From Bacillota bacterium (GTDB lineage: Bacteria; Bacillota; Clostridia; Ch29), in assembly GCA_013540605.1 (NCBI GenBank), contig JABVCK010000005.1, positions 1-64,000 of the forward strand: a DNA stretch of 64,000 bases, in the 5' to 3' direction. Position numbers and translations under genes: made by a program. Each line of letters opens with the position of its first letter. Positions within the stretch are counted from its first letter, which is position 1. Below, piece by piece: positions 1 through 64,000 of the stretch. Below the pieces are notes generated by a model. It did not search any database and had not been told where the DNA came from. It saw only the letters and a program-made list of their open reading frames with translations.

Positions 1-398
<398 letters not shown>

Positions 399-691
399 AT
401 CGGTTTATCCTCAACTCAAAGGCTTTTTTTGCTTGGCTTGTTTCGCACTGTTCAGTTGTCAAAAGGTGCAACGTCGACGAGGTGTCGACTTTTTCAATGA
501 TAGCACAACTAATATGTGCTGTCAAGAATTTATTTGCTGTATTGAATATTAGTGCCGCTCATAGCGGCGACTTTTATATATTAGCATATACATTTATCAC
601 TGTCAACACCAATAAATGCAGCAGATTATGCTTAATGGAACAAAATATCCCATTATATACGCTTACTCTGGTTTACTTATATATTATGTAG
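399..691 (-). other. rRNA leader and lysS-rRNA spacer
   Basis: Gene-free stretch between lysS and the 16S gene. It holds the rRNA promoter and a roughly 90-nt leader with a small palindrome (GTCGAC...GTCGAC, about 473-489). A segment reading TTTTGACAACTGAACAG lies just upstream of the mature 16S end, a sort of sequence common in Firmicute rRNA leaders. I see no convincing intrinsic terminator for lysS here and no ORF with a ribosome site. Confidence 0.6.
497..525 (-). promoter_or_regulatory. sigmaA promoter of the rRNA operon
   Basis: On the minus strand TTGACA (520-525) is separated by exactly 17 bases from TATCAT (497-502), one mismatch from the full consensus. Transcription would start near 490, about 90 bases before the 16S gene, the usual arrangement for an rRNA operon. 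Confidence 0.85.
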
Positions 692-2176
692 CTATTCTCT
701 AGGTTTCATTGTTGGAAACAGGATTACATCTCTAATAGAATAGGAATCTGTAAAGAACATAACCAGACGGTCAATTCCTATTCCAAGTCCGCCCGTTGGA
801 GGCAAACCCACTTCTAATGCACTGATATAATCCTCATCCATCATATGCGCTTCTTCATCCCCCGCTTCCCGTTGTTTTAACTGGTCCTCAAACCTTTTCT
901 TCTGGTCGATAGGATCGTTTAGCTCAGAAAATGCGTTTGCTATTTCCCTTGCGTATATGAATCCTTCAAATCGGCTGGTAAAATCCGTATTCCCGGGTAT
1001 TCTTTTAGCCAAGGGAGAAACCTCAACCGGATAATCAGTTATAAATATAGGCTGAATAAGATGTTCTTCAACTTTCTCCTCGAATACTGCATTTATTATC
1101 TCACCCTTGGACATAGTCTTTTCCACTTCTATTCCAAGCTGTTTTACAGCGTTATAGGCCTCTTCCTGCGTTTCTATGCCGGCAAAATCGATACCTGCAA
1201 ATCTCTTGATTGCATCCAGCATGGTCATCCTTGTCCAGGGAGGTGTAAGATCTATTTCAATGCCCTGGTATTGTATCTTCGTCGTCCCCAGAACCTTCTC
1301 TGCGGCGTATGCAATTATGTTCTCCGTCAATTCCATCATGCCGTGGTAATCGGTATACGCTTCATATATCTCAATTGATGTGAATTCCGGGTTATGCTTA
1401 ACGGACATCCCTTCGTTCCTGAAAATCCTGCCTATTTCGTACACTTTCTCAAGCCCACCTACAATCAAACGTTTAAGATGAAGCTCTGTGGCTATTCTTA
1501 AATACATGTCAATGTCAAGGGTGTTATGGTGGGTTATAAAGGGTCTTGCGTTCGCTCCACCTGCTATGGTATGCAGAATAGGAGTTTCTACTTCTATAAA
1601 GCCCAAGCCGTCCAGGTAATTCTGGATGGCCCTAATGGTGTTACTTCTTATAATAAAGGTCCGTTTGACTTCGGGGTTAACAATCAGGTCAACATATCTT
1701 TGCCTGTACCTCAAATCCTGGTCTTTCAGCCCATGCCATTTTTCCGGGAGTATCTGCAATGATTTGCACAGCAAAATAATTTCCTGCGCTTTTACTGAAA
1801 TTTCCCCGGTCCTGGTCGTGAAAACTTCACCTTTCACTCCGATAATGTCACCTATATCATAAGAAGTAAAATCATTATAGCTCTCTTCACCTATATTATC
1901 TTCCCTCACGTAAATCTGTATACGTCCGTTTCTATCCTGTATATCGGCAAAACTTGCCTTGCCGTGGCTTCTTTTGGTCATAATCCGGCCTGCAACGGAT
2001 ACTTCTTTTCCTTCAAATTCCTCGTAGTTATCCTTTATATCAGAAGAATAGTTCTTTCTATCAAATTTATCTATTGCAAATGGGTCCTTGCCTTTTCTTT
2101 TAAGTTCATCCAGCTTCTGCCGCCTTAATAATAGCATTTCATTAAGACTCAGTTCATCCCTAGTATCCTTTTCCAT
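692..2176 (-). CDS. lysS: Lysyl-tRNA synthetase, class II
   Basis: Charges tRNA-Lys with lysine using ATP, in the cytoplasm. The 494-residue protein has the normal class II length. An N-terminal OB-fold anticodon-binding domain (about residues 60-150, [11 protein letters not shown]) precedes the catalytic core. Motif 2 is seen as [18 protein letters not shown] and motif 3 as [13 protein letters not shown] near the C terminus. The ATG start lies about 16 bases after the greA stop, so the two are probably cotranscribed. The greA-lysS-rRNA order is common near the origin in Clostridia. Confidence 0.97.
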
Positions 2177-2192
2177 GATTTACCCCCTGTAT

Positions 2193-2669
2193 CTATTTGT
2201 TTATTTCTAGAATTTGAAGCTTAATAGCTCCGTCAGGAACCAACACCTCAACAATTTCTCCCGTCTTCCTGCCCATCAAAGCTTTTCCTACAGGAGACTC
2301 ATTTGATATTTTCAACTGTGAAGGAGCTGCTTCAGCCGAGCTTACTATAGTATATTCCAGTATCTCATCAAACTCCAGGTCTTTAACGGTCACAACCGAC
2401 CCTATACTAACAACTTCAACAGAAATATCTTCTTCATCAATAACCTTTGCATTTTTCAGTAAATTCTCAATTGAAACAATACGGCCTTCAATAAAAGCCT
2501 GCTCCTTCTTAGCTTCATCGTACTCCGAATTTTCAGTAATATCGCCAAAAGCTATTGCTTGCTTTATCCTCTCAGCAATTTCCCTTCTTTTCTTGGTTTT
2601 CAAAAAATCCAGTTCTTCTTCTAATTTTTCGAGACCCGCTAATGTTAAAACAATTTCTTTCTGAGCCAT
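2193..2669 (-). CDS. greA: Transcription elongation factor GreA
   Basis: Stimulates the intrinsic RNA-cleavage activity of backtracked RNA polymerase. At 158 residues it has the standard length. The N-terminal half (about 1-75) is a charged antiparallel coiled coil ending in the family signature around [18 protein letters not shown], whose acidic tip residues enter the polymerase secondary channel. The C-terminal half is an FKBP-like domain ending in [18 protein letters not shown]. It is preceded by AAAGGGGAGACAT at the right distance from ATG and is followed by lysS in the same direction. Confidence 0.96.
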
Positions 2670-2764
2670 TCTATGTCTCCCCTTTTAATATGATTTATCC
2701 TTGATAATATATGTCAGGATTATGTTTTTATTCTAAAATATATGCTGGAAAAATTTATCTTAAC

Positions 2765-2813
2765 TACAGATACAAGCACTGTATGGCGGCAACCACAGTG
2801 CTTGTATGCTGTA
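2765..2813. repeat. Long hairpin between greA and the shikimate-DH-like gene
   Basis: Arms TACAG-ATACAAGCACTGT (2765-2782) and ACAGTGCTTGTAT-G-CTGTA (2795-2813) give a stem of about 18 bp with a single bulge and a 12-nt loop. It lies just downstream of the minus-strand gene ending at 2852 and upstream of greA. It may act as a terminator or processing site, but no strong T-tract follows on either strand, so a small mobile hairpin element is also possible. Confidence 0.5.
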
Positions 2814-2851
2814 ATTATAATTTATGTACCAAAAGATGTCAAGGTGAATAT

Positions 2852-3922
2852 CTACATTGCATTTTTTGAAAAAGTTTCCTTAAATCTTCGTACGTCGTTA
2901 AATCCCAGGGCACCATTGCTTGCCCTGAAGCCCGAAAGCACAAAACCATGCTTCCTGGCAAGGTTAGAAATTTCCACTACCTTGTTTACATCCAGATCAC
3001 TGCCCAGGGAATAGTTCTCCTTTCTCCCTTCCATTGCAAGTATCATAGTCTCCGCCATGCAGGCATAGCAAGTTCCCGGCGGCAGTCCAAACCCAAAATC
3101 AAACTCCCCTCCCGGCACCTTGACCAGTCCGCCCTCTATTACCAAAACATCCTTCCTCTTCTCGGAAACAGAAACCGAAACATCCCTCGGCCTTGCAACA
3201 TCACATACAATGCTGCCGGATTTTAGGTGTTCAGGATGAATAATAGTATCCACAGAACTGCTGACAGAGATAACCACATCCGCCCTTCTCAAGGGACCGT
3301 CCACCCGGTCAGAGATATGTACGGATAAACCTGTATCCATCATGATTTCCCCGGCAAGCTTTTCAAGCCTTTCAATGTTTCTGGACACTAAAGACAGGAA
3401 TTTAACCTCCCGGGAGAGGATCCGTGCGCAGGCTTTACCGATAGAACCGTTAGCTCCTATAATAACTACGTCTGATTCCCTTATGTTCTTACCCATGATC
3501 CTGCTCGCTTCCTTAACCGCTTCCAGGGCTGTGGCTACAGTATACGTATTGCCGGTAGTTACAGGGGTTTTCAACTGTTTTGCTATGGAAATCCCCTTGT
3601 CTCCCACAACCGATGTAAAGGCCCCAAGCCCAATAACCTCAGCCCCCATACTCTCCGCAGTTTTACAGGCCTTGATTATCTTCTTCTCAACGAATTCAAC
3701 AGGCAATCCCATAATCTGCTCGGGTAAAAGAGTAACTGCAACAAAGCAGCCCTCAGTCTCTCCGAACTTTGACTTTATCCCTTTAACCTCCGATAATTTC
3801 ACCGGAGGCAACATTTGAATTGCCTTTTTTACTATTTTCTCTGATATCCTTTCTGCAAAACTGAACTTACTTGTAAGGTCCCTTATAGATAATGGGTGCA
3901 CAATAAACCCAAATCTCGTCAT
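2852..3922 (-). CDS. Shikimate dehydrogenase-like / acyl-ACP reductase-like Rossmann protein
   Basis: 356 residues. A nucleotide-binding Rossmann motif, VVIIGANGSIGKACARIL, sits near residue 155, and the C-terminal part (VPGGEFDFGFGLPPGTCYACMAET) resembles the cyanobacterial-type acyl-[acyl carrier protein] reductase and saccharopine/shikimate dehydrogenase-like families. The family comparison suggests an NAD(P)H-dependent reductase of a thioester or keto acid, but the substrate is unknown. The conserved Cys in GTCYAC could be a thioester nucleophile. It follows the quinate-dehydrogenase-like gene by 28 bases and probably shares its operon and regulator. The ATG has AAGGAATAGG upstream. Confidence 0.65.
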   Translation of the reverse strand: MTRFGFIVHPLSIRDLTSKFSFAERISEKIVKKAIQMLPPVKLSEVKGIKSKFGETEGCFVAVTLLPEQIMGLPVEFVEKKIIKACKTAESMGAEVIGLGAFTSVVGDKGISIAKQLKTPVTTGNTYTVATALEAVKEASRIMGKNIRESDVVIIGANGSIGKACARILSREVKFLSLVSRNIERLEKLAGEIMMDTGLSVHISDRVDGPLRRADVVISVSSSVDTIIHPEHLKSGSIVCDVARPRDVSVSVSEKRKDVLVIEGGLVKVPGGEFDFGFGLPPGTCYACMAETMILAMEGRKENYSLGSDLDVNKVVEISNLARKHGFVLSGFRASNGALGFNDVRRFKETFSKNAM

Positions 3923-3950
3923 TTCCTATTCCTTCCCTTCTGCTGTAGCT

Positions 3951-4871
3951 TCATATATATTGTTTTCTCTCCTCAAACCGGACAATCCTCGGCGCAAAAC
4001 CAAGCTCGTTGAGATAATCCTCGTATTGGACCGGGGTAAGCTCGGTATGCCCCTTACCGGCAATGGCAACGATAATAGCCTCCATAACGTTTGTTCCGAA
4101 GGAGCGCCCCTGGTATTCAGGGGTTGTTGTTATCAGGGTAGAAATCCCCGTTTGCCCCAGTTTCTCAATATCCCGTGCAGTAACAGTATTTGTGATAATA
4201 CTCTTCCCCTGCAGACTATCAGGCATATATTTATTAATATATAGAAAATCCCCTGCAATGATGTCAGCCTCATAGTAGAAACTGTGGAATTTTTCGTTTT
4301 TGTTCTCCTGTTTTTTTCCCGTTGGGTATAATACTTCAAAGGGAAGCCTGCATGCAATTGGCGCTATTACCTTTGCAATTCTGTGCAGTGTTTGTATTGA
4401 GTTGATTTTTTTTGGAATGCCAAGGGCAAAAATTAAGTCGCCGCAAACAACCTTAGCACCGATTTCCACCAAGGCTTCTGCCATACCGAAGCGGTCCATG
4501 GCTGAGACCACAAGGACCTTCTTACCCTTCATATCTAACACTCCGTTATCATATATATACCTGATTGCTTTCCTTTCGAGGGTGTTCTTCAATCCGGAAC
4601 CGTCAACTATGGGCGATATCTTTGCCGCTTCCTTCAGCTGCACTGCATCTTTGATAATGTATCTCTTGTTTCCGCCATGAATATATAAATCTATACCTCC
4701 CATACCGAAGGCGTCTACTTTGCCGTCAAATTCCCGTATCATTTTTATAGCTTTGTTTATATCTCCGTCCGTACCTCTTCTTTCTATTATAAAATCCTCA
4801 TCCAAAATCTTTGTCTCAACCCTGTGATCCCTGGTAGAGGACCCTATACTCACGCTTAGAATCCTTTTCAT
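3951..4871 (-). CDS. Quinate 5-dehydrogenase-like conserved clostridial protein
   Basis: 306 residues, resembling clostridial proteins usually labelled quinate 5-dehydrogenase, a name I regard as unproven. The N terminus has GSSTRDHRVE and FGMGGIDLYIHGGNKRY. A central segment KVLVVSAMDRFGMAEALVE looks like a dinucleotide-binding fold, and SIITNTVTARDIEKLGQTG follows. It lies between an HTH regulator upstream and the Rossmann reductase downstream with short gaps (31 and 28 bases), so the three form one transcription unit. AAAGGAGG precedes the ATG by 7 bases. Function is open. Confidence 0.6.
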   Translation of the reverse strand: MKRILSVSIGSSTRDHRVETKILDEDFIIERRGTDGDINKAIKMIREFDGKVDAFGMGGIDLYIHGGNKRYIIKDAVQLKEAAKISPIVDGSGLKNTLERKAIRYIYDNGVLDMKGKKVLVVSAMDRFGMAEALVEIGAKVVCGDLIFALGIPKKINSIQTLHRIAKVIAPIACRLPFEVLYPTGKKQENKNEKFHSFYYEADIIAGDFLYINKYMPDSLQGKSIITNTVTARDIEKLGQTGISTLITTTPEYQGRSFGTNVMEAIIVAIAGKGHTELTPVQYEDYLNELGFAPRIVRFEERKQYI

Positions 4872-4902
4872 TCGACTACCTCCTTTTTAATGAATGTCCC
4901 CA

Positions 4903-5439
4903 TTAGAGATTAGATGTCAACTGCAAAGCGTCAAATATCTGCTTAATCTCATCCAAAGATACATATACATCGCTGGTAATTGGTGACTGGCCTATATCCT
5001 TTCTTATCACCTGGCAGTCTAAAAGCGCCTCGATCAATCTTCCCCTTTTATCGGAAGCAAAAACAATAATGGTATCAAGATTTCTCGCCTCGGTGATCAG
5101 ACCCATGACTGAATTCAGAAGCTCCACACCGCTCTTTTCCTTAACAAATGTATTTCTCTCTTCCTCGGTCATGACAATGTGGAAATCAACACCATACTGC
5201 CCAATGAGCTTTATCACTTCACTTTTGTTTTTCACAGGAAACGCGATAAAACCTACGCTCTGCCCTTTTCTTATTTCTCCGATGCATTCCAACCGGGAAA
5301 CAAAACTCCTGTCAATCCCTATCTTCTCAGCAATATCCTGCTGGGAAAACCCTCTACCTCTCATCTCCAGGATATCTTCTACAGCTAATAAGATTTTCTC
5401 CAGGCTGACCGTTTTGTTCCCTATCCTGATAAATTTCAA
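4903..5439 (-). CDS. HTH-type transcriptional regulator of the dehydrogenase-like operon
   Basis: 178 residues. Residues about 28-52 (GFSQQDIAEKIGIDRSFVSRLE) are a clear XRE/KorB-like helix-turn-helix. The remainder is a small alpha/beta domain of unknown ligand (IIVFASDKRGRLIEALL). The start is a TTG six bases after GGAGGTG. A perfect 16-bp palindrome about 75 bases upstream is a natural operator, suggesting autoregulation. It is the first gene of a probable three-gene operon with the quinate/shikimate-dehydrogenase-like proteins. Confidence 0.7.
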   Translation of the reverse strand: MKFIRIGNKTVSLEKILLAVEDILEMRGRGFSQQDIAEKIGIDRSFVSRLECIGEIRKGQSVGFIAFPVKNKSEVIKLIGQYGVDFHIVMTEEERNTFVKEKSGVELLNSVMGLITEARNLDTIIVFASDKRGRLIEALLDCQVIRKDIGQSPITSDVYVSLDEIKQIFDALQLTSNL

Positions 5440-5510
5440 TCAAGACACCTCCCCCCGCTGTACGGTAACAGTCCCCTTTATTTATTATGTACATTTTTTC
5501 CATAACTATG

Positions 5511-5526
5511 TGCACAAATTTGTGCA
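5511..5526. promoter_or_regulatory. Perfect palindrome, probable operator
   Basis: TGCACAAATTTGTGCA is its own reverse complement over all 16 bases and lies about 72 bases upstream of the TTG start of the HTH regulator. Such symmetry in front of an HTH gene is typical of an autoregulatory operator. The assignment to this regulator is an inference from position. Confidence 0.6.
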
Positions 5527-5573
5527 TTCCTATTTTAGAATATTTCTTTCTTAAATTCAATATTCTTTTTTAA

Positions 5574-5606
5574 AAAAAGAACACCCATATCAATAGGTGC
5601 TCATAA
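5574..5606 (-). terminator. Probable intrinsic terminator of dusB
   Basis: At the very end of dusB, AGCACCTAT and ATGGGTGTT can pair imperfectly and are followed on the minus strand by seven T residues. The stem overlaps the dusB stop region. Confidence 0.45.
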
Positions 5607-6564
5607 CTTCATCCTGGTAATTATTCAGTAGTTCGAACAGCTGGTCTCTGGCAACAGCCTTGTTGACATCTTTTCTAAGCTGAGCTGCATTCTTAAAACC
5701 CCTTACATACCAGCCTACGTGTTTACGCATCTCCTTTACTGCGACTTGCTCCTCTTTATATTCCATCATAAGGTTAGTTTGCTTTTTTATCGTATCCAGA
5801 ACAACTTCCATGCTTGGAGGAGGCAGCAGCCCGCCTGTCTTAATAAAATGCAGTGTTTGCGAGAATATCCATGGATTTCCCATAGAACCCCTTCCAATCA
5901 TAACCGCATCACATCCGGTAGCCTCCATCATTCTGGCAGCATCTTCGGGATAAAACACATCCCCGTTGCCGATAACAGGAATGCTGACTGCCTCCTTCAC
6001 CTGCCTTATTATTTCCCAGTCAGCCTTTCCGCTGTAAAACTGCTCTCTGGTCCTTCCGTGTACGGCAACTGCGGCAGCTCCGTTATCCTGGGCAATCCTT
6101 GCAATCTCAACGGCATTAACGCTGCTTTCATCCCAACCCTTCCTGATCTTTACCGTAATTGGAATACTTAGAACCGAGTATACCTTTTTTATAATTTTCC
6201 CGGCCAGTTCAGGATTTTTCATCAGCGCCGAGCCTTCCCCATTCTTCACAATCTTTGGAGTGGGACAGCCCATGTTAATATCTATAATGTCCGCCTCATC
6301 CTGAATCTCCGATGCAACCTCGGCCATAAGTTCGGGTTCGGATCCAAACAGTTGAACAGCTACCGGACCGTCCTCTTTCTTTGTAAACAGTAGTTTTTCG
6401 GTTCTGCAATTCCTATAATACAGACCTTTGGCGCTCACCATCTCGGTATATGCCAGGGAGCATCCCTGCTCCTTGCATAGGAAACGGAACGCCCTGTCGG
6501 TTATGCCTGCCATCGGTGCGAGAAATATATTGTTATCAAGAACAACTCTATCTATACTAAGCAA
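5590..6564 (-). CDS. dusB: tRNA-dihydrouridine synthase B
   Basis: FMN-dependent TIM-barrel enzyme that reduces uridines in the tRNA D-loop. At 324 residues it is full length. Signatures seen are LAPMAGITDRAFR at the N terminus, INMGCPTPKIVKNGEGS (the Cys-containing motif), VKIRKGWDE, VAVHGRTREQFYSGKADW, PVIGNGDV and GCDAVMIGRG. The start is TTG with AAGGTGATG upstream. It follows coaX by about 22 bases, so birA-coaX-dusB form an operon that parallels the coaX to dusB order of Bacillus. Confidence 0.95.
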   Translation of the reverse strand: MLSIDRVVLDNNIFLAPMAGITDRAFRFLCKEQGCSLAYTEMVSAKGLYYRNCRTEKLLFTKKEDGPVAVQLFGSEPELMAEVASEIQDEADIIDINMGCPTPKIVKNGEGSALMKNPELAGKIIKKVYSVLSIPITVKIRKGWDESSVNAVEIARIAQDNGAAAVAVHGRTREQFYSGKADWEIIRQVKEAVSIPVIGNGDVFYPEDAARMMEATGCDAVMIGRGSMGNPWIFSQTLHFIKTGGLLPPPSMEVVLDTIKKQTNLMMEYKEEQVAVKEMRKHVGWYVRGFKNAAQLRKDVNKAVARDQLFELLNNYQDEVMSTY

Positions 6565-6586
6565 AACTCATCACCTTATAGATTCT

Positions 6587-7354
6587 TTACTTATTCATCT
6601 GGTAGATGTAGTTCAGACCGTCGAGGGTAAGCAAACCGTCAACTACATCTATTGTGCTGGATTCCGCAGCAATCAGCCTTGAGAGGCCACCCGTAGCCAC
6701 TACCTTTGCGTTATCCCATTTCTGTTCCTTCTTGATATTGCTAACTATGTAGTCGACAAGACCCACATACCCATATATGATACCCGCCTGCATGCTGCTA
6801 ACAGTATTCTTGCACACAAAAGCACCCGGCTTTACTAATTCCACTCTGGGAAGCTTCGCCGCCCTTTGAAATAATGCATCACTGGCTATGATTATTCCAG
6901 GGGCTATTGCCCCACCGAGATACTCAGCCCTTTCATTCACAGCACAAAACGTCGTAGCTGTGCCAAAATCCACAATAATCACAGGCCCTCCATATTTTTT
7001 ATAGGCAGCTACTGCATTTACTATCCTATCGGCGCCAACTTCCTTTGGATTATCATATTTTATATCTATTCCCGTCTTTATCCCCGGACCCACAATCAAC
7101 GGGCTCACCCTGCAGTATTTGTTAACGGCGTGCTGGAGGGAATACATTAATGTAGGAACAACCGAAGAAATAACGACCGCCTTTGCATCTGCCATATTAA
7201 GTCCTTCATACCTGAACAGTTCATTCAACAGCATACCATATTCGTCAGCCGTCTTGCTTTTATCTGTGGACAGCCTCCAGCTTGTTATCATCTTGTTGTC
7301 TTCATATACTCCCAGCACTATATTAGTGTTTCCAACATCAAAAACCAGTATCAC
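6587..7354 (-). CDS. coaX: Type III pantothenate kinase
   Basis: First step of coenzyme A synthesis, phosphorylating pantothenate with ATP. Acetate-and-sugar-kinase fold: phosphate-1 motif FDVGNTN at the start, [17 protein letters not shown] in the middle and VDFGTATTF as phosphate-2. The usual family start (M-x-L-V-x-D-x-G-N-T-N) fits a GTG at 7354. A GTG three codons earlier (7363) is the alternative. The panC and panD genes of the same pathway lie 50 kb away in the window. Confidence 0.93.
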
Positions 7355-7401
7355 ACGTTTCACCTGCTCTTCTGTTAAATTATTTTTTCAATATAATAAA
7401 C

Positions 7402-8382
7402 CTAAACATATCCCTCGACACCCCTAACCGAGACATCACCGGATAGGATTTCTTCGATGCCGTGGTCTGTTTCCACTAATAGAACTCCATCTTCCCTGAT
7501 CTTTAAGGCTTTTCCCCGGTAAGTGCAGTTGATACCGATAACCTCTACCTCTCTGTCCAAAACAACGGAAAGTCTATTGCAATCATAAACTATTGCACCG
7601 AACCCCCCCGATACAAATCTTTTATATACTTCCTCTATGTGTTCTGCCACGTGTACCAGCAGTTCCTTTCTTGAAACATCCCTGCCCAGTTCTACCTTCA
7701 AAGAAGATGCTTTATCCCTTATTTCATCAGGTATATCCTCTGATCCTGTATTGACATTTATCCCTATTCCCACTACTATATAATAAACTAAATCCGGCTC
7801 TGCGCTCATCTCGGTAAGTATTCCACAGATTTTTTTACCGTTGACTATGATATCATTGGGCCATTTTATCCCTGCCTTCAGTCGGCAAGTTTCCCAAATG
7901 GCTTCTGCCACCGCAACGGCAATCGCCTGGGTGATCTGATATACCTTGCTTGGGTGCAGTTCCGGCTTCAGGACCAATGTCATCCAGATACCGGTTCCAG
8001 GCGGAGAAACCCAGCGCCTTCCCATTCTTCCCTTTCCCCCGGTTTGTTTCTCAGCTATTACTATGGTGCCTTCTCCTTCATTAAGAGCAATTTGTTTTGC
8101 ATAATCGTTGGTTGAATTCACTTCTTGCATAAATATTATTTTATGCCCCACAAATTCTGTTTTCAGCATATCCTTAATCTCATCAACCATAATAGGGTCA
8201 GGCCCTTCAACCAATCTGTATCCTTTGTTCGAAACTGAATCAATTTTATAGCCCTCTTCCCTTAAAATATTGATGTACTTCCAGACAGCAGTTCTGCTTA
8301 CTTTCAAATTAATGCTTAATCTCTGTCCTGAAACAAAGCTACCCTTTTGAAGTATCAATTCCTTTAAGACTTTATTCTTCAT
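7402..8382 (-). CDS. birA: Bifunctional biotin operon repressor / biotin-protein ligase
   Basis: 326 residues. An N-terminal winged helix (about 1-60, VSGQRLSINLKVSRTAVWKYINIL) makes it the regulatory class II type of BirA. The catalytic domain carries EKQTGGKGRMGRRWVSP (biotinyl-AMP loop) and IKWPNDIIV, and a small C-terminal domain follows. It would attach biotin to the acyl carrier subunit of the methylmalonyl-CoA decarboxylase encoded at 17909-18298. It borders the accessory island, with a 430-bp non-coding block upstream. Confidence 0.95.
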   Translation of the reverse strand: MKNKVLKELILQKGSFVSGQRLSINLKVSRTAVWKYINILREEGYKIDSVSNKGYRLVEGPDPIMVDEIKDMLKTEFVGHKIIFMQEVNSTNDYAKQIALNEGEGTIVIAEKQTGGKGRMGRRWVSPPGTGIWMTLVLKPELHPSKVYQITQAIAVAVAEAIWETCRLKAGIKWPNDIIVNGKKICGILTEMSAEPDLVYYIVVGIGINVNTGSEDIPDEIRDKASSLKVELGRDVSRKELLVHVAEHIEEVYKRFVSGGFGAIVYDCNRLSVVLDREVEVIGINCTYRGKALKIREDGVLLVETDHGIEEILSGDVSVRGVEGYV

Positions 8383-8721
8383 TCAGACCACCACCCCATA
8401 TGAAAACAGGCTCAATTATTCCCTGTTGCGTTGTCTAAGTAACCCTTTTCAAATCCAATCTTCATATATTATAAACCCAGAACTTGCTTTTATCAAATAA
8501 TTACACCCCAAAATTAAAAATAATCATCCACCCCTTCAAGGGGTGATCTTTATTGGAGCCCTATAAGGGCCTAATACTAGCAATGCCTAAAGGCATATCA
8601 CCTCCTATTGTTTTAGATTCGGCTGGCAAAACCGTATCTATTCTAACAATAGGGGATTTTATCTGTCAAAATGCTACAAGCTATCTATTGCTCTACATGC
8701 ATAGCATGTGGTTTTTTACGC
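8383..8721. other. Structured non-coding block with tandem hairpins
   Basis: No convincing long gene. Successive perfect or near-perfect hairpins were read: 8529-8545 (CACCCCTTCAAGGGGTG), 8558-8570 (GCCCTATAAGGGC), 8583-8596 (ATGCCTAAAGGCAT), 8604-8653 (CCTATTGTT...AACAATAGG, with AGAT/ATCT and CGG/CCG nested inside), 8695-8709 (ACATGC/GCATGT) and 8710-8730. On the minus strand GGAGGTGAT immediately precedes an 11-codon frame (8561-8596, MPLGIASIRPL) that starts and stops inside hairpins. It may be a structured RNA, a leader upstream of birA, or the end of a small mobile element marking the edge of the island. Confidence 0.5.
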
Positions 8722-8753
8722 GAAAAAACCGCCAAATCTTGAGATTGGGCGGC
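8722..8753 (-). terminator. Intrinsic terminator after grdB
   Basis: On the minus strand CCGCC-C-AATCT and AGATT-T-GGCGG form a strong stem with a two-base loop, followed directly by TTTTTT (8728-8723). It lies 60 bases past the grdB stop and ends the grdE-grdB transcript. Confidence 0.85.
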
Positions 8754-8814
8754 TTTTGCCTACAAGCTGAGACACCCTTTTGGGTGATCCTTTTCTATGC
8801 TCAAAACCGGGGTT

Positions 8815-10101
8815 TCACTGTTCCATCATTCGGAGCGCCTCAAGCACCAGATCCCGGCGGTAATTGTACTCGATATCCGGCGGCAAAGTGGGGTCGCCTA
8901 GCGGATGCAGCACACTGTTGCCAGGCAAAATGCGGTTTGAACCGATGCCGGACGCCACATTAGTCAAATTGCAGACCTGCACAATGGGAATGCCGGAGCG
9001 TTCAATTTCTTTGGTCATCACTGCGCCGCAGCGGGTGCTGGTGCCTCAGGTAGAGGTTAGTATAACGGCATCCACCTGATCTTCACGCAGCAGAGCGGCA
9101 ATCTCCTGGCCAAATTTCTTGCAGTTTTCCATGGAGGTCATCACCCCGGCGGTGGTGTAGAAGCGGTCCGCCAGCTTGCCGATCAGCCCTTCCTTTTCCA
9201 GCCTCCGCAGCACGTCCACAGGCACCAGGCGGTTGGGGTTTTCCAGCACAAAGGCATTGTTATAGCCCTGATGCCGCACCTCATAATCCTCTGCGGCCAG
9301 ACTGTCCTTGCCCGTGATGGAATAAACACCGAATTTTTGGGAATTAACGGGCACCATTTGGTCTGGGTTGCCTTTGGGAACCAGGCCGCCGTCACTCACA
9401 AGAGCAACTTTTGCTTTCTTAAGCGGTTTTGTCAATTGGGAAGGCGGTATCAGTTCATGTTGGGGCATGGGCACCTCCGTATTGAAGGGGCGGCCATAAA
9501 ATTTATCCAGTGCCATATTGACCGCCCGCTTGGCCCCGGACACGCTGTAATCCACGGACCTCACCGGCCCAGTGCCCAAATAACCCTCCTCGCTGCCGTA
9601 ACCGATGGGTTCGCTGTCAACCAACTTGAGCGCAAATCTGACGATTTTACTGATATCCTCCCCCATGCGGCGGGCGCTGTTATGGATGCCTATGATATAA
9701 GCCAAGCCGCTATAAAGGTCCACACCGGGATTTTCCGCGTAAAGACCGGTCACGCTGGGAATTTTGAGCTGCTTATAAACAGCCGCGGTCACCGCGCCAC
9801 AAGCTAGCCCGTAACGCCCGGCATTGAAACCCGGCCCTGCGATGAAAAGGTCCGGCTCCGCTTCATTAACCAGTACCACCACCTGCGGCACCACGATTTC
9901 CAGGTTCTCCGCAATATGATTATCGCCGCAGATAACCGTGCGCACCACCTCACCTCGCTCCCCCAAGAGTTGATTGAGCAACTGACCTGGGCCAACCGCT
10001 TCTTCCCGCACGCTGATCCCCACATCTGCCGCCTCTTCGCCGCCGATCTGGGCATAGAACTGATTAATATAATGCACCACCCGCAGCTTCTTCTCTACCA
10101 C
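8815..10101 (-). CDS. grdB: GrdB-like selenoprotein: reductase component B, substrate-specific beta subunit (UGA = selenocysteine)
   Basis: 428 residues if the in-frame UGA at 9046-9048 (codon 352) is read as selenocysteine. Both halves match GrdB/GrdF/GrdH of glycine, sarcosine and betaine reductase: VVHYINQFYAQIGGEEAADV and CGDNHIAEN at the N terminus, and TSTUGTSTRCGAVMTKEIE around the active site. In this family component B binds the amine substrate and passes a carboxymethyl group to the selenol of GrdA. Here the motif is U-x-x-S-x-x-C, whereas I recall U-x-x-C-x-x-C for GrdB. The GTG start has GAAGGAGG eight bases upstream and lies 3 bases after grdE. Base composition is GC-rich compared with birA (33 of 60 G+C in row 9481, against 25 of 60 in row 7561). 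The substrate is unknown. No grdA, grdC or grdD is in the window. Confidence 0.88.
9019..9048 (-). promoter_or_regulatory. UGA selenocysteine codon and bacterial SECIS-like hairpin
   Basis: The UGA at 9048-9046 is followed on the mRNA by CGCTGC-GGC-GCAGTG (9033-9019), a six-pair stem (one G-U) with loop GGC. The loop begins 18 bases after UGA and has G in its first two positions, matching the general bacterial SECIS rule as I know it. Reading continues in frame for 76 codons with clear GrdB similarity. Confidence 0.75.
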
Positions 10102-10104
10102 GGT

Positions 10105-11373
10105 TCAGCCCTCCTTCCGTATTAATTCCGTATCCGTGGTTGGATAAAAATCCCCCAACTCGCTCAAATTTCCGGCCAACAGCAGATTGGTGGACTTGGT
10201 GAAAGGCCCCTGGAGATCCACCCCCAGCAAGGAAGGAATTTCTGAATCCCCGATCAGACGAGCCACCCTGGGAAAGGTAATGGTTTCCACATAAGCGCTG
10301 TGGACCACGGCATCCAGATGGGGATTGACCACGGCCAAAAGATCGCCGGGCTTTTCGCTGGAGACCGTGGGCATGATAGCCACAGCCGCAATCCCCAACT
10401 CCGCGCATTTTTCACAGATCATGGCCTGCTCCAATTGCAGATGGTGCATGCCGCATTTATTGGTGATAACAATATCTGCTTGGAGGTGGTTTTTGGCCAG
10501 GTCCACGGCCACCATGGTACAGACATCCTTATTTTTGGTCACGGTCTGGCCATTATTGAGCACCACACCGGCAAAATCCAAATCCAGCCCATGGCGGCTG
10601 TATAACTCATAGATCACAGTATCATTCTGAATATAATAAGTGAAATAAAAGTAGCGGTAGATGAAAGCACCGTCCAGCAAATCATTGGGATGCACCAAAA
10701 GGGGCAGTATGCCTTGGCCGCTGATTCCGTAATAGAAGAATTGCATGGTATCAAAAGCGGCCAGGTGGTTAGTGATATAAGCCACCCGCGGCAAACGGCT
10801 GCCATCCGCCGCAGGAGGGACTGGCGTCAGCTCGTAAATCTTGCTTTCGCTGGGCACGGTTTCAATTGCCAACCGGGCCAAACAGACACAGGCGGTCAGC
10901 GCAGCTTGTTTGAGTGCCTTACAGTAGGCCACATCGTCAATCCCCGCCACGGGACTGGCGTTGATCACCACATGATAATGACGGGAAAAGTGGCTGACCT
11001 CCGCCGCCGGCCCGGACATATCCAGAATATACTTCAAATTGGCCTTCAAGGGGTAAAGCTCCGTCACCACCACCCCGCGCAGAGCCACGGTGCGCCCCTC
11101 GCCCGCCGGCTTGACATTCCCCCAGATGCCGGGGAAAGAAGCCTCCGGCTCATCCGCCTTGACTCGCGGCTGGGTGATATCATGCACTCCCAGGAGGCGT
11201 ACATCCTCGCCAGGGGCCACCAGCTCAATTTGCAGGGAAGAAAACATGTCGCTTTGCATCTTATCCAGCAGCTCTTGTTTATCGATATACAGTGCTCCAT
11301 TTTCCAGATAACTCTTTTCCGCAAATGCCACACTTTTGATCTCCACAAAATCTATCTGTAACCTTTTGCCCAT
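10105..11373 (-). CDS. grdE: GrdE-like proprotein: reductase component B, alpha/gamma subunits
   Basis: 422 residues from an ATG preceded by AAGGAGGGTGGGG. It is similar to GrdE/GrdG/GrdI proproteins: the C-terminal domain has a VVLNNG...AVDLAKNHLQADIVI segment and VETITFPRVARLIGD. In known GrdE a cysteine near residue 242 is cleaved to give a pyruvoyl group. Here the corresponding stretch (about 234-250) reads DGAFIYRYFYFTYYIQND and has no cysteine. Other Cys residues (285, 307) lie outside that site. This points to a divergent or differently processed subunit. The DNA is strikingly GC-rich (42 of 60 in row 11041), suggesting recent transfer. It overlaps nothing and is followed 3 bases later by grdB. 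Confidence 0.82.
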   Translation of the reverse strand: MGKRLQIDFVEIKSVAFAEKSYLENGALYIDKQELLDKMQSDMFSSLQIELVAPGEDVRLLGVHDITQPRVKADEPEASFPGIWGNVKPAGEGRTVALRGVVVTELYPLKANLKYILDMSGPAAEVSHFSRHYHVVINASPVAGIDDVAYCKALKQAALTACVCLARLAIETVPSESKIYELTPVPPAADGSRLPRVAYITNHLAAFDTMQFFYYGISGQGILPLLVHPNDLLDGAFIYRYFYFTYYIQNDTVIYELYSRHGLDLDFAGVVLNNGQTVTKNKDVCTMVAVDLAKNHLQADIVITNKCGMHHLQLEQAMICEKCAELGIAAVAIMPTVSSEKPGDLLAVVNPHLDAVVHSAYVETITFPRVARLIGDSEIPSLLGVDLQGPFTKSTNLLLAGNLSELGDFYPTTDTELIRKEG

Positions 11374-11638
11374 AACCCCACCCTCCTTATGTTGAAAACA
11401 AATATACACTCCGCTTGTTCATTTAGATTATTAATACATTATGAATCAAGGCAACGGCAGCATCTACCGTCATCACATTATCTAACAGTGTTTGACAAGA
11501 CAACGAATTCTTTCCTGATAGTTCATTGTAACATGCCACCATATTCCGTGTGTATCAAATTTATAAAGAACTATATTAAAATTGTTGCGCTATTGCAACT
11601 AATTACAAATAGCTGTTGCAATAGCGCAACACATTCTA
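11374..11638 (-). other. Spacer between symporter and grdE
   Basis: A 265-base AT-rich leader region with the large inverted repeat at 11584-11630 and no gene. I looked for a -24/-12 promoter for grdE on the minus strand and found none with correct spacing. TTGTCT with GATAAT 15 bases downstream (about 11480-11505) is only a weak sigmaA candidate. grdE may be read from its own weak promoter or by read-through from the symporter gene. Confidence 0.4.
11584..11630. promoter_or_regulatory. Paired TTGC-N6-GCAA palindromes (activator sites or stem-loop)
   Basis: GTTGCGCTATTGCAAC (11584-11599) and its exact reverse complement GTTGCAATAGCGCAAC (11615-11630) are separated by 15 bases. Each is itself a TTGC-N6-GCAA dyad and their centres are 31 bp apart, about three helical turns, as expected for tandem sites of a sigma54 activator. 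They lie about 210-257 bp upstream of the grdE start. Folded as RNA they would form a 16-bp stem after the symporter stop, but only a short T-run (AATTTT) follows. The same dyad occurs before the activator gene at 16370. Confidence 0.6.
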
Positions 11639-13099
11639 TTAGTTAGGTACCTCGAACTTCTTGCCGAATTTTTCTTCATATCCTGGCGTGAGGAAAAATG
11701 GTGCTCTTTTATCAAGCAAAGTTAAAAGAAATACGATAGAACAGGTAATCAAGTGCAGGTAAAGCACATGCGGTAAAACAGTCGAGAACCAAGGCACCAG
11801 AAACCAAACCGTAGATGTTACGCAACTACAGCCGATTAACGCCGCGCCAGTACTCTTTCTAGCCAGCTTGGGGAAATACCATGAGATGATAAGCACGAAG
11901 AAATAACCGACGCTAAGTGCCAAACCAACCGTTACAATGGTCAAAATCGTGCGCTGATACATGGCAAAATAGAATACCAGTAAAGAACAGATTACGATGG
12001 TGATTCTTGAAGCAAAGACCTCTTTTTTAGGACTCATATTCATTTTGAATACTGGTTTCAGGATGTCATTTAAAATCAATGTAGAGTTGGAAACGATCAT
12101 CGTAGAGGCGGTTGAAATGATCGCTGCCCACATGCCCGCCAATACCAAACCAGTTATCAGGCCGGAGAACGATGTAGCCACTTTGGGCAGCGCGGTAGCT
12201 GTTTCCTCCAGACCTGGGAACATAACCGCAGCGACCATACCGATAATAGCGGTGCAGATGGCAATCGGCAAAAGTAGCGCGCCGCCGATCAAATAACCGT
12301 TGCGGGCGGTTTTGGTATCCTTGGCGGATAAAATCATTTGAATGGCCGACTGGGATGTCGGAATATTTACAACAAATAGTAATAGGTAGGCAATAATACC
12401 ACCTATGCCGTAATTACCTATGGGGCTGAAGTAGTGCGCCGGCAGTGTATCGGTTAAAACAGACCAGCCGCCAATATGACTGACAGACATTACGGCGCAA
12501 GCAATTACAGAAACATAGATAATACCGATATTGATCAGATTGGTAATACCTGCGCTCATCATACCGCCTGCTAGGCAAATGATAGTAAAGATAATCATCG
12601 AAACAAAGATACCACTGGTAAAACTAAAGTACTCAGGTAACAGCGTGCTGAGAATAGAACCACCGCCAACAAATTGCGCAACCATCAGTGTGAAATTCAT
12701 AAACAACTGGCCGACCGAAGCAATGATCCGTGTTCCCTCACCATAATAATCACCGTAAATTTGAGAAATGGTCATTATACCGGATGAACGGAATTTTTTT
12801 GCAAACACAGTACCGGTAAAAGCCAGGCCTAACACAAATGCGTATCCATACCAACCGCCGGAAAAGCCAAGATTATACGACCGTTGCGCAATACCCGTCG
12901 TGGTATTCGCACCGATTGCAAATCCGATAGTCGTCACCGATACCAACAAAGTACCGAAGCTACGGCCAGCCAGCAAATACCCGCTGGCGCCACCCTCATT
13001 CGATTTCTTTTCCTGATATCTTCTGGCATAGAAGGACGCAATGACCAAAGCTATGCAGAAGATAACAATAACTAACAATGCTATAACATTATCACTCAT
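11639..13099 (-). CDS. Sodium:solute symporter (SSS family)
   Basis: Integral membrane Na+-coupled importer with about 13 hydrophobic segments over 486 residues, the normal size for the SSS (2.A.21) family. The ATG chosen has GAAGGGAG upstream; an earlier codon eight residues before lacks this. Family-like segments are GYLLAGRSFGTLLVSVTTIGF (first helices) and MWAAIISTASTMIVSNSTLI in the middle. The gene has a near-perfect sigma54 promoter about 80 bases upstream and lies between the grdEB pair and the divergent amidohydrolase. It probably brings in the substrate of that pathway; the substrate is not deducible. Confidence 0.88.
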   Translation of the reverse strand: MSDNVIALLVIVIFCIALVIASFYARRYQEKKSNEGGASGYLLAGRSFGTLLVSVTTIGFAIGANTTTGIAQRSYNLGFSGGWYGYAFVLGLAFTGTVFAKKFRSSGIMTISQIYGDYYGEGTRIIASVGQLFMNFTLMVAQFVGGGSILSTLLPEYFSFTSGIFVSMIIFTIICLAGGMMSAGITNLINIGIIYVSVIACAVMSVSHIGGWSVLTDTLPAHYFSPIGNYGIGGIIAYLLLFVVNIPTSQSAIQMILSAKDTKTARNGYLIGGALLLPIAICTAIIGMVAAVMFPGLEETATALPKVATSFSGLITGLVLAGMWAAIISTASTMIVSNSTLILNDILKPVFKMNMSPKKEVFASRITIVICSLLVFYFAMYQRTILTIVTVGLALSVGYFFVLIISWYFPKLARKSTGAALIGCSCVTSTVWFLVPWFSTVLPHVLYLHLITCSIVFLLTLLDKRAPFFLTPGYEEKFGKKFEVPN

Positions 13100-13189
13100 A
13101 CTTAATCTCCCTTCTTCATTCAATTTAGTCGCTTTTGAGACACACTTAACTTATTGTGTTGTTGCTCCCCAATTCCCACGATTATTATA

Positions 13190-13205
13190 AGCAAGAATTG
13201 CGCCA
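13190..13205 (-). promoter_or_regulatory. sigma54 (-24/-12) promoter of the symporter gene
   Basis: The minus strand reads TGGCGCAATTCTTGCT: TGGC and TTGC elements with exactly the required GG-to-GC spacing. The start point would be near 13179, about 80 bases before the symporter ATG at 13099. Confidence 0.8.
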
Positions 13206-13280
13206 GAATTTCAAGAACAGTTATTTTAGCTTTATTAACTACATAATTTTACATTGTTAGGATGTTTTTATATCAATACA

Positions 13281-13296
13281 TGGCATAAAAATTGCT
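13281..13296 (+). promoter_or_regulatory. sigma54 (-24/-12) promoter facing the amidohydrolase
   Basis: TGGCATAAAAATTGCT has TGGCA and TTGCT with the canonical spacing. Transcription would start near 13307 and reach the amidohydrolase ATG after about 297 bases of leader containing two hairpins. It is divergent from, and 75 bp away from, the symporter promoter, so one activator could serve both. Confidence 0.75.
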
Positions 13297-13376
13297 AAGT
13301 AAATAAACAAGATGCTTTTAATTATTCGGTAAGCATTAGCATCTTTTCCCCAATTCCCGCATTCCGCAAAATACTG

Positions 13377-13399
13377 TACACATGCAAAAAACATGTGTA
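13377..13399. repeat. Inverted repeat in the amidohydrolase leader
   Basis: TACACATG and CATGTGTA are perfect 8-bp arms around a 7-base A-rich loop. It lies about 75 bases downstream of the plus-strand sigma54 start. It could be a protein-binding site or an RNA hairpin; no T-tract follows, so it is not a terminator. Confidence 0.45.
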
Positions 13400-13603
13400 A
13401 TCATAAGGAGGGATGTTAAACCATATTTGCCATAAGTCACATTTTGTTATTTAGTTATTAGTAGTTTGCATATTAGTTCTACAATGTTAAATTTCCAGTA
13501 ACCTTACATCACCAATACAATAGACCTTGAGCCTAAGTAAAATATATATCAAGGGGGCAATAATTGTGAACCAAAATATAATGTTGAAAGGAGTACTACA
13601 ATA

Positions 13604-14698
13604 ATGATAAAACATGATATTTTCACCGTTGCTGCTATTCAAAATGAGATTATCTGTGTCCAAGAACGTTCGGATATACAAAAGAACCTTAAGCGCCTTT
13701 TGGAATTGATTGACTGTGTGCCGCAAACCCAGGTTGCTGCCCGCGAACACTATGAGGGAAGTTGGGCTCCTGTTAAATTGATCTCCACGCCCGAATTTGT
13801 AATCCAGGGTCACGAAGGATCGTGGCCATATAGGCACTATATCGATAATGTACTAATTGAGATCCCGGGACCGGAAATTGACCAGATCGCCCAAAAATGC
13901 AAAGAGTACGGTATATACTTCGCCGGTTGTGCGTTGGAACGTGACGAGTGGATCAAGGACGGCTATTTCTGGAATACCCATTTCATAATCGATCCCAACG
14001 GTAAAATCATTCACAAATATCGTAAGATGACCGTTGCTATCCATTATGAGTTAGCAATCAGCCCACATGATGTGAAAGACAAATATGCAGAGGCCATGGG
14101 CGGCGACAAGCTCTCCACATGGTTCCCGGTAGCGGATACGGAAATCGGCAAGATAGGTACCATAACTTGCATGGACGGACACTTCCCCGAGACCGCCAGA
14201 GCGCTGGGCATTCAAGGTGCGGAAATCATACTGCACCCACTCCTCACCGTCCCTAACATGAGCAAACCTGCTGATATCTGGCAGTGCATGAACCGCATGC
14301 GTGCTTGGGAAAACGTATGTTATGTAATTGGCGCTTCCTGGGGTGAAATCCATGCCAAACGACAAAAGACTTTCGCACCGGGTCAATCGATGATTGTAGA
14401 CTACAACGGTATTGTAATCGCGCAGGCAGATTATGCCGGCGAGGCCATTATCACCGCAACCGTCAACTTGGAAGAACTGCGCAGACGCCGAATGGATCCC
14501 TCCAGAAACTTCCCCACCCAGTTGCGTACTGACATCTACCGCCAAATATATGATAAGGAAATTTACGCACCGAACATGTTTGCGGAGCATTCTCCAGAAC
14601 AACGCAGTGAGCGTGACTCTCTTGCAGGCGTCAAACAATTCATTAATGAAGGTATTTATCGGCTGCCGGAAAAGAAACCGGATTGGTATAAGGGATAA
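13604..14698 (+). CDS. Nitrilase-superfamily amidohydrolase
   Basis: 364 residues with the Glu-Lys-Cys catalytic arrangement of carbon-nitrogen hydrolases: TPEFVIQG (Glu), IIHKYRKM (Lys) and TITCMDGHFPE (Cys). It resembles the larger aliphatic-amidase-like branch more than the short omega-amidase type, but substrate class cannot be fixed. GAAAGGAG precedes the ATG by about 10 bases. It is the only plus-strand gene of the island and is divergent from the symporter, with its own sigma54 promoter, so it probably releases ammonia from an imported amide, ureide or nitrile, perhaps giving the amine acid used by GrdEB. That pathway link is inference. Confidence 0.85.
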   Translation: MIKHDIFTVAAIQNEIICVQERSDIQKNLKRLLELIDCVPQTQVAAREHYEGSWAPVKLISTPEFVIQGHEGSWPYRHYIDNVLIEIPGPEIDQIAQKCKEYGIYFAGCALERDEWIKDGYFWNTHFIIDPNGKIIHKYRKMTVAIHYELAISPHDVKDKYAEAMGGDKLSTWFPVADTEIGKIGTITCMDGHFPETARALGIQGAEIILHPLLTVPNMSKPADIWQCMNRMRAWENVCYVIGASWGEIHAKRQKTFAPGQSMIVDYNGIVIAQADYAGEAIITATVNLEELRRRRMDPSRNFPTQLRTDIYRQIYDKEIYAPNMFAEHSPEQRSERDSLAGVKQFINEGIYRLPEKKPDWYKG

Positions 14699-14727
14699 TC
14701 CCATCATTCTGATAAAGAAGAGAGCTC

Positions 14728-14763
14728 AAACAGCGGCAAGGGAAAACCTTTGCCGCTGTTTTA
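14728..14763 (+). terminator. Intrinsic terminator after the amidohydrolase
   Basis: ACAGCGGCAAGG and CCTTTGCCGCTGT pair around an AAAA loop and are followed by TTTTAT. It lies 30 bases after the amidohydrolase stop and may also serve the convergent activator gene, since the stem is preceded by A residues. Confidence 0.85.
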
Positions 14764-14810
14764 TACATTCACTCGATTAAGCATAGAATTGTCAGTGTGA
14801 GGCGTTGCGC

Positions 14811-16310
14811 TTATTTATTTTCTACCGTAATACCATATTGCTTTACTTTTCGGGATATTGTGGATGGATTAACCTTAAGCATGGCAGCCGCTTTGCGAAT
14901 GCTGCTCGTGTTTTTGATCGCTGACTCAATCAAAAATTTTTCGTAAGCGTTCATGGCAGCCTGCAACCCTTCGTTATCGCTCATCTGTTCCACATCCAGA
15001 TCCGCTTGATTTATACCCAAAAAGGTATATAAATCACTGCCAGATAAAAATGGGTTCTCGGAACAAATAACCATGTACTCAATGGCATTCTCCAATTCCC
15101 GTATATTGCCCGGCCAATCGTAGCTAAGCAGTGCGTGCAGAAAACTGGCGGACATATGCATCTCTCGTTTATGTTTCTCACAGAACTTATCAAAAAAGAT
15201 AGCAGCCAATTTGGGTATATCGCCTTTTCTTTTTCTTAGCGGCGGCACATGGATCGGCACCACATTAAGGCGATAGTATAGGTCTTCCCTGAAAGTGCCT
15301 TGAGAGATTCGCTCCTGTAACGGTGCGTTGGTAGCAGCAATCACCCGTACATCCAGCTGTATGGTCTTGGTGTCGCCAATGCGCAACACCTCTTTGTTTT
15401 GCAGTACCCGCAATAATTTTGTTTGTGTTTCATAGCTGATATCACCAATTTCATCCAGTAATATGGTACCGCCATTGGCCAACTCAAATAGACCCGCCTT
15501 ACCTTTGGGATTGGCGCCTGTAAAAGCCCCGCCTTTATACCCAAACAGCTCCGACTCCAGCAGATTCGCCGGTATGGAGGCGCAATTCACCTTTATATAG
15601 GGTTTGCCTACACGCCTGCTATTGTGATAGATATCGTCTGCAATAACCTCTTTTCCTACTCCTGATTCCCCACATATTAATATAGTGGCATCTGTTTTAG
15701 CAGCATTTTTGACTACCTTATAGACTTCCGCCATTTCTTTAGTAGTGCTGGTGTAAAGGGTATTGGCTCCGATGGTCTTATTATCATTGATAACGATGCT
15801 GGCGCCATATCTCCCTTCATCAGTAAAGCTTTGGTAAAAACGGCGCATCAATGGAGGGTTGTACATATTAATAATAATATGCTTGATCTTTCCGTTCTCC
15901 CAAATGGGATAAGCGACAATATAAAAATATGAAACCTGGCCGTCTTCCTGCCGGACATAGCCAGAACGGCTTATTTTTGAATGCAGCTTCAGTTGCGCCC
16001 TCCCATCCGGAACCTTTTCCTGAGAAAGCTGTTCCAGCATCATCTCATAAAATGTGCGGCCGTAGAAATTCGGTGTGCCAATTTGACTTTTAATAAAACT
16101 GGGATCGTAAAAATTGAAAATGCCATCTTTAGCCAGTTGATAGATTGAGCGTCCAAGCAACTGAGAATGTGGTATGCCAGTAATCTCGGAATATGCTTCA
16201 TTGATATATACTATCTGTCCATCCGCATCCAAAATACAGATGCCTGTATTCAGGTTTTCTAGAACCGCCATATAATCCACATCTTGACAGGTAGTTTTAA
16301 TCTCAGGCAT
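14811..16310 (-). CDS. PAS-containing sigma54-dependent transcriptional activator of the island
   Basis: 499 residues from an ATG with AAGGAG ten bases upstream. An N-terminal PAS sensor (about 15-130, [24 protein letters not shown]) is followed by an AAA+ domain with Walker A GESGVGKE, the sigma54-contacting GAFTGA loop (in [14 protein letters not shown]), Walker [12 protein letters not shown] and the R-finger region [15 protein letters not shown] Fis-type helix-turn-helix lies at the C terminus ([24 protein letters not shown]). It should drive the two sigma54 promoters at 13190 and 13281 when its PAS domain senses a ligand. A TTGC-N6-GCAA dyad lies upstream of its own gene. Confidence 0.93.
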
Positions 16311-16517
16311 GACAACTATTCTCCTTCTGTATACAATGATGCTATATAACAACGAAATTCAATGCTTTATTGCCAACCTGCAACACCACTTTATCTATAA
16401 TATACTGAAAATAATATGATTAATCAAGTCTTTTCCCGTGGCAAAGGTCGGGTAAAAGACGAAACCATGCTAATCTTTGCGTGCATGAATCTAAAGAAGA
16501 TGTTAAATTGTAAATAT
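16311..16517 (-). other. Leader of the sigma54 activator gene
   Basis: About 200 bases between the activator start and the tandem terminators of mmdB. It is AT-rich with no gene. The only element recognised is the TTGC-N6-GCAA dyad at 16370-16383. No strong promoter was identified by eye. Confidence 0.4.
16370..16383. promoter_or_regulatory. TTGC-N6-GCAA dyad upstream of the activator gene
   Basis: TTGCCAACCTGCAA repeats the half-sites and the six-base spacing found twice at 11584-11630. Its position 60 bases before the activator start suggests autoregulation. Only three copies were found by eye, all within the island. Confidence 0.5.
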
Positions 16518-16557
16518 AAAAAAGCAGCATAAGAGCAGTTTATAGCTCTATTCTGCG
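16518..16557 (-). terminator. Second terminator downstream of mmdB
   Basis: On the minus strand GCAG-A-ATA-GAGC pairs with GCTC-TTAT-GCTGC and is followed by TTTTTT. Together with the terminator at 16586-16618 it insulates the island from the propionate operon. Confidence 0.75.
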
Positions 16558-16585
16558 CTAGATTATCTGAAAGTAGGCCTGAATA

Positions 16586-16618
16586 TTAAAAACGGGCGAT
16601 GTACCACCATCACCCGTT
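16586..16618 (-). terminator. Terminator of the methylmalonyl-CoA decarboxylase operon
   Basis: ACGGGTGATG and CATCGCCCGT (minus strand) form a 10-bp stem with one G-U pair, followed by TTTTTAATA. It starts 8 bases after the mmdB stop. Confidence 0.85.
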
Positions 16619-16625
16619 CGTGCTA

Positions 16626-17822
16626 TCAACCGAAAATCGAAAGCAGCACCCCTGCTGCAACAGCAGAGCCTATTACCCCTGCAACGTTTGGGCCCATGGC
16701 ATGCATCAAAAGGAAGTTGCCCGGGTTCTCCTTCTGGCCTACTACCTGGGATACCCTGGCTGCCATGGGTACGGCCGATACCCCCGCTGAGCCTATCAGG
16801 GGATTTACTTTGCCGCCTGATAGTTTGTACATTATCTTGCCCAGTATCACGCCTCCTGCTGTACCCATACCGAAGGCCAGTACACCTAACACTATTATCT
16901 GTATTGTCTGTATCTGCAGGAATTTCTCGGCTGTTGCGCTTGCGCCTACGCTGACCCCCAGGAATATGGTTATTATGTTTATGAGTTCGTTGGCTGCTGT
17001 CTTGGAGAGCCGCTCTACTACACCGGATTCTTTGAACAGGTTGCCCAGCATAAGCATCCCGACAAGGGCGGCTGCTGATGGAAGGACTAAGGATACGGCT
17101 ATTGTTACTACTATGGGGAATAGTACTTTTTCGGTCTTGGATACATGCCGCAGCTGTTCCATCTTTACCATTCTTTCTTTCTTGGTGGTTAACGCCTTCA
17201 TAATGGGAGGCTGTATTATGGGCACTAATGCCATGTAGGAATATGCGGCTACTGCTACAGGGCCTAAAAGATGCGGCGCCAGCTTGGACGTTAGGTATAT
17301 GGCCGTAGGACCGTCTGCTCCGCCAATTATGCCTATGGATGAAGCCTCGGGCCCGGTGAAGCCTAATAGTACGGCGCCGATGAAGGTGGTGAATATTCCC
17401 AACTGGGCGGCTGCTCCGAGCAGCAGGCTCTTGGGATTGGCTATGAGGGGACCAAAGTCGGTCATAGCTCCTATTCCCATGAATATTATGGGCGGAAATA
17501 TGCCGAGCCTGTTGCCCTGGTAAAAGTACTGCAGGAGGCCGCCGGGCTGTATTTCGGAATGTTCGGTTATGACCATTATCTGCTTTCCGGCTTCCTGTAC
17601 GAGTTCTATGGGCTGACGTGTCACCTGGTCAGCCATAAGATTGGCCAGGGGAAGGTTTGAAAGAAGCATGCCAAAGGCGATCGGTACAAGAAGCAGGGGT
17701 TCGTATTTTTTTACTATGGCAAGATACAACAGTATACAGGATATGAATAGCATGATGAGGTGGGGTATATCCATACCTACAAAGCCGGTAGCCTGTATAA
17801 AGCTTTTCAGAATATCTATCAT
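16626..17822 (-). CDS. mmdB: Na+-translocating methylmalonyl-CoA decarboxylase, beta subunit
   Basis: 398 residues, a very hydrophobic integral membrane protein of the OadB/MmdB/GcdB family. It decarboxylates the carboxybiotin carried by the gamma/biotin subunit and couples this to Na+ export. Family segments include [35 protein letters not shown] (the ion-path region with the GGADGP motif) and [15 protein letters not shown]. It is the last gene of the operon, after the biotin carrier. Which acyl-CoA is used rests on the neighbouring mutase and epimerase. Confidence 0.94.
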
Positions 17823-17858
17823 AGGAGAATCTCCTTTCTTGTAGAAAGTTTAGCGTCA

Positions 17859-17906
17859 GGGGACACACCGCTGCTCCGCGGGTATTCCTTGCCGCGGAAT
17901 GTCCCC
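17859..17906. repeat. REP-like nested hairpin between mmdC and mmdB
   Basis: GGGGACA (17859-17865) and TGTCCCC (17900-17906) bracket two CCGCGG palindromes. The GGGGACA...TGTCCCC outer stem with a GC-rich core resembles dispersed intergenic hairpins. Related ...GTCCCC... strings recur at 57370-57450 and 39298-39330. It lies inside the operon and could slow or process the transcript. Confidence 0.55.
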
Positions 17907-17908
17907 AA

Positions 17909-18298
17909 TTAATTAAGGGTTACTAATACGTCTCCTGAGTTGACCGATGCGCCTACATTGAAGTTTACGGATGCTACTGTGCCGTCCGCGGGTGCCATTA
18001 TTTCGTTCTCCATTTTCATGGCTTCGAGTATCATTAATACCTGGCCGTTCTTTACGCTGTCTCCCGGTTTTACTTTGATATCGAGGATGGTTCCGGGCAT
18101 GGGCGCGGTTACTGTGTTAGCGCCTGCAGCAGCCGGAGCAGCTGGTTTGGGTGCCGGAGCGGGGGCAGCGGGTGCGGCTTTGGGTGCGGCGGGAGCTGCC
18201 GGCCTTGGAGCGGGTGACGGCGTAGGAGCGCCATCCTTAATCTCTTCTACTTCTACCTGATAGGTGTTGCCGTTGACTGTTATGTTAAATTTTTTCAT
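17909..18298 (-). CDS. mmdC: Biotin carrier (gamma/delta-type) subunit of methylmalonyl-CoA decarboxylase
   Basis: 129 residues from ATG (MKKFNITVNG), chosen because AAGGAGG lies 10 bases upstream. An in-frame TTG nine codons earlier would place that ribosome site inside the gene. A short N-terminal strand domain, a flexible Pro/Ala-rich linker (about 30-65) and a C-terminal biotinyl domain with the biotinylation motif EAMKMENE follow. The lysine of AMKM is the attachment site for BirA. It moves CO2 between the alpha and beta subunits. Confidence 0.95.
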   Translation of the reverse strand: MKKFNITVNGNTYQVEVEEIKDGAPTPSPAPRPAAPAAPKAAPAAPAPAPKPAAPAAAGANTVTAPMPGTILDIKVKPGDSVKNGQVLMILEAMKMENEIMAPADGTVASVNFNVGASVNSGDVLVTLN

Positions 18299-18338
18299 AT
18301 ACTCAAGTTTCCTCCTTATACTCAATTAGTGTAGTTTG

Positions 18339-18719
18339 TTAACCGTTAAGCCTCTTCGCCATCTGGTCCATCCTGCCGGTTATGTTCCATGCAGGGGCGG
18401 TTTCGGGCTGACGTACGATGTTGCGTATTACGAGTTTATCGGGCTGTACTCCCATACCGGCGGCTACAGCGGCAGCTATTACTGCTACAAGTTCCAGTTC
18501 ATCACCCTGGTCTTCCGCCTCACCGGCTTTCTCCGGCTCAGGTGCTTTACCGGCTTCAATCTTTGACACAGGGGGTTTTGCCCTGGATGCAGCGCCATAC
18601 ATTATCTTTTCCATAATCATGATGATGGTCATCAAGAGCATCAGCACCAAAAATACTACGAGCATGCCGAGCAGGGTTACCTGCAAGCTTTCAAACATGT
18701 CTATCGTTTCACCGAACAA
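18339..18719 (-). CDS. mmdD: Na+-pump decarboxylase small membrane subunit (OadG family)
   Basis: About 126 residues. One N-terminal transmembrane helix (LQVTLLGMLVVFLVLMLLMTIIM) is followed by an acidic, Pro/Ala-rich linker and a short C-terminal tail, the typical plan of the OadG/MmdD subunit that holds the complex together. The start is uncertain: a TTG at 18719 has GAGGTGAT at the right distance, while the first ATG (18698) lacks a clear site. It lies between mmdA and the biotin carrier. Confidence 0.8.
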   Translation of the reverse strand: MFGETIDMFESLQVTLLGMLVVFLVLMLLMTIIMIMEKIMYGAASRAKPPVSKIEAGKAPEPEKAGEAEDQGDELELVAVIAAAVAAGMGVQPDKLVIRNIVRQPETAPAWNITGRMDQMAKRLNG

Positions 18720-18733
18720 GATTATCACCTCTT

Positions 18734-20281
18734 TTATACGGGTAGGTTTCCATGTTTCTTGGAAGGTCTTGTTTCTCTCTTGCCCCACAGCATGTCCAGA
18801 GCGCTTATTATTCTCTGCCTGCTGGTGGAAGGTATTATTACATCATCTACAAACCCGCGGGATGCCGCTACGTACGGGTTGGCAAACCGGTCTTTGTAGT
18901 CTTCTATCTTTTGCTGCCTTGTGACTATTGGATCGTCTGAGGTTTCTATGTCTTTCCGGAATATTATGTTGGCTGCGCCCTCCGGACCCATTACGGCTAT
19001 CTCGGCGCTGGGCCATGCAAGGACTACGTCTGCACCCAGGTCTTTGCTGCACATTGCCAGGTATGCGCCTCCATAGGCCTTCCTTGTGACGAGGGTTACC
19101 TTCGGTACGGTTGCCTCTGAATATGCGTACAGCATTTTTGCACCATGACGGATGATACCGCCGTATTCCTGGTTGGTGCCCGGCAAAAATCCCGGTACGT
19201 CTACTATGTTGAGTACGGGTATGTTGAATGCGTCACAGGTCCTTATGAACCTGCCGGCCTTGTCGGATGCGTTTATATCCAGACATCCGGCCAGTACTTT
19301 CGGCTGGTTTGCTATGATGCCTATGGACCTGCCGTTCATCCTTGCAAAGCCGGTTATGATGTTCTGGGCGTAGTATGCCTGGACTTCGAAGAATTCGCCG
19401 TTGTCTACGATAAGCCTTATTACTTCTTTCATGTCGTAAGGTTTGTTGGGGTTGTCAGGTACTATATCGTTCAGCGCTTCTTCTATTCGGTTTATGTCAT
19501 CGGTCCCTTCGTATACTGGAGGACTTTCCATGTTGTTTGAGGGCAAGTAACCAAGCAGTACTTTGATGTCTTCTATGCACTGTTGCTCGCTTGGGCTCAT
19601 GAAATGCGCCACACCGCTTATGCTGTTGTGGGTCATTGCTCCTCCGAGCTGTTCGGAGGATACGTCTTCACCGGTTACTGCTTTGATTACCTGAGGTCCG
19701 GTTATGAACATCTGGCTGGTTTTGTCTACCATGAATACAAAGTCGGTAAGGGCAGGCGAGTATACGGCTCCTCCTGCACAGGGACCCATTATTACGGATA
19801 TCTGGGGTATTACCCCGGATGCTATTGTGTTGCGGTAGAAAATGCTGCCGTAGCCGGACAGTGCATCAACTCCCTCCTGGATACGGGCGCCCCCTGAATC
19901 GTTTATGCCCACTACGGGCGCCCCTACCTTTACTGCCATATCCAGCACCTTGCATATCTTCTTGGCGTGCATCTCACCCAGCGAGCCACCCAGTACGGTG
20001 AAGTCCTGGGCAAAGACATATACCAGCCTGCCGTTTACGGTGCCGTACCCGGTGATTACTCCCTCGGCAGGCGCTTCGGTCTCTTCCATGCCAAACTGGC
20101 TGCATCTGTGCTGGACGAAGGCATCCATCTCGACAAAGCTGTCCTCGTCCATAAGGAGGTTTATCCTCTCCCTGGCTGTCAGCTTCCCGCTCTGGTGCTG
20201 CTTTTCTATCCTCTTCTGCCCCCCGCCTTCCGTTATCTTTTGTTTGCGCTTTTGAAGGTCTTCTATCTTGTTCCCTATCAT
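18734..20281 (-). CDS. mmdA: Methylmalonyl-CoA decarboxylase, carboxyltransferase alpha subunit
   Basis: 515 residues, the standard length for MmdA and PccB-like carboxyltransferases. Motifs include [14 protein letters not shown] at the N terminus, [17 protein letters not shown] (acyl-CoA oxyanion pocket) and [15 protein letters not shown] in the second crotonase half. It transfers the carboxyl group from (S)-methylmalonyl-CoA to biotin in the cytoplasm. It follows the epimerase by 26 bases, in the order mutase, MeaB, epimerase, MmdA, D, C, B. Confidence 0.95.
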
Positions 20282-20307
20282 TGCAATACCTCCATGATTA
20301 TTAAGAT

Positions 20308-20709
20308 TTACTTCCTTTCGCTTAATTCAACAAGTACGCCATAAGTGCTCTTTGGATGTAAGAAAGCTATCTTCGCTCCACCAGCCCCATATCTGGGTTT
20401 TTCGTCTATCAGCCTGACTCCCTTTCTCTTCATCTCCTCCAAAGCCTTCTCTATGTCATCAACCCTAAATGCTATATGCTGTATACCCTCTCCCTTCTTC
20501 TCTATGTATTTTGCAATGGGTCCTTCAGGGTCGGTCGACTCAAGCAGTTCAATCTCTGTATCTCCTACCGGCAAAAACGCGACTTTAACCTTCTGGTCTT
20601 CAACAACTTCAACGCCTTCAAGGGTAAGTCCAAGCATCTCGGTGTAAAACTTTAATGCCTCTTCAAGGTTATTAACCGCAACGCCTACGTGGTCGACTTT
20701 TTTTATCAT
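20308..20709 (-). CDS. mce: Methylmalonyl-CoA epimerase
   Basis: 133 residues, vicinal-oxygen-chelate fold. Metal-binding positions are visible in KVDHVGVAV (His), [10 protein letters not shown] (His) and GVLVELSE (Glu). It interconverts the R and S epimers of methylmalonyl-CoA, linking the mutase product to the decarboxylase. Its ATG follows GGAGGGATCAAG, and it sits 13 bases after meaB. Confidence 0.96.
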
Positions 20710-20722
20710 CTTGATCCCTCCT

Positions 20723-21658
20723 TCAACCGCTTATTTTTCCTAACACTTCCTCAGCCGCAGAATATATATCTATCTGCTTTGACAGTACCCTGGATACCAG
20801 ATCATCAATATTGTATTCCCTTCCCGTATCCTTCAAAATAAGTTCCAGGACCCTTTCCTTGACGAGATTTATCAACTCTTCCCTCGTATTCCTGTATCTC
20901 CTCTTCTTAAATTCACCGGAATCCATAAGGTAGTCCCTGTGCTTGAATATGCACTCCAGCAGTTCTTCAACTCCGGCATCTGTTGTAGCCACTACATTGT
21001 GAATCGGGGGACGCCAATCCTTTTTCTCGCTGAAGTCCAACATCATTTCCAGCTCAATCTTTGTCTTGTCCGCTCCATCCCTGTCCGATTTATTTATAGC
21101 AAAAACATCTCCTATTTCCATTATTCCGGCCTTGATTGCCTGTATATCATCGCCCAGGCCCGGAACCATGACCATAACGACCGTATCGGCGGTTTTTACG
21201 ATATCCACCTCCGATTGGCCTACACCAACCGTTTCTATGAATATAAAGTCCTTGCCGAAAATATCCATAGCCTTAACCGCCGACTGGGTTGCCCTGGACA
21301 ACCCTCCAAGGTGCCCCCTGGTTCCCATGCTGCGTATAAAGACTCCCGGGTCGGTAAATAGGTCCTGCATTCTGATCCTGTCTCCCAGCAGGGCGCCGCC
21401 CGTAAAAGGGCTGGTAGGATCCACCGCAATTATCCCTACGGTTTTACCCTTCTGTCTGAGTTTCTTTGTAAGCTTGTCTGTAAGGGTGCTCTTTCCTGCC
21501 CCCGGCGGCCCGGTTACACCAATTACATAGGCATTTCCCGTCCTGCTGTACAGTTCTTTTATTATTCTGGCCGCTTCAGGATCGTTATTCTCAGCAAGGG
21601 TCAAGAAACGGGCCAGGGCCCTGCTGTCCCCTGAAGTAAGCCTATCCTGTAAATCCAT
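20723..21658 (-). CDS. meaB: Methylmalonyl-CoA mutase-associated GTPase MeaB
   Basis: 311 residues of the MeaB/ArgK G3E GTPase family. Walker A is GPPGAGKST, with [21 protein letters not shown] and [12 protein letters not shown] characteristic of the group and NKSD as the base-recognition motif. It gates cobalamin loading and protects the mutase from inactivation. It is placed between the B12-binding subunit and the epimerase. Confidence 0.96.
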
Positions 21659-21694
21659 TATCGCACCACCTAATGATTGATTGCTGCAGCTTCC

Positions 21695-22096
21695 CTAAGC
21701 CAACCTCTTAATATTTGCCTTAATAAATTCAATAGCTTTGCTGGTAGGGGTCCCCGGTGTGAATATCTCTGCTATTCCAGCCTCCTTCAGGCCCGGTATA
21801 TCATCGTCAGGAATAACCCCTCCCCCTACTACCAGGATATCGTCAGCTCCTTTTTCCCGGAGAAGGCTTACTACCTTGGGAAACAGGTGATTATGGGCCC
21901 CTGACAAAATGCTCATTGCCACCACGTCCACATCTTCCTGTATAGCTGCTTCAACGATTTGCTCGGGTGTCTGCCGCAATCCGGTGTAAATTACTTCCAT
22001 CCCGGCATCCCTGAGAGCCCTCGCGATTACCTTTGCTCCTCTATCATGCCCATCCAGCCCCGGCTTTGCAACCAGTACCCTGATTGGTCTATCCAT
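21695..22096 (-). CDS. Methylmalonyl-CoA mutase, B12-binding subunit
   Basis: 133 residues corresponding to the C-terminal cobalamin domain that is fused in single-chain mutases. It carries the base-off motif [11 protein letters not shown] (His replaces the dimethylbenzimidazole ligand), MSILSGAH and [10 protein letters not shown]. The split architecture, with a separate catalytic subunit just upstream, is common in Clostridia and Archaea. Confidence 0.95.
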
Positions 22097-22123
22097 ATAC
22101 GTGCACCCTCCCTTTTCCTTTTT

Positions 22124-23803
22124 CTAAAGAATTACCGATTGGTTATACTCACCGAATACTTCCCTGAGCACTCCGCAAATCTCGCCTAAAGTAGCATAGG
22201 CTCTTACTGCATCAAGTATATACGGCATAAGGTTGCTGTCGCCCTGTGCAGCCTTTTTCAAGCTTTGCAGCTTATCAAAGGTATCTGCATTGTCCCTTCC
22301 GGACCTGAGTTCCAGGAGTTTCTTCTTCTGCAGTTCCCCTACGCTCGGGTCAACCTTCAAAAGGCCCTTCGGAGGCTCTTCTTTGATCTGGAATTTGTTA
22401 AGACCAACCACTATTCGTTTGCCGGCCTCAATTTCCATCTGGTATTTATAAGCGCTGTCCTGGATTTCTTTCTGTACGTATCCCTTATCGATCGCCCTCG
22501 GCGCTCCACCAAGTTCATCAATTTTTTTGATATAGTCCATAGCTTCCTTCTCAATCCTGTCGGTCATCGCTTCAATATAATATGACCCTGCAAGCGGGTC
22601 TATGGTTTCGGCAACTCCGCTCTCATACGCTACTATCTGCTGGGTCCTCAATGCTATCCTGACAGATTCCTCGGTGGGCAGTGCAAGGGCTTCATCCCTG
22701 GAGTTTGTATGCAGGGACTGGGTACCGCCAAGAACCGCAGCAAGGGTCTGTATGGCAACCCTTACTATATTGTTGTCAGGCTGCTGAGCAGTAAGCGTAG
22801 ACCCCCCCGTCTGGGTATGGAATCTCATCATCATAGACCTGGGATCCTTTGCGCCGAACCTCTCCTTCATTATTTTAGCCCACAGCCTCCTGGCTGCCCG
22901 AAACTTAGCAACCTCCTCCAAGAGGTCATTATGGGCGTTAAAGAAGAATGACAGCCTTGGCGCAAAATCATCTATCTCCAAACCTGCCTTTACTGCCGCT
23001 TCAACATAAGCAATACCGTCAGCAAGGGTAAAAGCGACCTCCTGGGATGCGGTTGAACCCGCTTCCCTGATATGATAACCGCTTATGCTGATGGTATTCC
23101 ATTTAGGTACTTCCTTTGAGCAGTATTCAAATATATTGGTAATTAGCCTCATCGACGGTTCCGTCGGAAATATGTACGTCCCCCTCGCTATATACTCCTT
23201 AAGTATATCGTTCTGAATGGTGCCGTTCAGCTTGTCAGCGCTAACCCCCTGCTTTTCAGCAACAGCGATGTACATTGCAAGCAGCACTGCCGCAGGGGCG
23301 TTTATGGTCATCGAAGTACTAACCTTATCTAAAGGTATACCATCAAAGAGAATCTCCATATCTTTCAGAGAGTCAATCGCTACCCCAACCTTACCCACTT
23401 CCCCTTCGGACAGGGGATGATCCGAATCATACCCTATCTGCGTAGGCAGGTCGAAAGCTACGCTTAGCCCGGTCTGTCCCTGCTCCAGAAGGTACTTGTA
23501 CCTTTTGTTGGACTCCTCCGCAGTTGCGAACCCGGCGTACTGCCTCATTGTCCAGAGCTTGCCCCTGTACATTGTAGGCTGTACCCCACGTGTAAAGGGA
23601 TATTCACCTGGGAAGCCCAGGTCTTCCAGATAATCAAGGTTTTCAATATCTGCAATTGTATACAGCCGATTTACTTCTGCATTGGAGCCCGTTACAAAGG
23701 TATCCTTGCGCTCAGGCTTTTTTGCCAGAAGTTTGGCTATCCTGGTCTCTTCCCATTCCTTTTTCTCCTGCTTTGTTCTGTTTGCAGTTTCATTATCCGG
23801 CAT
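22124..23803 (-). CDS. mcmA1: Methylmalonyl-CoA mutase, catalytic large subunit
   Basis: 559 residues from ATG with AAGGTGGAGAT directly upstream; the frame is open for 19 more codons but without a ribosome site. TIM-barrel catalytic domain: [24 protein letters not shown] at the N-terminal substrate entry, [30 protein letters not shown] and [20 protein letters not shown]. It isomerises succinyl-CoA to (R)-methylmalonyl-CoA with adenosylcobalamin bound by the separate 133-residue subunit. It heads the eight-gene propionate operon. Confidence 0.96.
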
Positions 23804-23879
23804 TATCTCTCCACCTTCTTTTTGGAATTTTAATATAATTAAATCAAATGCAATAAACACTTCATTTTTATTTAATTTT

Positions 23880-23960
23880 ATTATACTTGCCTTATAATCT
23901 GCAAGTTAAACTTCATAAACCGACAAATGTATACTTGAGAACCTGTGCTATTGTATACAT
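23880..23960 (-). promoter_or_regulatory. Promoter and possible operator of the propionate operon
   Basis: On the minus strand a perfect TATAAT lies at 23880-23885, with TTAACT about 18 bases upstream as a poor -35. Further upstream ATGTATAC (23927-23934) and GTATACAT (23953-23960) form an exact inverted repeat with 18 bases between, a reasonable operator. The poor -35 and nearby dyad suggest an activated promoter. Confidence 0.5.
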
Positions 23961-23973
23961 GGTTGTAACTTCA

Positions 23974-24022
23974 TCAAAAACAAAACACGGCAATACATAC
24001 TGTATTCTCAATACGTTTGCCG
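23974..24022 (-). terminator. Terminator after the DUF3870 gene
   Basis: CGGCAA (24022-24017 on the minus strand) pairs with TTGCCG (23993-23988) around a partly palindromic loop, followed by TGTTTTGTTTTTGA. It separates the CoA-transferase/DUF3870 unit from the mutase operon. Confidence 0.65.
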
Positions 24023-24076
24023 CTATTTCAGCTTAATGCAGTACAGCACTGCCTACTAGGACCACATACATATGCT

Positions 24077-24409
24077 TTAGGAGTCCACATTGAAGTCTTC
24101 TGCCATAGCAGCTTGATATTTTTCAGCGCACATTTTAAGAGCCGAAATAATCGCCTTTTTGGCATTGCCGAAATACCTGCCTTTGATCTCTTCAGTTATA
24201 AGCTCTATGTCTTTCATGTTTTTGCCTTCTATAATTTGCTTAACAAATCTCCTGCCGGTCTCGGTGACAAGCGAGCAGTCCGCCTCAATAATCTCTCCAC
24301 TCCCCATATCAACCACAAGTCCTACTGCGATTACTGAATACAATTCGGCGGCAGTAATTCCCTGGGGTAGTTTGGCATAACCCGTAACGAATATTTGCTT
24401 GGCTTTCAT
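24077..24409 (-). CDS. Small conserved protein, DUF3870-like
   Basis: 110 residues from ATG with GGGGTGATCAA upstream. It reads like the clostridial DUF3870 family (QIFVTGYAKLPQGITA, VVDMGSGEIIEADCSLV). No catalytic motif is recognised. These proteins often accompany acyl-CoA or CoA-transferase genes, as here, where it follows the CoA-transferase by about 150 bases. The link to CoA metabolism is by association only. Confidence 0.6.
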   Translation of the reverse strand: MKAKQIFVTGYAKLPQGITAAELYSVIAVGLVVDMGSGEIIEADCSLVTETGRRFVKQIIEGKNMKDIELITEEIKGRYFGNAKKAIISALKMCAEKYQAAMAEDFNVDS

Positions 24410-24556
24410 TTGATCACCCCTATTTAGCAATTCCCACTGGCTAGAATAATATATTCTATAACCCGCCTGGGGATTCCTTTTATGCCGTGTCATTTTTTAT
24501 ATGCAGGCAGGTTGGCAAGCCATAGGCGAATATACTATCAAAGGGATGATCACAAA

Positions 24557-26053
24557 TCATTTTATTTTCATGGTCCCGGTTTCGATAAAACGCTGGTGCC
24601 ATGAAAGGGCTTCATTGAGTATATGGGGCGTATGTTTCCCCTGCGCATGCAGCGCCCTTTCAAGGTAGTCCGTCAGCATATCCCTGTACTGGGGGTGAGC
24701 GCAGTTTTGTATTATCTTCCTTGCCCTTTCAACCGGACTTGCTCCCCTTAAGTCCGCTAAGCCCTGCTCGGTTACCACAACCATAACGTCGTGTTCGGTA
24801 TGGTCATGGTGCGACACCATGGGTACAATGCAGGAAATATCTCCTCCCTTTGCCGTGGATGCGGTTGTGAAAACCGACAACAGAGCATTTCGCGTAAAGT
24901 CTCCGGACCCTCCGATGCCGTTCATCATCCTTGTTCCCATTACATGGGTCGAATTAACATTCCCGTATATATCCACTTCCATCGCCGTATTCATGGAGAT
25001 AACTCCCAGTCTCCTGGCTACTTCAGGATTGTTGCTTATCTCCTGCGGCCTTAGGATTATTTTTTTCCTGTAATGTTCAATATTGTCATAAAGCCTCACA
25101 AGCCCCTCCTCTGAAGGTGTAATGGACGTGCTCGAAGCCATTAGGACTTTTCCCGCATCTATAAGATCAAACATCGAATCCTGTATCACTTCGGTATAGC
25201 AGTATAGATTCTCGAATCTGGATTCCACCAGGCCGCCCAAAACGGCGTTCGCTACGCTTCCAACGCCGGACTGCAGGGGAAGGAGGTTCCTTGGCAGCCG
25301 CCCGACCTTTACCTCGTCTTCAAAGAACGCTATCAGGTGTCCGGATATTTTCCTTGAAACATCGTCGATAGGTCCCAGCGGCCTTACATTATCCCTTATA
25401 TCCGTAATGACGATAGCAGCTATCTTTTCAGGACCGCAGGGTATGTAAGGAGTGCCTATCCGGTCATCCGGCCTGCTTATCGGAATGGGCTCCCTGTTCG
25501 GAGGATTTTTAGGAGTATATATATCGTGTATTCCTTCGAGGTCCAGCGGTTGGGATGTGTTAATCTCAACGATCACCCTCTCGGCCATCTCCACAAATAC
25601 GGGTGAATTGCCCACAGATGTAGAGGGTATTATATGCCCGTCCTCTGTTATTGCAACTGCCTCCACAATGGCATAATCAATCTTGCCCAGAAAGCCATAT
25701 CTCACATACTGTGGAGTATGGCTGAGGTGCATATCTATGTACTGGCATTCACCTCTGTTTATGCAATCCCTGATGTGCTTCTCAGTCTGGTACGGCAGCC
25801 TTTTCTTGATAACACCTGCCTTCGCCAGTGCACCATCCAGTTCGTCCCCGACCGAAGCACCGGTTAAAAGGGTAATTTGTACTTTTTCCCCCCGGTTAAC
25901 CCTATCTGCTAAGGCCAATGGAACAGCCTTCGGATAGCCGGATGGAGTGAAACCGCTTGTGCCGACTGTCATACCATCCTTTATTAGATTTGCAGCTTCC
26001 TCAGCTGAACATACTTTACCCGCAAGGCCTTTGTTTCTGATTCGATTGTCCAT
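24557..26053 (-). CDS. Acetyl-CoA hydrolase/transferase family: succinyl-CoA CoA-transferase
   Basis: 498 residues from ATG with AGGGGGAACTTTA upstream. It belongs to the class I CoA-transferase/acetyl-CoA hydrolase group (Cat1, SCACT). Seen are VGTSGFTPSGYPKAVP at the N terminus, a GVGSVANAVLGGL glycine loop, EVIQDSMFDLIDAGK containing the Glu thought to form the glutamyl-CoA intermediate, and GSGDFTRNALLS. Next to the mutase/decarboxylase operon it most likely swaps CoA between succinate and acetate or propionate. The exact pair of acids is not certain. Confidence 0.88.
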   Translation of the reverse strand: MDNRIRNKGLAGKVCSAEEAANLIKDGMTVGTSGFTPSGYPKAVPLALADRVNRGEKVQITLLTGASVGDELDGALAKAGVIKKRLPYQTEKHIRDCINRGECQYIDMHLSHTPQYVRYGFLGKIDYAIVEAVAITEDGHIIPSTSVGNSPVFVEMAERVIVEINTSQPLDLEGIHDIYTPKNPPNREPIPISRPDDRIGTPYIPCGPEKIAAIVITDIRDNVRPLGPIDDVSRKISGHLIAFFEDEVKVGRLPRNLLPLQSGVGSVANAVLGGLVESRFENLYCYTEVIQDSMFDLIDAGKVLMASSTSITPSEEGLVRLYDNIEHYRKKIILRPQEISNNPEVARRLGVISMNTAMEVDIYGNVNSTHVMGTRMMNGIGGSGDFTRNALLSVFTTASTAKGGDISCIVPMVSHHDHTEHDVMVVVTEQGLADLRGASPVERARKIIQNCAHPQYRDMLTDYLERALHAQGKHTPHILNEALSWHQRFIETGTMKIK

Positions 26054-26099
26054 TAAAGTTCCCCCTAACAATGATGTTGCTTTTGAAAATAATGGAAAT

Positions 26100-26139
26100 A
26101 AAAAAGCACAGCTGCTTATCTATAGTAAACCGCCGTGCT
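26100..26139 (-). terminator. Terminator-like hairpin inside the CoA-transferase leader
   Basis: AGCAC-G-GC and GC-T-GTGCT (minus strand) pair around a roughly 19-base loop and are followed by TTTTTT and ATTTCC. The structure lies downstream of the promoter at 26218-26246 and 47 bases before the CoA-transferase start, so it would stop that transcript unless antagonised. Upstream GCCAT...ATGGTGGC pairing could supply an alternative fold. Confidence 0.55.
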
Positions 26140-26217
26140 ATACCCACTCTGCAGCAAAAGTTCGTTTTGCCACCATAGGCATATGGCAAATGAAAAAGTA
26201 GTTTTTCACTATTTTTA

Positions 26218-26246
26218 ATTATATACCAGTCAAGCCCAATATTCAA
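26218..26246 (-). promoter_or_regulatory. sigmaA promoter of the CoA-transferase gene
   Basis: TTGAAT (26246-26241) and a perfect TATAAT (26223-26218) are 17 bases apart on the minus strand. Transcription would start near 26210, leaving a leader of about 155 nt with a terminator-like hairpin. Confidence 0.7.
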
Positions 26247-26308
26247 TGAATAATTATACCAGCACAGCTTCTATCTGTTACTATTCTTTTCTTTTGCTTC
26301 ACAGCCGG

Positions 26309-28072
26309 CTAAACCCCACCGGACAGCGGTATCCCCTCTTCATTCCAACCCCTGCATCGATAGTAATCGCTGAGCATCTTTCTTAGCTGCTCGGGAGTGA
26401 TAACCTTTTGCTCAGGACCGATCGGCTCTTGGAAGAACCTGGGCGGGAGGCTGTCTTCCTTTGCCGTTACCCCTTCCCTTATGTTGAATTTCCTGGTTTC
26501 ATTGGTTATGTTGGATGCTATTTTTCTCAACTCTTCTTTGGACATCTTCAACCCCATGGTTGCCTCTACTATGGTTGACAGGTCCTCCCATAATACCATG
26601 TCCCTGAAGAACCTGCACAGTATCAGTGCATCGTACAGGGTCAGCCGGTCTTCATATTCCACCAGCAACTCGGCTTTGCCTTGGATGGTATCGGGGTCTA
26701 TTATTCCGCTTAGTTCGGGCTTGTAAAAGGTGGTTCGCAGATGGCATGCACCCCTGTCGGAGGTTGCATACGCCAGACCCATTCCTTTTAGTATGCGGGG
26801 ATCGTACCCGGCAGGTTCGAGGCCTTTGACGTGGATGGCCATATCCTCCAAACCCCATTTTTTGCTGGCTGTTACTATACCCTCTGCGAGGATTTCTCCT
26901 ATATCTTTCTTTTGGGATATTTTATGCAGGAGGTGGGCTACTGCCTCCGCATCTCCGTACTCGATGGGGTAATGGATTGCTCCCCTTTTGCCTGCTTCTA
27001 TGGTGAAGGCTGCGAGGTTTCCGGCTGTGATTGTATCCATGCCCAGCCTGTCACAGATGTCGTTGAGGTAGAGTATTTCTTCCATGCTGTCTATGCAGCA
27101 TAGGCCTCCGAATGCATAAATTGTTTCGTATTCGGGACCTTCCAGCTTCAGGCCTTTATGGCGGCCTTTGGTTGCCTGTGTTAGTTTGCCGCAGGCGAAG
27201 AAGCAGCGGTCACAGGCCTTAGGCTTGACATCCATTTCTCTTTGCATATAGTCTGCGCTGATGTTCTCCCATTTGTCGAAGAAGCCCTCCTGCCAGTAAC
27301 GGGTGGGAAAACCGTTGACGGAATTCATTATCTTGACCAGCATGGGAGTTCCAAGCTGCCTGTATGCTCTTGCGCCGGGGTTTTCTTTACCCCTTTCCAT
27401 GAGGTCTTTTACGTAGTTTTCCATGAGTATAGGGTTGGCTATATCGCACTGGGCCTGGCCGTGGAATACGATGGCCTTGAGGTTCTTGGAGCCCATTACG
27501 GCGCCTACGCCGGTTCTGCCTGCGGATCTCCAGTAGTTGTTTTCTATGCAGGCGAACCTGACCAGGTTTTCGCCTGCGGGGCCTATGACCACGGCCTGGG
27601 CTTTTTCTACACCTACTTCACCGAGTACGCTGTCTTCGGTCTGGTAGGTTTCTTTACCCCACAGATGCGCTGCGCTGTGAAACCTAACTTCTGTATCGGA
27701 TATCTCCAGGTAGATCCTGTCCTCTGATACTCCTTCTATGATAATGGCGTCATACCCGGTTTTTTTGATAACGGGAGCGACGTGCCCGCCGGAGTAGCTT
27801 TCGGAATATATCCCTGTTAACGGGGATTTGGTGAATAACCCGTACCTGCTGACGCCCATCATTTTTGTTCCTGTTGCCGGGCCGGTGGTGAATATTAGCT
27901 TATTATCTCCGCCTAAAGGATCTGCTCCCTGGGGTACCTCTTTATTGAGGAGGTAGCTGCCCAGGCCCTTTCCCCCGAAATATCTCTTGAATATCTGATC
28001 CGGTATCTCTTCTGTTGTCCAGGTCTTTCCGCTTAAGTTCACCCTCAACAGTTTATTATAAAATCCGTACAT
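26309..28072 (-). CDS. aor: Tungsten-containing aldehyde:ferredoxin oxidoreductase
   Basis: 587 residues. The ATG at 28072 sits 9 bases after AAGGAG; another ATG two codons earlier is too close. The tungstopterin-binding N-terminal domain shows YFGGKGLGSYLL, GPATGTKMMGVSRY and SGGHVAPVIKKTGYDAIIIEG. The [4Fe-4S] ligands appear as CDRCFFAC with a further Cys in DRGACHLRTT. It oxidises aldehydes to acids with ferredoxin, or runs in reverse to reduce acids. It is the third gene after an alcohol dehydrogenase and a permease under a sigma54 promoter. Confidence 0.95.
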   Translation of the reverse strand: MYGFYNKLLRVNLSGKTWTTEEIPDQIFKRYFGGKGLGSYLLNKEVPQGADPLGGDNKLIFTTGPATGTKMMGVSRYGLFTKSPLTGIYSESYSGGHVAPVIKKTGYDAIIIEGVSEDRIYLEISDTEVRFHSAAHLWGKETYQTEDSVLGEVGVEKAQAVVIGPAGENLVRFACIENNYWRSAGRTGVGAVMGSKNLKAIVFHGQAQCDIANPILMENYVKDLMERGKENPGARAYRQLGTPMLVKIMNSVNGFPTRYWQEGFFDKWENISADYMQREMDVKPKACDRCFFACGKLTQATKGRHKGLKLEGPEYETIYAFGGLCCIDSMEEILYLNDICDRLGMDTITAGNLAAFTIEAGKRGAIHYPIEYGDAEAVAHLLHKISQKKDIGEILAEGIVTASKKWGLEDMAIHVKGLEPAGYDPRILKGMGLAYATSDRGACHLRTTFYKPELSGIIDPDTIQGKAELLVEYEDRLTLYDALILCRFFRDMVLWEDLSTIVEATMGLKMSKEELRKIASNITNETRKFNIREGVTAKEDSLPPRFFQEPIGPEQKVITPEQLRKMLSDYYRCRGWNEEGIPLSGGV

Positions 28073-28156
28073 ATTCATCCTCTCCTTACCATATTTTGCC
28101 AGAGCAAGATGCCTATTTTGCCACGGCAAACGTCTGAGTTGTACCTCCAGAGAAGT

Positions 28157-29494
28157 TTAAGCCTCTACTTTCTTTGCTTCAGCCTTACCCGACTCAACCA
28201 GCAAATACAGCAATATTCCGGCTGCAAGACCCCAGGCAGCTCCTTTTATTGCAAGTACCGCGCCCATGACTCCTGCAACACCCTTTTGTTCGTTAGTTTT
28301 GACTATGTCCATGGCAATCCTGGTGCAAACAAACCCTTGTACCAGCAGGGTCAATGACAGGGCAACCGGGAGAACAGGCCGGATAAGCGATACAATGGGC
28401 ATCAGGCTGACACCGACAAAGGTCATTATCCTGAAGGTTCCCATCCCGCTGAAAATGGAATCCATCGAATCCCTGCCATCCTTATACCTTTCAGAAACCG
28501 CTGCAGTTACTGCGGCCCACAGCGGTCCGCATAACTGGGTATACGGGGATATGAACGCCTGGATAATGTTACGGAAGCCGCTGATGAGATTGGATCTGTT
28601 TTCATTAAAGTCAATCTTCTCGTCTTTTCTGACTTCATCCGCTTCAGTTATCAGGGCTTTACTTGTTACAAAGTCACCGAACGCGATTATATACGCAGCG
28701 AATAGCATTGGTAGTGCCGCAACAAACAATCTCAATGCAGGGAAGCCTATACCGAACGGAGTTACTTCCCTGAACAGTTCACCGAAACGGGGCACAAATA
28801 CTTCCCATTCGATTTGAGGTATTGGAAGTTCCTTCACTATGGGACCGATTATTAAGGCTATAGCTAGTGCAGGAAGCATTCCGTATTTTGCAATACTGTC
28901 TATTGCCTTGCTTTGCCTCCTCCACTCCTTAAAACGCCTGGAAAAAAGGAAGAATAATGCCAGGAGGCCCCCTATCAAAATTGTAATCGGAAATTGTTCA
29001 AACCTCCCGCCCGGCTTCACCTCCCCGATTACTGCGGCCATACCTGCTCCTAATAGTATTCCGGCCTTGATCGAGTCCGGTACCCAGTTGATCAGTTTCT
29101 TTGCAGCGCCTGTAATGCCCATTAGCACGAAGAAAATACCGACCAGCAGCTGCAGAGCAATCAGCGCCTGTGTCCTTTCCGGCCCTATGGGATATTGTGT
29201 CAGGTACGCAATGGTTAGCGGGATTGCAGGTGTAATCCAGCCTGGAACCACAGGGTCCCCGAGCAATACATGCAGGTTATACAGGGCGCCGTTGATAATT
29301 ACCATAGTAAGAGCTATTTCGAAAGAAACCCCGAGCACTTCGGTCAGCACGGGAATTGCACCCAAACAGGTAGCGCACATCAGCAGCGCCTGTAAAGCTT
29401 CAGGCCATTCCCACCTGTAGTGGATAAAGGGCAAGCGCAGCTTGAAGATTCCAAGCGGTATAAACGGTTGTTCTGCACCATATTCTCTTCTCAT
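28157..29494 (-). CDS. NCS2/SLC26-like multi-spanning permease
   Basis: About 445 residues with some 12-14 hydrophobic segments. The overall plan resembles the xanthine/uracil-sulfate permease fold (GDPVVPGWITPAIPLTIAYL with helix-breaking prolines, GILLGAGMAAVIGEV, FGDFVTSKALITEADE), but I do not recognise a substrate class. It lies between iron alcohol dehydrogenase and AOR in the same operon, so an aromatic or short carboxylic acid, aldehyde-related anion or even tungstate is imaginable. This is not testable from sequence alone. The second ATG fits the GGGG ribosome site better than the first. Confidence 0.65.
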   Translation of the reverse strand: MRREYGAEQPFIPLGIFKLRLPFIHYRWEWPEALQALLMCATCLGAIPVLTEVLGVSFEIALTMVIINGALYNLHVLLGDPVVPGWITPAIPLTIAYLTQYPIGPERTQALIALQLLVGIFFVLMGITGAAKKLINWVPDSIKAGILLGAGMAAVIGEVKPGGRFEQFPITILIGGLLALFFLFSRRFKEWRRQSKAIDSIAKYGMLPALAIALIIGPIVKELPIPQIEWEVFVPRFGELFREVTPFGIGFPALRLFVAALPMLFAAYIIAFGDFVTSKALITEADEVRKDEKIDFNENRSNLISGFRNIIQAFISPYTQLCGPLWAAVTAAVSERYKDGRDSMDSIFSGMGTFRIMTFVGVSLMPIVSLIRPVLPVALSLTLLVQGFVCTRIAMDIVKTNEQKGVAGVMGAVLAIKGAAWGLAAGILLYLLVESGKAEAKKVEA

Positions 29495-29585
29495 TTCCAT
29501 AACCCCTTTCTTCTGTATTTTTTATGTTTAAGATACTGATAGAATCATAGACCGCCCCCTTTTTATCGCGGACATTCCTTAAAGC

Positions 29586-30743
29586 CTACCATGCATTCGA
29601 ATAGATGGTCTCTATGTCTTCCAATGTCAGCTTGCGCGGATTGTTGGACAGCAGCCTGGTGACTTTAATCCCTGCCTCCGCAAGTTTTGGAATAGCTTCC
29701 TTGGGTATATCTACCTGCCGCAGCTTTGTGGGTACTCCAATGTCTTCAGCTAAACCTATCATTGCATCTATTGCTTTCTGGGCGGCTTCCCTTGGCGACA
29801 GCCCTTCAACGTTCTCTCCCATTGCCGTGGCAATTTCCTTGAATTTGGCCATCCTGCTTACAACGTTATATTCCATTACATACCGCAGCATCAGTGTATT
29901 AGCCATTCCATGGGCTATGTGGAACTGACCGCCCAGGGGATAAGCCAGAGCATGTACAGCTCCCACTCCTGCGTTTCCGAAAGCTATACCTGCCATCAAG
30001 CTTCCCAGTGACATGTTGTACCGTGCTTCAACATTCTCTCCGTCCGTAACTGCTGTTCTCAAGTTGTCGGATATAAGTTTAATTGCTTCAAGAGCAATAC
30101 AGTCGGTAAAAGCATTGGACTTCTTGGCGATGAAGGCTTCAATGGCGTGGATCAATGCATCCATCCCTGTATTCGCCGTTATTTTAGGAGGAACAGTAAA
30201 AGTAAGGCTTGGGTCCACCAGCGCTATATCGGCGAACAGGTATGGGCTTACAACGCCTTTCTTCAATTCTTCCTTGACATCGGTCAGTATTGCTATATTT
30301 GTCGCCTCCGAACCGGTACCTGAAGTGGTAGGTATCAATATCTTGGCAATACCCGGTTTCTTGACCATGTCAGTGCCTATATAATCCCCGATAGCTCCTC
30401 CGTTGGTAACTATGACCGATACAACCTTGGTGACATCCAGCGAGCTTCCTCCTCCCAAGCCTACCAGAAGGTCGTATCCGCCATCCTTTACCTCATTCAC
30501 GATTTCCTGTATCTGCTCCACCGGGGGTTCAGGTATTACTTTGGTATAACATCCAAACTTGATGCCACCTTCTGCAAGCGGTTTTTTTACCCTTTCCAGA
30601 AGACCTGCCTTTAGCACACCTTCGTCGGTAATTATAAATACCTTCTTACCTCCCAGCTTCCGTACCTTTTCATTAAGCTGTTCGACGATTCCGGTTCCTA
30701 TCTCAATGCTATTCGGCACGGCAAAATTAATTGGTTTGTTCAT
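29586..30743 (-). CDS. Iron-containing alcohol dehydrogenase
   Basis: 385 residues from ATG with AAGGAGG eight bases upstream. Group III dehydrogenase: GGGSSLDVTKVVSVI for NAD binding, IPTTSGTGSEATNIAIL, and metal ligands in LVDPSLT, DALIHAIEAF and GAVHALAYPLGGQFHIAHG. It interconverts alcohols and aldehydes with NAD(H), feeding or draining the aldehyde used by AOR. It is the first gene of the sigma54-controlled operon. Confidence 0.94.
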   Translation of the reverse strand: MNKPINFAVPNSIEIGTGIVEQLNEKVRKLGGKKVFIITDEGVLKAGLLERVKKPLAEGGIKFGCYTKVIPEPPVEQIQEIVNEVKDGGYDLLVGLGGGSSLDVTKVVSVIVTNGGAIGDYIGTDMVKKPGIAKILIPTTSGTGSEATNIAILTDVKEELKKGVVSPYLFADIALVDPSLTFTVPPKITANTGMDALIHAIEAFIAKKSNAFTDCIALEAIKLISDNLRTAVTDGENVEARYNMSLGSLMAGIAFGNAGVGAVHALAYPLGGQFHIAHGMANTLMLRYVMEYNVVSRMAKFKEIATAMGENVEGLSPREAAQKAIDAMIGLAEDIGVPTKLRQVDIPKEAIPKLAEAGIKVTRLLSNNPRKLTLEDIETIYSNAW

Positions 30744-30778
30744 GAAGAGGACCTCCTTGTGGTTTTTTTGTTTATTCT

Positions 30779-30794
30779 CGCAATTTCTTTGCCA
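30779..30794 (-). promoter_or_regulatory. sigma54 (-24/-12) promoter of the ADH-permease-AOR operon
   Basis: The minus strand reads TGGCAAAGAAATTGCG, with TGGCA and TTGC at canonical spacing. The start would be near 30768, 25 bases before the dehydrogenase ATG, with its AAGGAGG in between. Confidence 0.85.
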
Positions 30795-30799
30795 AATAT

Positions 30800-30826
30800 A
30801 AAAAACCTTGCGGTACAAGGTTTTTT
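30800..30826. terminator. Bidirectional-looking terminator of the sigma54 activator gene
   Basis: AAAAAACCTTG and CAAGGTTTTTT are perfect arms around CGGTA. On the minus strand it ends the activator transcript (stop at 30955) just before the -24/-12 promoter of the next operon. Confidence 0.8.
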
Positions 30827-30846
30827 ATATGATTTACTATGTTCAG

Positions 30847-30983
30847 TTGTGCACAGGTGCAAAAATTCCTGACCATTTCATACAATATAAAAATGCAGGA
30901 TGCTGTAGAAACCTTGCAAACATGGTTTGTGCATTATTGCACAAACAATTTCTGTTATGCACCGGTTTCGTGCATATCTGCAC
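30847..30983. promoter_or_regulatory. Three GTGCA-N4-TGCAC upstream activator sites
   Basis: Dyads with the same half-sites and four-base spacer occur at 30847-30864 (TTGTGCACAGGTGCAAAA), 30925-30946 (perfect, GTTTGTGCA-N4-TGCACAAAC) and 30970-30983 (GTGCATATCTGCAC, inside the 3' end of the activator gene). Their centres lie about 88, 168 and 209 bp upstream of the predicted start, where enhancer-binding proteins act. Confidence 0.7.
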
Positions 30984-32721
30984 TTAAATTGTATTTGGCT
31001 ATTTTCCGAGCTATGGTAGTACGGTGCACTCCCAAAACTTCGGCAACTTTATTAATATTCCGGTATTTTTTAAACGAATTTATTATTAGCTGCTCTTCAA
31101 CATCCTTTATCGCTTTATCCAGGGGCACGATATCCTTTATCAGGATATTGGATTTTGTATAGGCTAATTCCCCTCTCATGCATTTTGGCAGGTGCATGGT
31201 CCTAATATAGTCCTCTTCGGGTATTACTATCAGCCTTTCTACTATGTTTTCCAGTTCTCTCACATTTCCCGGCCAGTTGTATTCCAGGAAATAATCTATT
31301 ATTTCCGAGGTTATCTGCTTATTCAGGTTGTACTTCTTGTTGTACTTTTCCACGTAATAACACAGCAGGGGAATAATATCCTCCTTTCTATCCCTGAGGG
31401 GAGGTATGTATATGGGCACTACGTTAAGCCTGTAGAACAGGTCTTCTCTGAATCTGCCTTCGGATACAAGCTTCTCCAGATCCTTATTAGTTGAAGCTAT
31501 TATTCTCACATCGATTTTCCTTGGTTCCAAACTCCCCAGTCTGCTTATCTCCAGATCCTGGATAGCTCTCAGCAGTTTAACCTGCAGAGTCTTGGGCATT
31601 TCTGCAATCTCGTCCAATAGCAGAACCCCTTTCTCCGCAACTTCAAACAGCCCGGGTTTGCCCTCCTTTTTAGCCCCGGTAAAAGCGCCCCCCTCATAGC
31701 CGAAAAGCTCTGATTCCAACAGGTTCTCAGGAATGGCGCCGCAGTTTATCTTTATAAAGGGCCCATCCTTTCTATCGCTTTCTTTATGGATGAGTTTGGC
31801 TATAACCTCTTTTCCTACTCCGGATTCGCCCATTATCAGTACATTCGAATCCACTCTTGAAACACGAAGGGTCAGTCGGAGCACTTCCTTCATATCATCA
31901 CTTTTTGCGATAACATCGTCCAGCTCCATCTGCTGAAGGCGCATCTCGATCAGCTCACTGTGGTATTTCTGGGTTAGCTCCCTGGTCTTTTCCAGTTCAA
32001 TTTTCAGCCTGTTCAGCTCTGTCATATCCCTCACATTTGTTACTACCAGAGTTATTTCGCCGTCTTCGTTGAACACCGGATTCCCCGTCACCATTACATC
32101 CTTTCTGCCCTTGATCTGCTGCATTATGGTAATCGGTTTCTTTTTTTCCAGTACCAGGAGGGTTACCGACTTGGAGTAAAAACCTGCTTTTTCAAGTTCT
32201 CTCATATGCCTTCCCAGGACTTCTTTCCGCTGAACACCGGTTATCCGTTCATATGCAGAATTAACGCGTACGGTTATTCCGTTACCATCCGTGACATATA
32301 TCCCGTCATAGGACGATTCAATAATGGCGTTCAGCTCTACGCTCAATTTTTTGCACACGTCCAGCTTCCTCAAAATATCCTCTATCTCCGAAATGTCCTG
32401 GAATACCGCAACAGCCCCAACGATTTCATTGTCCAATATTACAGGTGTCCTGTTTGTTATTACCGTTCTGTTCCCTATCGTCAGTTTCTGGCCAAAATCG
32501 CTTTTCCCGGTTTTCAGTATCTCCAAAAGGTTTGTGTTGGGTATTACCTCCGATATGTGGCATCCGATCGCATCCTCTGCCTTAACTCCAATAATTCTCT
32601 CAGCAGCAGGATTTATTATATTAATCATTCCCTGTTTATTAATTGAAATTATTGAATTATGTGTAGAATTCAGGATAGCATTCAGTTCACTTTCGTATTT
32701 CCCCATGCGCTTTGCGTTCAC
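30955..32721 (-). CDS. PAS-PAS sigma54-dependent activator of the ADH/AOR operon
   Basis: 588 residues from a GTG preceded by AAGGGGATATTTTT; the open frame extends 44 codons further without a ribosome site. Two PAS domains (about 10-110 and 125-235, each with a VNSAYERITGV-like or INPAAERIIGV-like core) are joined by a short coiled coil to an AAA+ domain with [34 protein letters not shown] and [15 protein letters not shown] Fis-type HTH (NINKVAEVLGVHRTTIARKI) closes the protein. It should bind the three dyads at its 3' end and activate the promoter at 30779. Confidence 0.93.
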   Translation of the reverse strand: MNAKRMGKYESELNAILNSTHNSIISINKQGMINIINPAAERIIGVKAEDAIGCHISEVIPNTNLLEILKTGKSDFGQKLTIGNRTVITNRTPVILDNEIVGAVAVFQDISEIEDILRKLDVCKKLSVELNAIIESSYDGIYVTDGNGITVRVNSAYERITGVQRKEVLGRHMRELEKAGFYSKSVTLLVLEKKKPITIMQQIKGRKDVMVTGNPVFNEDGEITLVVTNVRDMTELNRLKIELEKTRELTQKYHSELIEMRLQQMELDDVIAKSDDMKEVLRLTLRVSRVDSNVLIMGESGVGKEVIAKLIHKESDRKDGPFIKINCGAIPENLLESELFGYEGGAFTGAKKEGKPGLFEVAEKGVLLLDEIAEMPKTLQVKLLRAIQDLEISRLGSLEPRKIDVRIIASTNKDLEKLVSEGRFREDLFYRLNVVPIYIPPLRDRKEDIIPLLCYYVEKYNKKYNLNKQITSEIIDYFLEYNWPGNVRELENIVERLIVIPEEDYIRTMHLPKCMRGELAYTKSNILIKDIVPLDKAIKDVEEQLIINSFKKYRNINKVAEVLGVHRTTIARKIAKYNLSADMHETGA

Positions 32722-32946
32722 AAAAATATCCCCTTCCCACATAATTTTTGTACAGGAAGCATTGATAATGTTAGAATATTCGCCTATAAAACAAAACAGA
32801 GTCCCCTTGCCCTGAAAATATGCAAGTGAACTCCTTTGCACAGCGGCAGGCATTAAAATTGCTTTTAATCCCCTATCGTCCCATAAAGCCCGGTAGGTTC
32901 TATAGGATCGGAGTATACAATCTGTAACAAAATATAATTGCCGCTA

Positions 32947-33345
32947 TTAACTGTTCTTTTTTTCCGCTGTTTTATCTAAAAACCTCTCCAGGTTAATTAT
33001 ATACCTTTCATGCATTCCCTCTCCGATTTTTTCCTTCTCATCATAGGCTTCTACTTTAAAAACCAGCCTTTTACCGTCTATCTCGATAAGCTCCGCAGTA
33101 GCGTATACCTTCATGCCAATGGGTGTGGCTGCAAGATGTTTAACATCCAGGTGGGTTCCCACCGTTGCATAGCCCTTCGGAAGGTGAAGGTCAACCGCAG
33201 ATAGAGCAGCATTTTCCATAAGACCAATCATCATAGGAGTAGCAAATACTTCTACTCCCCCGCTTCCAAAGTTGGCAGCGGTATCCTTCTCCTTGACTAT
33301 TGTCTCTATCTTAGAATTAAGACCTATGTGAAGTTTAAATTCCAT
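32947..33345 (-). CDS. FlK-like hotdog-fold acyl-CoA thioesterase
   Basis: 132 residues. The pattern FATPMMIGLMENAA (Thr and Glu) followed by GTHLDVKHLAATP (His) matches the catalytic triad of fluoroacetyl-CoA thioesterase FlK and its many clostridial homologues, here more probably a general acyl-CoA or CoA-ester thioesterase. It stands alone between the activator gene and ftsH. The substrate is unknown. Confidence 0.8.
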   Translation of the reverse strand: MEFKLHIGLNSKIETIVKEKDTAANFGSGGVEVFATPMMIGLMENAALSAVDLHLPKGYATVGTHLDVKHLAATPIGMKVYATAELIEIDGKRLVFKVEAYDEKEKIGEGMHERYIINLERFLDKTAEKKNS

Positions 33346-33416
33346 TCAATCACCCCTACCTATTCAATTTTACGATTATATATTATATCAGATAAAATTT
33401 GAAAAATCCATTGACA

Positions 33417-33446
33417 ACAAAAATAAGGCAACGGCAGCTGCCTTAT
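33417..33446 (-). terminator. Intrinsic terminator of ftsH
   Basis: ATAAGGCA and TGCCTTAT (minus strand) pair around an 8-base loop and are followed by TTTTTGTTG. It starts 11 bases after the ftsH stop. Confidence 0.85.
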
Positions 33447-33457
33447 CTATAATCCAT

Positions 33458-35257
33458 TTATGCCTGGGCGAAGATCTCTTCAAATTCTTCTCCAGTAAGC
33501 TTCTCCCTTTCGAGTAGGGCGCTAGCTACTGTGTGAAGCTTCTGTATATTCTTTTCCAGGATTTCAAGGGCACTTGCGTACGCCTTGTCTATAATGTTCT
33601 TTACTTCTTTATCTATTTCTGCCGCTACCTCTTCACTATAGTTCTTGCTTCTTGCCATTTCCTTGCCAATAAATACTTCATCATGACCTGTACCAAATGT
33701 CATCGGACCAAGATTTTCACTCATACCATATTCCGTTACCATCTTTCTGGCCATCCTGGTTACTTTTTCCAGGTCATTCTGCGCACCTGTGCTTATATCG
33801 TTTAGAGCAAGCTTCTCAGCCACCCTTCCTCCCAGCAGGTGTACAAGATATTCTTCCATCTCAGATTTGGACATGTAGTACTTGTCTTCCTTGGGAAGTA
33901 TCATGGTGTAGCCTCCGGCTCTTCCCCTTGGGACTATGGAGATCTGATGGACAGGATCGGAGTTGGGCAGCAGCCTGGCTACAACCGCATGCCCCGCTTC
34001 ATGATAAGCCGTAAGCTTTTTATCTTTCTCGCTCATCACCCTGCTTCTCTTTTCGGGACCTGCAATTACCCTTGTAACGCCTTCCTCCAGCTCTTCCCTG
34101 CCTATTTTCTTCTTTCCCTTACGGGCAGCCAGAAGAGCCGCTTCATTCATCAGGTTCTCCAGATCGGCCGGAGTAAACCCAGGTGTCCCCTTTGCTATAT
34201 CCTCAAGATTTATTTCCTCTTCCAGGGGTTTGCCCCTCGAATGTATCTTCAATACAGCTTCCCTTTCCTTTACATCGGGTACCCCGACAAGAACCTGCCT
34301 ATCAAACCGTCCCGGCCTCAAGAGGGCTGGGTCCAGTATATCTGGCCTGTTGGTAGCAGCGATTATTATAATACCTTCGTTAACGCTGAAACCATCCATT
34401 TCAACGAGCAGTTGGTTAAGGGTTTGCTCCCTTTCATCATGTCCTCCGCCCAATCCGGCTCCTCTGTGGCGCCCCACCGCGTCAATTTCGTCGATAAAGA
34501 CTATGCATGGAGAATTCTTCTTAGCCTGTTCAAACAGGTCCCTTACCCTTGACGCACCTACACCTACAAACATCTCAACAAAATCCGAACCGGATATGCT
34601 GAAAAAGGGTACCCCGGCTTCGCCCGAAACTGCTCTTGCCAGGTAGGTTTTTCCGGTTCCGGGAGGCCCGACCAATAAAACCCCTTTAGGAATTCTTGCA
34701 CCCAGTTCAATGAACTTTCTGGGGTTTTTCAGGAATTCAACAATCTCCGACAGCTCTTCCTTTTCTTCCTTTGCTCCTGCCACATCATCAAAGCTAATTC
34801 TTCTCTTATCCTCGCTGTGAAGTTTAGCTTTGCTCTTTCCGAAGGACATTACCCTATTTCCACCACCCTGGGACTGCTGCATGAAGAAAAACCACAGCAC
34901 GACAAACAAGAGAATCACAAACAGGGTCGGAAGCATCTGGGCCCACCACGGGGTTCCTGGCGGTATTTTATAATTAACCTGAAGTATTCCTTCCTTTATC
35001 TGCGGAAGTATATACTGGTTAAATGTTTGCAAATCGGGAACGGTTGACTGAAACTCTGTCCCATCTTTTAGTACGCCTGTTACTACCTTATCTTCAATGA
35101 TCAGTTTTGAAACATTTTGATCGTTTATCTGGATAATTAACTGTGAATACTCGAGCTTTGTTATTTCTTTGCTGCTGGCGCCGTACATCTGCACTATAGC
35201 AACTATTATTATGAAGATTAGAATATAAAAGCTCGCTCCTCGGAAAAACTTCGACAA
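33458..35257 (-). CDS. ftsH: ATP-dependent zinc metalloprotease FtsH
   Basis: 599 residues. It has two N-terminal membrane segments (about 7-27 and 105-125), an AAA+ domain with [14 protein letters not shown] and [13 protein letters not shown] plus the second region of homology ([19 protein letters not shown]), and a protease domain with the zinc site [10 protein letters not shown]. It degrades membrane and regulatory proteins. It follows hpt, as in Bacillus, but what comes next here is an accessory block rather than coaX. Confidence 0.97.
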
Positions 35258-35352
35258 TCATAGCCCTCCTTTCAAAAGAGCATGAATCATGATAAGTATT
35301 TTAACACATTTCTTGCTAAAACACAAATAACTGCAGCACACCATTATCATAG

Positions 35353-35892
35353 CTATTTCTGGTAGATCTCCGGTTTCAATATGCAAACCTCGGGCAAGTT
35401 TCTATATTTTTCCGCATAATCAAGGCCATAACCTACAACAAACTCATCCTCTATGACAAATCCGATATAATCAACTTTGACGTTCACCTTTCGCCTTTCC
35501 GGTTTATCAAGCAACGTACAAATCTTAACACTGTTCGGTCCTCTTGATTTCAGGTTTTCATACAGGTAGCTGAGCGTAAGGCCGCTATCTATAATGTCTT
35601 CAACAACCAAAACATCCATACCCTCTATGCTGTTGTCCAAATCCTTAAGTATTCTGACAACCCCAGAGGTTGTTGTTGAGTTTCCGTAACTTGATACAGC
35701 AATGAAATCGATAGTCAAGGGCATGCTTATATTTTTCACGAGGTCGCCCAGAAAAAGGACAGCTCCCTTGAGCACCCCGACAACCACCAGGTCCTTGCCT
35801 TTATAATCCCTGGTAATCTCTTGCCCTAACTCTTTCACTCGTTCCTGTATCTCTTTTTCGCTAATCAAGACTTCTTTTATGCTGTTCCTCAT
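35353..35892 (-). CDS. hpt: Hypoxanthine phosphoribosyltransferase
   Basis: 179 residues. It makes IMP and GMP from bases and PRPP. The PRPP-binding signature is VLVVEDIIDSGLTLSYL, with the flexible-loop segment SSYGNSTTTSG before it and VDYIGFVIEDEFVVGYGLDY after it. The ATG lies 1 base after the tilS stop, so translation is coupled. The tilS-hpt-ftsH order is highly conserved in Firmicutes. Confidence 0.97.
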   Translation of the reverse strand: MRNSIKEVLISEKEIQERVKELGQEITRDYKGKDLVVVGVLKGAVLFLGDLVKNISMPLTIDFIAVSSYGNSTTTSGVVRILKDLDNSIEGMDVLVVEDIIDSGLTLSYLYENLKSRGPNSVKICTLLDKPERRKVNVKVDYIGFVIEDEFVVGYGLDYAEKYRNLPEVCILKPEIYQK

Positions 35893-35893
35893 T

Positions 35894-37312
35894 TTATTCC
35901 TCCCCCAAAGCGCTTTGATTATACTCTAACATCAACACCTCATCGGTTGCAGAATCTATCTTGCATCCGTCATCTATCCTGTAGCCGGTCACCCATATTA
36001 TACCTTTATCGTTCCTGACTATGGGAATAGAATCCCTTTTCTCCCTTGGAACTTTATTGTCAATAAAGAAATCCTTCAACTTCTTTGTTCCTTTCATTCC
36101 CAGAGGCACAAACCTGTCACCATCTCTTCTTCCCGTCACTACAATATTTCCACCGGTCTTCCCGAAGTCAACAAAAACGCGTTTGCGGTCAGCAGTGTTT
36201 TTTATCCTTTTGTATTCCTTTACCGGAATTAACACAGCATTTATCTTACATCCGGTTTCATCTATAGTTACGGTTCCCGGTATATTCAGCGTATATATTT
36301 TATCTATCGTATCATGCCTCACCCTTTCTTCCCTGCTCAGGTAAAACTCACCGTAGCTAACACCTGCGGTTATGGAACCAGGAAGGCTTATTTGCGTTCC
36401 GGTTTTGTTTGCTTTTACAAGGTTGTACATGGCTTCAATGTGAGTGTACGAAATATTGTCCGTGCTTCCACTAATTTTTTCTACAGCCATCCTTAAAATC
36501 CTCCTTAAAATGGCATCATGAAGCTCAGACAATCTGTATGCATCAAAAGCAATTCGATTCGTCCTTTCCCCGGTCAACAGTCCTTTAAATTCGTCTAACG
36601 TGATTTTCTGAAAGTATTCGTTCTCACATCTTAAAATGTTTGCAGTATCTACTAATACCCTATCGATGCCGGGGTTAAACTCCTGTTTGAGATACGGTAT
36701 AAGCTCAAGTCGAATCTTGTTTCTTGTATAAACCGGTTTAAAATTGCTCAAGTCAATCACCGGTTTAAGGGATTGCTTTTTACAGTAATCTTCAATAGCA
36801 TACCTGGGAATATCTATAAGGGGTCTGATAATACAGCCCCTTACCGGTTGTATTCCCCCCAATCCTTCAACACCGGAACCTCTTATAAGCCTCATCAGCA
36901 CCGTTTCAACCTGGTCATCCCTATTGTGGGCAACGGCTATTTTGTTAAAGTTTCTTTCCTCCATAACCCTGTAGAACAGGTCGTATCTTGCCCTTCTCCC
37001 CGCCTGTTCCGGGGAAAGATTCTCGTTTTTTGCCATAGCAGGGACATCGCAGAACTCTATTATGGACGGTATACCGATACGGTCACAAAAAGTCCTGACG
37101 TACTCAGCGTCCCGTTCGGCATCCCCTGGCCGGAAATTATGGTTCAGGTGTACGGCCAAGATATCTATACCAAAATGATTCCTGTAACGGTGAAGCAAAT
37201 GCAAAAGAGTGATGGAATCAGGTCCGCCGGATACACCTACAACCACCCGGTCACCGCTCTTCAACATTTCATATTCTTCAATTGCCTTTATAAAAGCATC
37301 TTCAATCTTCAC
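35894..37312 (-). CDS. tilS: tRNA(Ile)-lysidine synthase
   Basis: 472 residues. PP-loop ATPase that changes the CAU anticodon wobble base of a minor tRNA-Ile to lysidine. The PP-loop is VVGVSGGPDSITLLHLL near residue 24, followed by HLNHNFRPGDAERDAEYV and HNRDDQVETVLMRLIRGSG. A C-terminal substrate-binding domain includes GDRFVPLGMKGTKKLKDFFID. Full-length three-domain form. Confidence 0.96.
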   Translation of the reverse strand: MKIEDAFIKAIEEYEMLKSGDRVVVGVSGGPDSITLLHLLHRYRNHFGIDILAVHLNHNFRPGDAERDAEYVRTFCDRIGIPSIIEFCDVPAMAKNENLSPEQAGRRARYDLFYRVMEERNFNKIAVAHNRDDQVETVLMRLIRGSGVEGLGGIQPVRGCIIRPLIDIPRYAIEDYCKKQSLKPVIDLSNFKPVYTRNKIRLELIPYLKQEFNPGIDRVLVDTANILRCENEYFQKITLDEFKGLLTGERTNRIAFDAYRLSELHDAILRRILRMAVEKISGSTDNISYTHIEAMYNLVKANKTGTQISLPGSITAGVSYGEFYLSREERVRHDTIDKIYTLNIPGTVTIDETGCKINAVLIPVKEYKRIKNTADRKRVFVDFGKTGGNIVVTGRRDGDRFVPLGMKGTKKLKDFFIDNKVPREKRDSIPIVRNDKGIIWVTGYRIDDGCKIDSATDEVLMLEYNQSALGEE

Positions 37313-37330
37313 GCAAACCCCTTCCCCGGG

Positions 37331-38221
37331 CTAAACAATTAGTTTGACAACCAGAATCAAAAATAGTATGGATGTGGTAAAGATAATGTTTATCAAAAAC
37401 CCGGCTTTCCTATCATAGTATCGTTGTTCACAAACAAGGTTTACCGCAACTTCCCTGAGGTCATCACAGTATTCCGAGAGATTATCATATTCCTGCTCTA
37501 ACCCTTTTATTATAACGCTTTTTAAGCCTTTACTCAAATTAGAATTCTCAACAGTTTCCAGCAGTTTTGCATAGTGTTTTTTACCTGACGGTTCATTGCC
37601 TACAGCAAGTACCAGCAGGAGCATGGTCAAACCGAAAATCTGGTAGCCCTCATCTGCTACCCTCAAGCCTTTGCCCCAGCTTGCCCTGTCAAAATAAGGG
37701 GTGAAATGGGTAACCCCTTCACCCCTTCCGGCTATGCCTCCAAAATCGACCAGGTACAGGCACCCGTGGTTATTGTCAAATACAAGGTTGTCCGGCTTTA
37801 AATCACAATAATATATGTTCATATTGTTAAGTTCTCGGCAAATGCCGCCCGCTATCATGACAACCTGCAGTGCAGTTCTCAGAGAAAGACGCTTGTTCCT
37901 GCATATGTCGGCAAGGTTGTTACCGCTGCAGTACTTAACGATAAGAAAGAAGTGCATTGTACCTGACAATACGCAGTCATCCCTATAGTACACCGGCGTC
38001 ACGTATTCGCATCCATTCAATCGGCTTAGAACCCTGTATTCCTCTTCCAGGTTTAGCATATTGCCGCTGATTTTCATTGCATATTCTCTTCCTGATGCCA
38101 AATCCTTTACCAGAAATACCGATGCTGTACCGCCATCTCCAATGTGCCTGATGACTTCAAACTCTTTTCCATACCATCTTCCTTTAACACGCGTACCGTA
38201 GTCCAATCTAATCGGTTTCAC
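37331..38221 (-). CDS. yabT: YabT-like serine/threonine protein kinase with C-terminal membrane anchor
   Basis: 296 residues. Hanks-type kinase: glycine loop HIGDGGTASVFLVKD, catalytic Lys in YAMKISG, catalytic loop YYCDLKPDNLVFD (Asp retained) and DFGG. A single hydrophobic helix at the C terminus (IIFTTSILFLILVVKLIV) anchors it. The spoIIE-yabS-yabT-tilS neighbourhood is the same as in Bacillus, where YabT acts in spore development. The role here is inferred from synteny. Confidence 0.85.
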   Translation of the reverse strand: MKPIRLDYGTRVKGRWYGKEFEVIRHIGDGGTASVFLVKDLASGREYAMKISGNMLNLEEEYRVLSRLNGCEYVTPVYYRDDCVLSGTMHFFLIVKYCSGNNLADICRNKRLSLRTALQVVMIAGGICRELNNMNIYYCDLKPDNLVFDNNHGCLYLVDFGGIAGRGEGVTHFTPYFDRASWGKGLRVADEGYQIFGLTMLLLVLAVGNEPSGKKHYAKLLETVENSNLSKGLKSVIIKGLEQEYDNLSEYCDDLREVAVNLVCEQRYYDRKAGFLINIIFTTSILFLILVVKLIV

Positions 38222-38352
38222 CCTACTCCCCCTTTTGCCAGTGACCAGTGACCAGTGGCTAGCACCTAGGATCTAGGACCTAGCACCTGCAATCTACGAA
38301 CTACCAACTACGAACTACGAACTAATACTAGCCCCTCCCTGCCATCTGCAAT
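38222..38352. repeat. Degenerate short-unit repeat tract
   Basis: A run of near-identical phrases such as CTAGCACCTAGGATCTAGG, ACCTGCAATCTACGAACTAC and CTGCGATCTGCAAGCC, preceded by GTGACCAGTGACCAGTGG. The same vocabulary returns at 57390-57548 and, in part, at 39180-39290. It lies between two cotranscribed genes and shows no coding pattern. Confidence 0.7.
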
Positions 38353-39063
38353 CTAGTACACGTGATCTGCGATCTGCAAGCCTTCCTCTGCAAAGAGTTC
38401 CACAGCCCCCATAATCCCTCCGTATGTGGGCGTTCCTCCTCCGGTTGTTATACCCTTCAAGTTTTTTGATAAAACAGAAAAATCCGAGGTAAAACCGCTC
38501 ACGATTTGGTATTCTCTGCCCGTTTTTCCCGGAAAGATTACGACTCCAAGCTGTGAAATCCCTTTCCTGGCATTCAATGAGATCAACAGCTCTTCTATAC
38601 TTGACAGCGCAGTGTCCATCTTATTAGCCATACTGCCGCTGCAGTCCAGTAAAACCACACATTTGATGCTTATTTCATCGCTAACCCTTTTTATATATTC
38701 AATTATCCTGCCCCTGGATTCCGGGTCCATTTCATCTAGTCTGTATCCGGTAATCTTCTTCAGTTGAAAGCTTACTGCCCTCTCAAGGGTCATCTGAACA
38801 GAGTGCCTGGTTATCATCTGCATTGAGTAGTCCAGCCTGGTCATTGGTATAATGTCGCAGAGCCCTCCCCCTGCCTTTGCAATTCCTTCTAGTTCAATAA
38901 ACGGGTCTTCCTCCCCGCCGTTTTCCACAATCCCGATGGAGTTCACAATTATGCCTTCCCTGTGGGCAATCCTGGCCGCTTCCTCCGGGTCACCCCCTAT
39001 GTTTGACCTTCCATCGGTTACAACGATGATCTCTTTCAATTCCATAGCAGCAATCCTTTTCAT
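38353..39063 (-). CDS. yabS: YabS-like von Willebrand factor A domain protein
   Basis: 236 residues. The C-terminal half is a VWA domain with the metal-site motif VVLLDCSGSM (D-x-S-x-S form) and TTGGGTPTYGG. The N-terminal half (EIIVVTDGRSNIGGDPEEAARIA, IVNSIGIVENGG) looks like the distal part of a second, incomplete VWA fold. It matches Bacillus YabS in position between spoIIE and the kinase. It is probably a protein-interaction partner in sporulation; the biochemical role is unknown. Confidence 0.8.
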   Translation of the reverse strand: MKRIAAMELKEIIVVTDGRSNIGGDPEEAARIAHREGIIVNSIGIVENGGEEDPFIELEGIAKAGGGLCDIIPMTRLDYSMQMITRHSVQMTLERAVSFQLKKITGYRLDEMDPESRGRIIEYIKRVSDEISIKCVVLLDCSGSMANKMDTALSSIEELLISLNARKGISQLGVVIFPGKTGREYQIVSGFTSDFSVLSKNLKGITTGGGTPTYGGIMGAVELFAEEGLQIADHVY

Positions 39064-39363
39064 TCTTCACACCACCTGCATTTTTTTGGAAGTATTTCCA
39101 TCTGCATAACCGTGTATACAATAAAATAAGGAGACATGCCTTCACCGACCACTGAATCAAAAGGAGACATGCCGCAGTTCAGTTTCTAGTTCACAGATCA
39201 CAGATCACAGTTACCAGGGTAAGGCTTACAGGTTTTCCACAAAAGCGCTTCCCTGACGTCTGTTATCTGATAACTGGCAACTGGTAACTGAATGGTGTGT
39301 CCCCTGTCACCTAAAGGCATATCCCCTGTCATTACTCACCCGGCGGTCATCCCGCCGGGTTTT
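39064..39363. repeat. Intergenic repeats between yabS and spoIIE
   Basis: 300 bases without a gene. It contains two copies of GGAGACATGCC (about 39130 and 39163), CAGATCACAGATCACAG, and TTATCTGATAACTGGCAACTGG, whose reverse complement phrases recur at 57305-57355. There is a C-rich GTGTCCCCTGTCAC string at about 39299, and a hairpin ACCCGGCGG...CCGCCGGGT at 39340-39360 that may terminate spoIIE transcription. Confidence 0.6.
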
Positions 39364-41718
39364 CTAATTCTCCCATACTCTCGAAACAAGAACTGTCATA
39401 TCATCCTTTGCCTCTCCTCCGTTAAGTTCTATGGCTTTTTCAAATACTATCCTTGCGATTTCCTGTGGGTTTCTACTCTGGGCATCCCTCAAGACATCTT
39501 CAAGCCACCGCCCTCTATCTTCTACCCTTCCCGCATCATATATGCCGTCCGTCATCATCACAACAAAATCTCCATCCTTTAACGTCATTCTTTTAACCTG
39601 AACATCCAGCTGGCTTATTATTCCAACAGGCAACGAAGCTGCTGAAATCTCCTTTACTTCACTGCCTCTCTTTATATATGTAGGTGGCGCACCGATTTTT
39701 ATCATCTTTGCTTCACCGGTGTACAGGTCCGCCAGCGTAATATCCAGGGTCGAAAAATTATCTTCCGGGGACTTGAGCATTAATATAGAGTTTATTGTTT
39801 TGACTGCCAGTTCATGGTCATATCCCACTTCCAAAAGCTGTTCCAGCAGGTTTATGGTAACTGCGCTTTCCATTGCTGCATTCTCGCCGGTACCCATACC
39901 GTCCGATAATGCAATTAGATACTTATTATCCTTTAACTCCATAAAAGTATAATTGTCACCGCTTACCTGGCTGTTATCCTTCGAACCCGTATACACCCCG
40001 GTTGTGATATTATACTTTTGGGCTTCAACCAGTTTTACCGTGCATTTCTCGTTCTTTATACTGCATATATACCCCGGTTTAGTGAATTTTTTCCCTGTAA
40101 TACCCGAGACAACCGGTATGATCTTTTTCGCACACTCCCTGCACCCATAGCACGATTTCTTGTCTATAAGAATTTCAAGCCGTTTTCCCTGCTTTTCCAG
40201 CGCCATAACCTGTGAAACCTCAACACCCTGCTTGTCGAGTTCCACATGTATATTCTCCTCAAGACTCTCATCAAAGCTCATATCCAGGTCTATTTCACCC
40301 GCAAGGCTCTCAATAACCTTGGAAATACCCTCAAGCTGCTGTGAAACCATACGGCGGCAGTCTTCCATTTTCACCTGCCATCTATAATTAACCCTGTGCA
40401 TATCGTACAGGTAATTGACCGTTTCGACCAATTTTTGCGGCTTCATGCATTTTTTTCTCAGCGTCTCCGGAATATCCTTAAGGTCCCCATATCCGTTTTC
40501 CTCTACTTTGCTGATTAGCCCGAACACCGACTGGTATGTCGTATAGAACTCCTTCTCCCAGCAGCTTTTATAGAAAGTACACTCCTTGCAAACCCTGCTG
40601 CAAATCCCGTCAAATATCCTGTTTATTCCAACGATATCCGAAAAGTCCTCCTTAAAAGAAACCCCGCTGAAAGTAGCCGAAAGCTGACCAAACACCTTTG
40701 CAAGCTCGTCCAACTTAATTGCAGTCAGTTCCTTGACCCTTTCATTATAGGCTGCCCTGTTTTTTACTTTAATATCTTCCATGAAGGTTATATTTGAAAA
40801 CTGATTCATGAACTTGCCGGGAAGAATTAAGAATATCACTGAGCTTACCAGCAACTCCTGCATTGAAATTACGGATACCGCTTCCCCTATTAAATAAAAA
40901 TTCAGTATGGCGCTTCCTATTATAAAGCCCAGGGCACTTCCAACCCTGCCCAGTTCTTTGAATGTTCCGGCGAGCATACCGGCAAAGGCAAAAGCCCCTA
41001 TCATGGTTACCACCCAACTGGTTGTAAGCCCTGATATGACGCCGAAAACAGCCCCCACAGCGCTCCCGGTTGCCGCTCCTCCTATGTACCCGCTTACCAG
41101 AACCAGCACAGCCATAATAACAATTTTCACCGATATATCCCAGACCTGAACATTGCCCAGTCCCGTAACTGCCACCGCTAAAGTGACGGCAAGGCAAATC
41201 ATCTCTTCTTTAGATATCAGGCTTCTTCTATCAAGACCTATAACAACCGGCATAGCATAGTCAAAAATATAAACGAGTATGCCGGCTGCAAGACCTTCGA
41301 AACATGCAGCAAAGATACTGTATAGATAATAATTCCCTTTAATGTACATTAATCCGAAAGATATGCCGAACATTAACGCGATGGTTATTGTGGAAACCTG
41401 ATACCTTTTTAACTGTTTCTTCCCTGAAAACACCCGGGCAACCAGTAAGGTCAGAACCATGACGGACAGGTATTTATATGACAGCTCTAACCCTCCCAGG
41501 CTTATCAAGCCTACCGCTGCGCTGATCATAGCAGGCAGGACAGCGAACCTGTTAAGGATTATTGAGCTAAAAAAAGCAACACCAAAGGGCATTACCCCAT
41601 CCAGGATAAAAGCCCGGGCTAATAAGAATGACAGCAGATTAACCGCCAGCATCGCCTTGAGATTCACTGTTTCCTTGTAGGAACTATACACCGGATAGGC
41701 TTCGCTCTTGTTTATCAA
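39364..41718 (-). CDS. spoIIE: Stage II sporulation protein E, PP2C-type phosphatase
   Basis: About 784 residues. The TTG at 41718 is chosen because AGGTGGTGG lies just upstream; the frame opens six codons earlier. Some ten membrane segments (about 25-320) precede a linker with many cysteines (CSRVCKECTFYKSCW) and the PP2C phosphatase domain with LSDGMGTGENAAMES and MTDGIYDAGR holding metal-binding Asp residues. SpoIIE dephosphorylates SpoIIAA to activate sigmaF in the forespore and binds FtsZ. Confidence 0.96.
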   Translation of the reverse strand: MINKSEAYPVYSSYKETVNLKAMLAVNLLSFLLARAFILDGVMPFGVAFFSSIILNRFAVLPAMISAAVGLISLGGLELSYKYLSVMVLTLLVARVFSGKKQLKRYQVSTITIALMFGISFGLMYIKGNYYLYSIFAACFEGLAAGILVYIFDYAMPVVIGLDRRSLISKEEMICLAVTLAVAVTGLGNVQVWDISVKIVIMAVLVLVSGYIGGAATGSAVGAVFGVISGLTTSWVVTMIGAFAFAGMLAGTFKELGRVGSALGFIIGSAILNFYLIGEAVSVISMQELLVSSVIFLILPGKFMNQFSNITFMEDIKVKNRAAYNERVKELTAIKLDELAKVFGQLSATFSGVSFKEDFSDIVGINRIFDGICSRVCKECTFYKSCWEKEFYTTYQSVFGLISKVEENGYGDLKDIPETLRKKCMKPQKLVETVNYLYDMHRVNYRWQVKMEDCRRMVSQQLEGISKVIESLAGEIDLDMSFDESLEENIHVELDKQGVEVSQVMALEKQGKRLEILIDKKSCYGCRECAKKIIPVVSGITGKKFTKPGYICSIKNEKCTVKLVEAQKYNITTGVYTGSKDNSQVSGDNYTFMELKDNKYLIALSDGMGTGENAAMESAVTINLLEQLLEVGYDHELAVKTINSILMLKSPEDNFSTLDITLADLYTGEAKMIKIGAPPTYIKRGSEVKEISAASLPVGIISQLDVQVKRMTLKDGDFVVMMTDGIYDAGRVEDRGRWLEDVLRDAQSRNPQEIARIVFEKAIELNGGEAKDDMTVLVSRVWEN

Positions 41719-41924
41719 TATAACCACCACCTGCAATTATATAGTTACTACATTATAGCAAAGCCTGTCCCATAATTTTGTCAGTTTTGGTACCGGCCGT
41801 TTGAAAAGTGTTTGACAGCACTGATGGTAATATGACAAATACCCTCAGTATGATGAGCAATACTACACGTACCGGTTTAGAAAAATGTAAAAAAGATACA
41901 TAAGAAAGTATACTTTCCTGGTAA

Positions 41925-41951
41925 TAAAAAAAGAAGATACCTTTAGTATCT
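41925..41951 (-). terminator. Terminator of the tRNA cluster
   Basis: AGATAC and GTATCT (minus strand) flank TAAAG and are followed by TC and seven T residues. It begins 5 bases beyond the CCA end of tRNA-Val. Confidence 0.85.
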
Positions 41952-41955
41952 CCTT

Positions 41956-42031
41956 TGGTGGGCACAACTGGGCTCGAACCAGTGACCCCCTGCTTGTAAG
42001 GCAGGTGCTCTCCCAACTGAGCTATGCGCCC
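41956..42031 (-). tRNA. tRNA-Val (UAC)
   Basis: 76 nt with encoded CCA. The acceptor GGGCGCA pairs with TGTGCCC. The anticodon stem CTGCC/GGCAG-type arms enclose the loop CTTACAA, giving anticodon UAC, and the T-loop is GGTTCGAGCCC. It is the last tRNA of a four-gene cluster transcribed on the minus strand. Confidence 0.97.
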
Positions 42032-42034
42032 ATG

Positions 42035-42109
42035 TGGTGACCCCTAGGGGACTCGAACCCCTGTTACCGCCGTGAAAGGGCGGTGTCTTAACCGCTTGAC
42101 CAAGGGGCC
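42035..42109 (-). tRNA. tRNA-Glu (UUC)
   Basis: 75 nt with encoded CCA. The acceptor GGCCCCT pairs with AGGGGTC. The anticodon arm CCGCC-CTTTCAC-GGCGG gives anticodon UUC, and the T-arm is AGGGGTTCGAGTCCCCT. Confidence 0.97.
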
Positions 42110-42115
42110 ATATTT

Positions 42116-42192
42116 TGGTAGCGGCGAACGGATTTGAACCGCTGACACTGCGGGTATGAACCGCATGCTCTAGCCACCTGAGCTACGCCGCC
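42116..42192 (-). tRNA. tRNA-Met, elongator (CAU)
   Basis: 77 nt with encoded CCA. It starts GGCGGCGTAGCTCAG and has anticodon loop TTCATAC (CAU). The first base pair G-C and overall sequence match elongator tRNA-Met of Firmicutes rather than the initiator. Confidence 0.94.
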
Positions 42193-42195
42193 AAA

Positions 42196-42272
<77 letters not shown>

Positions 42273-42301
42273 ACGCGTCATATCTTCCGACGACAAGTTT
42301 T

Positions 42302-42330
42302 ATTATATAATATATATGAAACAGCGTCAA
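42302..42330 (-). promoter_or_regulatory. sigmaA promoter of the tRNA cluster
   Basis: TTGACG (42330-42325) and a perfect TATAAT (42307-42302) with a 17-base spacer on the minus strand, about 20 bases before the mature initiator tRNA start. Confidence 0.88.
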
Positions 42331-42366
42331 GATTTTTTATTTAAAATTCTCAGGGAATAAATGGAT

Positions 42367-43278
42367 TTACGACCACCACTTATATACAGCACCTTCAAGG
42401 TTGTCCCACTCGCTTACATGGATTTCATGTTGGGCGAAATATTCCATAACGCATTTTAATATAATTATCCCTGCAACTATTATGTCGGCTCTTTCTCTCT
42501 GCAATCCAGGAATTTTCTGCCGCTCCTCCAAGGTCAAGCAAAGCATTAGCTCTAATATCCTGTCAATTTGCTCTTTTTGCAGCACGTATCCATGAACAGC
42601 ATTCCTGTCGTATATTTCCAATTTTTGGTCTATCGCGGCAAGGCTTGTTATGGTTCCTCCTATGCCGATCATTCTGGCTATTTCTTGATTGTTGGGAAAT
42701 TCCATGCCCGACAGCTGTTTTTTCACAAAGTCAGAAATACTATCCAGTTGACATCGGCTTGCCGTATTGCTGTTTCCGAATTTTTCCGTTAACCTAACTG
42801 CTCCAATATCCAGACTGGTCATATAATGAATTGCATTCCCGGAACCTAATACAAGCTCTGTACTTCCGCCTCCAATATCAATCAAAAGAACTTTTCCTTC
42901 AATGTTTCCTATACCGAGACATGCCCCCAGGAAGCCCAGTTCAGCCTCCTCGTTCCCCGTAAGAATCTTTGTTCTGACTGCGAGTTTTTTTACCTCCTGC
43001 ATAAAGGTTTCGCCGTTAACGGCATCCCTCACCGCACTTGTTGCTATGACCAAAACATTCCCGGCACCTAAAGATATTGCCCTATCCCTGAATTTACGAA
43101 TCGCGTCAAGAGTATTGTTAATCGCTTGGCTGGAAAGCCTCCTGTCCCTGTCTACACCTTTGCCCAAACGTGTCGTCAATATCTCTTTCAATTGGATTTC
43201 GAGACCGATTTCCCCAAAATCAGCAATAAGAAGCCTGACAGAATTGGTCCCAACATCGATAACAGCTGCCCTTGACAA
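42367..43278 (-). CDS. ppx: Exopolyphosphatase / guanosine pentaphosphatase family
   Basis: 303 residues, the short form with only the actin-like two-domain ASKHA core. Motifs are VIDVGTNSVRLLIAD (phosphate 1), VLLIDIGGGSTELVLG (phosphate 2) and IGIGGTITSLAAI. It hydrolyses the ends of polyphosphate chains and perhaps pppGpp. It is monocistronic or cotranscribed with the S1 protein upstream. Confidence 0.92.
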   Translation of the reverse strand: MSRAAVIDVGTNSVRLLIADFGEIGLEIQLKEILTTRLGKGVDRDRRLSSQAINNTLDAIRKFRDRAISLGAGNVLVIATSAVRDAVNGETFMQEVKKLAVRTKILTGNEEAELGFLGACLGIGNIEGKVLLIDIGGGSTELVLGSGNAIHYMTSLDIGAVRLTEKFGNSNTASRCQLDSISDFVKKQLSGMEFPNNQEIARMIGIGGTITSLAAIDQKLEIYDRNAVHGYVLQKEQIDRILELMLCLTLEERQKIPGLQRERADIIVAGIIILKCVMEYFAQHEIHVSEWDNLEGAVYKWWS

Positions 43279-43307
43279 CGATTCTCCTCCTTCTTAACTC
43301 ATTATGA

Positions 43308-43335
43308 CTAATAAACCGTGCCCTCGGGCACGGCT
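43308..43335 (-). terminator. Intrinsic terminator after the S1-domain gene
   Basis: CCGTGCCC and GGGCACGG form an 8-bp stem with a two-base loop, followed on the minus strand by TTTATTAG. The T-tract is short but the stem is strong. Confidence 0.7.
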
Positions 43336-43340
43336 GTTTA

Positions 43341-43760
43341 CTAAAATTCTCCTCTTCTGAAACCCCCACCTCTTTTAGCATCCTGGCTCTTCTTCAACTG
43401 CTGCTGCCTTTCGTCGCTATCTTTAAGGAATTTTGCCATTCTGTCTTCGAAGGATAGGTTTTTTATTTTGTCCTTTTTCTCAGCTTCCCAGTCCACCTCA
43501 ATCGGTCTGCTGGTTTTCTTCAACTGGGTCCCTGCCTGTTTTAGAGACAAACTGATTTTGCCTTTGTTGTCAACCGATATGATCTTAACCTTTATCCTGT
43601 CCTTTTCTTTTAAATACTGCTTAATATCCTCCACATAATGATCTGCAACTTCTGATATGTGCACAAGACCGGTTTTACCTTCAGGTAGTTGAACGAATGC
43701 GCCAAAGCTTGCTATGCTGGTCACAACACCTTCAACTACGCTACCTACCTGCAACGGCAT
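43341..43760 (-). CDS. yabR: S1 RNA-binding domain protein (YabR-like)
   Basis: 139 residues. A single S1 OB-fold covers about 1-72 (VGSVVEGVVTSIASFGAFVQL, GLVHISEVADHYV, KISLSLKQA), then a basic, glutamine- and glycine-rich tail of low complexity. It corresponds to YabR beside divIC in Bacillus. It probably binds RNA or ribosomes; the precise role is unknown. Confidence 0.88.
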   Translation of the reverse strand: MPLQVGSVVEGVVTSIASFGAFVQLPEGKTGLVHISEVADHYVEDIKQYLKEKDRIKVKIISVDNKGKISLSLKQAGTQLKKTSRPIEVDWEAEKKDKIKNLSFEDRMAKFLKDSDERQQQLKKSQDAKRGGGFRRGEF

Positions 43761-43838
43761 AGGTTTGTTATTCCTCCTCTTTATTATATAAATACTCCAA
43801 AATAACTGAATTCATTATATATCATTGATATGGCTATG

Positions 43839-44165
43839 TCAATTACCGCTATTACCGCCATTACGGTTTACATCAACAAACATAACTTCCCCCGGTTTAA
43901 TAAGCCCCAGCTTTTCCCTTGCCAGTTTTTCAATATACTGGTCACTCTGCATCATTTCTATCTGGGCTCTTATCCTTTCATTCTCTTCCTCCAATTTCCT
44001 GATTTGCTCCCTTACAACTGCCTCATCGGAGCGGGCCTGTCTTATGGCTATATGCTGGTATACCAGCGTATAGCCGATATATAGTGCCAAAACTACCAGT
44101 AATATATGTCTTACTCTAATCTTCCTATTTGGTTTTTTCCTATCCAGGTGGTATACCTTTGCCAT
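43839..44165 (-). CDS. divIC: Septum formation initiator DivIC/FtsB family
   Basis: 108 residues. A basic cytoplasmic N terminus (HLDRKKPNRKIRVRH), one membrane helix (ILLVVLALYIGYTLVYQHI) and a long coiled coil (about 50-85, VREQIRKLEEENERIRAQI) precede the conserved KLAREKLGLIKPGE motif. It is part of the FtsL-DivIC-DivIB complex of the division septum. It lies between yabQ and the S1 gene as in Bacillus. Confidence 0.92.
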   Translation of the reverse strand: MAKVYHLDRKKPNRKIRVRHILLVVLALYIGYTLVYQHIAIRQARSDEAVVREQIRKLEEENERIRAQIEMMQSDQYIEKLAREKLGLIKPGEVMFVDVNRNGGNSGN

Positions 44166-44233
44166 TGTTTAGCCCCCAGTTTTCTCTCGTTATTATGATA
44201 TTACTTTCTATGCGAATAGAAAAATTCCTTCCA

Positions 44234-44713
44234 CTATTTCTTACTTGTGAAGAGCTTCAGGTATTTACGGGTTTCACCGAACACCCCTGCCAGTATCTTT
44301 GCCAACCATGCTTTACTTTTATCATATGGCTTCCAGAGAAGATTTGACAGTATAATAAAAGGTATTTTAATTACCATGAAGATGAAGTACAGCATATTTC
44401 TTATCGACCGGAATATAATATTTAGAACCCCATTGACATATCTGCTCAATACTTTTAAATACATCGCCATGCCCGCGGCAAATCCCAGTATCTGATAAAA
44501 CCTCACGAGCCCGCTGCTGCTTTCATATATGACCACAAGGGATACTGTCAGGCCAACCGCCCAGAAACAGATATCCCCGATTATTGTTGTTAGCTTATTA
44601 AACTGTAGCCCATTCCTGATTAACCTGTAAACATCAAAAAAAATGCCCAGTATCAGTCCCCCGTATAAAGAAGCCAGCAGTATCCTTGCCTGGCTGCTTA
44701 CCGATATAATCAC
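44234..44713 (-). CDS. yabQ: Spore cortex biosynthesis protein YabQ
   Basis: 159 residues with about four hydrophobic segments (LLASLYGGLILGIFFDVYRL, ICFWAVGLTVSLVVIY, FAAGMAMYLKV, FIFMVIKIPFIIL). Start, size and place after yabP fit YabQ, a membrane protein needed for cortex formation in Bacillus. The N-terminal GxxxGxxFDxxR pattern is typical. Confidence 0.88.
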   Translation of the reverse strand: MIISVSSQARILLASLYGGLILGIFFDVYRLIRNGLQFNKLTTIIGDICFWAVGLTVSLVVIYESSSGLVRFYQILGFAAGMAMYLKVLSRYVNGVLNIIFRSIRNMLYFIFMVIKIPFIILSNLLWKPYDKSKAWLAKILAGVFGETRKYLKLFTSKK

Positions 44714-44765
44714 GTAACCACCCCGGTTTCAATTATTAAAAATAAAACCATCGTCCAGACGATGG

Positions 44766-45038
44766 CTATTTAAACACCTTCTTAAAGAACCCCTTCCCTC
44801 TCTCCCTGATGTTTTTGCTTTCTGAATACTCACAGCTGCTTATGTTCCCCTGAACAACCAGATTCCCGTCGTCGATATTCAGTTTATTTATGTGCAGGCC
44901 TTCTCCGATGATAGTCAGGGTGCCGAGGGTAGTATCTAGGACGACTTTGTTTTCGTCAAAGCTATAAATATCTTTAACCCCTGAAGTAGATAGATGGTTT
45001 CTGCTCTCTATAGAGAGATTATGCTTTTTATCTTCCAT
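44766..45038 (-). CDS. yabP: Sporulation protein YabP
   Basis: 90 residues, a small all-beta protein. The conserved run NRNHLSTSGV-like start (here ESRNHLSTSGVKDIYSFDE) and TTLGTLTIIGEGLHINKLNIDDG identify YabP/YqfC. It acts with YabQ in spore coat and cortex assembly under sigmaE. It sits 52 bases upstream of yabQ. Confidence 0.92.
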   Translation of the reverse strand: MEDKKHNLSIESRNHLSTSGVKDIYSFDENKVVLDTTLGTLTIIGEGLHINKLNIDDGNLVVQGNISSCEYSESKNIRERGKGFFKKVFK

Positions 45039-45125
45039 AGCCTGCCTCCTCTCCCGCTTTGTTAATATTTATGATACTTCCGTCTATTTTATTCCTTCAA
45101 ACTAAGAATAGCTGCACTGATGCAG

Positions 45126-46103
45126 CTATTCCCATATCCTCACTATATCGATATTCTTAAAATAGTAATTCACAATATCTTCGGCTTTCTTGCCCTGTTT
45201 TGCCAAAGCATACGCGCCCCACTGCGACATGCCTACTCCATGCCCATACCCCTTCCCTTTCATCACAACCTTGTCCCCTTCCACCCTTATATCGGTCAAA
45301 TAGGTTGATTTCATTTTTGTACTGCCTATGGCAAGCCTGAATTCAGGAGCCGATACTGCCGTGTTCCCAAAGCTTAGCGTCACCGCTCTGCCTGAAGGTC
45401 CTTTCTCAACAATCTTCGCGGAAGAAAAATCGTTGGTCTGTCCTCCGGCTTGTTTCAACGCTGCCAATATCTCTGCCTTTGAAAAAACCGCGGTCCAGGC
45501 CTTGTCATCGGGAGGAGCGTCGGGCGAATCAGGTGATTTAACTATCTTAACATATGGTGGTTCGTCTTCCTTAAACGCCAGCCCCTCTTTGGCTGAGGCA
45601 GTTGTACCGCCGGCATGGGCATGGAACCATGCTTTCACATACTTATCGTTGTAGGTTGCCACCTCACCTTTTGTCCGCTCAACCGCTCTTTTTACCCTAT
45701 CGTTTACCGCTTCCTGATTCCACGCCTGTGCCTCTTCAATGTCAGTCGATACATGTGCTCCCTTGTATTTGGAACCTCCTTTTTCAGTTATGAACTCCAT
45801 AACGAACGTACGGGCAAGAATTGCCTGCGCTGCCAGCGCTTCTTCCGGCCAGTCGTTTTTCATCTCCCCGGCAACCACGCCTGCAACATATTGCTCGAAG
45901 GGCAGTTCTTTGATCTGACCTGTTTTTTGAACATAAACCTTAAGAACAGGCTCTTTTCCCTCTCCCCTGCTTATTGATTCGGGAATTTTGAGCTTAACAA
46001 GCTCAGGGGGCGGGGTTTCTGCGGGCCTCCTAACAACGCAGGAAAGCAGTAATAGAGGCGCCAATATAATAACTATCAGTTTTGCATATCTACGGAGTCT
46101 CAT
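45126..46103 (-). CDS. spoIID: Stage II sporulation protein D, peptidoglycan lytic transglycosylase family
   Basis: 325 residues. The N terminus (LIVIILAPLLLLSCVV) could be a membrane anchor or a lipoprotein signal with Cys at the LLSC site. The SpoIID domain shows FEQYVAGVVAGEMKNDWPEEALAAQAI with the catalytic-type Glu, KAWFHAHAGGTT, and GYGHGVGMSQWGAYALAK near the end. It degrades septal peptidoglycan during engulfment. It is divergent from the peptidoglycan-binding gene at 46272. Confidence 0.93.
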   Translation of the reverse strand: MRLRRYAKLIVIILAPLLLLSCVVRRPAETPPPELVKLKIPESISRGEGKEPVLKVYVQKTGQIKELPFEQYVAGVVAGEMKNDWPEEALAAQAILARTFVMEFITEKGGSKYKGAHVSTDIEEAQAWNQEAVNDRVKRAVERTKGEVATYNDKYVKAWFHAHAGGTTASAKEGLAFKEDEPPYVKIVKSPDSPDAPPDDKAWTAVFSKAEILAALKQAGGQTNDFSSAKIVEKGPSGRAVTLSFGNTAVSAPEFRLAIGSTKMKSTYLTDIRVEGDKVVMKGKGYGHGVGMSQWGAYALAKQGKKAEDIVNYYFKNIDIVRIWE

Positions 46104-46271
46104 TTAATTTTACCTCCTTTTAACTAGAAAGCTAGTAATAGTATCTGAAATATTCCGCTTTTATAACATGTAAATTTTTCCGTGGTTTTTTTCAACTTTT
46201 CTCCCAAATAAGACAAGCATTATGATATAATTAAAAAAACGCAAGGGATAAAAATCACAAGGAGGGAAGCT

Positions 46272-47069
46272 ATGGGCAGACTCGGTAGGTTTATTATTCC
46301 GGTTTTATGTGTAATGGTATTTTCTCTGCCGGTATCGGCCAGTGCGATGAATTCCATACTTAAATTCGGCAGTGAAGGGTCAGATGTAACCCTCCTTCAA
46401 GAGCTGTTGATAGAAAAAGGCTATCTAGATTGTGAAGCTACGGGGTACTACGGCCCACTGACAACGCAGGCGGTAATGAACTTTCAGACAGATTATAACC
46501 TTGTTGTAGACGGAATTGCAGGACCGCAAACCTTTGAAGCCCTTATGAATGGTCAGGCTATGCCTCCCGGGGAAGAAGAAGGCAGCAGCGAAATACCCGA
46601 AGTCGGTGAGTATCTCGACTGGTTTGATGAAGTACAATACATATTCAAAGATGGCACCGTAGCAGTTGTTACAGACATCGATACCGGATTAAGCTTTAAG
46701 GTTATGAAGACCTTCGGCCATGAACATGCAGATTCCGAAACCCTTACCGCTGAAGATACGGCTATACTTAAAAAGATATGGGGAGGCTGGAGCTGGGAAA
46801 GAAGGGCCATAATCGTATCCATAGGAGATAAACACATAGCAGCATCCGCTACAGCCATGCCCCATGCAGGAAATGATAAATATCCCGCCCTGCAGACAAT
46901 ATCCAGCCGCAGCGGCGGATACGGCAGGGGAACAAATCTTGATAAGATTAAGGGAAACGATATGGATGGCGTTATATGCATACATTTCAAGAACAGCAGG
47001 CTACACAAGAACAATGCAATAGACCCGGATCATCAGAAAATGGTTAAAAAAGCAGCAGGCCTTTTATAG
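46272..47069 (+). CDS. Secreted peptidoglycan-binding domain protein
   Basis: 265 residues on the plus strand, unlike its neighbours. It has a Sec signal peptide (LGRFIIPVLCVMVFSLPVSASA, cleavage after about 25) and one PG_binding_1 repeat (LKFGSEGSDVTLLQELLIEKGYL, TTQAVMNFQTDYNLVVDG, about 32-90). An acidic linker and a C-terminal domain of about 140 residues without clear cell-wall hydrolase motifs follow. It could be a spore or wall-associated protein. GGAGGG precedes the ATG. Confidence 0.8.
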   Translation: MGRLGRFIIPVLCVMVFSLPVSASAMNSILKFGSEGSDVTLLQELLIEKGYLDCEATGYYGPLTTQAVMNFQTDYNLVVDGIAGPQTFEALMNGQAMPPGEEEGSSEIPEVGEYLDWFDEVQYIFKDGTVAVVTDIDTGLSFKVMKTFGHEHADSETLTAEDTAILKKIWGGWSWERRAIIVSIGDKHIAASATAMPHAGNDKYPALQTISSRSGGYGRGTNLDKIKGNDMDGVICIHFKNSRLHKNNAIDPDHQKMVKKAAGLL

Positions 47070-47083
47070 CCGGCTGCCTTTCT

Positions 47084-47326
47084 TCATTCAATCATCCGGT
47101 ACATCTCCCTGGACTGGTCCTTGGTCACGTGCTCCGCCACCTGGACCACTTCCACCTTAATCCTCCTGTTGCCAAAGCCTATCTCTATTATGTCCCCTTC
47201 CTCAACTTCTGTTCCCGCCTTGGCTGTCCTGCCGTTTATCATAACCCGGCCGGCGTCGCAGGCTTCCTTTGCTATTGTTCTCCGCTTTATCAGCCTGGAA
47301 TTCTTAAGAAATTTGTCTAATCTCAA
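47084..47326 (-). CDS. rqcP: S4-domain RNA-binding protein RqcP (YabO/HslR-like)
   Basis: 80 residues, almost entirely an S4 domain: MRLDKFLKNSRLIKRRTIAKE, CDAGRVMINGRTAKAG and EEGDIIEIGFG. In Bacillus the YabO homologue (RqcP) works with RqcH in ribosome-associated quality control, adding C-terminal alanines to stalled chains. It lies between hup and spoIID and converges on the peptidoglycan-binding gene. Confidence 0.92.
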   Translation of the reverse strand: MRLDKFLKNSRLIKRRTIAKEACDAGRVMINGRTAKAGTEVEEGDIIEIGFGNRRIKVEVVQVAEHVTKDQSREMYRMIE

Positions 47327-47353
47327 GTAATTAGTCCTCCTTCTGCTCCAAAG

Positions 47354-47381
47354 AGAAAAATCAGGTCAAAGACCTGATTTT
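47354..47381 (-). terminator. Intrinsic terminator of hup
   Basis: ATCAGGTC and GACCTGAT surround a TTT loop and are followed on the minus strand by TTTTTCTC. It begins 12 bases after the hup stop. Confidence 0.88.
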
Positions 47382-47390
47382 GTAGTGCTA

Positions 47391-47666
47391 CTACTGATTT
47401 ACCATATCTTTCAAAGCTTTACCAGCTTTGAAAACAGGAGCCTTGGAAGCGGGTATTACCATTTCTTCCTGTGTCTTCGGATTGCGTCCTTTTCTCTCTT
47501 TTCTTTCTTTGACTTCAAAGGTTCCAAAGCCAACAAGCTGTACTTTCTCGCCTTTCATCAGAGCATCATTAACCGACTCCATGAAAGCGTTAACAGCTTT
47601 CTCAGTATCTTTCTTAGTTAAACCGCTTTTTTCAGCCATGTTAGCAATAAGATCCGCTTTGTTCAA
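47391..47666 (-). CDS. hup: HU family DNA-binding protein
   Basis: 91 residues from a TTG ([15 protein letters not shown]) with GGGAGG seven bases upstream. The open frame reaches 31 codons further but without similarity. The full HU fold is visible: helices 1-40, arm with [21 protein letters not shown], and the C-terminal [11 protein letters not shown]. It compacts and bends DNA. It is inserted between mazG and rqcP. Confidence 0.96.
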
Positions 47667-47739
47667 ACTGATTACCTCCCTATTATTGGATTTCTTTAAA
47701 GCTATTCTACGAAATCTTTGTAATTCCTTCTTTCTGGTG

Positions 47740-49215
47740 CTATTTTTTATCAATTTCATTAAAATTATGTACTTTTGCCATCTGCCACAGCTCTTCCATC
47801 TCAGAAAGCGACATCTGATCCAGGGTTTTCCCTATCAAATGCGAGTTTTCTTCAATAAATCTAAACCTGCTTATGAATTTTTCAGTAGTTTCCTTAAGAG
47901 CGAGCTCCGGCTGAACCTTCTCAAACCTGGCCAGATTTACCACTGCAAACAACAGGTCCCCAATCTCTTCTCTTATTCTGTTCATTTTTCCTGATTTATA
48001 TACCTCTTCCAGTTCGAGCAGCTCTTCCTTGACCTTGTCCATAACCTCTTCGATCCTGTCCCAGTCAAACCCCGCCAGGGCAGCTTTTTGCTGCACCTTA
48101 TAACTGCGTATGAGGGATGGCAGAATTACAGGAATATCCTCAAGGGTTCTTGTGTAGCTTGAGGTACCCTTCTCCTCCCTTTTGGAAGCTTCCCATCTTT
48201 CAGTAGCCCTGTCGCTGTCTTCGGCCCTTTTTCCCCCGAACACATGGGGATGCCTGGATAGCAGCTTCACACAAATTCCGTTAACCACTTCGTCAAAGCT
48301 GAAATTTCCCTCTTCCCAGGCGATCTGAGAGTGAAATACCACTTGCAGCAAGAGATCTCCAAGCTCTTCCTCCAAAAGCTGCAGGTCCTTCTTCTCAATA
48401 GCATCAAGTACTTCATATGTTTCTTCCAGGAGGTATGGCATAAGACTCCGGTGGTCCTGCTCCCTGTCCCACGGGCACCCGCTGTCCCCTCTAAGCACCT
48501 TCATTATATCTAATAGGTCCTGGATACCATGCTTCTTCTTATCGCAGGCCGGTACATATATTGTGGTAAGATGGTCGATAAATTCAAGCCTGTCCAATTC
48601 ATAAAGGGGAACTTCCCTTACTATCTCCTGTCCAGCTACACCCGCTGCTCTTACCACCTTTATTGGATGGTCATCCTCGTAATACTCCATCAGGGTAAGT
48701 TTCACCTCCGCTGCCACCAACCGGTTGTACACCTGGGTTATAATGCAGCCCTTGGCTGTATCTATATTCATGTCGCCTATTCGGAGCCCGTCAACTATCT
48801 GAAGGCCTTTAGCAGGATCAATCGACAGCTTGTCATAGATTGCGTCCAGGAAACTCATTCCCGGTATTATTTCTACCTCTACACCCCTTTTCTCTCCCTC
48901 CAGTTTCAGCAGTTCAACACTCGCTTCAGCCACTGCCGGGTTCCCGGGTACGCAGTACACAAGGTCCCCCTTCAAGGATTGCTCCAGCAGATATGCTGCA
49001 ATGTTATCATATACCTGATCAAAGGTTTCTCCCCGCTCGTAGAAATTGTCCAGGGCTTCATATTCTATCCCGGTCGACTTTAAATAATCAATAACGGGGT
49101 GTTTCTCGGTTCTGAGCACTATCCTGCCTGCTGTTTCCAGCTCCTTTACGGCCTTTAGGGTCAAGTTCTCCCACGAGCCCGGCCCTAAACCTACTACTTT
49201 TATCCTGCCGCTCAT
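47740..49215 (-). CDS. mazG: MazG nucleotide pyrophosphohydrolase with N-terminal tetrapyrrole-methylase-like domain (YabN)
   Basis: 491 residues, a fusion typical of Firmicute YabN. An N-terminal SAM-dependent tetrapyrrole-methylase-like domain (about 1-220; [25 protein letters not shown]) precedes two MazG units. The first has [16 protein letters not shown] and [17 protein letters not shown] with metal-binding EExxE residues. The second has [10 protein letters not shown] and [16 protein letters not shown]. It cleaves non-canonical nucleoside triphosphates. The role of the methylase-like domain is unclear. Confidence 0.94.
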
Positions 49216-49228
49216 GATGTATGCCTCC

Positions 49229-50827
49229 CTATTTACGCATTAGCCCGATCTTTTTGAACAGCCGGGAAAGCCTTTTCCCTCCCGGCATCATATTCAGCTC
49301 CTGGGAGGTGATTCCCCCCAATACCAATAACAGTATGCCATAGATGATTGCTCCGAGTATCACCGCTGATAGGGTTGAAATTGTATTGCTTACGGATAAC
49401 CTGTATACCCAACCGTATACAGCGGTTACTCCGGCTGCCATGCCCAAAACAGCAATTATGGGTTTCATTATAAAATTCAGTATTCCCAGCCGGATACCTG
49501 TTTCCTTCTTGACGTCCCAATAGTTCAGCATTCCGGCTACCATATAGCCGATTACGGTTCCAAGGGCAGCGCCCCTTATATTTATCCAGGCTATTCCGGT
49601 GAGTACATAACTTACTACAAGTTTGAAACCGGAACCTATAAGCATGTTTTTCACAGGCAGCACCGGTTTCCCCAGGCCCTGGAGCACCCCCGTTGCTGTT
49701 TGCACTATTGACAAAAATATGACCCCAAAGCCTAACACCTGTAAAACCCTCCAGACCTCAGGTTCCTTTGGGTAAAGCATCATCATTATGGGCCTGGCGA
49801 GGACAGAAAGCCCTACGGCTGCAGGCAGTCCAATCAATATCCCGGCTTTAAGTCCAACCTCCGCCTTCCTGATAACCCCATCGCTGTCTTCCCGGGCACT
49901 GGATTCTGAAATTGCCGGTACAAGGCTTGCGGCAAGGGCTATGGTTATAACCTGGGGGAAATTCACAAGGGTTGCTGCCATTCCCTTTAGCTGTCCGTAT
50001 AAGCTGTTCGCTTCGGTCACGGAAAACCCTGCAAACTGAAGCCTTCTCATTACAACGCCCAGATCAATCATATCCATAAGCGGTATTACCGAAGCGCCCA
50101 GGGTTATCGGAACTGCTATGGCCAATAGTTTGTAAAGTATTGTCCCTGCGGAGTCACGGATTACCGCAGGGCTGCTTTCAACCTCAGACATAATCCTTCC
50201 CCTGTTGTAAAGGTAAACAATATATACAATAGCCATACCCGCAATGGCCCCGGATGTCGCTCCAAAGGACGCTCCTCCGGCAGCATACTCGGTCCCCCTT
50301 GGCAGCAGGATAATCGCCAGGGCAAACCCTACAATGACCCGGCCCAACTGTTCAAATATCTGGGACAACGCAGTCGGAAGCATATTCTGCATACCCTGGA
50401 AGTATCCCCTGAAAGCAGACATGAGGGGCACAAAGAACAGGGCAGGGGCTACCGCCAGCATAGCATAATAGGCCTTGGGGTTACCCAGAATAAAAACCAG
50501 GGGCTTTGCCACTGCGAGGAGTATTGTCGATGAAACTATCCCTATGACGAGCAAGGCGGCAAAGGATACCCTGAAAATTCTATGGGCCTCCTTCCTATCC
50601 CCCAGCGCGGTCCGTTCAGAAACCAGTTTTGAAATCGCTGTGGGTATTCCGGCTGTAGAAATTGTTAGGAGAAATATGTAAATGGGATACGCCGTCTGGT
50701 AATACCCCATACCTTCCGATGTTATAATATTAGCCAGCGGAATACGGTAAATGGCTCCTATTATCTTTACTATAATCCCGGCCACACTTAAAATCAATGC
50801 GCCTTTCAGCAGCGAATGCTTTTGCAT
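49229..50827 (-). CDS. spoVB: SpoVB/YabM-type MOP flippase
   Basis: 532 residues with about 14 membrane segments of the MATE/MOP superfamily (polysaccharide transporter). The N terminus LKGALILSVAGIIVKIIGAIYRIPLANI is the usual start of SpoVB and related lipid II flippases. It is separated by 13 bases from mazG and probably cotranscribed with it. In Bacillus SpoVB supports cortex peptidoglycan synthesis; YabM is the paralogue at this locus, so the exact orthologue is uncertain. Confidence 0.88.
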   Translation of the reverse strand: MQKHSLLKGALILSVAGIIVKIIGAIYRIPLANIITSEGMGYYQTAYPIYIFLLTISTAGIPTAISKLVSERTALGDRKEAHRIFRVSFAALLVIGIVSSTILLAVAKPLVFILGNPKAYYAMLAVAPALFFVPLMSAFRGYFQGMQNMLPTALSQIFEQLGRVIVGFALAIILLPRGTEYAAGGASFGATSGAIAGMAIVYIVYLYNRGRIMSEVESSPAVIRDSAGTILYKLLAIAVPITLGASVIPLMDMIDLGVVMRRLQFAGFSVTEANSLYGQLKGMAATLVNFPQVITIALAASLVPAISESSAREDSDGVIRKAEVGLKAGILIGLPAAVGLSVLARPIMMMLYPKEPEVWRVLQVLGFGVIFLSIVQTATGVLQGLGKPVLPVKNMLIGSGFKLVVSYVLTGIAWINIRGAALGTVIGYMVAGMLNYWDVKKETGIRLGILNFIMKPIIAVLGMAAGVTAVYGWVYRLSVSNTISTLSAVILGAIIYGILLLVLGGITSQELNMMPGGKRLSRLFKKIGLMRK

Positions 50828-50931
50828 TTTGTTTGCCTCCTAAATATAGCTTCTCTCACGAACAGGTATATTATATCAGAAATATTGCCCCAGTTAAATG
50901 ATTGTCCACCAGTCCGGTGCGAGATCAGCCA

Positions 50932-50966
50932 TTAAAAAAACAGCAGTTGTCATACCTGCTGTTTTT
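50932..50966 (-). terminator. Intrinsic terminator of spoVT
   Basis: AAACAGCAG and CTGCTGTTT pair around nine bases and are followed on the minus strand by TTTT and AATGG. It lies 10 bases after the spoVT stop. Confidence 0.85.
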
Positions 50967-50975
50967 AGCACCCTG

Positions 50976-51533
50976 CTACTGCTCCATCTGCTTGCCCAGG
51001 AAAGAAGCCGCTGTGGTTGACAGCTTAGCCTCCAGTTCTCCCATCCTTCCATCGGCATCCTTCGAAATAAGTATAACTGCCCCGATCGGGTCCCCGAGTG
51101 AAACTATTGGGGCTACTACCTGAGCAGTGTACTTGGTTTCACCGTCTTCATCGGCAGTAACCGATAGCATTCTGCCACCTTCATTTTTATTAAAAACTAC
51201 GGTCTTCTTCTCTTCCATTATTTTCTCAAGTGCTGGACTTACCCGTTTTTCGAGATAATCCTTTTTAGAGGACCCAGCAACAGATATTATGGTATCCCTA
51301 TCAGAAATTACTGCGATATGTCCCGAAGCCTCATTTAGAGATTCTGCATATTCCTGGGCGAATTCATTAAGCTCTCCAATAGGCGAGTATTTTTTTAGTA
51401 TTACTTCCCCTTCTCTATCGGTGAAAATTTCCAGGGGATCTCCTTCTCTGATTCTCAATGTGCGTCTTATCTCTTTAGGTATTACAACCCTCCCAAGATC
51501 GTCAATACGTCTTACTATTCCAGTTGCCTTCAA
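50976..51533 (-). CDS. spoVT: Stage V sporulation protein T, AbrB-type regulator
   Basis: 185 residues. The N-terminal SpoVT-AbrB swapped-hairpin DNA-binding domain is ATGIVRRIDDLGRVVIPKEI followed by RRTLRIREGDPLEIF. A GAF-like C-terminal domain (about 60-180) follows. In the forespore it modulates sigmaG-dependent genes. The GGAGGGATAT ribosome site and ATG agree. Full length. Confidence 0.96.
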   Translation of the reverse strand: MKATGIVRRIDDLGRVVIPKEIRRTLRIREGDPLEIFTDREGEVILKKYSPIGELNEFAQEYAESLNEASGHIAVISDRDTIISVAGSSKKDYLEKRVSPALEKIMEEKKTVVFNKNEGGRMLSVTADEDGETKYTAQVVAPIVSLGDPIGAVILISKDADGRMGELEAKLSTTAASFLGKQMEQ

Positions 51534-51659
51534 CGGTATATCCCTCCTTTTTCTGTATTTTGTTACAAATTATCCTGCAAAGTTATTATTAGATACTTTA
51601 AACAGTTTTATTCATCTAATAAGATCTTAATACAGAAAAAGGATATATTATATTTCACA

Positions 51660-52640
51660 TTACTTCATGTTCTTGGGATAGGTTTCTATCTCAGCATTTT
51701 CCTTTAATTCGGCCAACTTTTTATTGTATTCTTTCTCCATAGCCATGTATAGGAGCTTACTGTTTATCTCCTGTTTTGCCTCTTCAAAGGGTATCGGGTC
51801 AACAATTTCCTTGTCGAAAACCTTTATTATGTGATATCCAAACTGAGTTTCCACAATGCCGCTGATTTCACCCTTTTCAAGCGCAAAAGCAGCCTCTTCG
51901 AAGGGCTTCACCATATCACCGTACCCGAAATATCCCAGATCCCCTTTGTTGGACTTTGCGGATGGATCAACCGAGTACTGTTCTGCCAGATCGGAAAAAT
52001 CTTCTCCATTCTTTAACCTTTCAAGTATTTTTTCCGCATCCTCCTTGGTATCCAGCAGTATGTGGCTGGCCTTTACTCTATCCTTTTTGAACTCTTTAAT
52101 ATTTTCATTGTAATAGTCCTCAACCTCTTTCTCGGATACCGTTACATCTTCCACCAGCTTATCCCTGTACTTGGTTATAATTAGATCTTTCTTCACCTGA
52201 TCTGCAAACTGCTCTTCTGTCATGCCCTGAGAGGTTAGGAAATCCAGATACTTCTGCTCATCTTCGAAATATTCCTTAATCGATGCAATCTCATCGCTTA
52301 CTTCCTCTTGAGTTACTGCTATGCCCTGTTTGTCCGCCGCCTCAAGGATAAGCCTGTCCAATATAAGCTTCTCGACAACCTGCTCTTTCACCACGTCGAT
52401 AAACTTTTTACCCTCTATGTCCTTATTCCATATATCCTTACCGTACTGCTGTTCATAACTACTCTTATACAGCTCAAATTTTTGATTGAATTCTTCCTTT
52501 GTTATTATCTGTCCATTTACCTTGGCAACAGCTGAATTCTTATCCACCTCAGGATCTTTGCGGACTATGCCGCAGGCCCCAAGAACTAATGCTAATATAA
52601 TAACACCGATTACTATCAAAATTCTGTTGTTCCTCAACAT
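51660..52640 (-). CDS. prsA: Peptidyl-prolyl isomerase lipoprotein, PrsA/SurA type
   Basis: 326 residues. A lipoprotein signal (ILIVIGVIILALVLGACG; lipobox LGAC) places it on the outer face of the membrane. The SurA-like N-terminal helical region (about 40-190) precedes a parvulin domain (about 190-295; KASHILLDTKEDAEKILERL, DLGYFGYGDMVKPFEEAAF, VETQFGYHIIKV). It helps fold exported proteins. Confidence 0.93.
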   Translation of the reverse strand: MLRNNRILIVIGVIILALVLGACGIVRKDPEVDKNSAVAKVNGQIITKEEFNQKFELYKSSYEQQYGKDIWNKDIEGKKFIDVVKEQVVEKLILDRLILEAADKQGIAVTQEEVSDEIASIKEYFEDEQKYLDFLTSQGMTEEQFADQVKKDLIITKYRDKLVEDVTVSEKEVEDYYNENIKEFKKDRVKASHILLDTKEDAEKILERLKNGEDFSDLAEQYSVDPSAKSNKGDLGYFGYGDMVKPFEEAAFALEKGEISGIVETQFGYHIIKVFDKEIVDPIPFEEAKQEINSKLLYMAMEKEYNKKLAELKENAEIETYPKNMK

Positions 52641-52686
52641 TCATCCTCTCCCCGTCAGTGATAACTTATGTTCATTATATAGTAAT

Positions 52687-55600
52687 TTAGCTTTCATGGA
52701 AATATATAATTTTTTCTAGTATTCCTTTAATAATCAGTAGCATTTTATATGCATCATGGGTATCAACCTTAAATAAAAACGATGGGTTGACCGTAGCTTC
52801 AAACTTGATCTTCTTACCGTATTCACCTATCAGCCTGGCAATTGCCTGCGGCTTTACCGAATCCTTCCCTTTAAACTGTACCTTTATAATTCTATCCTTC
52901 TGCTCTATCATAGTTATTCCCAGTTTCTTGCATAAAAATTTTATATAAGCCATAACAAGCAGGTTTCGAACAGGTGCAGCAATATCGCCAAACCTATCCT
53001 CAATTTCCTCTTCAACATCATTGTAATCGGATTTGCTCTCTATAGAAGCTATCCTCCTGTACATTTCCACCTTCTGTTTTTCGTCATTTATATAATCATC
53101 GGGTATATATGCATCAACCTTAATATCAAGCTGTGTCTCCAATTCCTCCCGGACCGGCAAACCCTTAAGCTCCCTCACCGTCTTATCAAGAAGCTTGCAG
53201 TACATATCGTATCCAACCGTCATCATATGCCCATGCTGCTCATGCCCCAGTATATTACCTGCTCCCCTTATTTCAAGGTCCCTTAGAGCGATTTTAAAAC
53301 CTGCGCCAAACTCGGTAAACTCCTTTATCGCCTTAAGCCTTTTTTCAGCGGCTTCCGTCAGCACCTTGTCTTTCCTGTAAGTGAAGTAAGCATAGGCAAG
53401 CCTGCTGGAACGTCCGACTCTTCCCCTAAGCTGATACATCTGCGACAGACCAAGCCTATCGGCGTCGGTTACTATTATAGTGTTTACGTTTGGCATATCC
53501 AGACCATTCTCAATAATTGTTGTGCACAGCAGAATATCATATTTCCCATCCAGAAAATCCGTCATGACGTTTTCCAGTTCTCTCTCGTCCATCTGTCCGT
53601 GGGCCACGGCTATCGAGGCCTCCGGTATCATCCTGGAAAGCTCCCGGGCCATCTTATCGATCGATTTTACCCTGTTATGAACAAAATAAACCTGGCCATT
53701 TCTGTTGATTTCCCTTAATACTGCGTCCCTAATAAGTTCATCGTTATATTCAACGACATAGGTTTCTACAGGAATCCTGTCCTCGGGGGGGTCCTGTATA
53801 ACACTCATATCCCTAAGGCCAACCATTGACATGTGCAACGTTCTGGGTATGGGGGTCGCCGTTAGGGTAATCACATCCACACTCTTTTTCAACTCTTTGA
53901 TTGCTTCCTTATGTGCTACTCCAAACCTCTGTTCTTCATCAATTATTAGAAGTCCCAGGTCCTTATAAGCTACATCCTTTTGCAATAGCCTGTGCGTTCC
54001 CACTATGATGTCTACATTTCCCTCCTTTATAAGCCTTAATATTTCCTGCTGCTGGGCAGGTGTTCTAAACCTGCTTATCATCTCAATATTAACCGGAAAT
54101 TGTGCCATCCTTTGCCGGAGCGTATTATAATGCTGCTGGGCAAGTATGGTGGTCGGTACCAGTATTGCTACCTGTTTTCCATCCATCACCGCTTTAAAAG
54201 CTGCTCTCATCGCGACTTCGGTCTTGCCGTACCCTACGTCACCACAAAGCAGCCGGTCCATAGGCCGCGCCATTTCCATATCCTTCTTAATCTCTTCAAT
54301 GCACCTTGTCTGGTCATTTGTTTCTTGATAGGAAAACAAATCCTCAAACTGGCGCTGCCACGTTGTGTCCTTACTGAATGCATAGCCGCTGATCCCTTCC
54401 CTTACTGCGTATAACTGAAGAAGTTCCTTTGCCATGTTCTGTATGGCCTTCTGCACTCCGGCTTTGGTCTTTGCCCATTCTCTGCCCCCCATCCTGCTCA
54501 GGCGGATCTTTTTTCCTTCTCCCCCAATATACTTCTGGATTAGATGGGATTGGTAAGTAGGTAGATAGAGCACATCTCCGCCACTATACTCTATTTTAAT
54601 GTAATCCCGTTTGATGCCCTCAACCTTAAGCTCCTGAATACCCCGGTAAATCCCTATCCCCTGGTTTTCATGCACAATATAGTCACCGGGACTCAACTCG
54701 GTGAAAATATCGATGCCTTCCTTTTTAACCTTCTTAGCCGGTTTGGTCTTTCTTTTTATGCTGCCGAATATATCCTTATCGGAAAAGACAGCCAATTTGC
54801 TGTCGGTCAGTATGAAGCCTTCCAGGACCGTTCCTATGTCAATTACCACTTCTCCTCCCTTAAAATCTCTCCTTGTGCGAGGGCACAAAACAGGGTATAT
54901 TTCTTCCCTTTTCAGCTCTGCTTCCAATAAAGTGCCCCTGGTCTTTGAGCTAACAAGTATTGAAACCATAAACCCGTCTTGCTTCAACCGTTTTATTTCT
55001 TGAACAACCGGGTCCAGCTTTCCGTAGAATGGGTTCATGGACCTAACCGAAAAGCTGTAAAAGCTTCCTTGAGCCATCTCCCTGTTCCCTGTGAGAATTT
55101 CGGTAAAGGAAACGATCGTGTTGGCTTTTATCTCCTGCAGTATACGTCCATAGTCAATAATCCTGTCTTTCTGTCCGATCAATGCCTTTCCCTTCTCCAA
55201 CCTATCCGTGTAATGATTGAAGAATTCTCTTTGAAATTTTTCTGCTTCCTCGGTGCATCTGACAGGATTGTCAATAACTATTATGAAGTTCTCATCAATA
55301 TATTCAATAAGGCTGGTCGTATTGCACCCATACATCCAATAATTGCTTAAAAGCCTGCTCCCCTTCCTGCTCTCAAACTCATACACAACCCGGTCGATTT
55401 CTTCTTTGAGCTCGTTTGACTGTTTCATCCGCCCTGAACTTTCCAGGTTTCTTTGAGTCATAAACAAATCATTCTCAAGGTTCCGTAGAAATTGTTTTTT
55501 TTCACTGTCTTTGATCAGGAGTTCCCTGGCGGGAGCTACTGTTATCCCTTTTACATTTTCCACCGACCTCTGGGTTGACGTATCCAGTATCCTGATGGAA

Positions 55601-56253
55601 TCAATTTCATCTCCAAAAAACTCGATTCTACAGGGTGAGCTGCCCATAGGGAAAACGTCCAATATTCCTCCCCTGACGCTGAACTGCCCCGGTCCCTCTG
55701 TCATATCCTCTCTTTGGTATCCGGAAGCTGTCAGTTTCTCCACCAAGGTATGCATATCTACTATCTGTCCTATTTCAAGCCTATAGGTGTTTTCCTTATA
55801 CACCTGAGGAGTCATCACGGGGAATAAAAGCGCTTCTACCGGTGTCACAATAATCTTTGCTGTTTTATTAACCAGTGCTCCCAGCACATTGATCCTGTTT
55901 TCCTCGGTTTCCATGCTGTGGGCGGCAGCGTTGTACAACACCGGCTGAAGGGGCAGATAGAGGTAAACATCGTCACATAAAACCCTAAGGTCTTCATATG
56001 CCTCCCTGGCATTCATAATATTGCTGCAAATAATGAGGAGGGGGTACCCTTCGGACCTTAGGGCGGCTGCCCAAAAAGCCCTCCTTGAACCCGAAATGCC
56101 TATCATATTGGCCCTGGTTCGTCCCCCGGCAATATCACCCATAGCAGACCTGAACTTAGGATTATCACGAATCCTGTCTATTATATAATCAAGGCTCAAT
56201 CTTTCCCACTCCTTCAGACAATAAAAGGTCCTGCCGGCTTTCTCAACCGGCAT
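52687..56253 (-). CDS. mfd: Transcription-repair coupling factor Mfd
   Basis: 1188 residues. UvrB-homology modules lie at the N terminus (GSRRAFWAAALRSEGYP, RGGILDVFPMGSSPCRIEFFGDEID), then an RNA polymerase-interacting domain (LSPGDYIVHENQGIGIYRGI) and a RecG-like translocase with GDVGYGKTEVAMRAAF, IIDEEQRFGVAHKE and QLRGRVGRS. It removes stalled polymerase and recruits UvrA. The ATG overlaps the upstream gene by 11 bases. A TTG 18 codons in (56199) has a better AAGGAG site and may be the true start. Confidence 0.96.
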   Translation of the reverse strand: MPVEKAGRTFYCLKEWERLSLDYIIDRIRDNPKFRSAMGDIAGGRTRANMIGISGSRRAFWAAALRSEGYPLLIICSNIMNAREAYEDLRVLCDDVYLYLPLQPVLYNAAAHSMETEENRINVLGALVNKTAKIIVTPVEALLFPVMTPQVYKENTYRLEIGQIVDMHTLVEKLTASGYQREDMTEGPGQFSVRGGILDVFPMGSSPCRIEFFGDEIDSIRILDTSTQRSVENVKGITVAPARELLIKDSEKKQFLRNLENDLFMTQRNLESSGRMKQSNELKEEIDRVVYEFESRKGSRLLSNYWMYGCNTTSLIEYIDENFIIVIDNPVRCTEEAEKFQREFFNHYTDRLEKGKALIGQKDRIIDYGRILQEIKANTIVSFTEILTGNREMAQGSFYSFSVRSMNPFYGKLDPVVQEIKRLKQDGFMVSILVSSKTRGTLLEAELKREEIYPVLCPRTRRDFKGGEVVIDIGTVLEGFILTDSKLAVFSDKDIFGSIKRKTKPAKKVKKEGIDIFTELSPGDYIVHENQGIGIYRGIQELKVEGIKRDYIKIEYSGGDVLYLPTYQSHLIQKYIGGEGKKIRLSRMGGREWAKTKAGVQKAIQNMAKELLQLYAVREGISGYAFSKDTTWQRQFEDLFSYQETNDQTRCIEEIKKDMEMARPMDRLLCGDVGYGKTEVAMRAAFKAVMDGKQVAILVPTTILAQQHYNTLRQRMAQFPVNIEMISRFRTPAQQQEILRLIKEGNVDIIVGTHRLLQKDVAYKDLGLLIIDEEQRFGVAHKEAIKELKKSVDVITLTATPIPRTLHMSMVGLRDMSVIQDPPEDRIPVETYVVEYNDELIRDAVLREINRNGQVYFVHNRVKSIDKMARELSRMIPEASIAVAHGQMDERELENVMTDFLDGKYDILLCTTIIENGLDMPNVNTIIVTDADRLGLSQMYQLRGRVGRSSRLAYAYFTYRKDKVLTEAAEKRLKAIKEFTEFGAGFKIALRDLEIRGAGNILGHEQHGHMMTVGYDMYCKLLDKTVRELKGLPVREELETQLDIKVDAYIPDDYINDEKQKVEMYRRIASIESKSDYNDVEEEIEDRFGDIAAPVRNLLVMAYIKFLCKKLGITMIEQKDRIIKVQFKGKDSVKPQAIARLIGEYGKKIKFEATVNPSFLFKVDTHDAYKMLLIIKGILEKIIYFHES

Positions 56254-56644
56254 ATCCCGTTATGAATTTATTCCATAGGCCGTGTATAATCGCACAAATA
56301 AAAACCGCCGATAAAAAATGCCAACCTATATAGACAACGACAGTATACGTAACAATCCCGAATGCTGTGTGGCTTGCCAGGCTTAACAATGAAGCGGTCA
56401 GGGAGTACTCAGCGGGAGAGTTGTACAGGTCGTAGAATGCCTCTACCGCCCCAAAGACCATATGGCATAGTATAAGATTGCCTCCAAGGATAACAGCCCC
56501 CAGTGTTTTTACAGTTTCCTCTATAAAAGGAATTTGTAAAACAACAGCCCTATCACCGCTGATTCTCAAAACAATATCGTTGATTGCAAGACATATGAAG
56601 GATGCTATAATTCCTGCAGCTAAACCGCAAAGAATGCTGTTCAT
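56243..56644 (-). CDS. Small PrsW-like membrane protein
   Basis: 133 residues and about four membrane segments. The spaced residues of the PrsW/CPBP-related intramembrane protease group are visible: IEETVKTLGAVIL (E-E-x-x-K), MVFGAVEAFYD (Glu), SHTAFGIVTY (His) and IIHGLWNKF (His and Asn). It is shorter than typical PrsW. It overlaps pth by four bases (ATGA) and mfd by 11, so it is translated as part of that operon. Protease activity is an inference. Confidence 0.6.
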   Translation of the reverse strand: MNSILCGLAAGIIASFICLAINDIVLRISGDRAVVLQIPFIEETVKTLGAVILGGNLILCHMVFGAVEAFYDLYNSPAEYSLTASLLSLASHTAFGIVTYTVVVYIGWHFLSAVFICAIIHGLWNKFITGYAG

Positions 56645-57201
56645 CCGTTATATGAGCTCATAGCTGCTTCGATACCCTGTCCTATAAATGTTTCTATAGC
56701 CATTGCAGCCCTTTCTATTGACACATCTATTATTTTCCTGTCCTCTGCAGAGAAACGATCGAGTACGTAATGGGCTATATCCTCATCCTCCATAGGCCTT
56801 CCTATCCCTATCCTTAGCCTTGGAAATTCCTCGCTCCGGAGCTGGTAAACGATAGACCTCATCCCGTTATGGGTTCCTGAACTGCCGTTTCGCCTGATCC
56901 TGATCTGCCCCACTGCCAAATCTACATCGTCATACACCACCATAAGGCTATCCATCCCAATTTTGTAGTAGTCCACAATGTCCAATATGCACATACCGCT
57001 TAAATTCATATAGGTCATTGGTTTGATGATTATGGCGTCCCGTCCTTCGATATGGCCTTTGCCGCACAATCCTTTAAACTTTTCGCTTGCCACCTTAATC
57101 CCGTTTCTTTTTGCCAGCAAATCCACAACATCGAAACCTACATTATGCCTTGTATACATATACTTTCTCCCCGGATTGCCCAGGCCGGCTATTATAAACA
57201 T
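56641..57201 (-). CDS. pth: Peptidyl-tRNA hydrolase
   Basis: 186 residues from ATG with GAGGTGATTC upstream; the GTG three codons earlier is part of that site. Conserved motifs are IAGLGNPGRKYMYTRHNVGF (active-site Asn and His), KPMTYMNLSG, VVYDDVDLAVGQIRIR and GSSGTHNGMRSI. It releases stalled peptides from tRNA. The pth-mfd-spoVT order is as in Bacillus, with the small PrsW-like gene replacing fin. Confidence 0.96.
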   Translation of the reverse strand: MFIIAGLGNPGRKYMYTRHNVGFDVVDLLAKRNGIKVASEKFKGLCGKGHIEGRDAIIIKPMTYMNLSGMCILDIVDYYKIGMDSLMVVYDDVDLAVGQIRIRRNGSSGTHNGMRSIVYQLRSEEFPRLRIGIGRPMEDEDIAHYVLDRFSAEDRKIIDVSIERAAMAIETFIGQGIEAAMSSYNG

Positions 57202-57249
57202 ATGAATCACCTCAAAAAGAATCTACCTTTAATTTTACCACATTTTCAA

Positions 57250-57280
57250 GAAAACAAAACCACCGGCAAAAAACCGGTGG
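57250..57280 (-). terminator. Intrinsic terminator of the panCD unit
   Basis: CCACCGG and CCGGTGG flank a TTTTTTG loop, followed on the minus strand by TTTTGTTTTC. It lies after the repeat tract, about 260 bases downstream of panD. Confidence 0.8.
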
Positions 57281-57539
57281 AAAGAAATCAGTTGCCAGTA
57301 GGCGGTTATCAGTTATCAGATAACAGTAAGGTCAAAAGTCAAGTTGCCAGTTGTCAGTGAGCAGCAAGACAGAAGAACCGTCCCCGTGTCTACGAACTAA
57401 ACCTAGCACCTAGGACCTGCGATCCACGGAAGCAAAAGAACCGTCCCCGTGCTTCCGTGCTTCCAAAAGCATAACCCGGGCACCTGCGATCTGCGATCTG
57501 CCGACTGCGATCTAGCACCTAGCACCTGTGATCTAAGAT
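57281..57539. repeat. Degenerate intergenic repeat tract after panD
   Basis: Two near-copies of AAGAACCGTCCCCGTG (about 57370 and 57428) are followed by phrases such as CTAGCACCTAGGACC, TGCGATCTGCGATCTGCC and GATCTAAGATCTAGGATC. The region 57300-57356 has TTATCAGTTATCAGATAAC and AAGTTGCCAGTTGTCAG. The same word set appears at 38222-38352 and 39180-39290. No gene is present. It is transcribed as the 3' end of panCD. Confidence 0.75.
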
Positions 57540-57890
57540 CTAGGATCTAATCCTGTTGTGCTCATCCACAAAGACTACCCTTGGACTGTGGTTGTCAATT
57601 TCATCATCCCTTAGTTGGCAGTAGGATATTATAATAATTATATCCCCTTTTTGAACCAGCCTGGCCGAAGCCCCGTTCAGGCATATTACGCCGCTGCCCC
57701 TCTCGCCCTTTATTGCATACGTCTCAAAACGTTCTCCGTTGTTGTTATTCACTACCTGGACCTTTTCGTTCTCTATTATATCGGCTGCCTCCATAAGCGC
57801 TTCGTCAATTGTTATGCTCCCCATGTAGTTTAAATCCGCATCGGTTACCACTGCCCTGTGAATTTTAGACTTCATAACTGTTCTGTACAC
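57540..57890 (-). CDS. panD: Aspartate 1-decarboxylase proenzyme
   Basis: 116 residues. The GTG start at 57890 has GGAGG seven bases upstream and matches the family start [20 protein letters not shown]. Self-cleavage at Gly-Ser in YMGSITIDE creates the pyruvoyl group. It makes beta-alanine for pantothenate and overlaps the panC stop region, so the pair is coupled. panB is not in the window. Confidence 0.95.
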
Positions 57891-57892
57891 TG

Positions 57893-58738
57893 TCAAACCT
57901 CCAGTTTTATATTATCTATCAGTCTTGTCTTTCCAATCCTAACCGCAACCGCTATCAAAACACCGCCTTTTATCCTTTCGATGGGCTTAAGGGTTTCCGC
58001 ATCGACTATTTCAATATAGTCAATGCTTGCGTTCTGTTCTGTACTTATCTCTCTTCTTATTGCTTCCTTGATGAATCCCGCCCTATTCTCCCCTTCCTTT
58101 ATACTATCCCTGGCATCTGAAAGCGACCGGGAGATTACCAGAGCGCTCTTCCTTTCACTTGCCGTCAGGTAGCTGTTCCTTGAACTCATTGCGAGACCAT
58201 CCTCTTCCCTTACTATGGGCATCTCTACAATATCAATATCCATATCCAGGTCTTTTACCATCTTTTTAATTATCAAAACCTGCTGGGCGTCCTTCTGCCC
58301 GAAATAAGCCCTGTCCGGTTTTACAATGTTAAACAGCTTTGTCACCACTGTCATTACTCCCCGGAAATGACCGGGACGGGATGCGCCGCAAAGCACATCG
58401 GTCAGCCCCTCCATATCCACAAATGTTATACTATTGTCCGGATACATCTCATCGGCTTCCGGTACGAACAAATAATCCACCCCTGCCGAACGGGCAAGCC
58501 GGATATCCCTGGGCAAATCCCTCGGATATGTGCCATAGTCTTCCCCAGGGCCAAACTGTGTAGGGTTCACGAATATACTGGCAGCAACAACATCGTTTTC
58601 CCTTCTTGCTCTTTCCATAAGGGACAGATGCCCTTTGTGGAGAAAACCCATTGTAGGAACAAATCCCAGCGATTTGCCTTTCTGCCGTTCACGTTCCAGT
58701 AGTTTTCTCAGTTCATTTTTCGTTTTTATTACTTCCAT
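57893..58738 (-). CDS. panC: Pantothenate synthetase
   Basis: 281 residues from ATG with AAAGGGG upstream. It joins pantoate and beta-alanine with ATP. Signatures are [18 protein letters not shown] (HIGH-type), [25 protein letters not shown] and [15 protein letters not shown] (KMSKS-type). It is followed immediately by panD. Confidence 0.96.
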
Positions 58739-58790
58739 ACCAATTCCCCTTTCCAGGTTTGTTGAAGCCCCAGGATTCAATAACATGTAA

Positions 58791-58828
58791 TAAAAAAGCG
58801 CATCCTGCTCAAAAAATACAGAATACGC
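58791..58828 (-). terminator. Intrinsic terminator of glmU-prs
   Basis: GCGTATTCTG and CAGGATGCGC (minus strand) pair over 10 positions with two G-U pairs and are followed by TTTTTTATT. It lies 125 bases after the prs stop and 50 bases before panC. Confidence 0.75.
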
Positions 58829-58952
58829 CTTAGTTCCAGCATATGCCTGTCTCGGTCCCCGCAGGGCTCAGAGCAGATTTATCCACTTCTCGATATTCCC
58901 ATGGGTGCGGCTCCTGAGGATACCGCCCTAAAAAATATTTTATCAAACTTGA

Positions 58953-59903
58953 TTAGTTCTGGTCAAAAAGTTTGCTTACCGAAAGATCTTCGTATATCCT
59001 GGTTATCGCCTCTGCAAATATTGGTGCCACAGAAATGCTTGTAATCTTGCTGATTCTCTTTTCATCGGTAAGAGGAATAGTGTTGAGTATGACCAATTCC
59101 TCAATAACTGAATTGTTAATCCTTTCGATGGCCGGTCCCGAAAGAACAGCGTGGGTACAGCAGGCAAATATCCTCCTGGCGCCCATTTTCTTCAAGGCAT
59201 TGGCCCCTTCGGTTATCGTCCCTGCTGTGTCTATAATGTCATCGATCAGTATTACGTCCTTATCTACTATATCGCCTATAATATTCATGACCTCGGCGAC
59301 GTTTGCCTTGGGTCTTCTCTTATCAACTATTGCAATAGGCAGGTTCATCATGTTGGCGAAATTTCTTGCCCTGGCAACGCTTCCCACGTCGGGGGATACA
59401 ACTACCGCATCATCCAATTTGCTTTGCCCGAAATAATCCGCCAGTATTGGAGCACCAAGCAAATGGTCGACGGGAATATTGAAATACCCCTGTATCTGTG
59501 CTGCATGAAGGTCCATAGTCAGAATCCTGTTAGCTCCTGCCACTGAAATCAGGTCCGCCACAAGTTTTGCTGTTATGGGATCCCTTGCTTTGGTCTTCCT
59601 GTCCTGTCTGGCGTATCCATAATAGGGAATGACCGCAGTGATCCTCCCCGCTGAAGCCCTCTTCATTGCGTCCATTAGTATCAGAAGTTCCATCAAGTGT
59701 TCATTTACCGGCGTGCAGATCGGCTGTACAACGAATACATCCGCACCCCTTACCGACTCCCCTATATTTATGGCGATCTCACCGTCCGAAAACCTTCCCG
59801 CTTCTGCCTTCCCCATAGGGATACCTATGTTCTCGGCAATTTCCTTCGCAAGCTCCGGATTAGCATTTCCCGAGAAAATTTTGATTGTCTTCCTTCCCGC
59901 CAT
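58953..59903 (-). CDS. prs: Ribose-phosphate pyrophosphokinase
   Basis: 316 residues. It makes PRPP from ribose 5-phosphate and ATP. The N-terminal domain starts [18 protein letters not shown]. The flexible-loop and Mg-binding segment is [18 protein letters not shown], and the PRPP loop is [14 protein letters not shown]. It is 27 bases downstream of glmU, the conserved glmU-prs pair. Confidence 0.97.
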
Positions 59904-59930
59904 GCTAAATACCTCCCAACTCCTCTTCTG

Positions 59931-61307
59931 TTAATCCTTTCTAAAACCCTTTCTTATTACCCAATCCTTTATTTCTGCCTGTTTACCCCTTTCAATGCCA
60001 AGGCTGTATTCAGTAATATCTTTAGTGATCGTCGAGCCTGCCGCCACATAGGCCCCTCTTCTCACCGTAACCGGCGCAACCAGATTCACGTTGCACCCGA
60101 TAAAAGCACCATCTTCAATGGTTGTCCTGTGCTTCTGCCTCCCATCATAGTTAACAAAGACAACCCCGCAGCCTATATTTACACCCATACCCACATCTCC
60201 GTCACCCACATAGCTCAGGTGCGATGCCTTGGATCCGTTCCCCATATGGGAATTTTTCACCTCTACAAAGTTTCCTATCCTGACATCATTGTCTATCCTT
60301 GAGTTGGGCCTTATATGCGCATACGGACCTATCCTGCACCCGTTCCCCACATCGCTGTCTCTGAGCACGGAGAACTGTATCTCGTTCCCGTTACCGATGG
60401 AACAATTGGTTATCCTTGTTCCCGGACCGATTACATTATCCGAGCCGATGGTGGTATTTCCTTCAATGTATGTACCCGGCATGATGCGTGTATCGGCTGC
60501 GATGGCCACATCCTTATCTATATATGTGGTGCCCGGGTCCTCGATGATAACCCCTTCGTCCATGAGCTTGACAAGGTTTCTGTGGTTCAAAGCCCTTTGG
60601 GCTTCCGCCAGCTGATATTTATCGTTCACGCCCTTAATCTCCTCCGGGTCCTGTCCTGTAAAACCCCCTATAATTATACCTCTATTCTTAAAAAATTCAA
60701 CAATATCCGTCAAATAGTACTCTCCCTGCGCATTATCGTTTCTTAAGCTTTGTATGCCTTCCACAAGACAGCGCCTGTCAAAACAGTATATCCCCGAGTT
60801 GATCTCCTCTATCCCCTTCTGTTCCGGAGTCGCATCCCGCTCCTCGACAATACCGGTTATATGACCGCCGGCATCTCTAATTATCCTGCCATAACCCTGG
60901 GGATTACTCACTTTCACGGTAAGAACGGTCGCACCGTATCCTCCTTTATTGTGATAGGCTATAAGCGCTTTAATGGTTGAAGGCCTGACCAGAGGGGTAT
61001 CTCCATAGAGGACAATAACAGTGTCACAGGATTCAGAGAGTGCAGGCAGCGCTACTTTCACCGCATGCCCGGTTCCCAGCTGTTTTTCCTGGTATGCCGT
61101 TTCAACTTCTTTGCCTAATACTTCCTTCACCATTTCCCCTTTGTACCCTATAACAACTATTGTCTGTGTTACTCCCGTTTCCCTTACCGCATCCACTACG
61201 TGCCCTATCATTTCTTTCCCGCACACTTTATGTAATACCTTGGGCAGGCTGGATTTCATCCGGGTTCCTTCACCTGCTGCAAGGATTATTGCTGATATGC
61301 TGTCCAT
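59931..61307 (-). CDS. glmU: Bifunctional N-acetylglucosamine-1-phosphate uridylyltransferase / glucosamine-1-phosphate acetyltransferase
   Basis: 458 residues. The uridylyltransferase domain (about 1-230) carries ILAAGEGTRMKSSLPKVLHKV-type signature residues and VLYGDTPLV. The C-terminal left-handed beta helix (about 250-440) has hexapeptide repeats and ends with FVEVKNSHMGNGSKASHLSY and AYVAAGSTI. It makes UDP-GlcNAc for the cell wall. It is the first gene of the glmU-prs unit and is divergent from the activase genes. Confidence 0.97.
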   Translation of the reverse strand: MDSISAIILAAGEGTRMKSSLPKVLHKVCGKEMIGHVVDAVRETGVTQTIVVIGYKGEMVKEVLGKEVETAYQEKQLGTGHAVKVALPALSESCDTVIVLYGDTPLVRPSTIKALIAYHNKGGYGATVLTVKVSNPQGYGRIIRDAGGHITGIVEERDATPEQKGIEEINSGIYCFDRRCLVEGIQSLRNDNAQGEYYLTDIVEFFKNRGIIIGGFTGQDPEEIKGVNDKYQLAEAQRALNHRNLVKLMDEGVIIEDPGTTYIDKDVAIAADTRIMPGTYIEGNTTIGSDNVIGPGTRITNCSIGNGNEIQFSVLRDSDVGNGCRIGPYAHIRPNSRIDNDVRIGNFVEVKNSHMGNGSKASHLSYVGDGDVGMGVNIGCGVVFVNYDGRQKHRTTIEDGAFIGCNVNLVAPVTVRRGAYVAAGSTITKDITEYSLGIERGKQAEIKDWVIRKGFRKD

Positions 61308-61575
61308 TAAAACACCACCTGTATTCTTTTAATGTTTTTCTATAGTTTTTACATTTCTACAAAAAAATAAAATTCCCTTTTATCCCCCGTACAGCTTTTG
61401 CCTATGCTAGAAAAAATTCTGATTTGCATCGATATATAGTTGCAGAAAACACTGTGACTTGAAATCAGCAAAAAGTAGCCGTTTTTGAGTAAATATCTAG
61501 TTTGGCTTACATATACATATAAAATATAATATCTTTATGATATAGTTTAACATAATGTAAAACGAAGGTGGTAAA
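61308..61575. other. Divergent spacer between glmU and the activase-like operon
   Basis: 268 AT-rich bases without a gene. The plus-strand promoter at 61502-61530 was found. No clear promoter for glmU or operator dyad was recognised by eye. Confidence 0.4.
61502..61530 (+). promoter_or_regulatory. sigmaA promoter of the activase-like operon
   Basis: TTGGCT and a perfect TATAAT are separated by 17 bases, 45 bases before the first ATG. GAAGGTGG precedes the start codon. Confidence 0.65.
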
Positions 61576-62550
61576 ATGAAGATAGGGATACCCCGAACTC
61601 TCACATACTATGCATATTATCCTCTGTGGGAGAGCTTCTTTAAAGAGCTTGGCTGCGACATTGTCGTTTCGGATAAAACTTCAAAGGTAATACTTGACGA
61701 TGGCGTACAATATGCGGTTAATGACGCCTGTATACCAATAAAGCTATTCCATGGGCATGTCCATAACCTGAAGAATAAGGCGGATTATATTTTTGTGCCC
61801 AGGCTTATGAATTATACCGAAGAAAAAACGGTAACGTACTGTCCCAAATTTCTGGGTCTGGCGGATATGATACGCGCTTCAATGGACGCTTTGCCGCCCC
61901 TGCTCGATATAAAGATAGACATGCGGGAAAAGCGGAAATACCGAAGAGAAGAGTTTGAACGCGTTGCAGCCTTATTAAAAACCAGCCCACGGAAAGCAAT
62001 GCTTGCTTTCCAAAAGGCAAGGCTTCATCTTTCCCGCTACAACACCATGCTTTCCGGTAAACTCAGCCCCGATGAAGCCCTCAAGCTCCTGCTTGATATC
62101 CATGATCTGCCGGCTGCTTCGTCCGACCCGCTGTCCCTTGCAGTGGTAGGCTATCCGTACCTGCTATACGACGAGTTCATCAGCGCAGGACTGATAAAAA
62201 AGCTCCTTGATATGGGTGTCAGAGTCCTTACCCCTGAAATGGTTCCTCCGCGGGAACTGAATAAAGCTGCTAAAGCACTCCCTAAAGACCTGTTTTGGAC
62301 CTTCAGCAATCAGGTAGTAAGAAGTTCGATATACTATTTGCAGAGCGGCAGCCTGGACGGGATAATCCACGTTACCGCCTTTGGCTGCGGCCCCGATTCC
62401 ATGGTTGACAAGCTTATAGAACTCGAAGCCAAACAGCGTGCTGTACCGTTCATATGTGTTTCATTGGATGAGCATACCGGTGAAGCCGGGGTCCTCACAA
62501 GGCTTGAGGCCTTTGTAGATATGCTCGAATTCCGGAGGGATAGGAAATGA
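61576..62550 (+). CDS. 2-hydroxyacyl-CoA dehydratase activase-related protein (DUF2229 type)
   Basis: 324 residues. It resembles the DUF2229 part of the very large activase-like proteins (GIPRTLTYYAYYPLWESFFKEL, VNDACIPIKLFHGHV). A conserved FGCGPDSMVDKLIE holds a cysteine likely to bind an iron-sulfur cluster, and ISLDEHTGEAG-like segments (here SLDEHTGEAGVLTRLEAFVD) close the domain. It is the first of three overlapping genes, the next starting four bases before its stop (ATGA). The function of the family is not settled. Confidence 0.75.
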   Translation: MKIGIPRTLTYYAYYPLWESFFKELGCDIVVSDKTSKVILDDGVQYAVNDACIPIKLFHGHVHNLKNKADYIFVPRLMNYTEEKTVTYCPKFLGLADMIRASMDALPPLLDIKIDMREKRKYRREEFERVAALLKTSPRKAMLAFQKARLHLSRYNTMLSGKLSPDEALKLLLDIHDLPAASSDPLSLAVVGYPYLLYDEFISAGLIKKLLDMGVRVLTPEMVPPRELNKAAKALPKDLFWTFSNQVVRSSIYYLQSGSLDGIIHVTAFGCGPDSMVDKLIELEAKQRAVPFICVSLDEHTGEAGVLTRLEAFVDMLEFRRDRK

Positions 62551-63629
62551 AAATCACTTTTCCACATATGGGCACTTCGCCCATTGCATTCAGGATGTTA
62601 ATCGAAAAACTGGGCCACCAAGCCGTTATGCCAAAACGGCCCAGCGAAAAAACCCTTTCCCTGGGGTCCCATTATGCTCCGGAATTTGCATGCCTTCCTT
62701 TTAAAATACTGCTTGGAACATACCTGGAAGCCCTTGAGGAAGGAGCAGAAATGGTTATAACCTCCGGAGGGCTCGGCCCCTGTAGGGCTGGTTATTATGC
62801 TGTGCTCCACGACAAAATCCTTAAAGATCTGGGATACCACATCGATTTCGTAGTGCTCGAACCCCCCCAGAAAAGAGCTGTGGATTTCCTGAAAAAGCTC
62901 AAAAAAATCACCTCCGGAAATTCCATGTCCGTGGTCTGGGAAGCCCTGTCAACAACGTGGACAAAAATAAAGGTTCTGGATGAGATTGAGAGTATGACCT
63001 ACGAAATCAGACCCTTTGAGGTTAACAAAAACGAGACAACAAAGATATTTGAAGAGTGCCTGAAGATTATAGACGCCGCCTGGACCAAGGAGCAAATACT
63101 TTCAAGCAAAGGCAAGTGCCTCGAACTGCTCAACTCCATTCCCGTGGATGCGGCAAGAAACCCTTTGAAGGTCGGGATAATAGGTGAGATATATGTAGTC
63201 CTGGAGCCGGCTGCCAACTTTGATATTCAGAGAGTGCTGGGAGAGATGGGCGTAATAGCCCGGCGCTCCATATACCTTCTCGACTGGACAAAGGACAATA
63301 CCTTTTTCAAGGGGGAAGAACACATAAAGCACGCTGCAAAGCCTTATCTCAATCAGATGGTGGGAGGTCATGGAACGCTCAGCGTAGGCAATACCGTGCT
63401 GTATTCCAGGGAAGGTTACGATGGAGTAATACAGCTGGCTCCCTTTGCCTGTATACCGGAAATAGTGTCAAAGAGCATCCTGAATAAGGTTACAAAGGAC
63501 CTCGACATACCTCTTCTAACCCTGTTCCTTGACGAGCAGACGGGAAAAGCGGGCATAAATACCCGGTTGGAGGCCTTTGTTGATTTGATGTACAGCAAAC
63601 GGAGATTGAAACAGGGGGTAGTAGTATGA
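62547..63629 (+). CDS. CoA dehydratase activase-associated protein, second part
   Basis: 360 residues, related to the same large activase-like family. Cys-containing motifs are EFACLPFKILLG, GGLGPCRAGYYAVL and LAPFACIPEIV, with a TLFLDEQTGKAGINTRLEAF close that mirrors the preceding protein, suggesting an ancient duplication. Conserved cysteines suggest an Fe-S cluster site. It overlaps both neighbours by ATGA, so translation is coupled. Biochemical role unknown. Confidence 0.75.
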   Translation: MKITFPHMGTSPIAFRMLIEKLGHQAVMPKRPSEKTLSLGSHYAPEFACLPFKILLGTYLEALEEGAEMVITSGGLGPCRAGYYAVLHDKILKDLGYHIDFVVLEPPQKRAVDFLKKLKKITSGNSMSVVWEALSTTWTKIKVLDEIESMTYEIRPFEVNKNETTKIFEECLKIIDAAWTKEQILSSKGKCLELLNSIPVDAARNPLKVGIIGEIYVVLEPAANFDIQRVLGEMGVIARRSIYLLDWTKDNTFFKGEEHIKHAAKPYLNQMVGGHGTLSVGNTVLYSREGYDGVIQLAPFACIPEIVSKSILNKVTKDLDIPLLTLFLDEQTGKAGINTRLEAFVDLMYSKRRLKQGVVV

Positions 63630-64000
63630 GAGCATATCTAGGGGTCGATGTAGGATCGGTAAGCACCAAACTGGTTGTTATTGATGATGCCATGAATATA
63701 CTGTCAAGTATATATACCAGCACCGCCGGTCAGCCTATCAGGACCGTGCAGGATGGTTTAAAGGCTGTTGAAGGTGAGATCGGAAACAAAGCCGAAATCT
63801 CCGGGGTGGGCGTTACAGGAAGCGGCAGAGAGATCGCTTCGATTATAGTCGGTGCAGACGTGGTGAAGAACGAAATCACCTCCCATGCGGTTGCTGCGTC
63901 CTACCTTGTTCCCGATACCCGGACCATACTTGAGATCGGTGGACAGGACTCAAAGATTATTATAATGAGAAACGGTATAGTTGTGGACTTTGCCATGAAT
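63626..64000 (+). CDS. HgdC/BadF-type acyl-CoA dehydratase activase (ASKHA ATPase), partial
   Basis: First 125 residues; the gene runs off the right edge. The ASKHA phosphate-1 motif YLGVDVGSVSTKLVVIDD, GVTGSGREIASIIV and phosphate-2 EIGGQDSKIIIM identify the HgdC/BcrAD/BadF activator family, which uses ATP to inject an electron into 2-hydroxyacyl-CoA dehydratases or aromatic-ring reductases. The cluster-binding cysteines should lie beyond the window. The ATG overlaps the previous stop. No dehydratase subunit is visible, so the partner is unknown. Confidence 0.88.
   Translation, partial: MRAYLGVDVGSVSTKLVVIDDAMNILSSIYTSTAGQPIRTVQDGLKAVEGEIGNKAEISGVGVTGSGREIASIIVGADVVKNEITSHAVAASYLVPDTRTILEIGGQDSKIIIMRNGIVVDFAMN

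Follow-up and report, generated by a model that had tools for sequence, protein, structure and literature searches.

The window, by which we mean the whole 64-kb stretch of DNA analysed, contains an island of five contiguous genes, each encoding a domain with Pfam support. A grdB-like gene for a FarB/GrdB-like selenoprotein B of 428 aa (8815-10101; PF07355, 454 bits), a grdE-like gene for a FarE/GrdE-like subunit (ORF 10105-11409; 10105-11373 from the ATG, 422 aa; PF09338, 237 bits) and a gene for an SSS-family sodium:solute symporter (11639-13123; PF00474, 90 bits) lie on the minus strand. They are followed on the plus strand by the gene for a CN_hydrolase amidase of the nitrilase superfamily (13604-14698; 364 aa; PF00795, 152 bits) and on the minus strand by that for an activator with PAS, sigma-54 AAA and HTH domains (14811-16352; Pfam), which carries a GAFTGA motif. 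The likely true starts by sequence reading are the ATG codons at 11373 for GrdE (after AAGGAGG), 13099 for the symporter and 16310 for the regulator. The Pfam domains and coordinates confirmed the five-gene arrangement described in the first-pass annotation, with every gene present where it had been placed.

Terminators had also been proposed at both ends of the island. On the left, folding and sequence identified a terminator-like hairpin 3' of the grdB-like gene (about 8724-8757, minus strand), and the 61-nt stretch containing it had a minimum free energy of -19.9 kcal/mol (z -3.4; equally stable shuffles, 0/200). On the right, the strong terminator of the propionate operon (16590-16619, minus strand) was recovered by hairpin folding (z -5.1, 0/200 shuffles), and it is the only credible one of the two proposed there, since the second candidate (16643-16658) sits within the OAD-beta gene (16626-17822) and was rejected.

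The reading frame of the grdB-like gene contains an in-frame TGA (9046-9048, minus strand), read as selenocysteine (Sec352), and continues to the stop at 8815-8817. The 76 residues beyond the TGA align with FarB-type proteins; FarEB is the fluoroacetate reductase of Cloacibacillus porcorum MFA1, encoded by the operon farACEB (PMC10838667; NCBIfam NF053623). The Sec motif is STUGTSTRC, in which the first Cys of UxxCxxC is replaced by Ser and the second is kept; FarB is reported to have lost the CxxC after Sec (PMC10838667). Against the selenoprotein B subfamily model TIGR01918 the protein reached 475.7 bits (cut-off 65.45), but it remained under the cut-offs of glycine reductase selenoprotein B TIGR01917 (452 vs 602 bits), sarcosine GrdF (488 vs 800 bits) and betaine GrdH (422 vs 775 bits). 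A SECIS hairpin was not demonstrable after the UGA, where folding had no stability excess over shuffles (z +0.9, 165/200). The AlphaFold model of this subunit was weak (63.7) and was not used as evidence; a Foldseek search with it returned no match at E<=0.001, and the only match to a solved structure by sequence (E 0.78) was taken as chance.

The GrdE-like subunit aligned over its full length with the FarE family NF053623 at 489.5 bits, compared with 186 bits for the next-best family, sarcosine GrdG (cut-off, 780 bits). The score did not reach the curated FarE equivalog cut-off of 675 bits, whereas comparison rows L044, L078 and L079 exceeded it with 838, 790 and 850 bits, respectively; the window protein is 46-47% identical to such over-cut-off rows. 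In the alignment, YRYFYF from residue 239 replaces SGNCVSACDK, and the pyruvoyl-forming Cys242 is absent. The 70-row GrdE alignment has a six-column gap in this region that is common to the window protein and the Far-type rows. The pyruvoyl-bearing GrdE peptide of C. difficile is given as residues 242-266 (PMC9908766). Solved structures gave no match to GrdE by sequence at E<=1, and the AlphaFold model (pLDDT 36) was set aside.

In the GrdE tree (70 rows), the window GrdE joined three Far-type rows, and in the GrdB tree (16 rows) the window GrdB joined two, each with support 100/100. These relatives of the pair come from two Clostridiaceae and one Olsenella; the Far-type comparison consists of the NF053623 profile and these rows. 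GrdB identity was 63.6% and 57.7% to the Far-type rows and at most 49.3% to the other 13. In neither tree did the window pair group with rows labelled glycine-type, sarcosine or betaine, which supports the earlier proposal of a component B of different specificity; placement within those known clades had been named in the first-pass annotation as an outcome that would speak against it.

Three Far-type loci (L077, L078 and L079) were found by scanning genome contigs with a two-row alignment (A1); window GrdE as a single-sequence query against the contigs gave no relative, nor did a scan of viral contigs. After Sec, L079 has UGTSSRC, in which, as in the window, the first Cys is lost and the second kept, and L078 has lost both. 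Hydrolase genes adjoin the pair in these loci as well. The one in L079 is amidohydrolase-like, as is, by similarity, that in L077, and L078 has three alpha/beta hydrolase genes and a lactate permease gene upstream of the pair. These hydrolases are unrelated to the nitrilase-type amidase of the window. In L079 the pair adjoins genes of the grdA/C/D-trx set. A whole set was rejected there; compared with contig C9 of the window genome, grdC is without its middle part and trxB without its N-terminal part, and the set may therefore be partly decayed or misassembled. No such set was present in the DNA examined around the pairs of L077 and L078. A lack of the same five genes in other genomes had been named in the first-pass annotation as a further outcome against its reading, and this was the outcome within what was searched: the full set was not found elsewhere, the neighbours of the other Far-type pairs differ, and the amidase was matched at E<=1e-50 in 1/391 class genomes, its own.

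The pair resembles FarEB in the full-length FarE alignment, the lack of the pyruvoyl Cys, the FarB-like selenoprotein partner and an operon without GrdA, GrdC or GrdD. It differs in its FarE score and in its neighbours, which are an SSS symporter and a nitrilase-type amidase in place of the MFS antiporter farA and radical-SAM farC; no homologue of either was found by Pfam among the five genes. The GrdE/GrdB pair on C9 is likewise a two-gene component B with Sec in a TSTUG motif, but the window proteins are only 31.8% (GrdE, 380 columns) and 48.1% (GrdB) identical to it, its GrdE has the GNC Cys, and it is adjoined by grdA/C/D and trx, because of which it is taken to be glycine-type. The sarcosine reductase GrdG/GrdF of Peptoclostridium acidaminophilum likewise forms a component B pair and has a sigma-54 regulator gene in its vicinity; however, GrdG has Cys242 and GrdF has UGTCTRC, and the window proteins score far under both cut-offs.

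The absence of GrdA, GrdC, GrdD and thioredoxin genes from the island, noted in the first-pass annotation, was confirmed using the C9 proteins in tblastn, which found no trxB, trxA, grdA, grdC or grdD in the 64-kb window (E<=1e-5). The genome search located GrdA (with an in-frame TGA for Sec), GrdC, GrdD, TrxA and TrxB as one set on C9, GrdA occurring once over the cut-off, with a sub-cut-off match on C24. A tRNA-Sec scored over the gathering threshold. These results support the view that the window component B must use GrdA/C/D encoded elsewhere. Two genes for CrcB fluoride exporters are present on a contig other than that of the island; CrcB was common in the control genomes (10/14).

The symporter reached no named transporter cut-off, PutP (52 bits) scoring above the monocarboxylate permease MctP (23 bits). 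The amidase reached no NCBIfam cut-off of a named amidase; it was most like formamidase (98 bits vs 406 cut-off), with which its conserved Glu, Lys and Cys columns align, and also resembles N-carbamoyl amino acid hydrolases. Four plasmid neighbourhoods of amidase relatives, from 25 listed of 897 records, had no consistent partner gene; in one, a haloacid dehalogenase gene lies about 3 kb off, which was not taken as evidence. The one plasmid symporter relative examined is adjoined by genes for a sigma-54 regulator and an aminotransferase. Among the matches listed, literature on fluoroacetamide and amidases, or on glycine reductase in connection with haloacetate, chloroacetate or selenocysteine, contained nothing on this enzyme type.

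Candidate regulator-binding dyads, TGTTGC-N6-GCAACA, cluster in the island. Two lie upstream of grdEB, at 11583-11600 (one mismatch) and 11614-11631 (the only exact genome copy found), one directly upstream of the regulator gene (16368-16385, one mismatch) and one within its coding region (15371-15388, one mismatch), which may be chance. The island thus holds 4/5 of the sites in the 3.35-Mb genome, although the reversed control gave 4 genome sites and only the clustering is notable. This clustering supports the dedicated regulator proposed earlier, which would bind the dyads. The divergent symporter/amidase intergenic region has sigma-54 -24/-12-like sites facing the symporter (13190-13205, minus strand) and the amidase (13281-13296, plus strand), with one mismatch each, and a perfect palindrome, TACACATG-N7-CATGTGTA (13377-13399). 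No dyad with fewer than four mismatches was found there, and a search allowing up to three mismatches gave no sigma-54 site before grdEB or the regulator gene; joint control of all the genes is therefore only putative.

We favour, with a probability of about 0.58, a reading in which the island supplies the glycine-reductase system with a substrate-specific component B, and this component is of the FarEB type, not the amine type. Because Cys242 is missing, as in FarE, an amine is the less likely leaving group and some other group, possibly a halide, the more likely one. The symporter would import a 2-substituted acetate or its amide, and the amidase would release the carboxylate from the amide. 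Sec352 would then attack the CH2-X carbon and expel a non-amine X, with halides, fluoride among them, as the foremost candidates. The resulting carboxymethyl-selenoether would be handed to GrdA from C9, GrdC/GrdD would release acetyl phosphate, and TrxB/TrxA would restore the reduced state, as in the general GrdA/C/D scheme. The PAS-AAA activator would control grdEB and its own gene through the dyads. The FarE score below the cut-off, the absence of farA and farC homologues, the SECIS result, the location and wide occurrence of CrcB, and the higher PutP score count against the FarEB reading, and the link of FarEB itself to fluoroacetate comes from transcript induction and comparative genomics (PMC10838667). 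More tentatively, the nitrilase-type amidase may start a reductive route from amide to acetate, in which it supplies a selenoprotein B that has no pyruvoyl group and breaks C-X rather than C-N bonds, acting on a substrate other than fluoroacetate, such as another haloacetate or 2-substituted acetate. If this is true, Clostridia would have another branch of reductive dehalogenation that depends on selenium.

A less probable explanation is that the genes are chance neighbours, namely a FarEB-like reductase, a separate symporter and amidase pair for amide assimilation, and a regulator that controls some of these genes but not all. The position of the dyads, the separate sigma-54-like sites and palindrome of the symporter/amidase region, and the failure to find the five-gene set elsewhere agree with this, but hairpins separate the island from other genes on both sides, and the other three Far-type loci also have a hydrolase and one of them a carboxylate permease. 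Somewhat less probable again is the original proposal, in which an amide, ureide or nitrile is imported, the amidase hydrolyses it to give an amine or amino acid, and GrdEB cleaves the C-N bond of that product reductively. It would suit the TIGR01918 membership, the likenesses of the amidase and the PutP score, which like that of MctP is far under the cut-off, and those who described FarEB themselves propose that its preferred substrate is an amine (PMC10838667). Amine cleavage is nevertheless weakened, because the pyruvoyl Cys is missing and the nearest relatives are FarE/FarB-type, the nearest named family, FarE, being named for a non-amine substrate; the different specificity, the GrdA/C/D encoded elsewhere and the dedicated regulator of that proposal stand. 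A betaine-like onium reductase, in which the pyruvoyl group is dispensable since the leaving group (trimethylamine, dimethylsulfide or similar) is already charged, is improbable: Cys242 is also absent from betaine GrdI (L083) and from L081, a close relative of it, but GrdI/GrdH form a separate clade in both trees, the GrdH score is low, GrdH retains UGTCTRC where the window has UGTS, and the annotated betaine locus L083 has a BCCT transporter gene beside grdH, not an SSS one.

FarEB has been proposed as a means by which anaerobes break the C-F bond, which is very stable, and the literature found on it treats Synergistota. With an amidase gene next to it and GrdA/C/D and Trx encoded in the same genome, this divergent, separately regulated FarEB relative would provide a second system for direct comparison of the substrate range, the requirement for the pyruvoyl group and the part played by the residues that follow Sec.

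The five genes of the island form a cluster flanked by a biotin-ligase gene and the propionate (Na+-decarboxylase) operon. The genes for the PAS-AAA-HTH activator, the SSS symporter, the GrdE-type protein (10105-11373), and the GrdB-type protein (8815-10101) are on the minus strand, and the nitrilase-superfamily amidase gene, located on the plus strand, diverges from the symporter gene. The GrdB-type frame continues past a TGA at residue 352 and ends at 8815. Hairpins resembling terminators were found at both borders; of the two right-hand terminators claimed by the first-pass annotation, the one at 16590-16619 was retained, being outside any gene, and the other was located inside a gene. Elsewhere in the window, the contig start falls within a 16S rRNA gene (1-396), a common assembly break, and the minus strand carries a Moco/tungsten riboswitch (32815-32925) and a pan motif (58843-58929).

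Against NCBIfam, the island GrdE-type protein matched FarE, a fluoroacetate reductase subunit, over its full length with 489 bits, followed by sarcosine GrdG with 186 bits; since the FarE cut-off is 675 bits, it is not filed as FarE. In two partly overlapping genome sets, the FarE model matched at E<=0.001 in 113 of 398 phylum genomes (none above the cut-off) and in 38 of 291 class genomes (one above it), and all six genomes of the own family matched, with 0/6 above the cut-off. Among the matches listed for the two sets, the single genome over the cut-off scored 838 bits, and all others except the island protein scored 251 or less. The family to which that genome belongs had 2 of 206 genomes above the cut-off, both of the same genus. 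Of the 71 stretches matched in a two-row alignment search of genome contigs, three were relatives, namely L077 (Clostridium UMB00080), L078 (Olsenella RUG001), and L079 (Clostridiaceae BL-3), with FarE scores all above the cut-off (838, scored as L044 and taken as the L077 gene, 790, and 850 bits, respectively).

In the GrdE tree (85 matches less 15 duplicate loci, 70 rows), the island protein and the three Far-type rows were joined at 100/100 support. The program flagged the island branch as long (1.32), those of L013, L074, L075, and L076 being longer still, and flagged an unusual letter make-up for L077, L078, L079, and L083, not for the island row. The GrdB tree (41 matches less 15 duplicate loci and 10 incomplete rows including L077, 16 rows) was concordant, placing the island protein with L078 and L079 at 100/100 with no long branch flagged. 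Identity to the island GrdB was 57.7% for L078 and 63.6% for L079, and 49.3% or less for the other 13 rows.

The cysteine of the GNC motif is residue 242 in P. acidaminophilum GrdG, and the captured pyruvoyl peptide of C. difficile GrdE spans residues 242-266 (PMC9908766). GNC was present in 60 of the 70 GrdE rows and absent from 10, comprising the island, L077, L078, L079, the betaine-type L083 and L081, L013, L074, L075, and L076; a six-column gap at this site is common to the island and Far-type rows. Serine replaced cysteine three residues past Sec in 6 of the 16 complete GrdB rows, and the GrdE partner lacked GNC in all six; among the ten UGTC rows, the partner had GNC in seven and lacked it in three.

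Two other pairs without the pyruvoyl cysteine have UGTS-type GrdB. The one at L074:349-10704 (G360:C59) adjoins dihydropyrimidinase and carbamate kinase genes, both above cut-off; also beside it, all below cut-off, are PreA-like, glycerate 2-kinase-like, and carbamoyltransferase-like genes. This reductase is possibly tied to pyrimidine or hydantoin breakdown. The other, at L075:9244-17479 (G035:C4), is followed by CoA-transferase-like genes recognized by eye, one of which had no NCBIfam match at 1e-20, and by grdA, grdC, and grdD (grdC above cut-off; grdA and grdD by eye).

The own genome contains four GrdB-type and four GrdE-type genes and one GrdA above cut-off, with an in-frame TGA. As the first-pass annotation had stated, no grdA, grdC, grdD, or thioredoxin genes accompany the island: trxB, trxA, grdA, grdC, and grdD were not found across the window. 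Its proposal that GrdA/C/D are encoded elsewhere was borne out on contig C9, where GrdC, GrdD, TrxA, and TrxB, all above their respective cut-offs, are close to grdA. A tRNA-Sec scored 70.7 bits (gathering score, 47), lower-scoring matches probably being other tRNAs, and two CrcB genes are on contig C25. A further divergent grdEB pair without the pyruvoyl cysteine, on contig C21 (L013:7814-10460), forms the longest branch of the GrdE tree; genes recognized nearby by eye encode an APC-type transporter and a PRD-type sigma-54 regulator, alongside an aldehyde-ferredoxin-oxidoreductase-like gene and TRAP genes. Another pair, on contig C11 (L012:9033-11656), retains Cys242 and UGTC, its GrdB being above the glycine GrdB cut-off (644 vs 602 bits) and its GrdE scoring 582 vs 780 for GrdG.

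The dyad TGTTGC-N6-GCAACA, with up to one mismatch, occurred five times in 3.35 Mb, at 11614 (exact), 11583, 16368 (just before the regulator gene), 15371 (within the regulator coding region), and once on C11. Because a reversed control pattern gave four sites, the overall count does not exceed chance, and what stands out is the clustering alone; as the pattern was derived from 11614 and 11583, independent support comes from 16368 and 15371. Two of the window's three one-mismatch sigma-54-like sites lie in the divergent symporter-amidase region, where 0.019 were expected and none of 1000 simulated regions contained two. Over the whole window, the three sites are near the simulated mean of 2.5 (15 runs), and the 35 sites with up to two mismatches (31 expected) correspond to chance. 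The activator contains a GAFTGA motif.

Alignment of the amidase with formamidase and N-carbamoyl hydrolases showed that the Glu, Lys, and Cys columns, which we take to be catalytic, are retained; no named NCBIfam cut-off was reached. Of 391 class genomes, one contained it at E<=1e-50, namely its own, and the best 25 of 897 plasmid relatives were about 30-35% identical, the top ones being from Arthrobacter and haloarchaea. The symporter reached no named NCBIfam transporter cut-off, and 8 of the 391 class genomes, counting its own, had relatives of it at E<=1e-60. Among seven neighborhoods of relatives read (L112-L118), L113 has a GlcD-like oxidase gene and L118 a malate/lactate/sulfolactate-type dehydrogenase gene, both below NCBIfam cut-off; by eye, L114, with oxidase and Etf-like genes, and L112, with Etf-like genes, appeared similar, and nothing comparable was seen in L115, L116, and L117. 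These neighbors weakly hint at carboxylate transport by the island symporter.

The L079 locus has a PocR-AraC regulator upstream and the order trxB, trxA, grdA (Sec), grdC, grdD, farE, farB, and an amidohydrolase-like gene of modest assignment (Pfam 25.3 vs cut-off 25; NCBIfam 309 vs 371). Compared with the C9 proteins, its grdC lacks the middle residues 229-455 (about 227) and its trxB about 109 N-terminal residues (L079:6083-8569), which may reflect decay, another start, or misassembly. L077 has a similar regulator, farE, farB, and a similar amidohydrolase-like gene; its FarB (L077:11336-12652) is interrupted near 11752-11768, which could be a draft-assembly error, and the L079 relative is intact. 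In L078, a lactate permease and three Abhydrolase_3 proteins are encoded upstream of farE-farB. No trx or grdA/C/D genes were found in the L077 and L078 locus DNA examined. A hydrolase gene thus recurs next to farEB, the families being unrelated, which fits carboxylate release from a conjugate; the comparison covers only three loci, two apparently of the same genus.

According to Leong et al. (PMC10838667), FarE is without the cysteines and FarB without CxxC, fluoroacetate induces farACEB, and farC/farA loss accompanies lower degradation. These authors also suggest an amine-containing compound as the preferred substrate, which counts against a non-amine reading. In summary, the island encodes a component B of FarEB-like type next to an amidase. 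Its substrate is most likely a 2-substituted acetate whose leaving group is not an amine; we infer this substrate, and the amidase and symporter would be members of the reductase pathway.

Follow-up and report, generated by a model that had tools for sequence, protein, structure and literature searches.

A pyruvoyl-cysteine-free component B in a sister lineage of the FarE/FarB reductases

How could the alpha subunit of a glycine reductase-type component B operate without the cysteine that gives rise to the pyruvoyl group? This question is raised by a gene on a stretch of clostridial DNA of 64,000 nucleotides (hereafter the window), the product of which had been described in a sequence-only reading as a GrdE homologue apparently devoid of this residue. 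The deduced protein, with the N-terminus MGKRLQ, was shown to match the PF09338 family of component B subunits with 237 bits (gathering cut-off 22.2 bits) across residues 4-378, i.e. most of its length, and the gene represents a full-length open frame of 437 codons from stop to stop. The highest-scoring NCBIfam family was FarE (fluoroacetate reductase, NF053623) at 489.6 bits, compared with 186.5 bits for GrdG, although this score falls below the curated FarE equivalog cut-off of 675 bits. The coordinates of all features are listed in Table 1.

Table 1. Positions of the features described in the window and, where a locus (L) or contig (C) handle is given, in other sequences
Feature	Position	Strand	Remarks
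farB-like gene, GrdB-family selenoprotein	8815-10101	minus	428 aa, with a single in-frame TGA translated; PF07355, 454 bits
In-frame TGA (Sec352, in TSTUGTSTRC)	9046-9048	minus	only interruption of the farB-like gene; first Cys of UxxCxxC is Ser, as in Far proteins
farE-like gene, component-B alpha subunit (PF09338)	10105-11373	minus	422 aa, ATG start at 11373
Counterpart of the GrdE cleavage loop, IYRYFYFTYYIQND	10621-10662	minus	residues 238-251; six residues shorter, no Cys
Sodium:solute symporter (SSF), possible substrate importer	11639-13123	minus	PF00474; sigma-54-like promoter upstream; putative link to farEB
Sigma-54 (-24/-12) promoter-like site before symporter	13190-13205	minus	TGGCGCAATTCTTGCT, one mismatch
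Sigma-54 (-24/-12) promoter-like site before amidase	13281-13296	plus	TGGCATAAAAATTGCT, one mismatch
Nitrilase-superfamily amidase	13604-14698	plus	PF00795; nearest solved relatives formamidases (PDB 5g3o)
PAS-domain sigma-54-dependent activator	14811-16352	minus	nearest named family PrdR
Fluoride riboswitch, window's genome	C25:203100
Fluoride riboswitch, window's genome	C35:58363
Fluoride riboswitch, window's genome	C15:11467
Fluoride riboswitch, window's genome	C15:16636
PF09338 lineage without pyruvoyl Cys	L062:7814-9124		motif SGNYVWPAFK
PF09338 lineage without pyruvoyl Cys	L060:1460-2764		motif VNLQYDNMS
PF09338 lineage without pyruvoyl Cys	L061:7975-9246		motif TNRNYYQLT
PF09338 lineage without pyruvoyl Cys	L021		motif SGYTIRMME
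Second GrdB-like protein in far locus	L072:12645-13499
Second GrdB-like protein in far locus	L073:8799-9626
Second GrdB-like protein in far locus	L075:4564-5391
Second GrdB-like protein in far locus	L076:9011-9832
Second GrdB-like protein in far locus	L077:8904-9731
Second GrdB-like protein in far locus	L079:8926-9807
Second GrdB-like protein in far locus	L080:9012-9821
Second GrdB-like protein in far locus	L081:12663-13649	minus
Second GrdB-like protein in far locus	L082:9029-9889
Second GrdB-like protein in far locus	L084:5944-6798	minus

A labelled peptide of Clostridioides difficile GrdE, comprising residues 242-266, was reported to bear a cysteine-derived pyruvoyl group (PMC9908766). The annotated GrdG of Peptoclostridium acidaminophilum carries Cys242 at the cleavage site, and the GrdE of the genome under study carries Cys243 (by the numbering used here) within LDGAIVSGNCVSACDKNTTYHH. 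In the window protein, the landmarks named previously were found as claimed (LLDGA, followed by FIYRYFYFTYYIQND and then TVIYELYSRHG), and sequence alignment confirmed that no cysteine is present at the equivalent of the SGNC cleavage site of GrdE- and GrdG-type proteins. Six loop residues are absent as well, and the loop itself is positioned near, rather than exactly at, the interval 10624-10674 to which it had been assigned. As the cysteine and the six residues are lost in frame, no frameshift is involved. The cysteines of the protein are located at residues 151, 162, 164, 285, 307, 320 and 323, and two of these (Cys285 and Cys307) had been named as possible occupants of the cleavage position. 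Conservation across the family is seen for neither of them: the C285 position is occupied by Met or another residue other than Cys in FarE and by a non-Cys residue in the genome's own GrdE, and the C307 position by Ser (FarE) or Glu (GrdE). Both were consequently rejected as substitute cleavage residues. The same alignments bear on a glycine/sarcosine-type subunit that employs an alternative carbonyl, formed for example from another cysteine or residing on FarB. Glycine reductase has been suggested to contain a second carbonyl, located in GrdB (PMC9908766), and Leong et al. (PMC10838667) discuss a formylglycine in the latter protein. An alpha subunit of this kind is nonetheless improbable here, as neither FarE nor GrdE shows conservation of C285 and C307 and as the window protein is placed apart from GrdE/GrdG in the phylogenetic tree described below.

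The six-residue deletion and the absence of the cysteine were shared by all 14 other FarE sequences aligned at this site, arguing against a chance event. The loop of these 14 proteins reads xWRYW------E(P/C)NY(Y/F), as opposed to IYRYF------YFTYY in the window protein, such that the FarE signature WRYW-E, present in all 14, is replaced by YRYF-Y, while the Arg240-Tyr241 core is retained. FarE has been described as lacking the two cysteines and as not being a pro-protein, in both respects resembling betaine GrdI, and no Schiff base is possible with fluoroacetate (Leong et al., PMC10838667). The pyruvoyl-forming cysteine is likewise missing from the GrdI references included here (from Enterococcus gilvus, beside grdH, and from Clostridia). 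Its absence is a known, already published property of FarE and GrdI, and the compared sequences show it to be recurrent, the number of losses not being readable from the trees. Given how widespread this absence is in the family, the pyruvoyl group cannot be a general requirement of component-B enzymes.

Homology to FarE and the parallel in GrdI favour two of the explanations that had been offered, namely an unprocessed subunit and a substrate that does not form a Schiff base, whereas a different cofactor found no support. Whether the GrdE pyruvoyl group binds the substrate through a Schiff base, as had been presupposed, is a matter of debate in the literature; in one published view, the substrate binds a carbonyl in GrdB and the GrdE pyruvoyl group is protective (PMC9908766). 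Gene decay that abolished the active site, or an erroneous sequence, would account for the missing cleavage-site loop and for the aromatic residues in its place, but is extremely unlikely in view of the full-length frame, the identical in-frame deletion in every FarE aligned, the retained invariant residues of the family, the intact selenoprotein partner and the confident fold predicted by AlphaFold2 (pLDDT 87, pTM 0.90).

A FarE that passes the cut-off with 837.9 bits, encoded by a different genome of this class, was compared with the window protein and exhibited 47% identity over 418 residues with one gap. An alignment of both kinds of protein (window and FarE) was used to scan a genome collection of 84,980 species, resulting in 15 FarE loci, all of which show 46-50% full-length identity to the window protein, with identities of at least 66% between FarE proteins. 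The hosts, from Synergistota and other groups, include Pyramidobacter, Faecalimonas umbilicata DSM 103426, Catonella morbi, other Lachnospiraceae, Clostridium, an Olsenella MAG (RUG001) and a deltaproteobacterial MAG. A search of plasmid records retrieved only distant GrdE, GrdG and GrdI proteins, which were kept as references. In the resulting tree of 65 proteins, the window protein grouped with FarE (support 100/100), the FarE clade without it was supported at 98/99, and GrdE/GrdG and GrdI were separate. Tree, motif and identity together indicate that the window protein is a sister of FarE, outside the FarE clade proper, and not a degenerate GrdE. The view of an odd GrdE is in this way replaced by that of a member of the FarE branch, where absence of the cysteine is the rule.

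GrdI is likewise a PF09338 alpha subunit without the pyruvoyl-forming cysteine (motif SGSFMPxSSK), and a betaine-type subunit, lacking the cysteine on account of a quaternary ammonium substrate, would also be in keeping with the weak best match of the neighbouring symporter among solved structures, a choline transporter. Conversely, GrdI was shown to form its own clade (100/100) apart from the window protein, which did not group with this partner of GrdH; identity is limited to 26%, GrdI lacks the six-residue deletion, and the selenoprotein of the window fits betaine GrdH worse than the GrdF or GrdB models, making a GrdI-type function hardly probable. With GrdE/GrdB and GrdG/GrdF, the window system has in common the two-subunit architecture, the Sec residue in B and the GrdA/GrdC system, while differing in the absence of the SGNC site and pyruvoyl group and exhibiting 30-33% identity.

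The farB-like gene is located directly downstream of the farE-like gene, and its product is 58-65% identical to FarB, compared with 42-51% to other GrdB-type proteins, and represents a sister of FarB in the tree (support 100/99). It is a Sec-containing, adjacent FarB-type protein with the Far-type UxxSxxC motif; FarB has been described as lacking the protective CxxC (Leong et al., PMC10838667). At the position where a hairpin occurs in relatives, the sequence could adopt a GC-rich stem with a GGC loop, although the minimum-energy fold is a different one. Furthermore, the genome encodes grdA (with its own TGA), grdC, and grdD, trxA and trxB in the same cluster as grdC, as well as a tRNA-Sec (70.7 bits), so that a carboxymethyl group could be passed on to acetyl-phosphate. 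The GC content of farEB (53-56%) is higher than that of the window (45%) and of the symporter and amidase genes (44-48%), which fits a separate horizontal arrival of farEB. In the five other family members searched, matches to the E protein were of GrdE level only.

In summary of the comparison with FarE/FarB of Cloacibacillus and Pyramidobacter, the likeness encompasses whole-length identities of 46-50% (E) and 58-65% (B), the adjacent E-B order, the loop deletion, the absent cysteine, the UxxSxxC motif and the sister position in both trees. The differences lie in the score below the family cut-off, in YRYFYF instead of WRYWEP, and in 66 positions that are invariant in 13 aligned FarE proteins and changed in the window protein, including the loop substitutions W239Y, W242F, E243Y and N245T, with Arg240 and Tyr241 unchanged. 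Within Far, the ratio of E to B tree distances has a median of 0.64 (range 0.43-1.09), E thus being more conserved than B; between the window and Far it amounts to 1.48 (1.40-2.09), and between enzymes of different substrate classes to about 2, noting that the E/B pairs are not independent and that the window lineage consists of one sequence, such that conservation within it cannot be judged. This ratio and the 66 changed positions suggest that the substrate site was remodelled while the selenoprotein partner remained conserved. Searches for solved structures resembling the E protein returned none by sequence and, by predicted fold, a best match with an E value of 0.007 and a TM score of 0.20, for which reason its substrate residues cannot be placed by structure.

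Fluoroacetate itself, a poison which the FarE/FarB system is proposed to reduce to acetate and fluoride, has to be considered as the substrate. The farACEB operon was reported to be upregulated approximately 5,000-fold in cells given fluoroacetate, and FarE is tied to this compound by induction, comparative genomics and whole-cell degradation rather than by purified enzyme; Leong et al. (PMC10838667) even suggest that Far may prefer an amine as its substrate. A divergent fluoroacetate reductase, which retained FarE substrate and chemistry and underwent sequence drift only, would be consistent with the sister position to both FarE and FarB and with the shared deletion and Arg-Tyr core. The genome also contains four fluoride riboswitches above cut-off, the most among 50 genomes searched, together with two CrcB fluoride exporters, and the next-highest genome, with three riboswitches, is a FarE carrier. 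One of the four precedes the two crcB genes, and the others precede a gene for an unknown protein of 144 aa, a run of genes for proteins of 511, 508 and 436 aa, and a dehydrogenase-like gene. However, the remaining FarE carriers hold zero or one fluoride riboswitch, which renders this link weak, and a general association between Far genes and fluoride riboswitches was not upheld, as several carriers have none. The score under the equivalog cut-off, the change from WRYW-E to YRYF-Y, the 66 altered positions and the faster divergence of E than of B, unlike within FarE, also speak against mere drift, leaving a fluoroacetate reductase possible but rather unlikely. As the sub-cut-off score, the YRYF-Y loop and the disproportionate divergence of E point in the same direction, a substrate related to, but different from, fluoroacetate appears more likely than fluoroacetate.

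Very probably, then, the E protein would be an unprocessed, pyruvoyl-free FarE-type subunit acting with its FarB-like partner on a non-amine substrate of the form X-CH2-COO(-). Since its substrate would be neither a primary nor a secondary amine, it would remain uncleaved and carry no pyruvoyl group, and it would form a complex with the FarB-like selenoprotein. The substrate, which the adjacent amidase possibly releases from an amide, would be held non-covalently, with the FarE-specific Arg240-Tyr241 of the shortened loop as candidate contacts. Sec352 would then attack the alpha-carbon and expel X, a chemistry and leaving group that are presumed here, resulting in a carboxymethyl-selenoether that would be handed to GrdA and converted by GrdC/GrdD to acetyl-phosphate, with electrons provided by thioredoxin.

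The genes around the farE-like gene differ from those of farACEB, in which an MFS transporter (farA) and a radical SAM protein (farC) are encoded; neither is present in the window island, where the neighbours are a biotin ligase, the SSF symporter, the amidase and the sigma-54 activator. The absence of farA, farC or both is also seen in two further published far operons (PMC10838667). The symporter, amidase and activator genes are all located upstream of the farE-like gene, the amidase gene being divergent to that of the symporter, and the Glu-Lys-Cys triad motifs of the amidase (PEF, KYRK and TCMDG) are present in the translation. No close relative of this amidase was found in the sampled genomes of the class. 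Three one-mismatch sigma-54 sites occur in the 64 kb, compared with 2.25 expected by chance in the whole window, and two of them fall within the 480-base gap between symporter and amidase, each facing its gene. These neighbours may be part of the pathway, and the feeding of farEB by amidase and symporter is put forward as a proposal, not as a result.

New in this case is a deep-branching lineage, sister to the Far reductases, in which the substrate loop is altered and the gene neighbours differ. Established substrates of protein B in the glycine reductase system are, to our knowledge, confined to glycine, sarcosine, betaine and, by inference, fluoroacetate. It is tentatively suggested, as a prospect somewhat short of even, that the locus encodes a new substrate class of Sec-dependent protein B, i.e. 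a Far-derived reductase that would cleave the C-X bond of an X-CH2-COO(-) compound, with uptake by the SSF symporter, release from an amide by the amidase, sigma-54 control and retention of the carboxymethyl group as acetyl-phosphate. A Far sister lineage with a remodelled E subunit and a conserved selenoprotein would open direct access to a further reductive cleavage of a C-X bond, conceivably in other haloacetates or in haloacetamides, compounds that matter in anaerobic detoxification.

Several further observations were made on the family and its loci. FarE/FarB occurs well beyond Synergistota, as seen in loci L072, L080, L083 and L085 and other loci of the scan. Four further PF09338 lineages were found to lack the pyruvoyl-forming cysteine (Table 1); the L062 gene belongs to the window's own genome, where it is located between a DagR-like regulator gene and its own GrdB-type selenoprotein gene, with an amino-acid permease beyond. 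In a FarB subclade (L081, L083, L084 and L085; Catonella, Olsenella and relatives), both cysteines after Sec are lost (UGTSSRGG), whereas the second one is kept in the window and in other FarB proteins. Many far loci encode a second, shortened GrdB-like protein that corresponds to the C-terminal half only, with Cys in place of Sec, and is mostly encoded beside a TetR-family regulator gene. This protein, which is outside the published farACEB operon and absent from the window, might act as a regulator or accessory subunit.

Within the window, a perfect inverted repeat (GTTGCGCTATTGCAAC / GTTGCAATAGCGCAAC) at 11584-11630, between the symporter and farE-like genes, would represent a terminator or an operator; GTTGC-N6-GCAAC was rejected as a regulator site common to other promoters, as it is perfect only at this position and otherwise occurs near chance. 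Finally, a molybdenum/tungsten cofactor riboswitch (Rfam RF01055; 32815-32925, minus strand) is located just upstream of a gene at 30955-32853, and an aldehyde ferredoxin oxidoreductase gene is present at 26309-28129.
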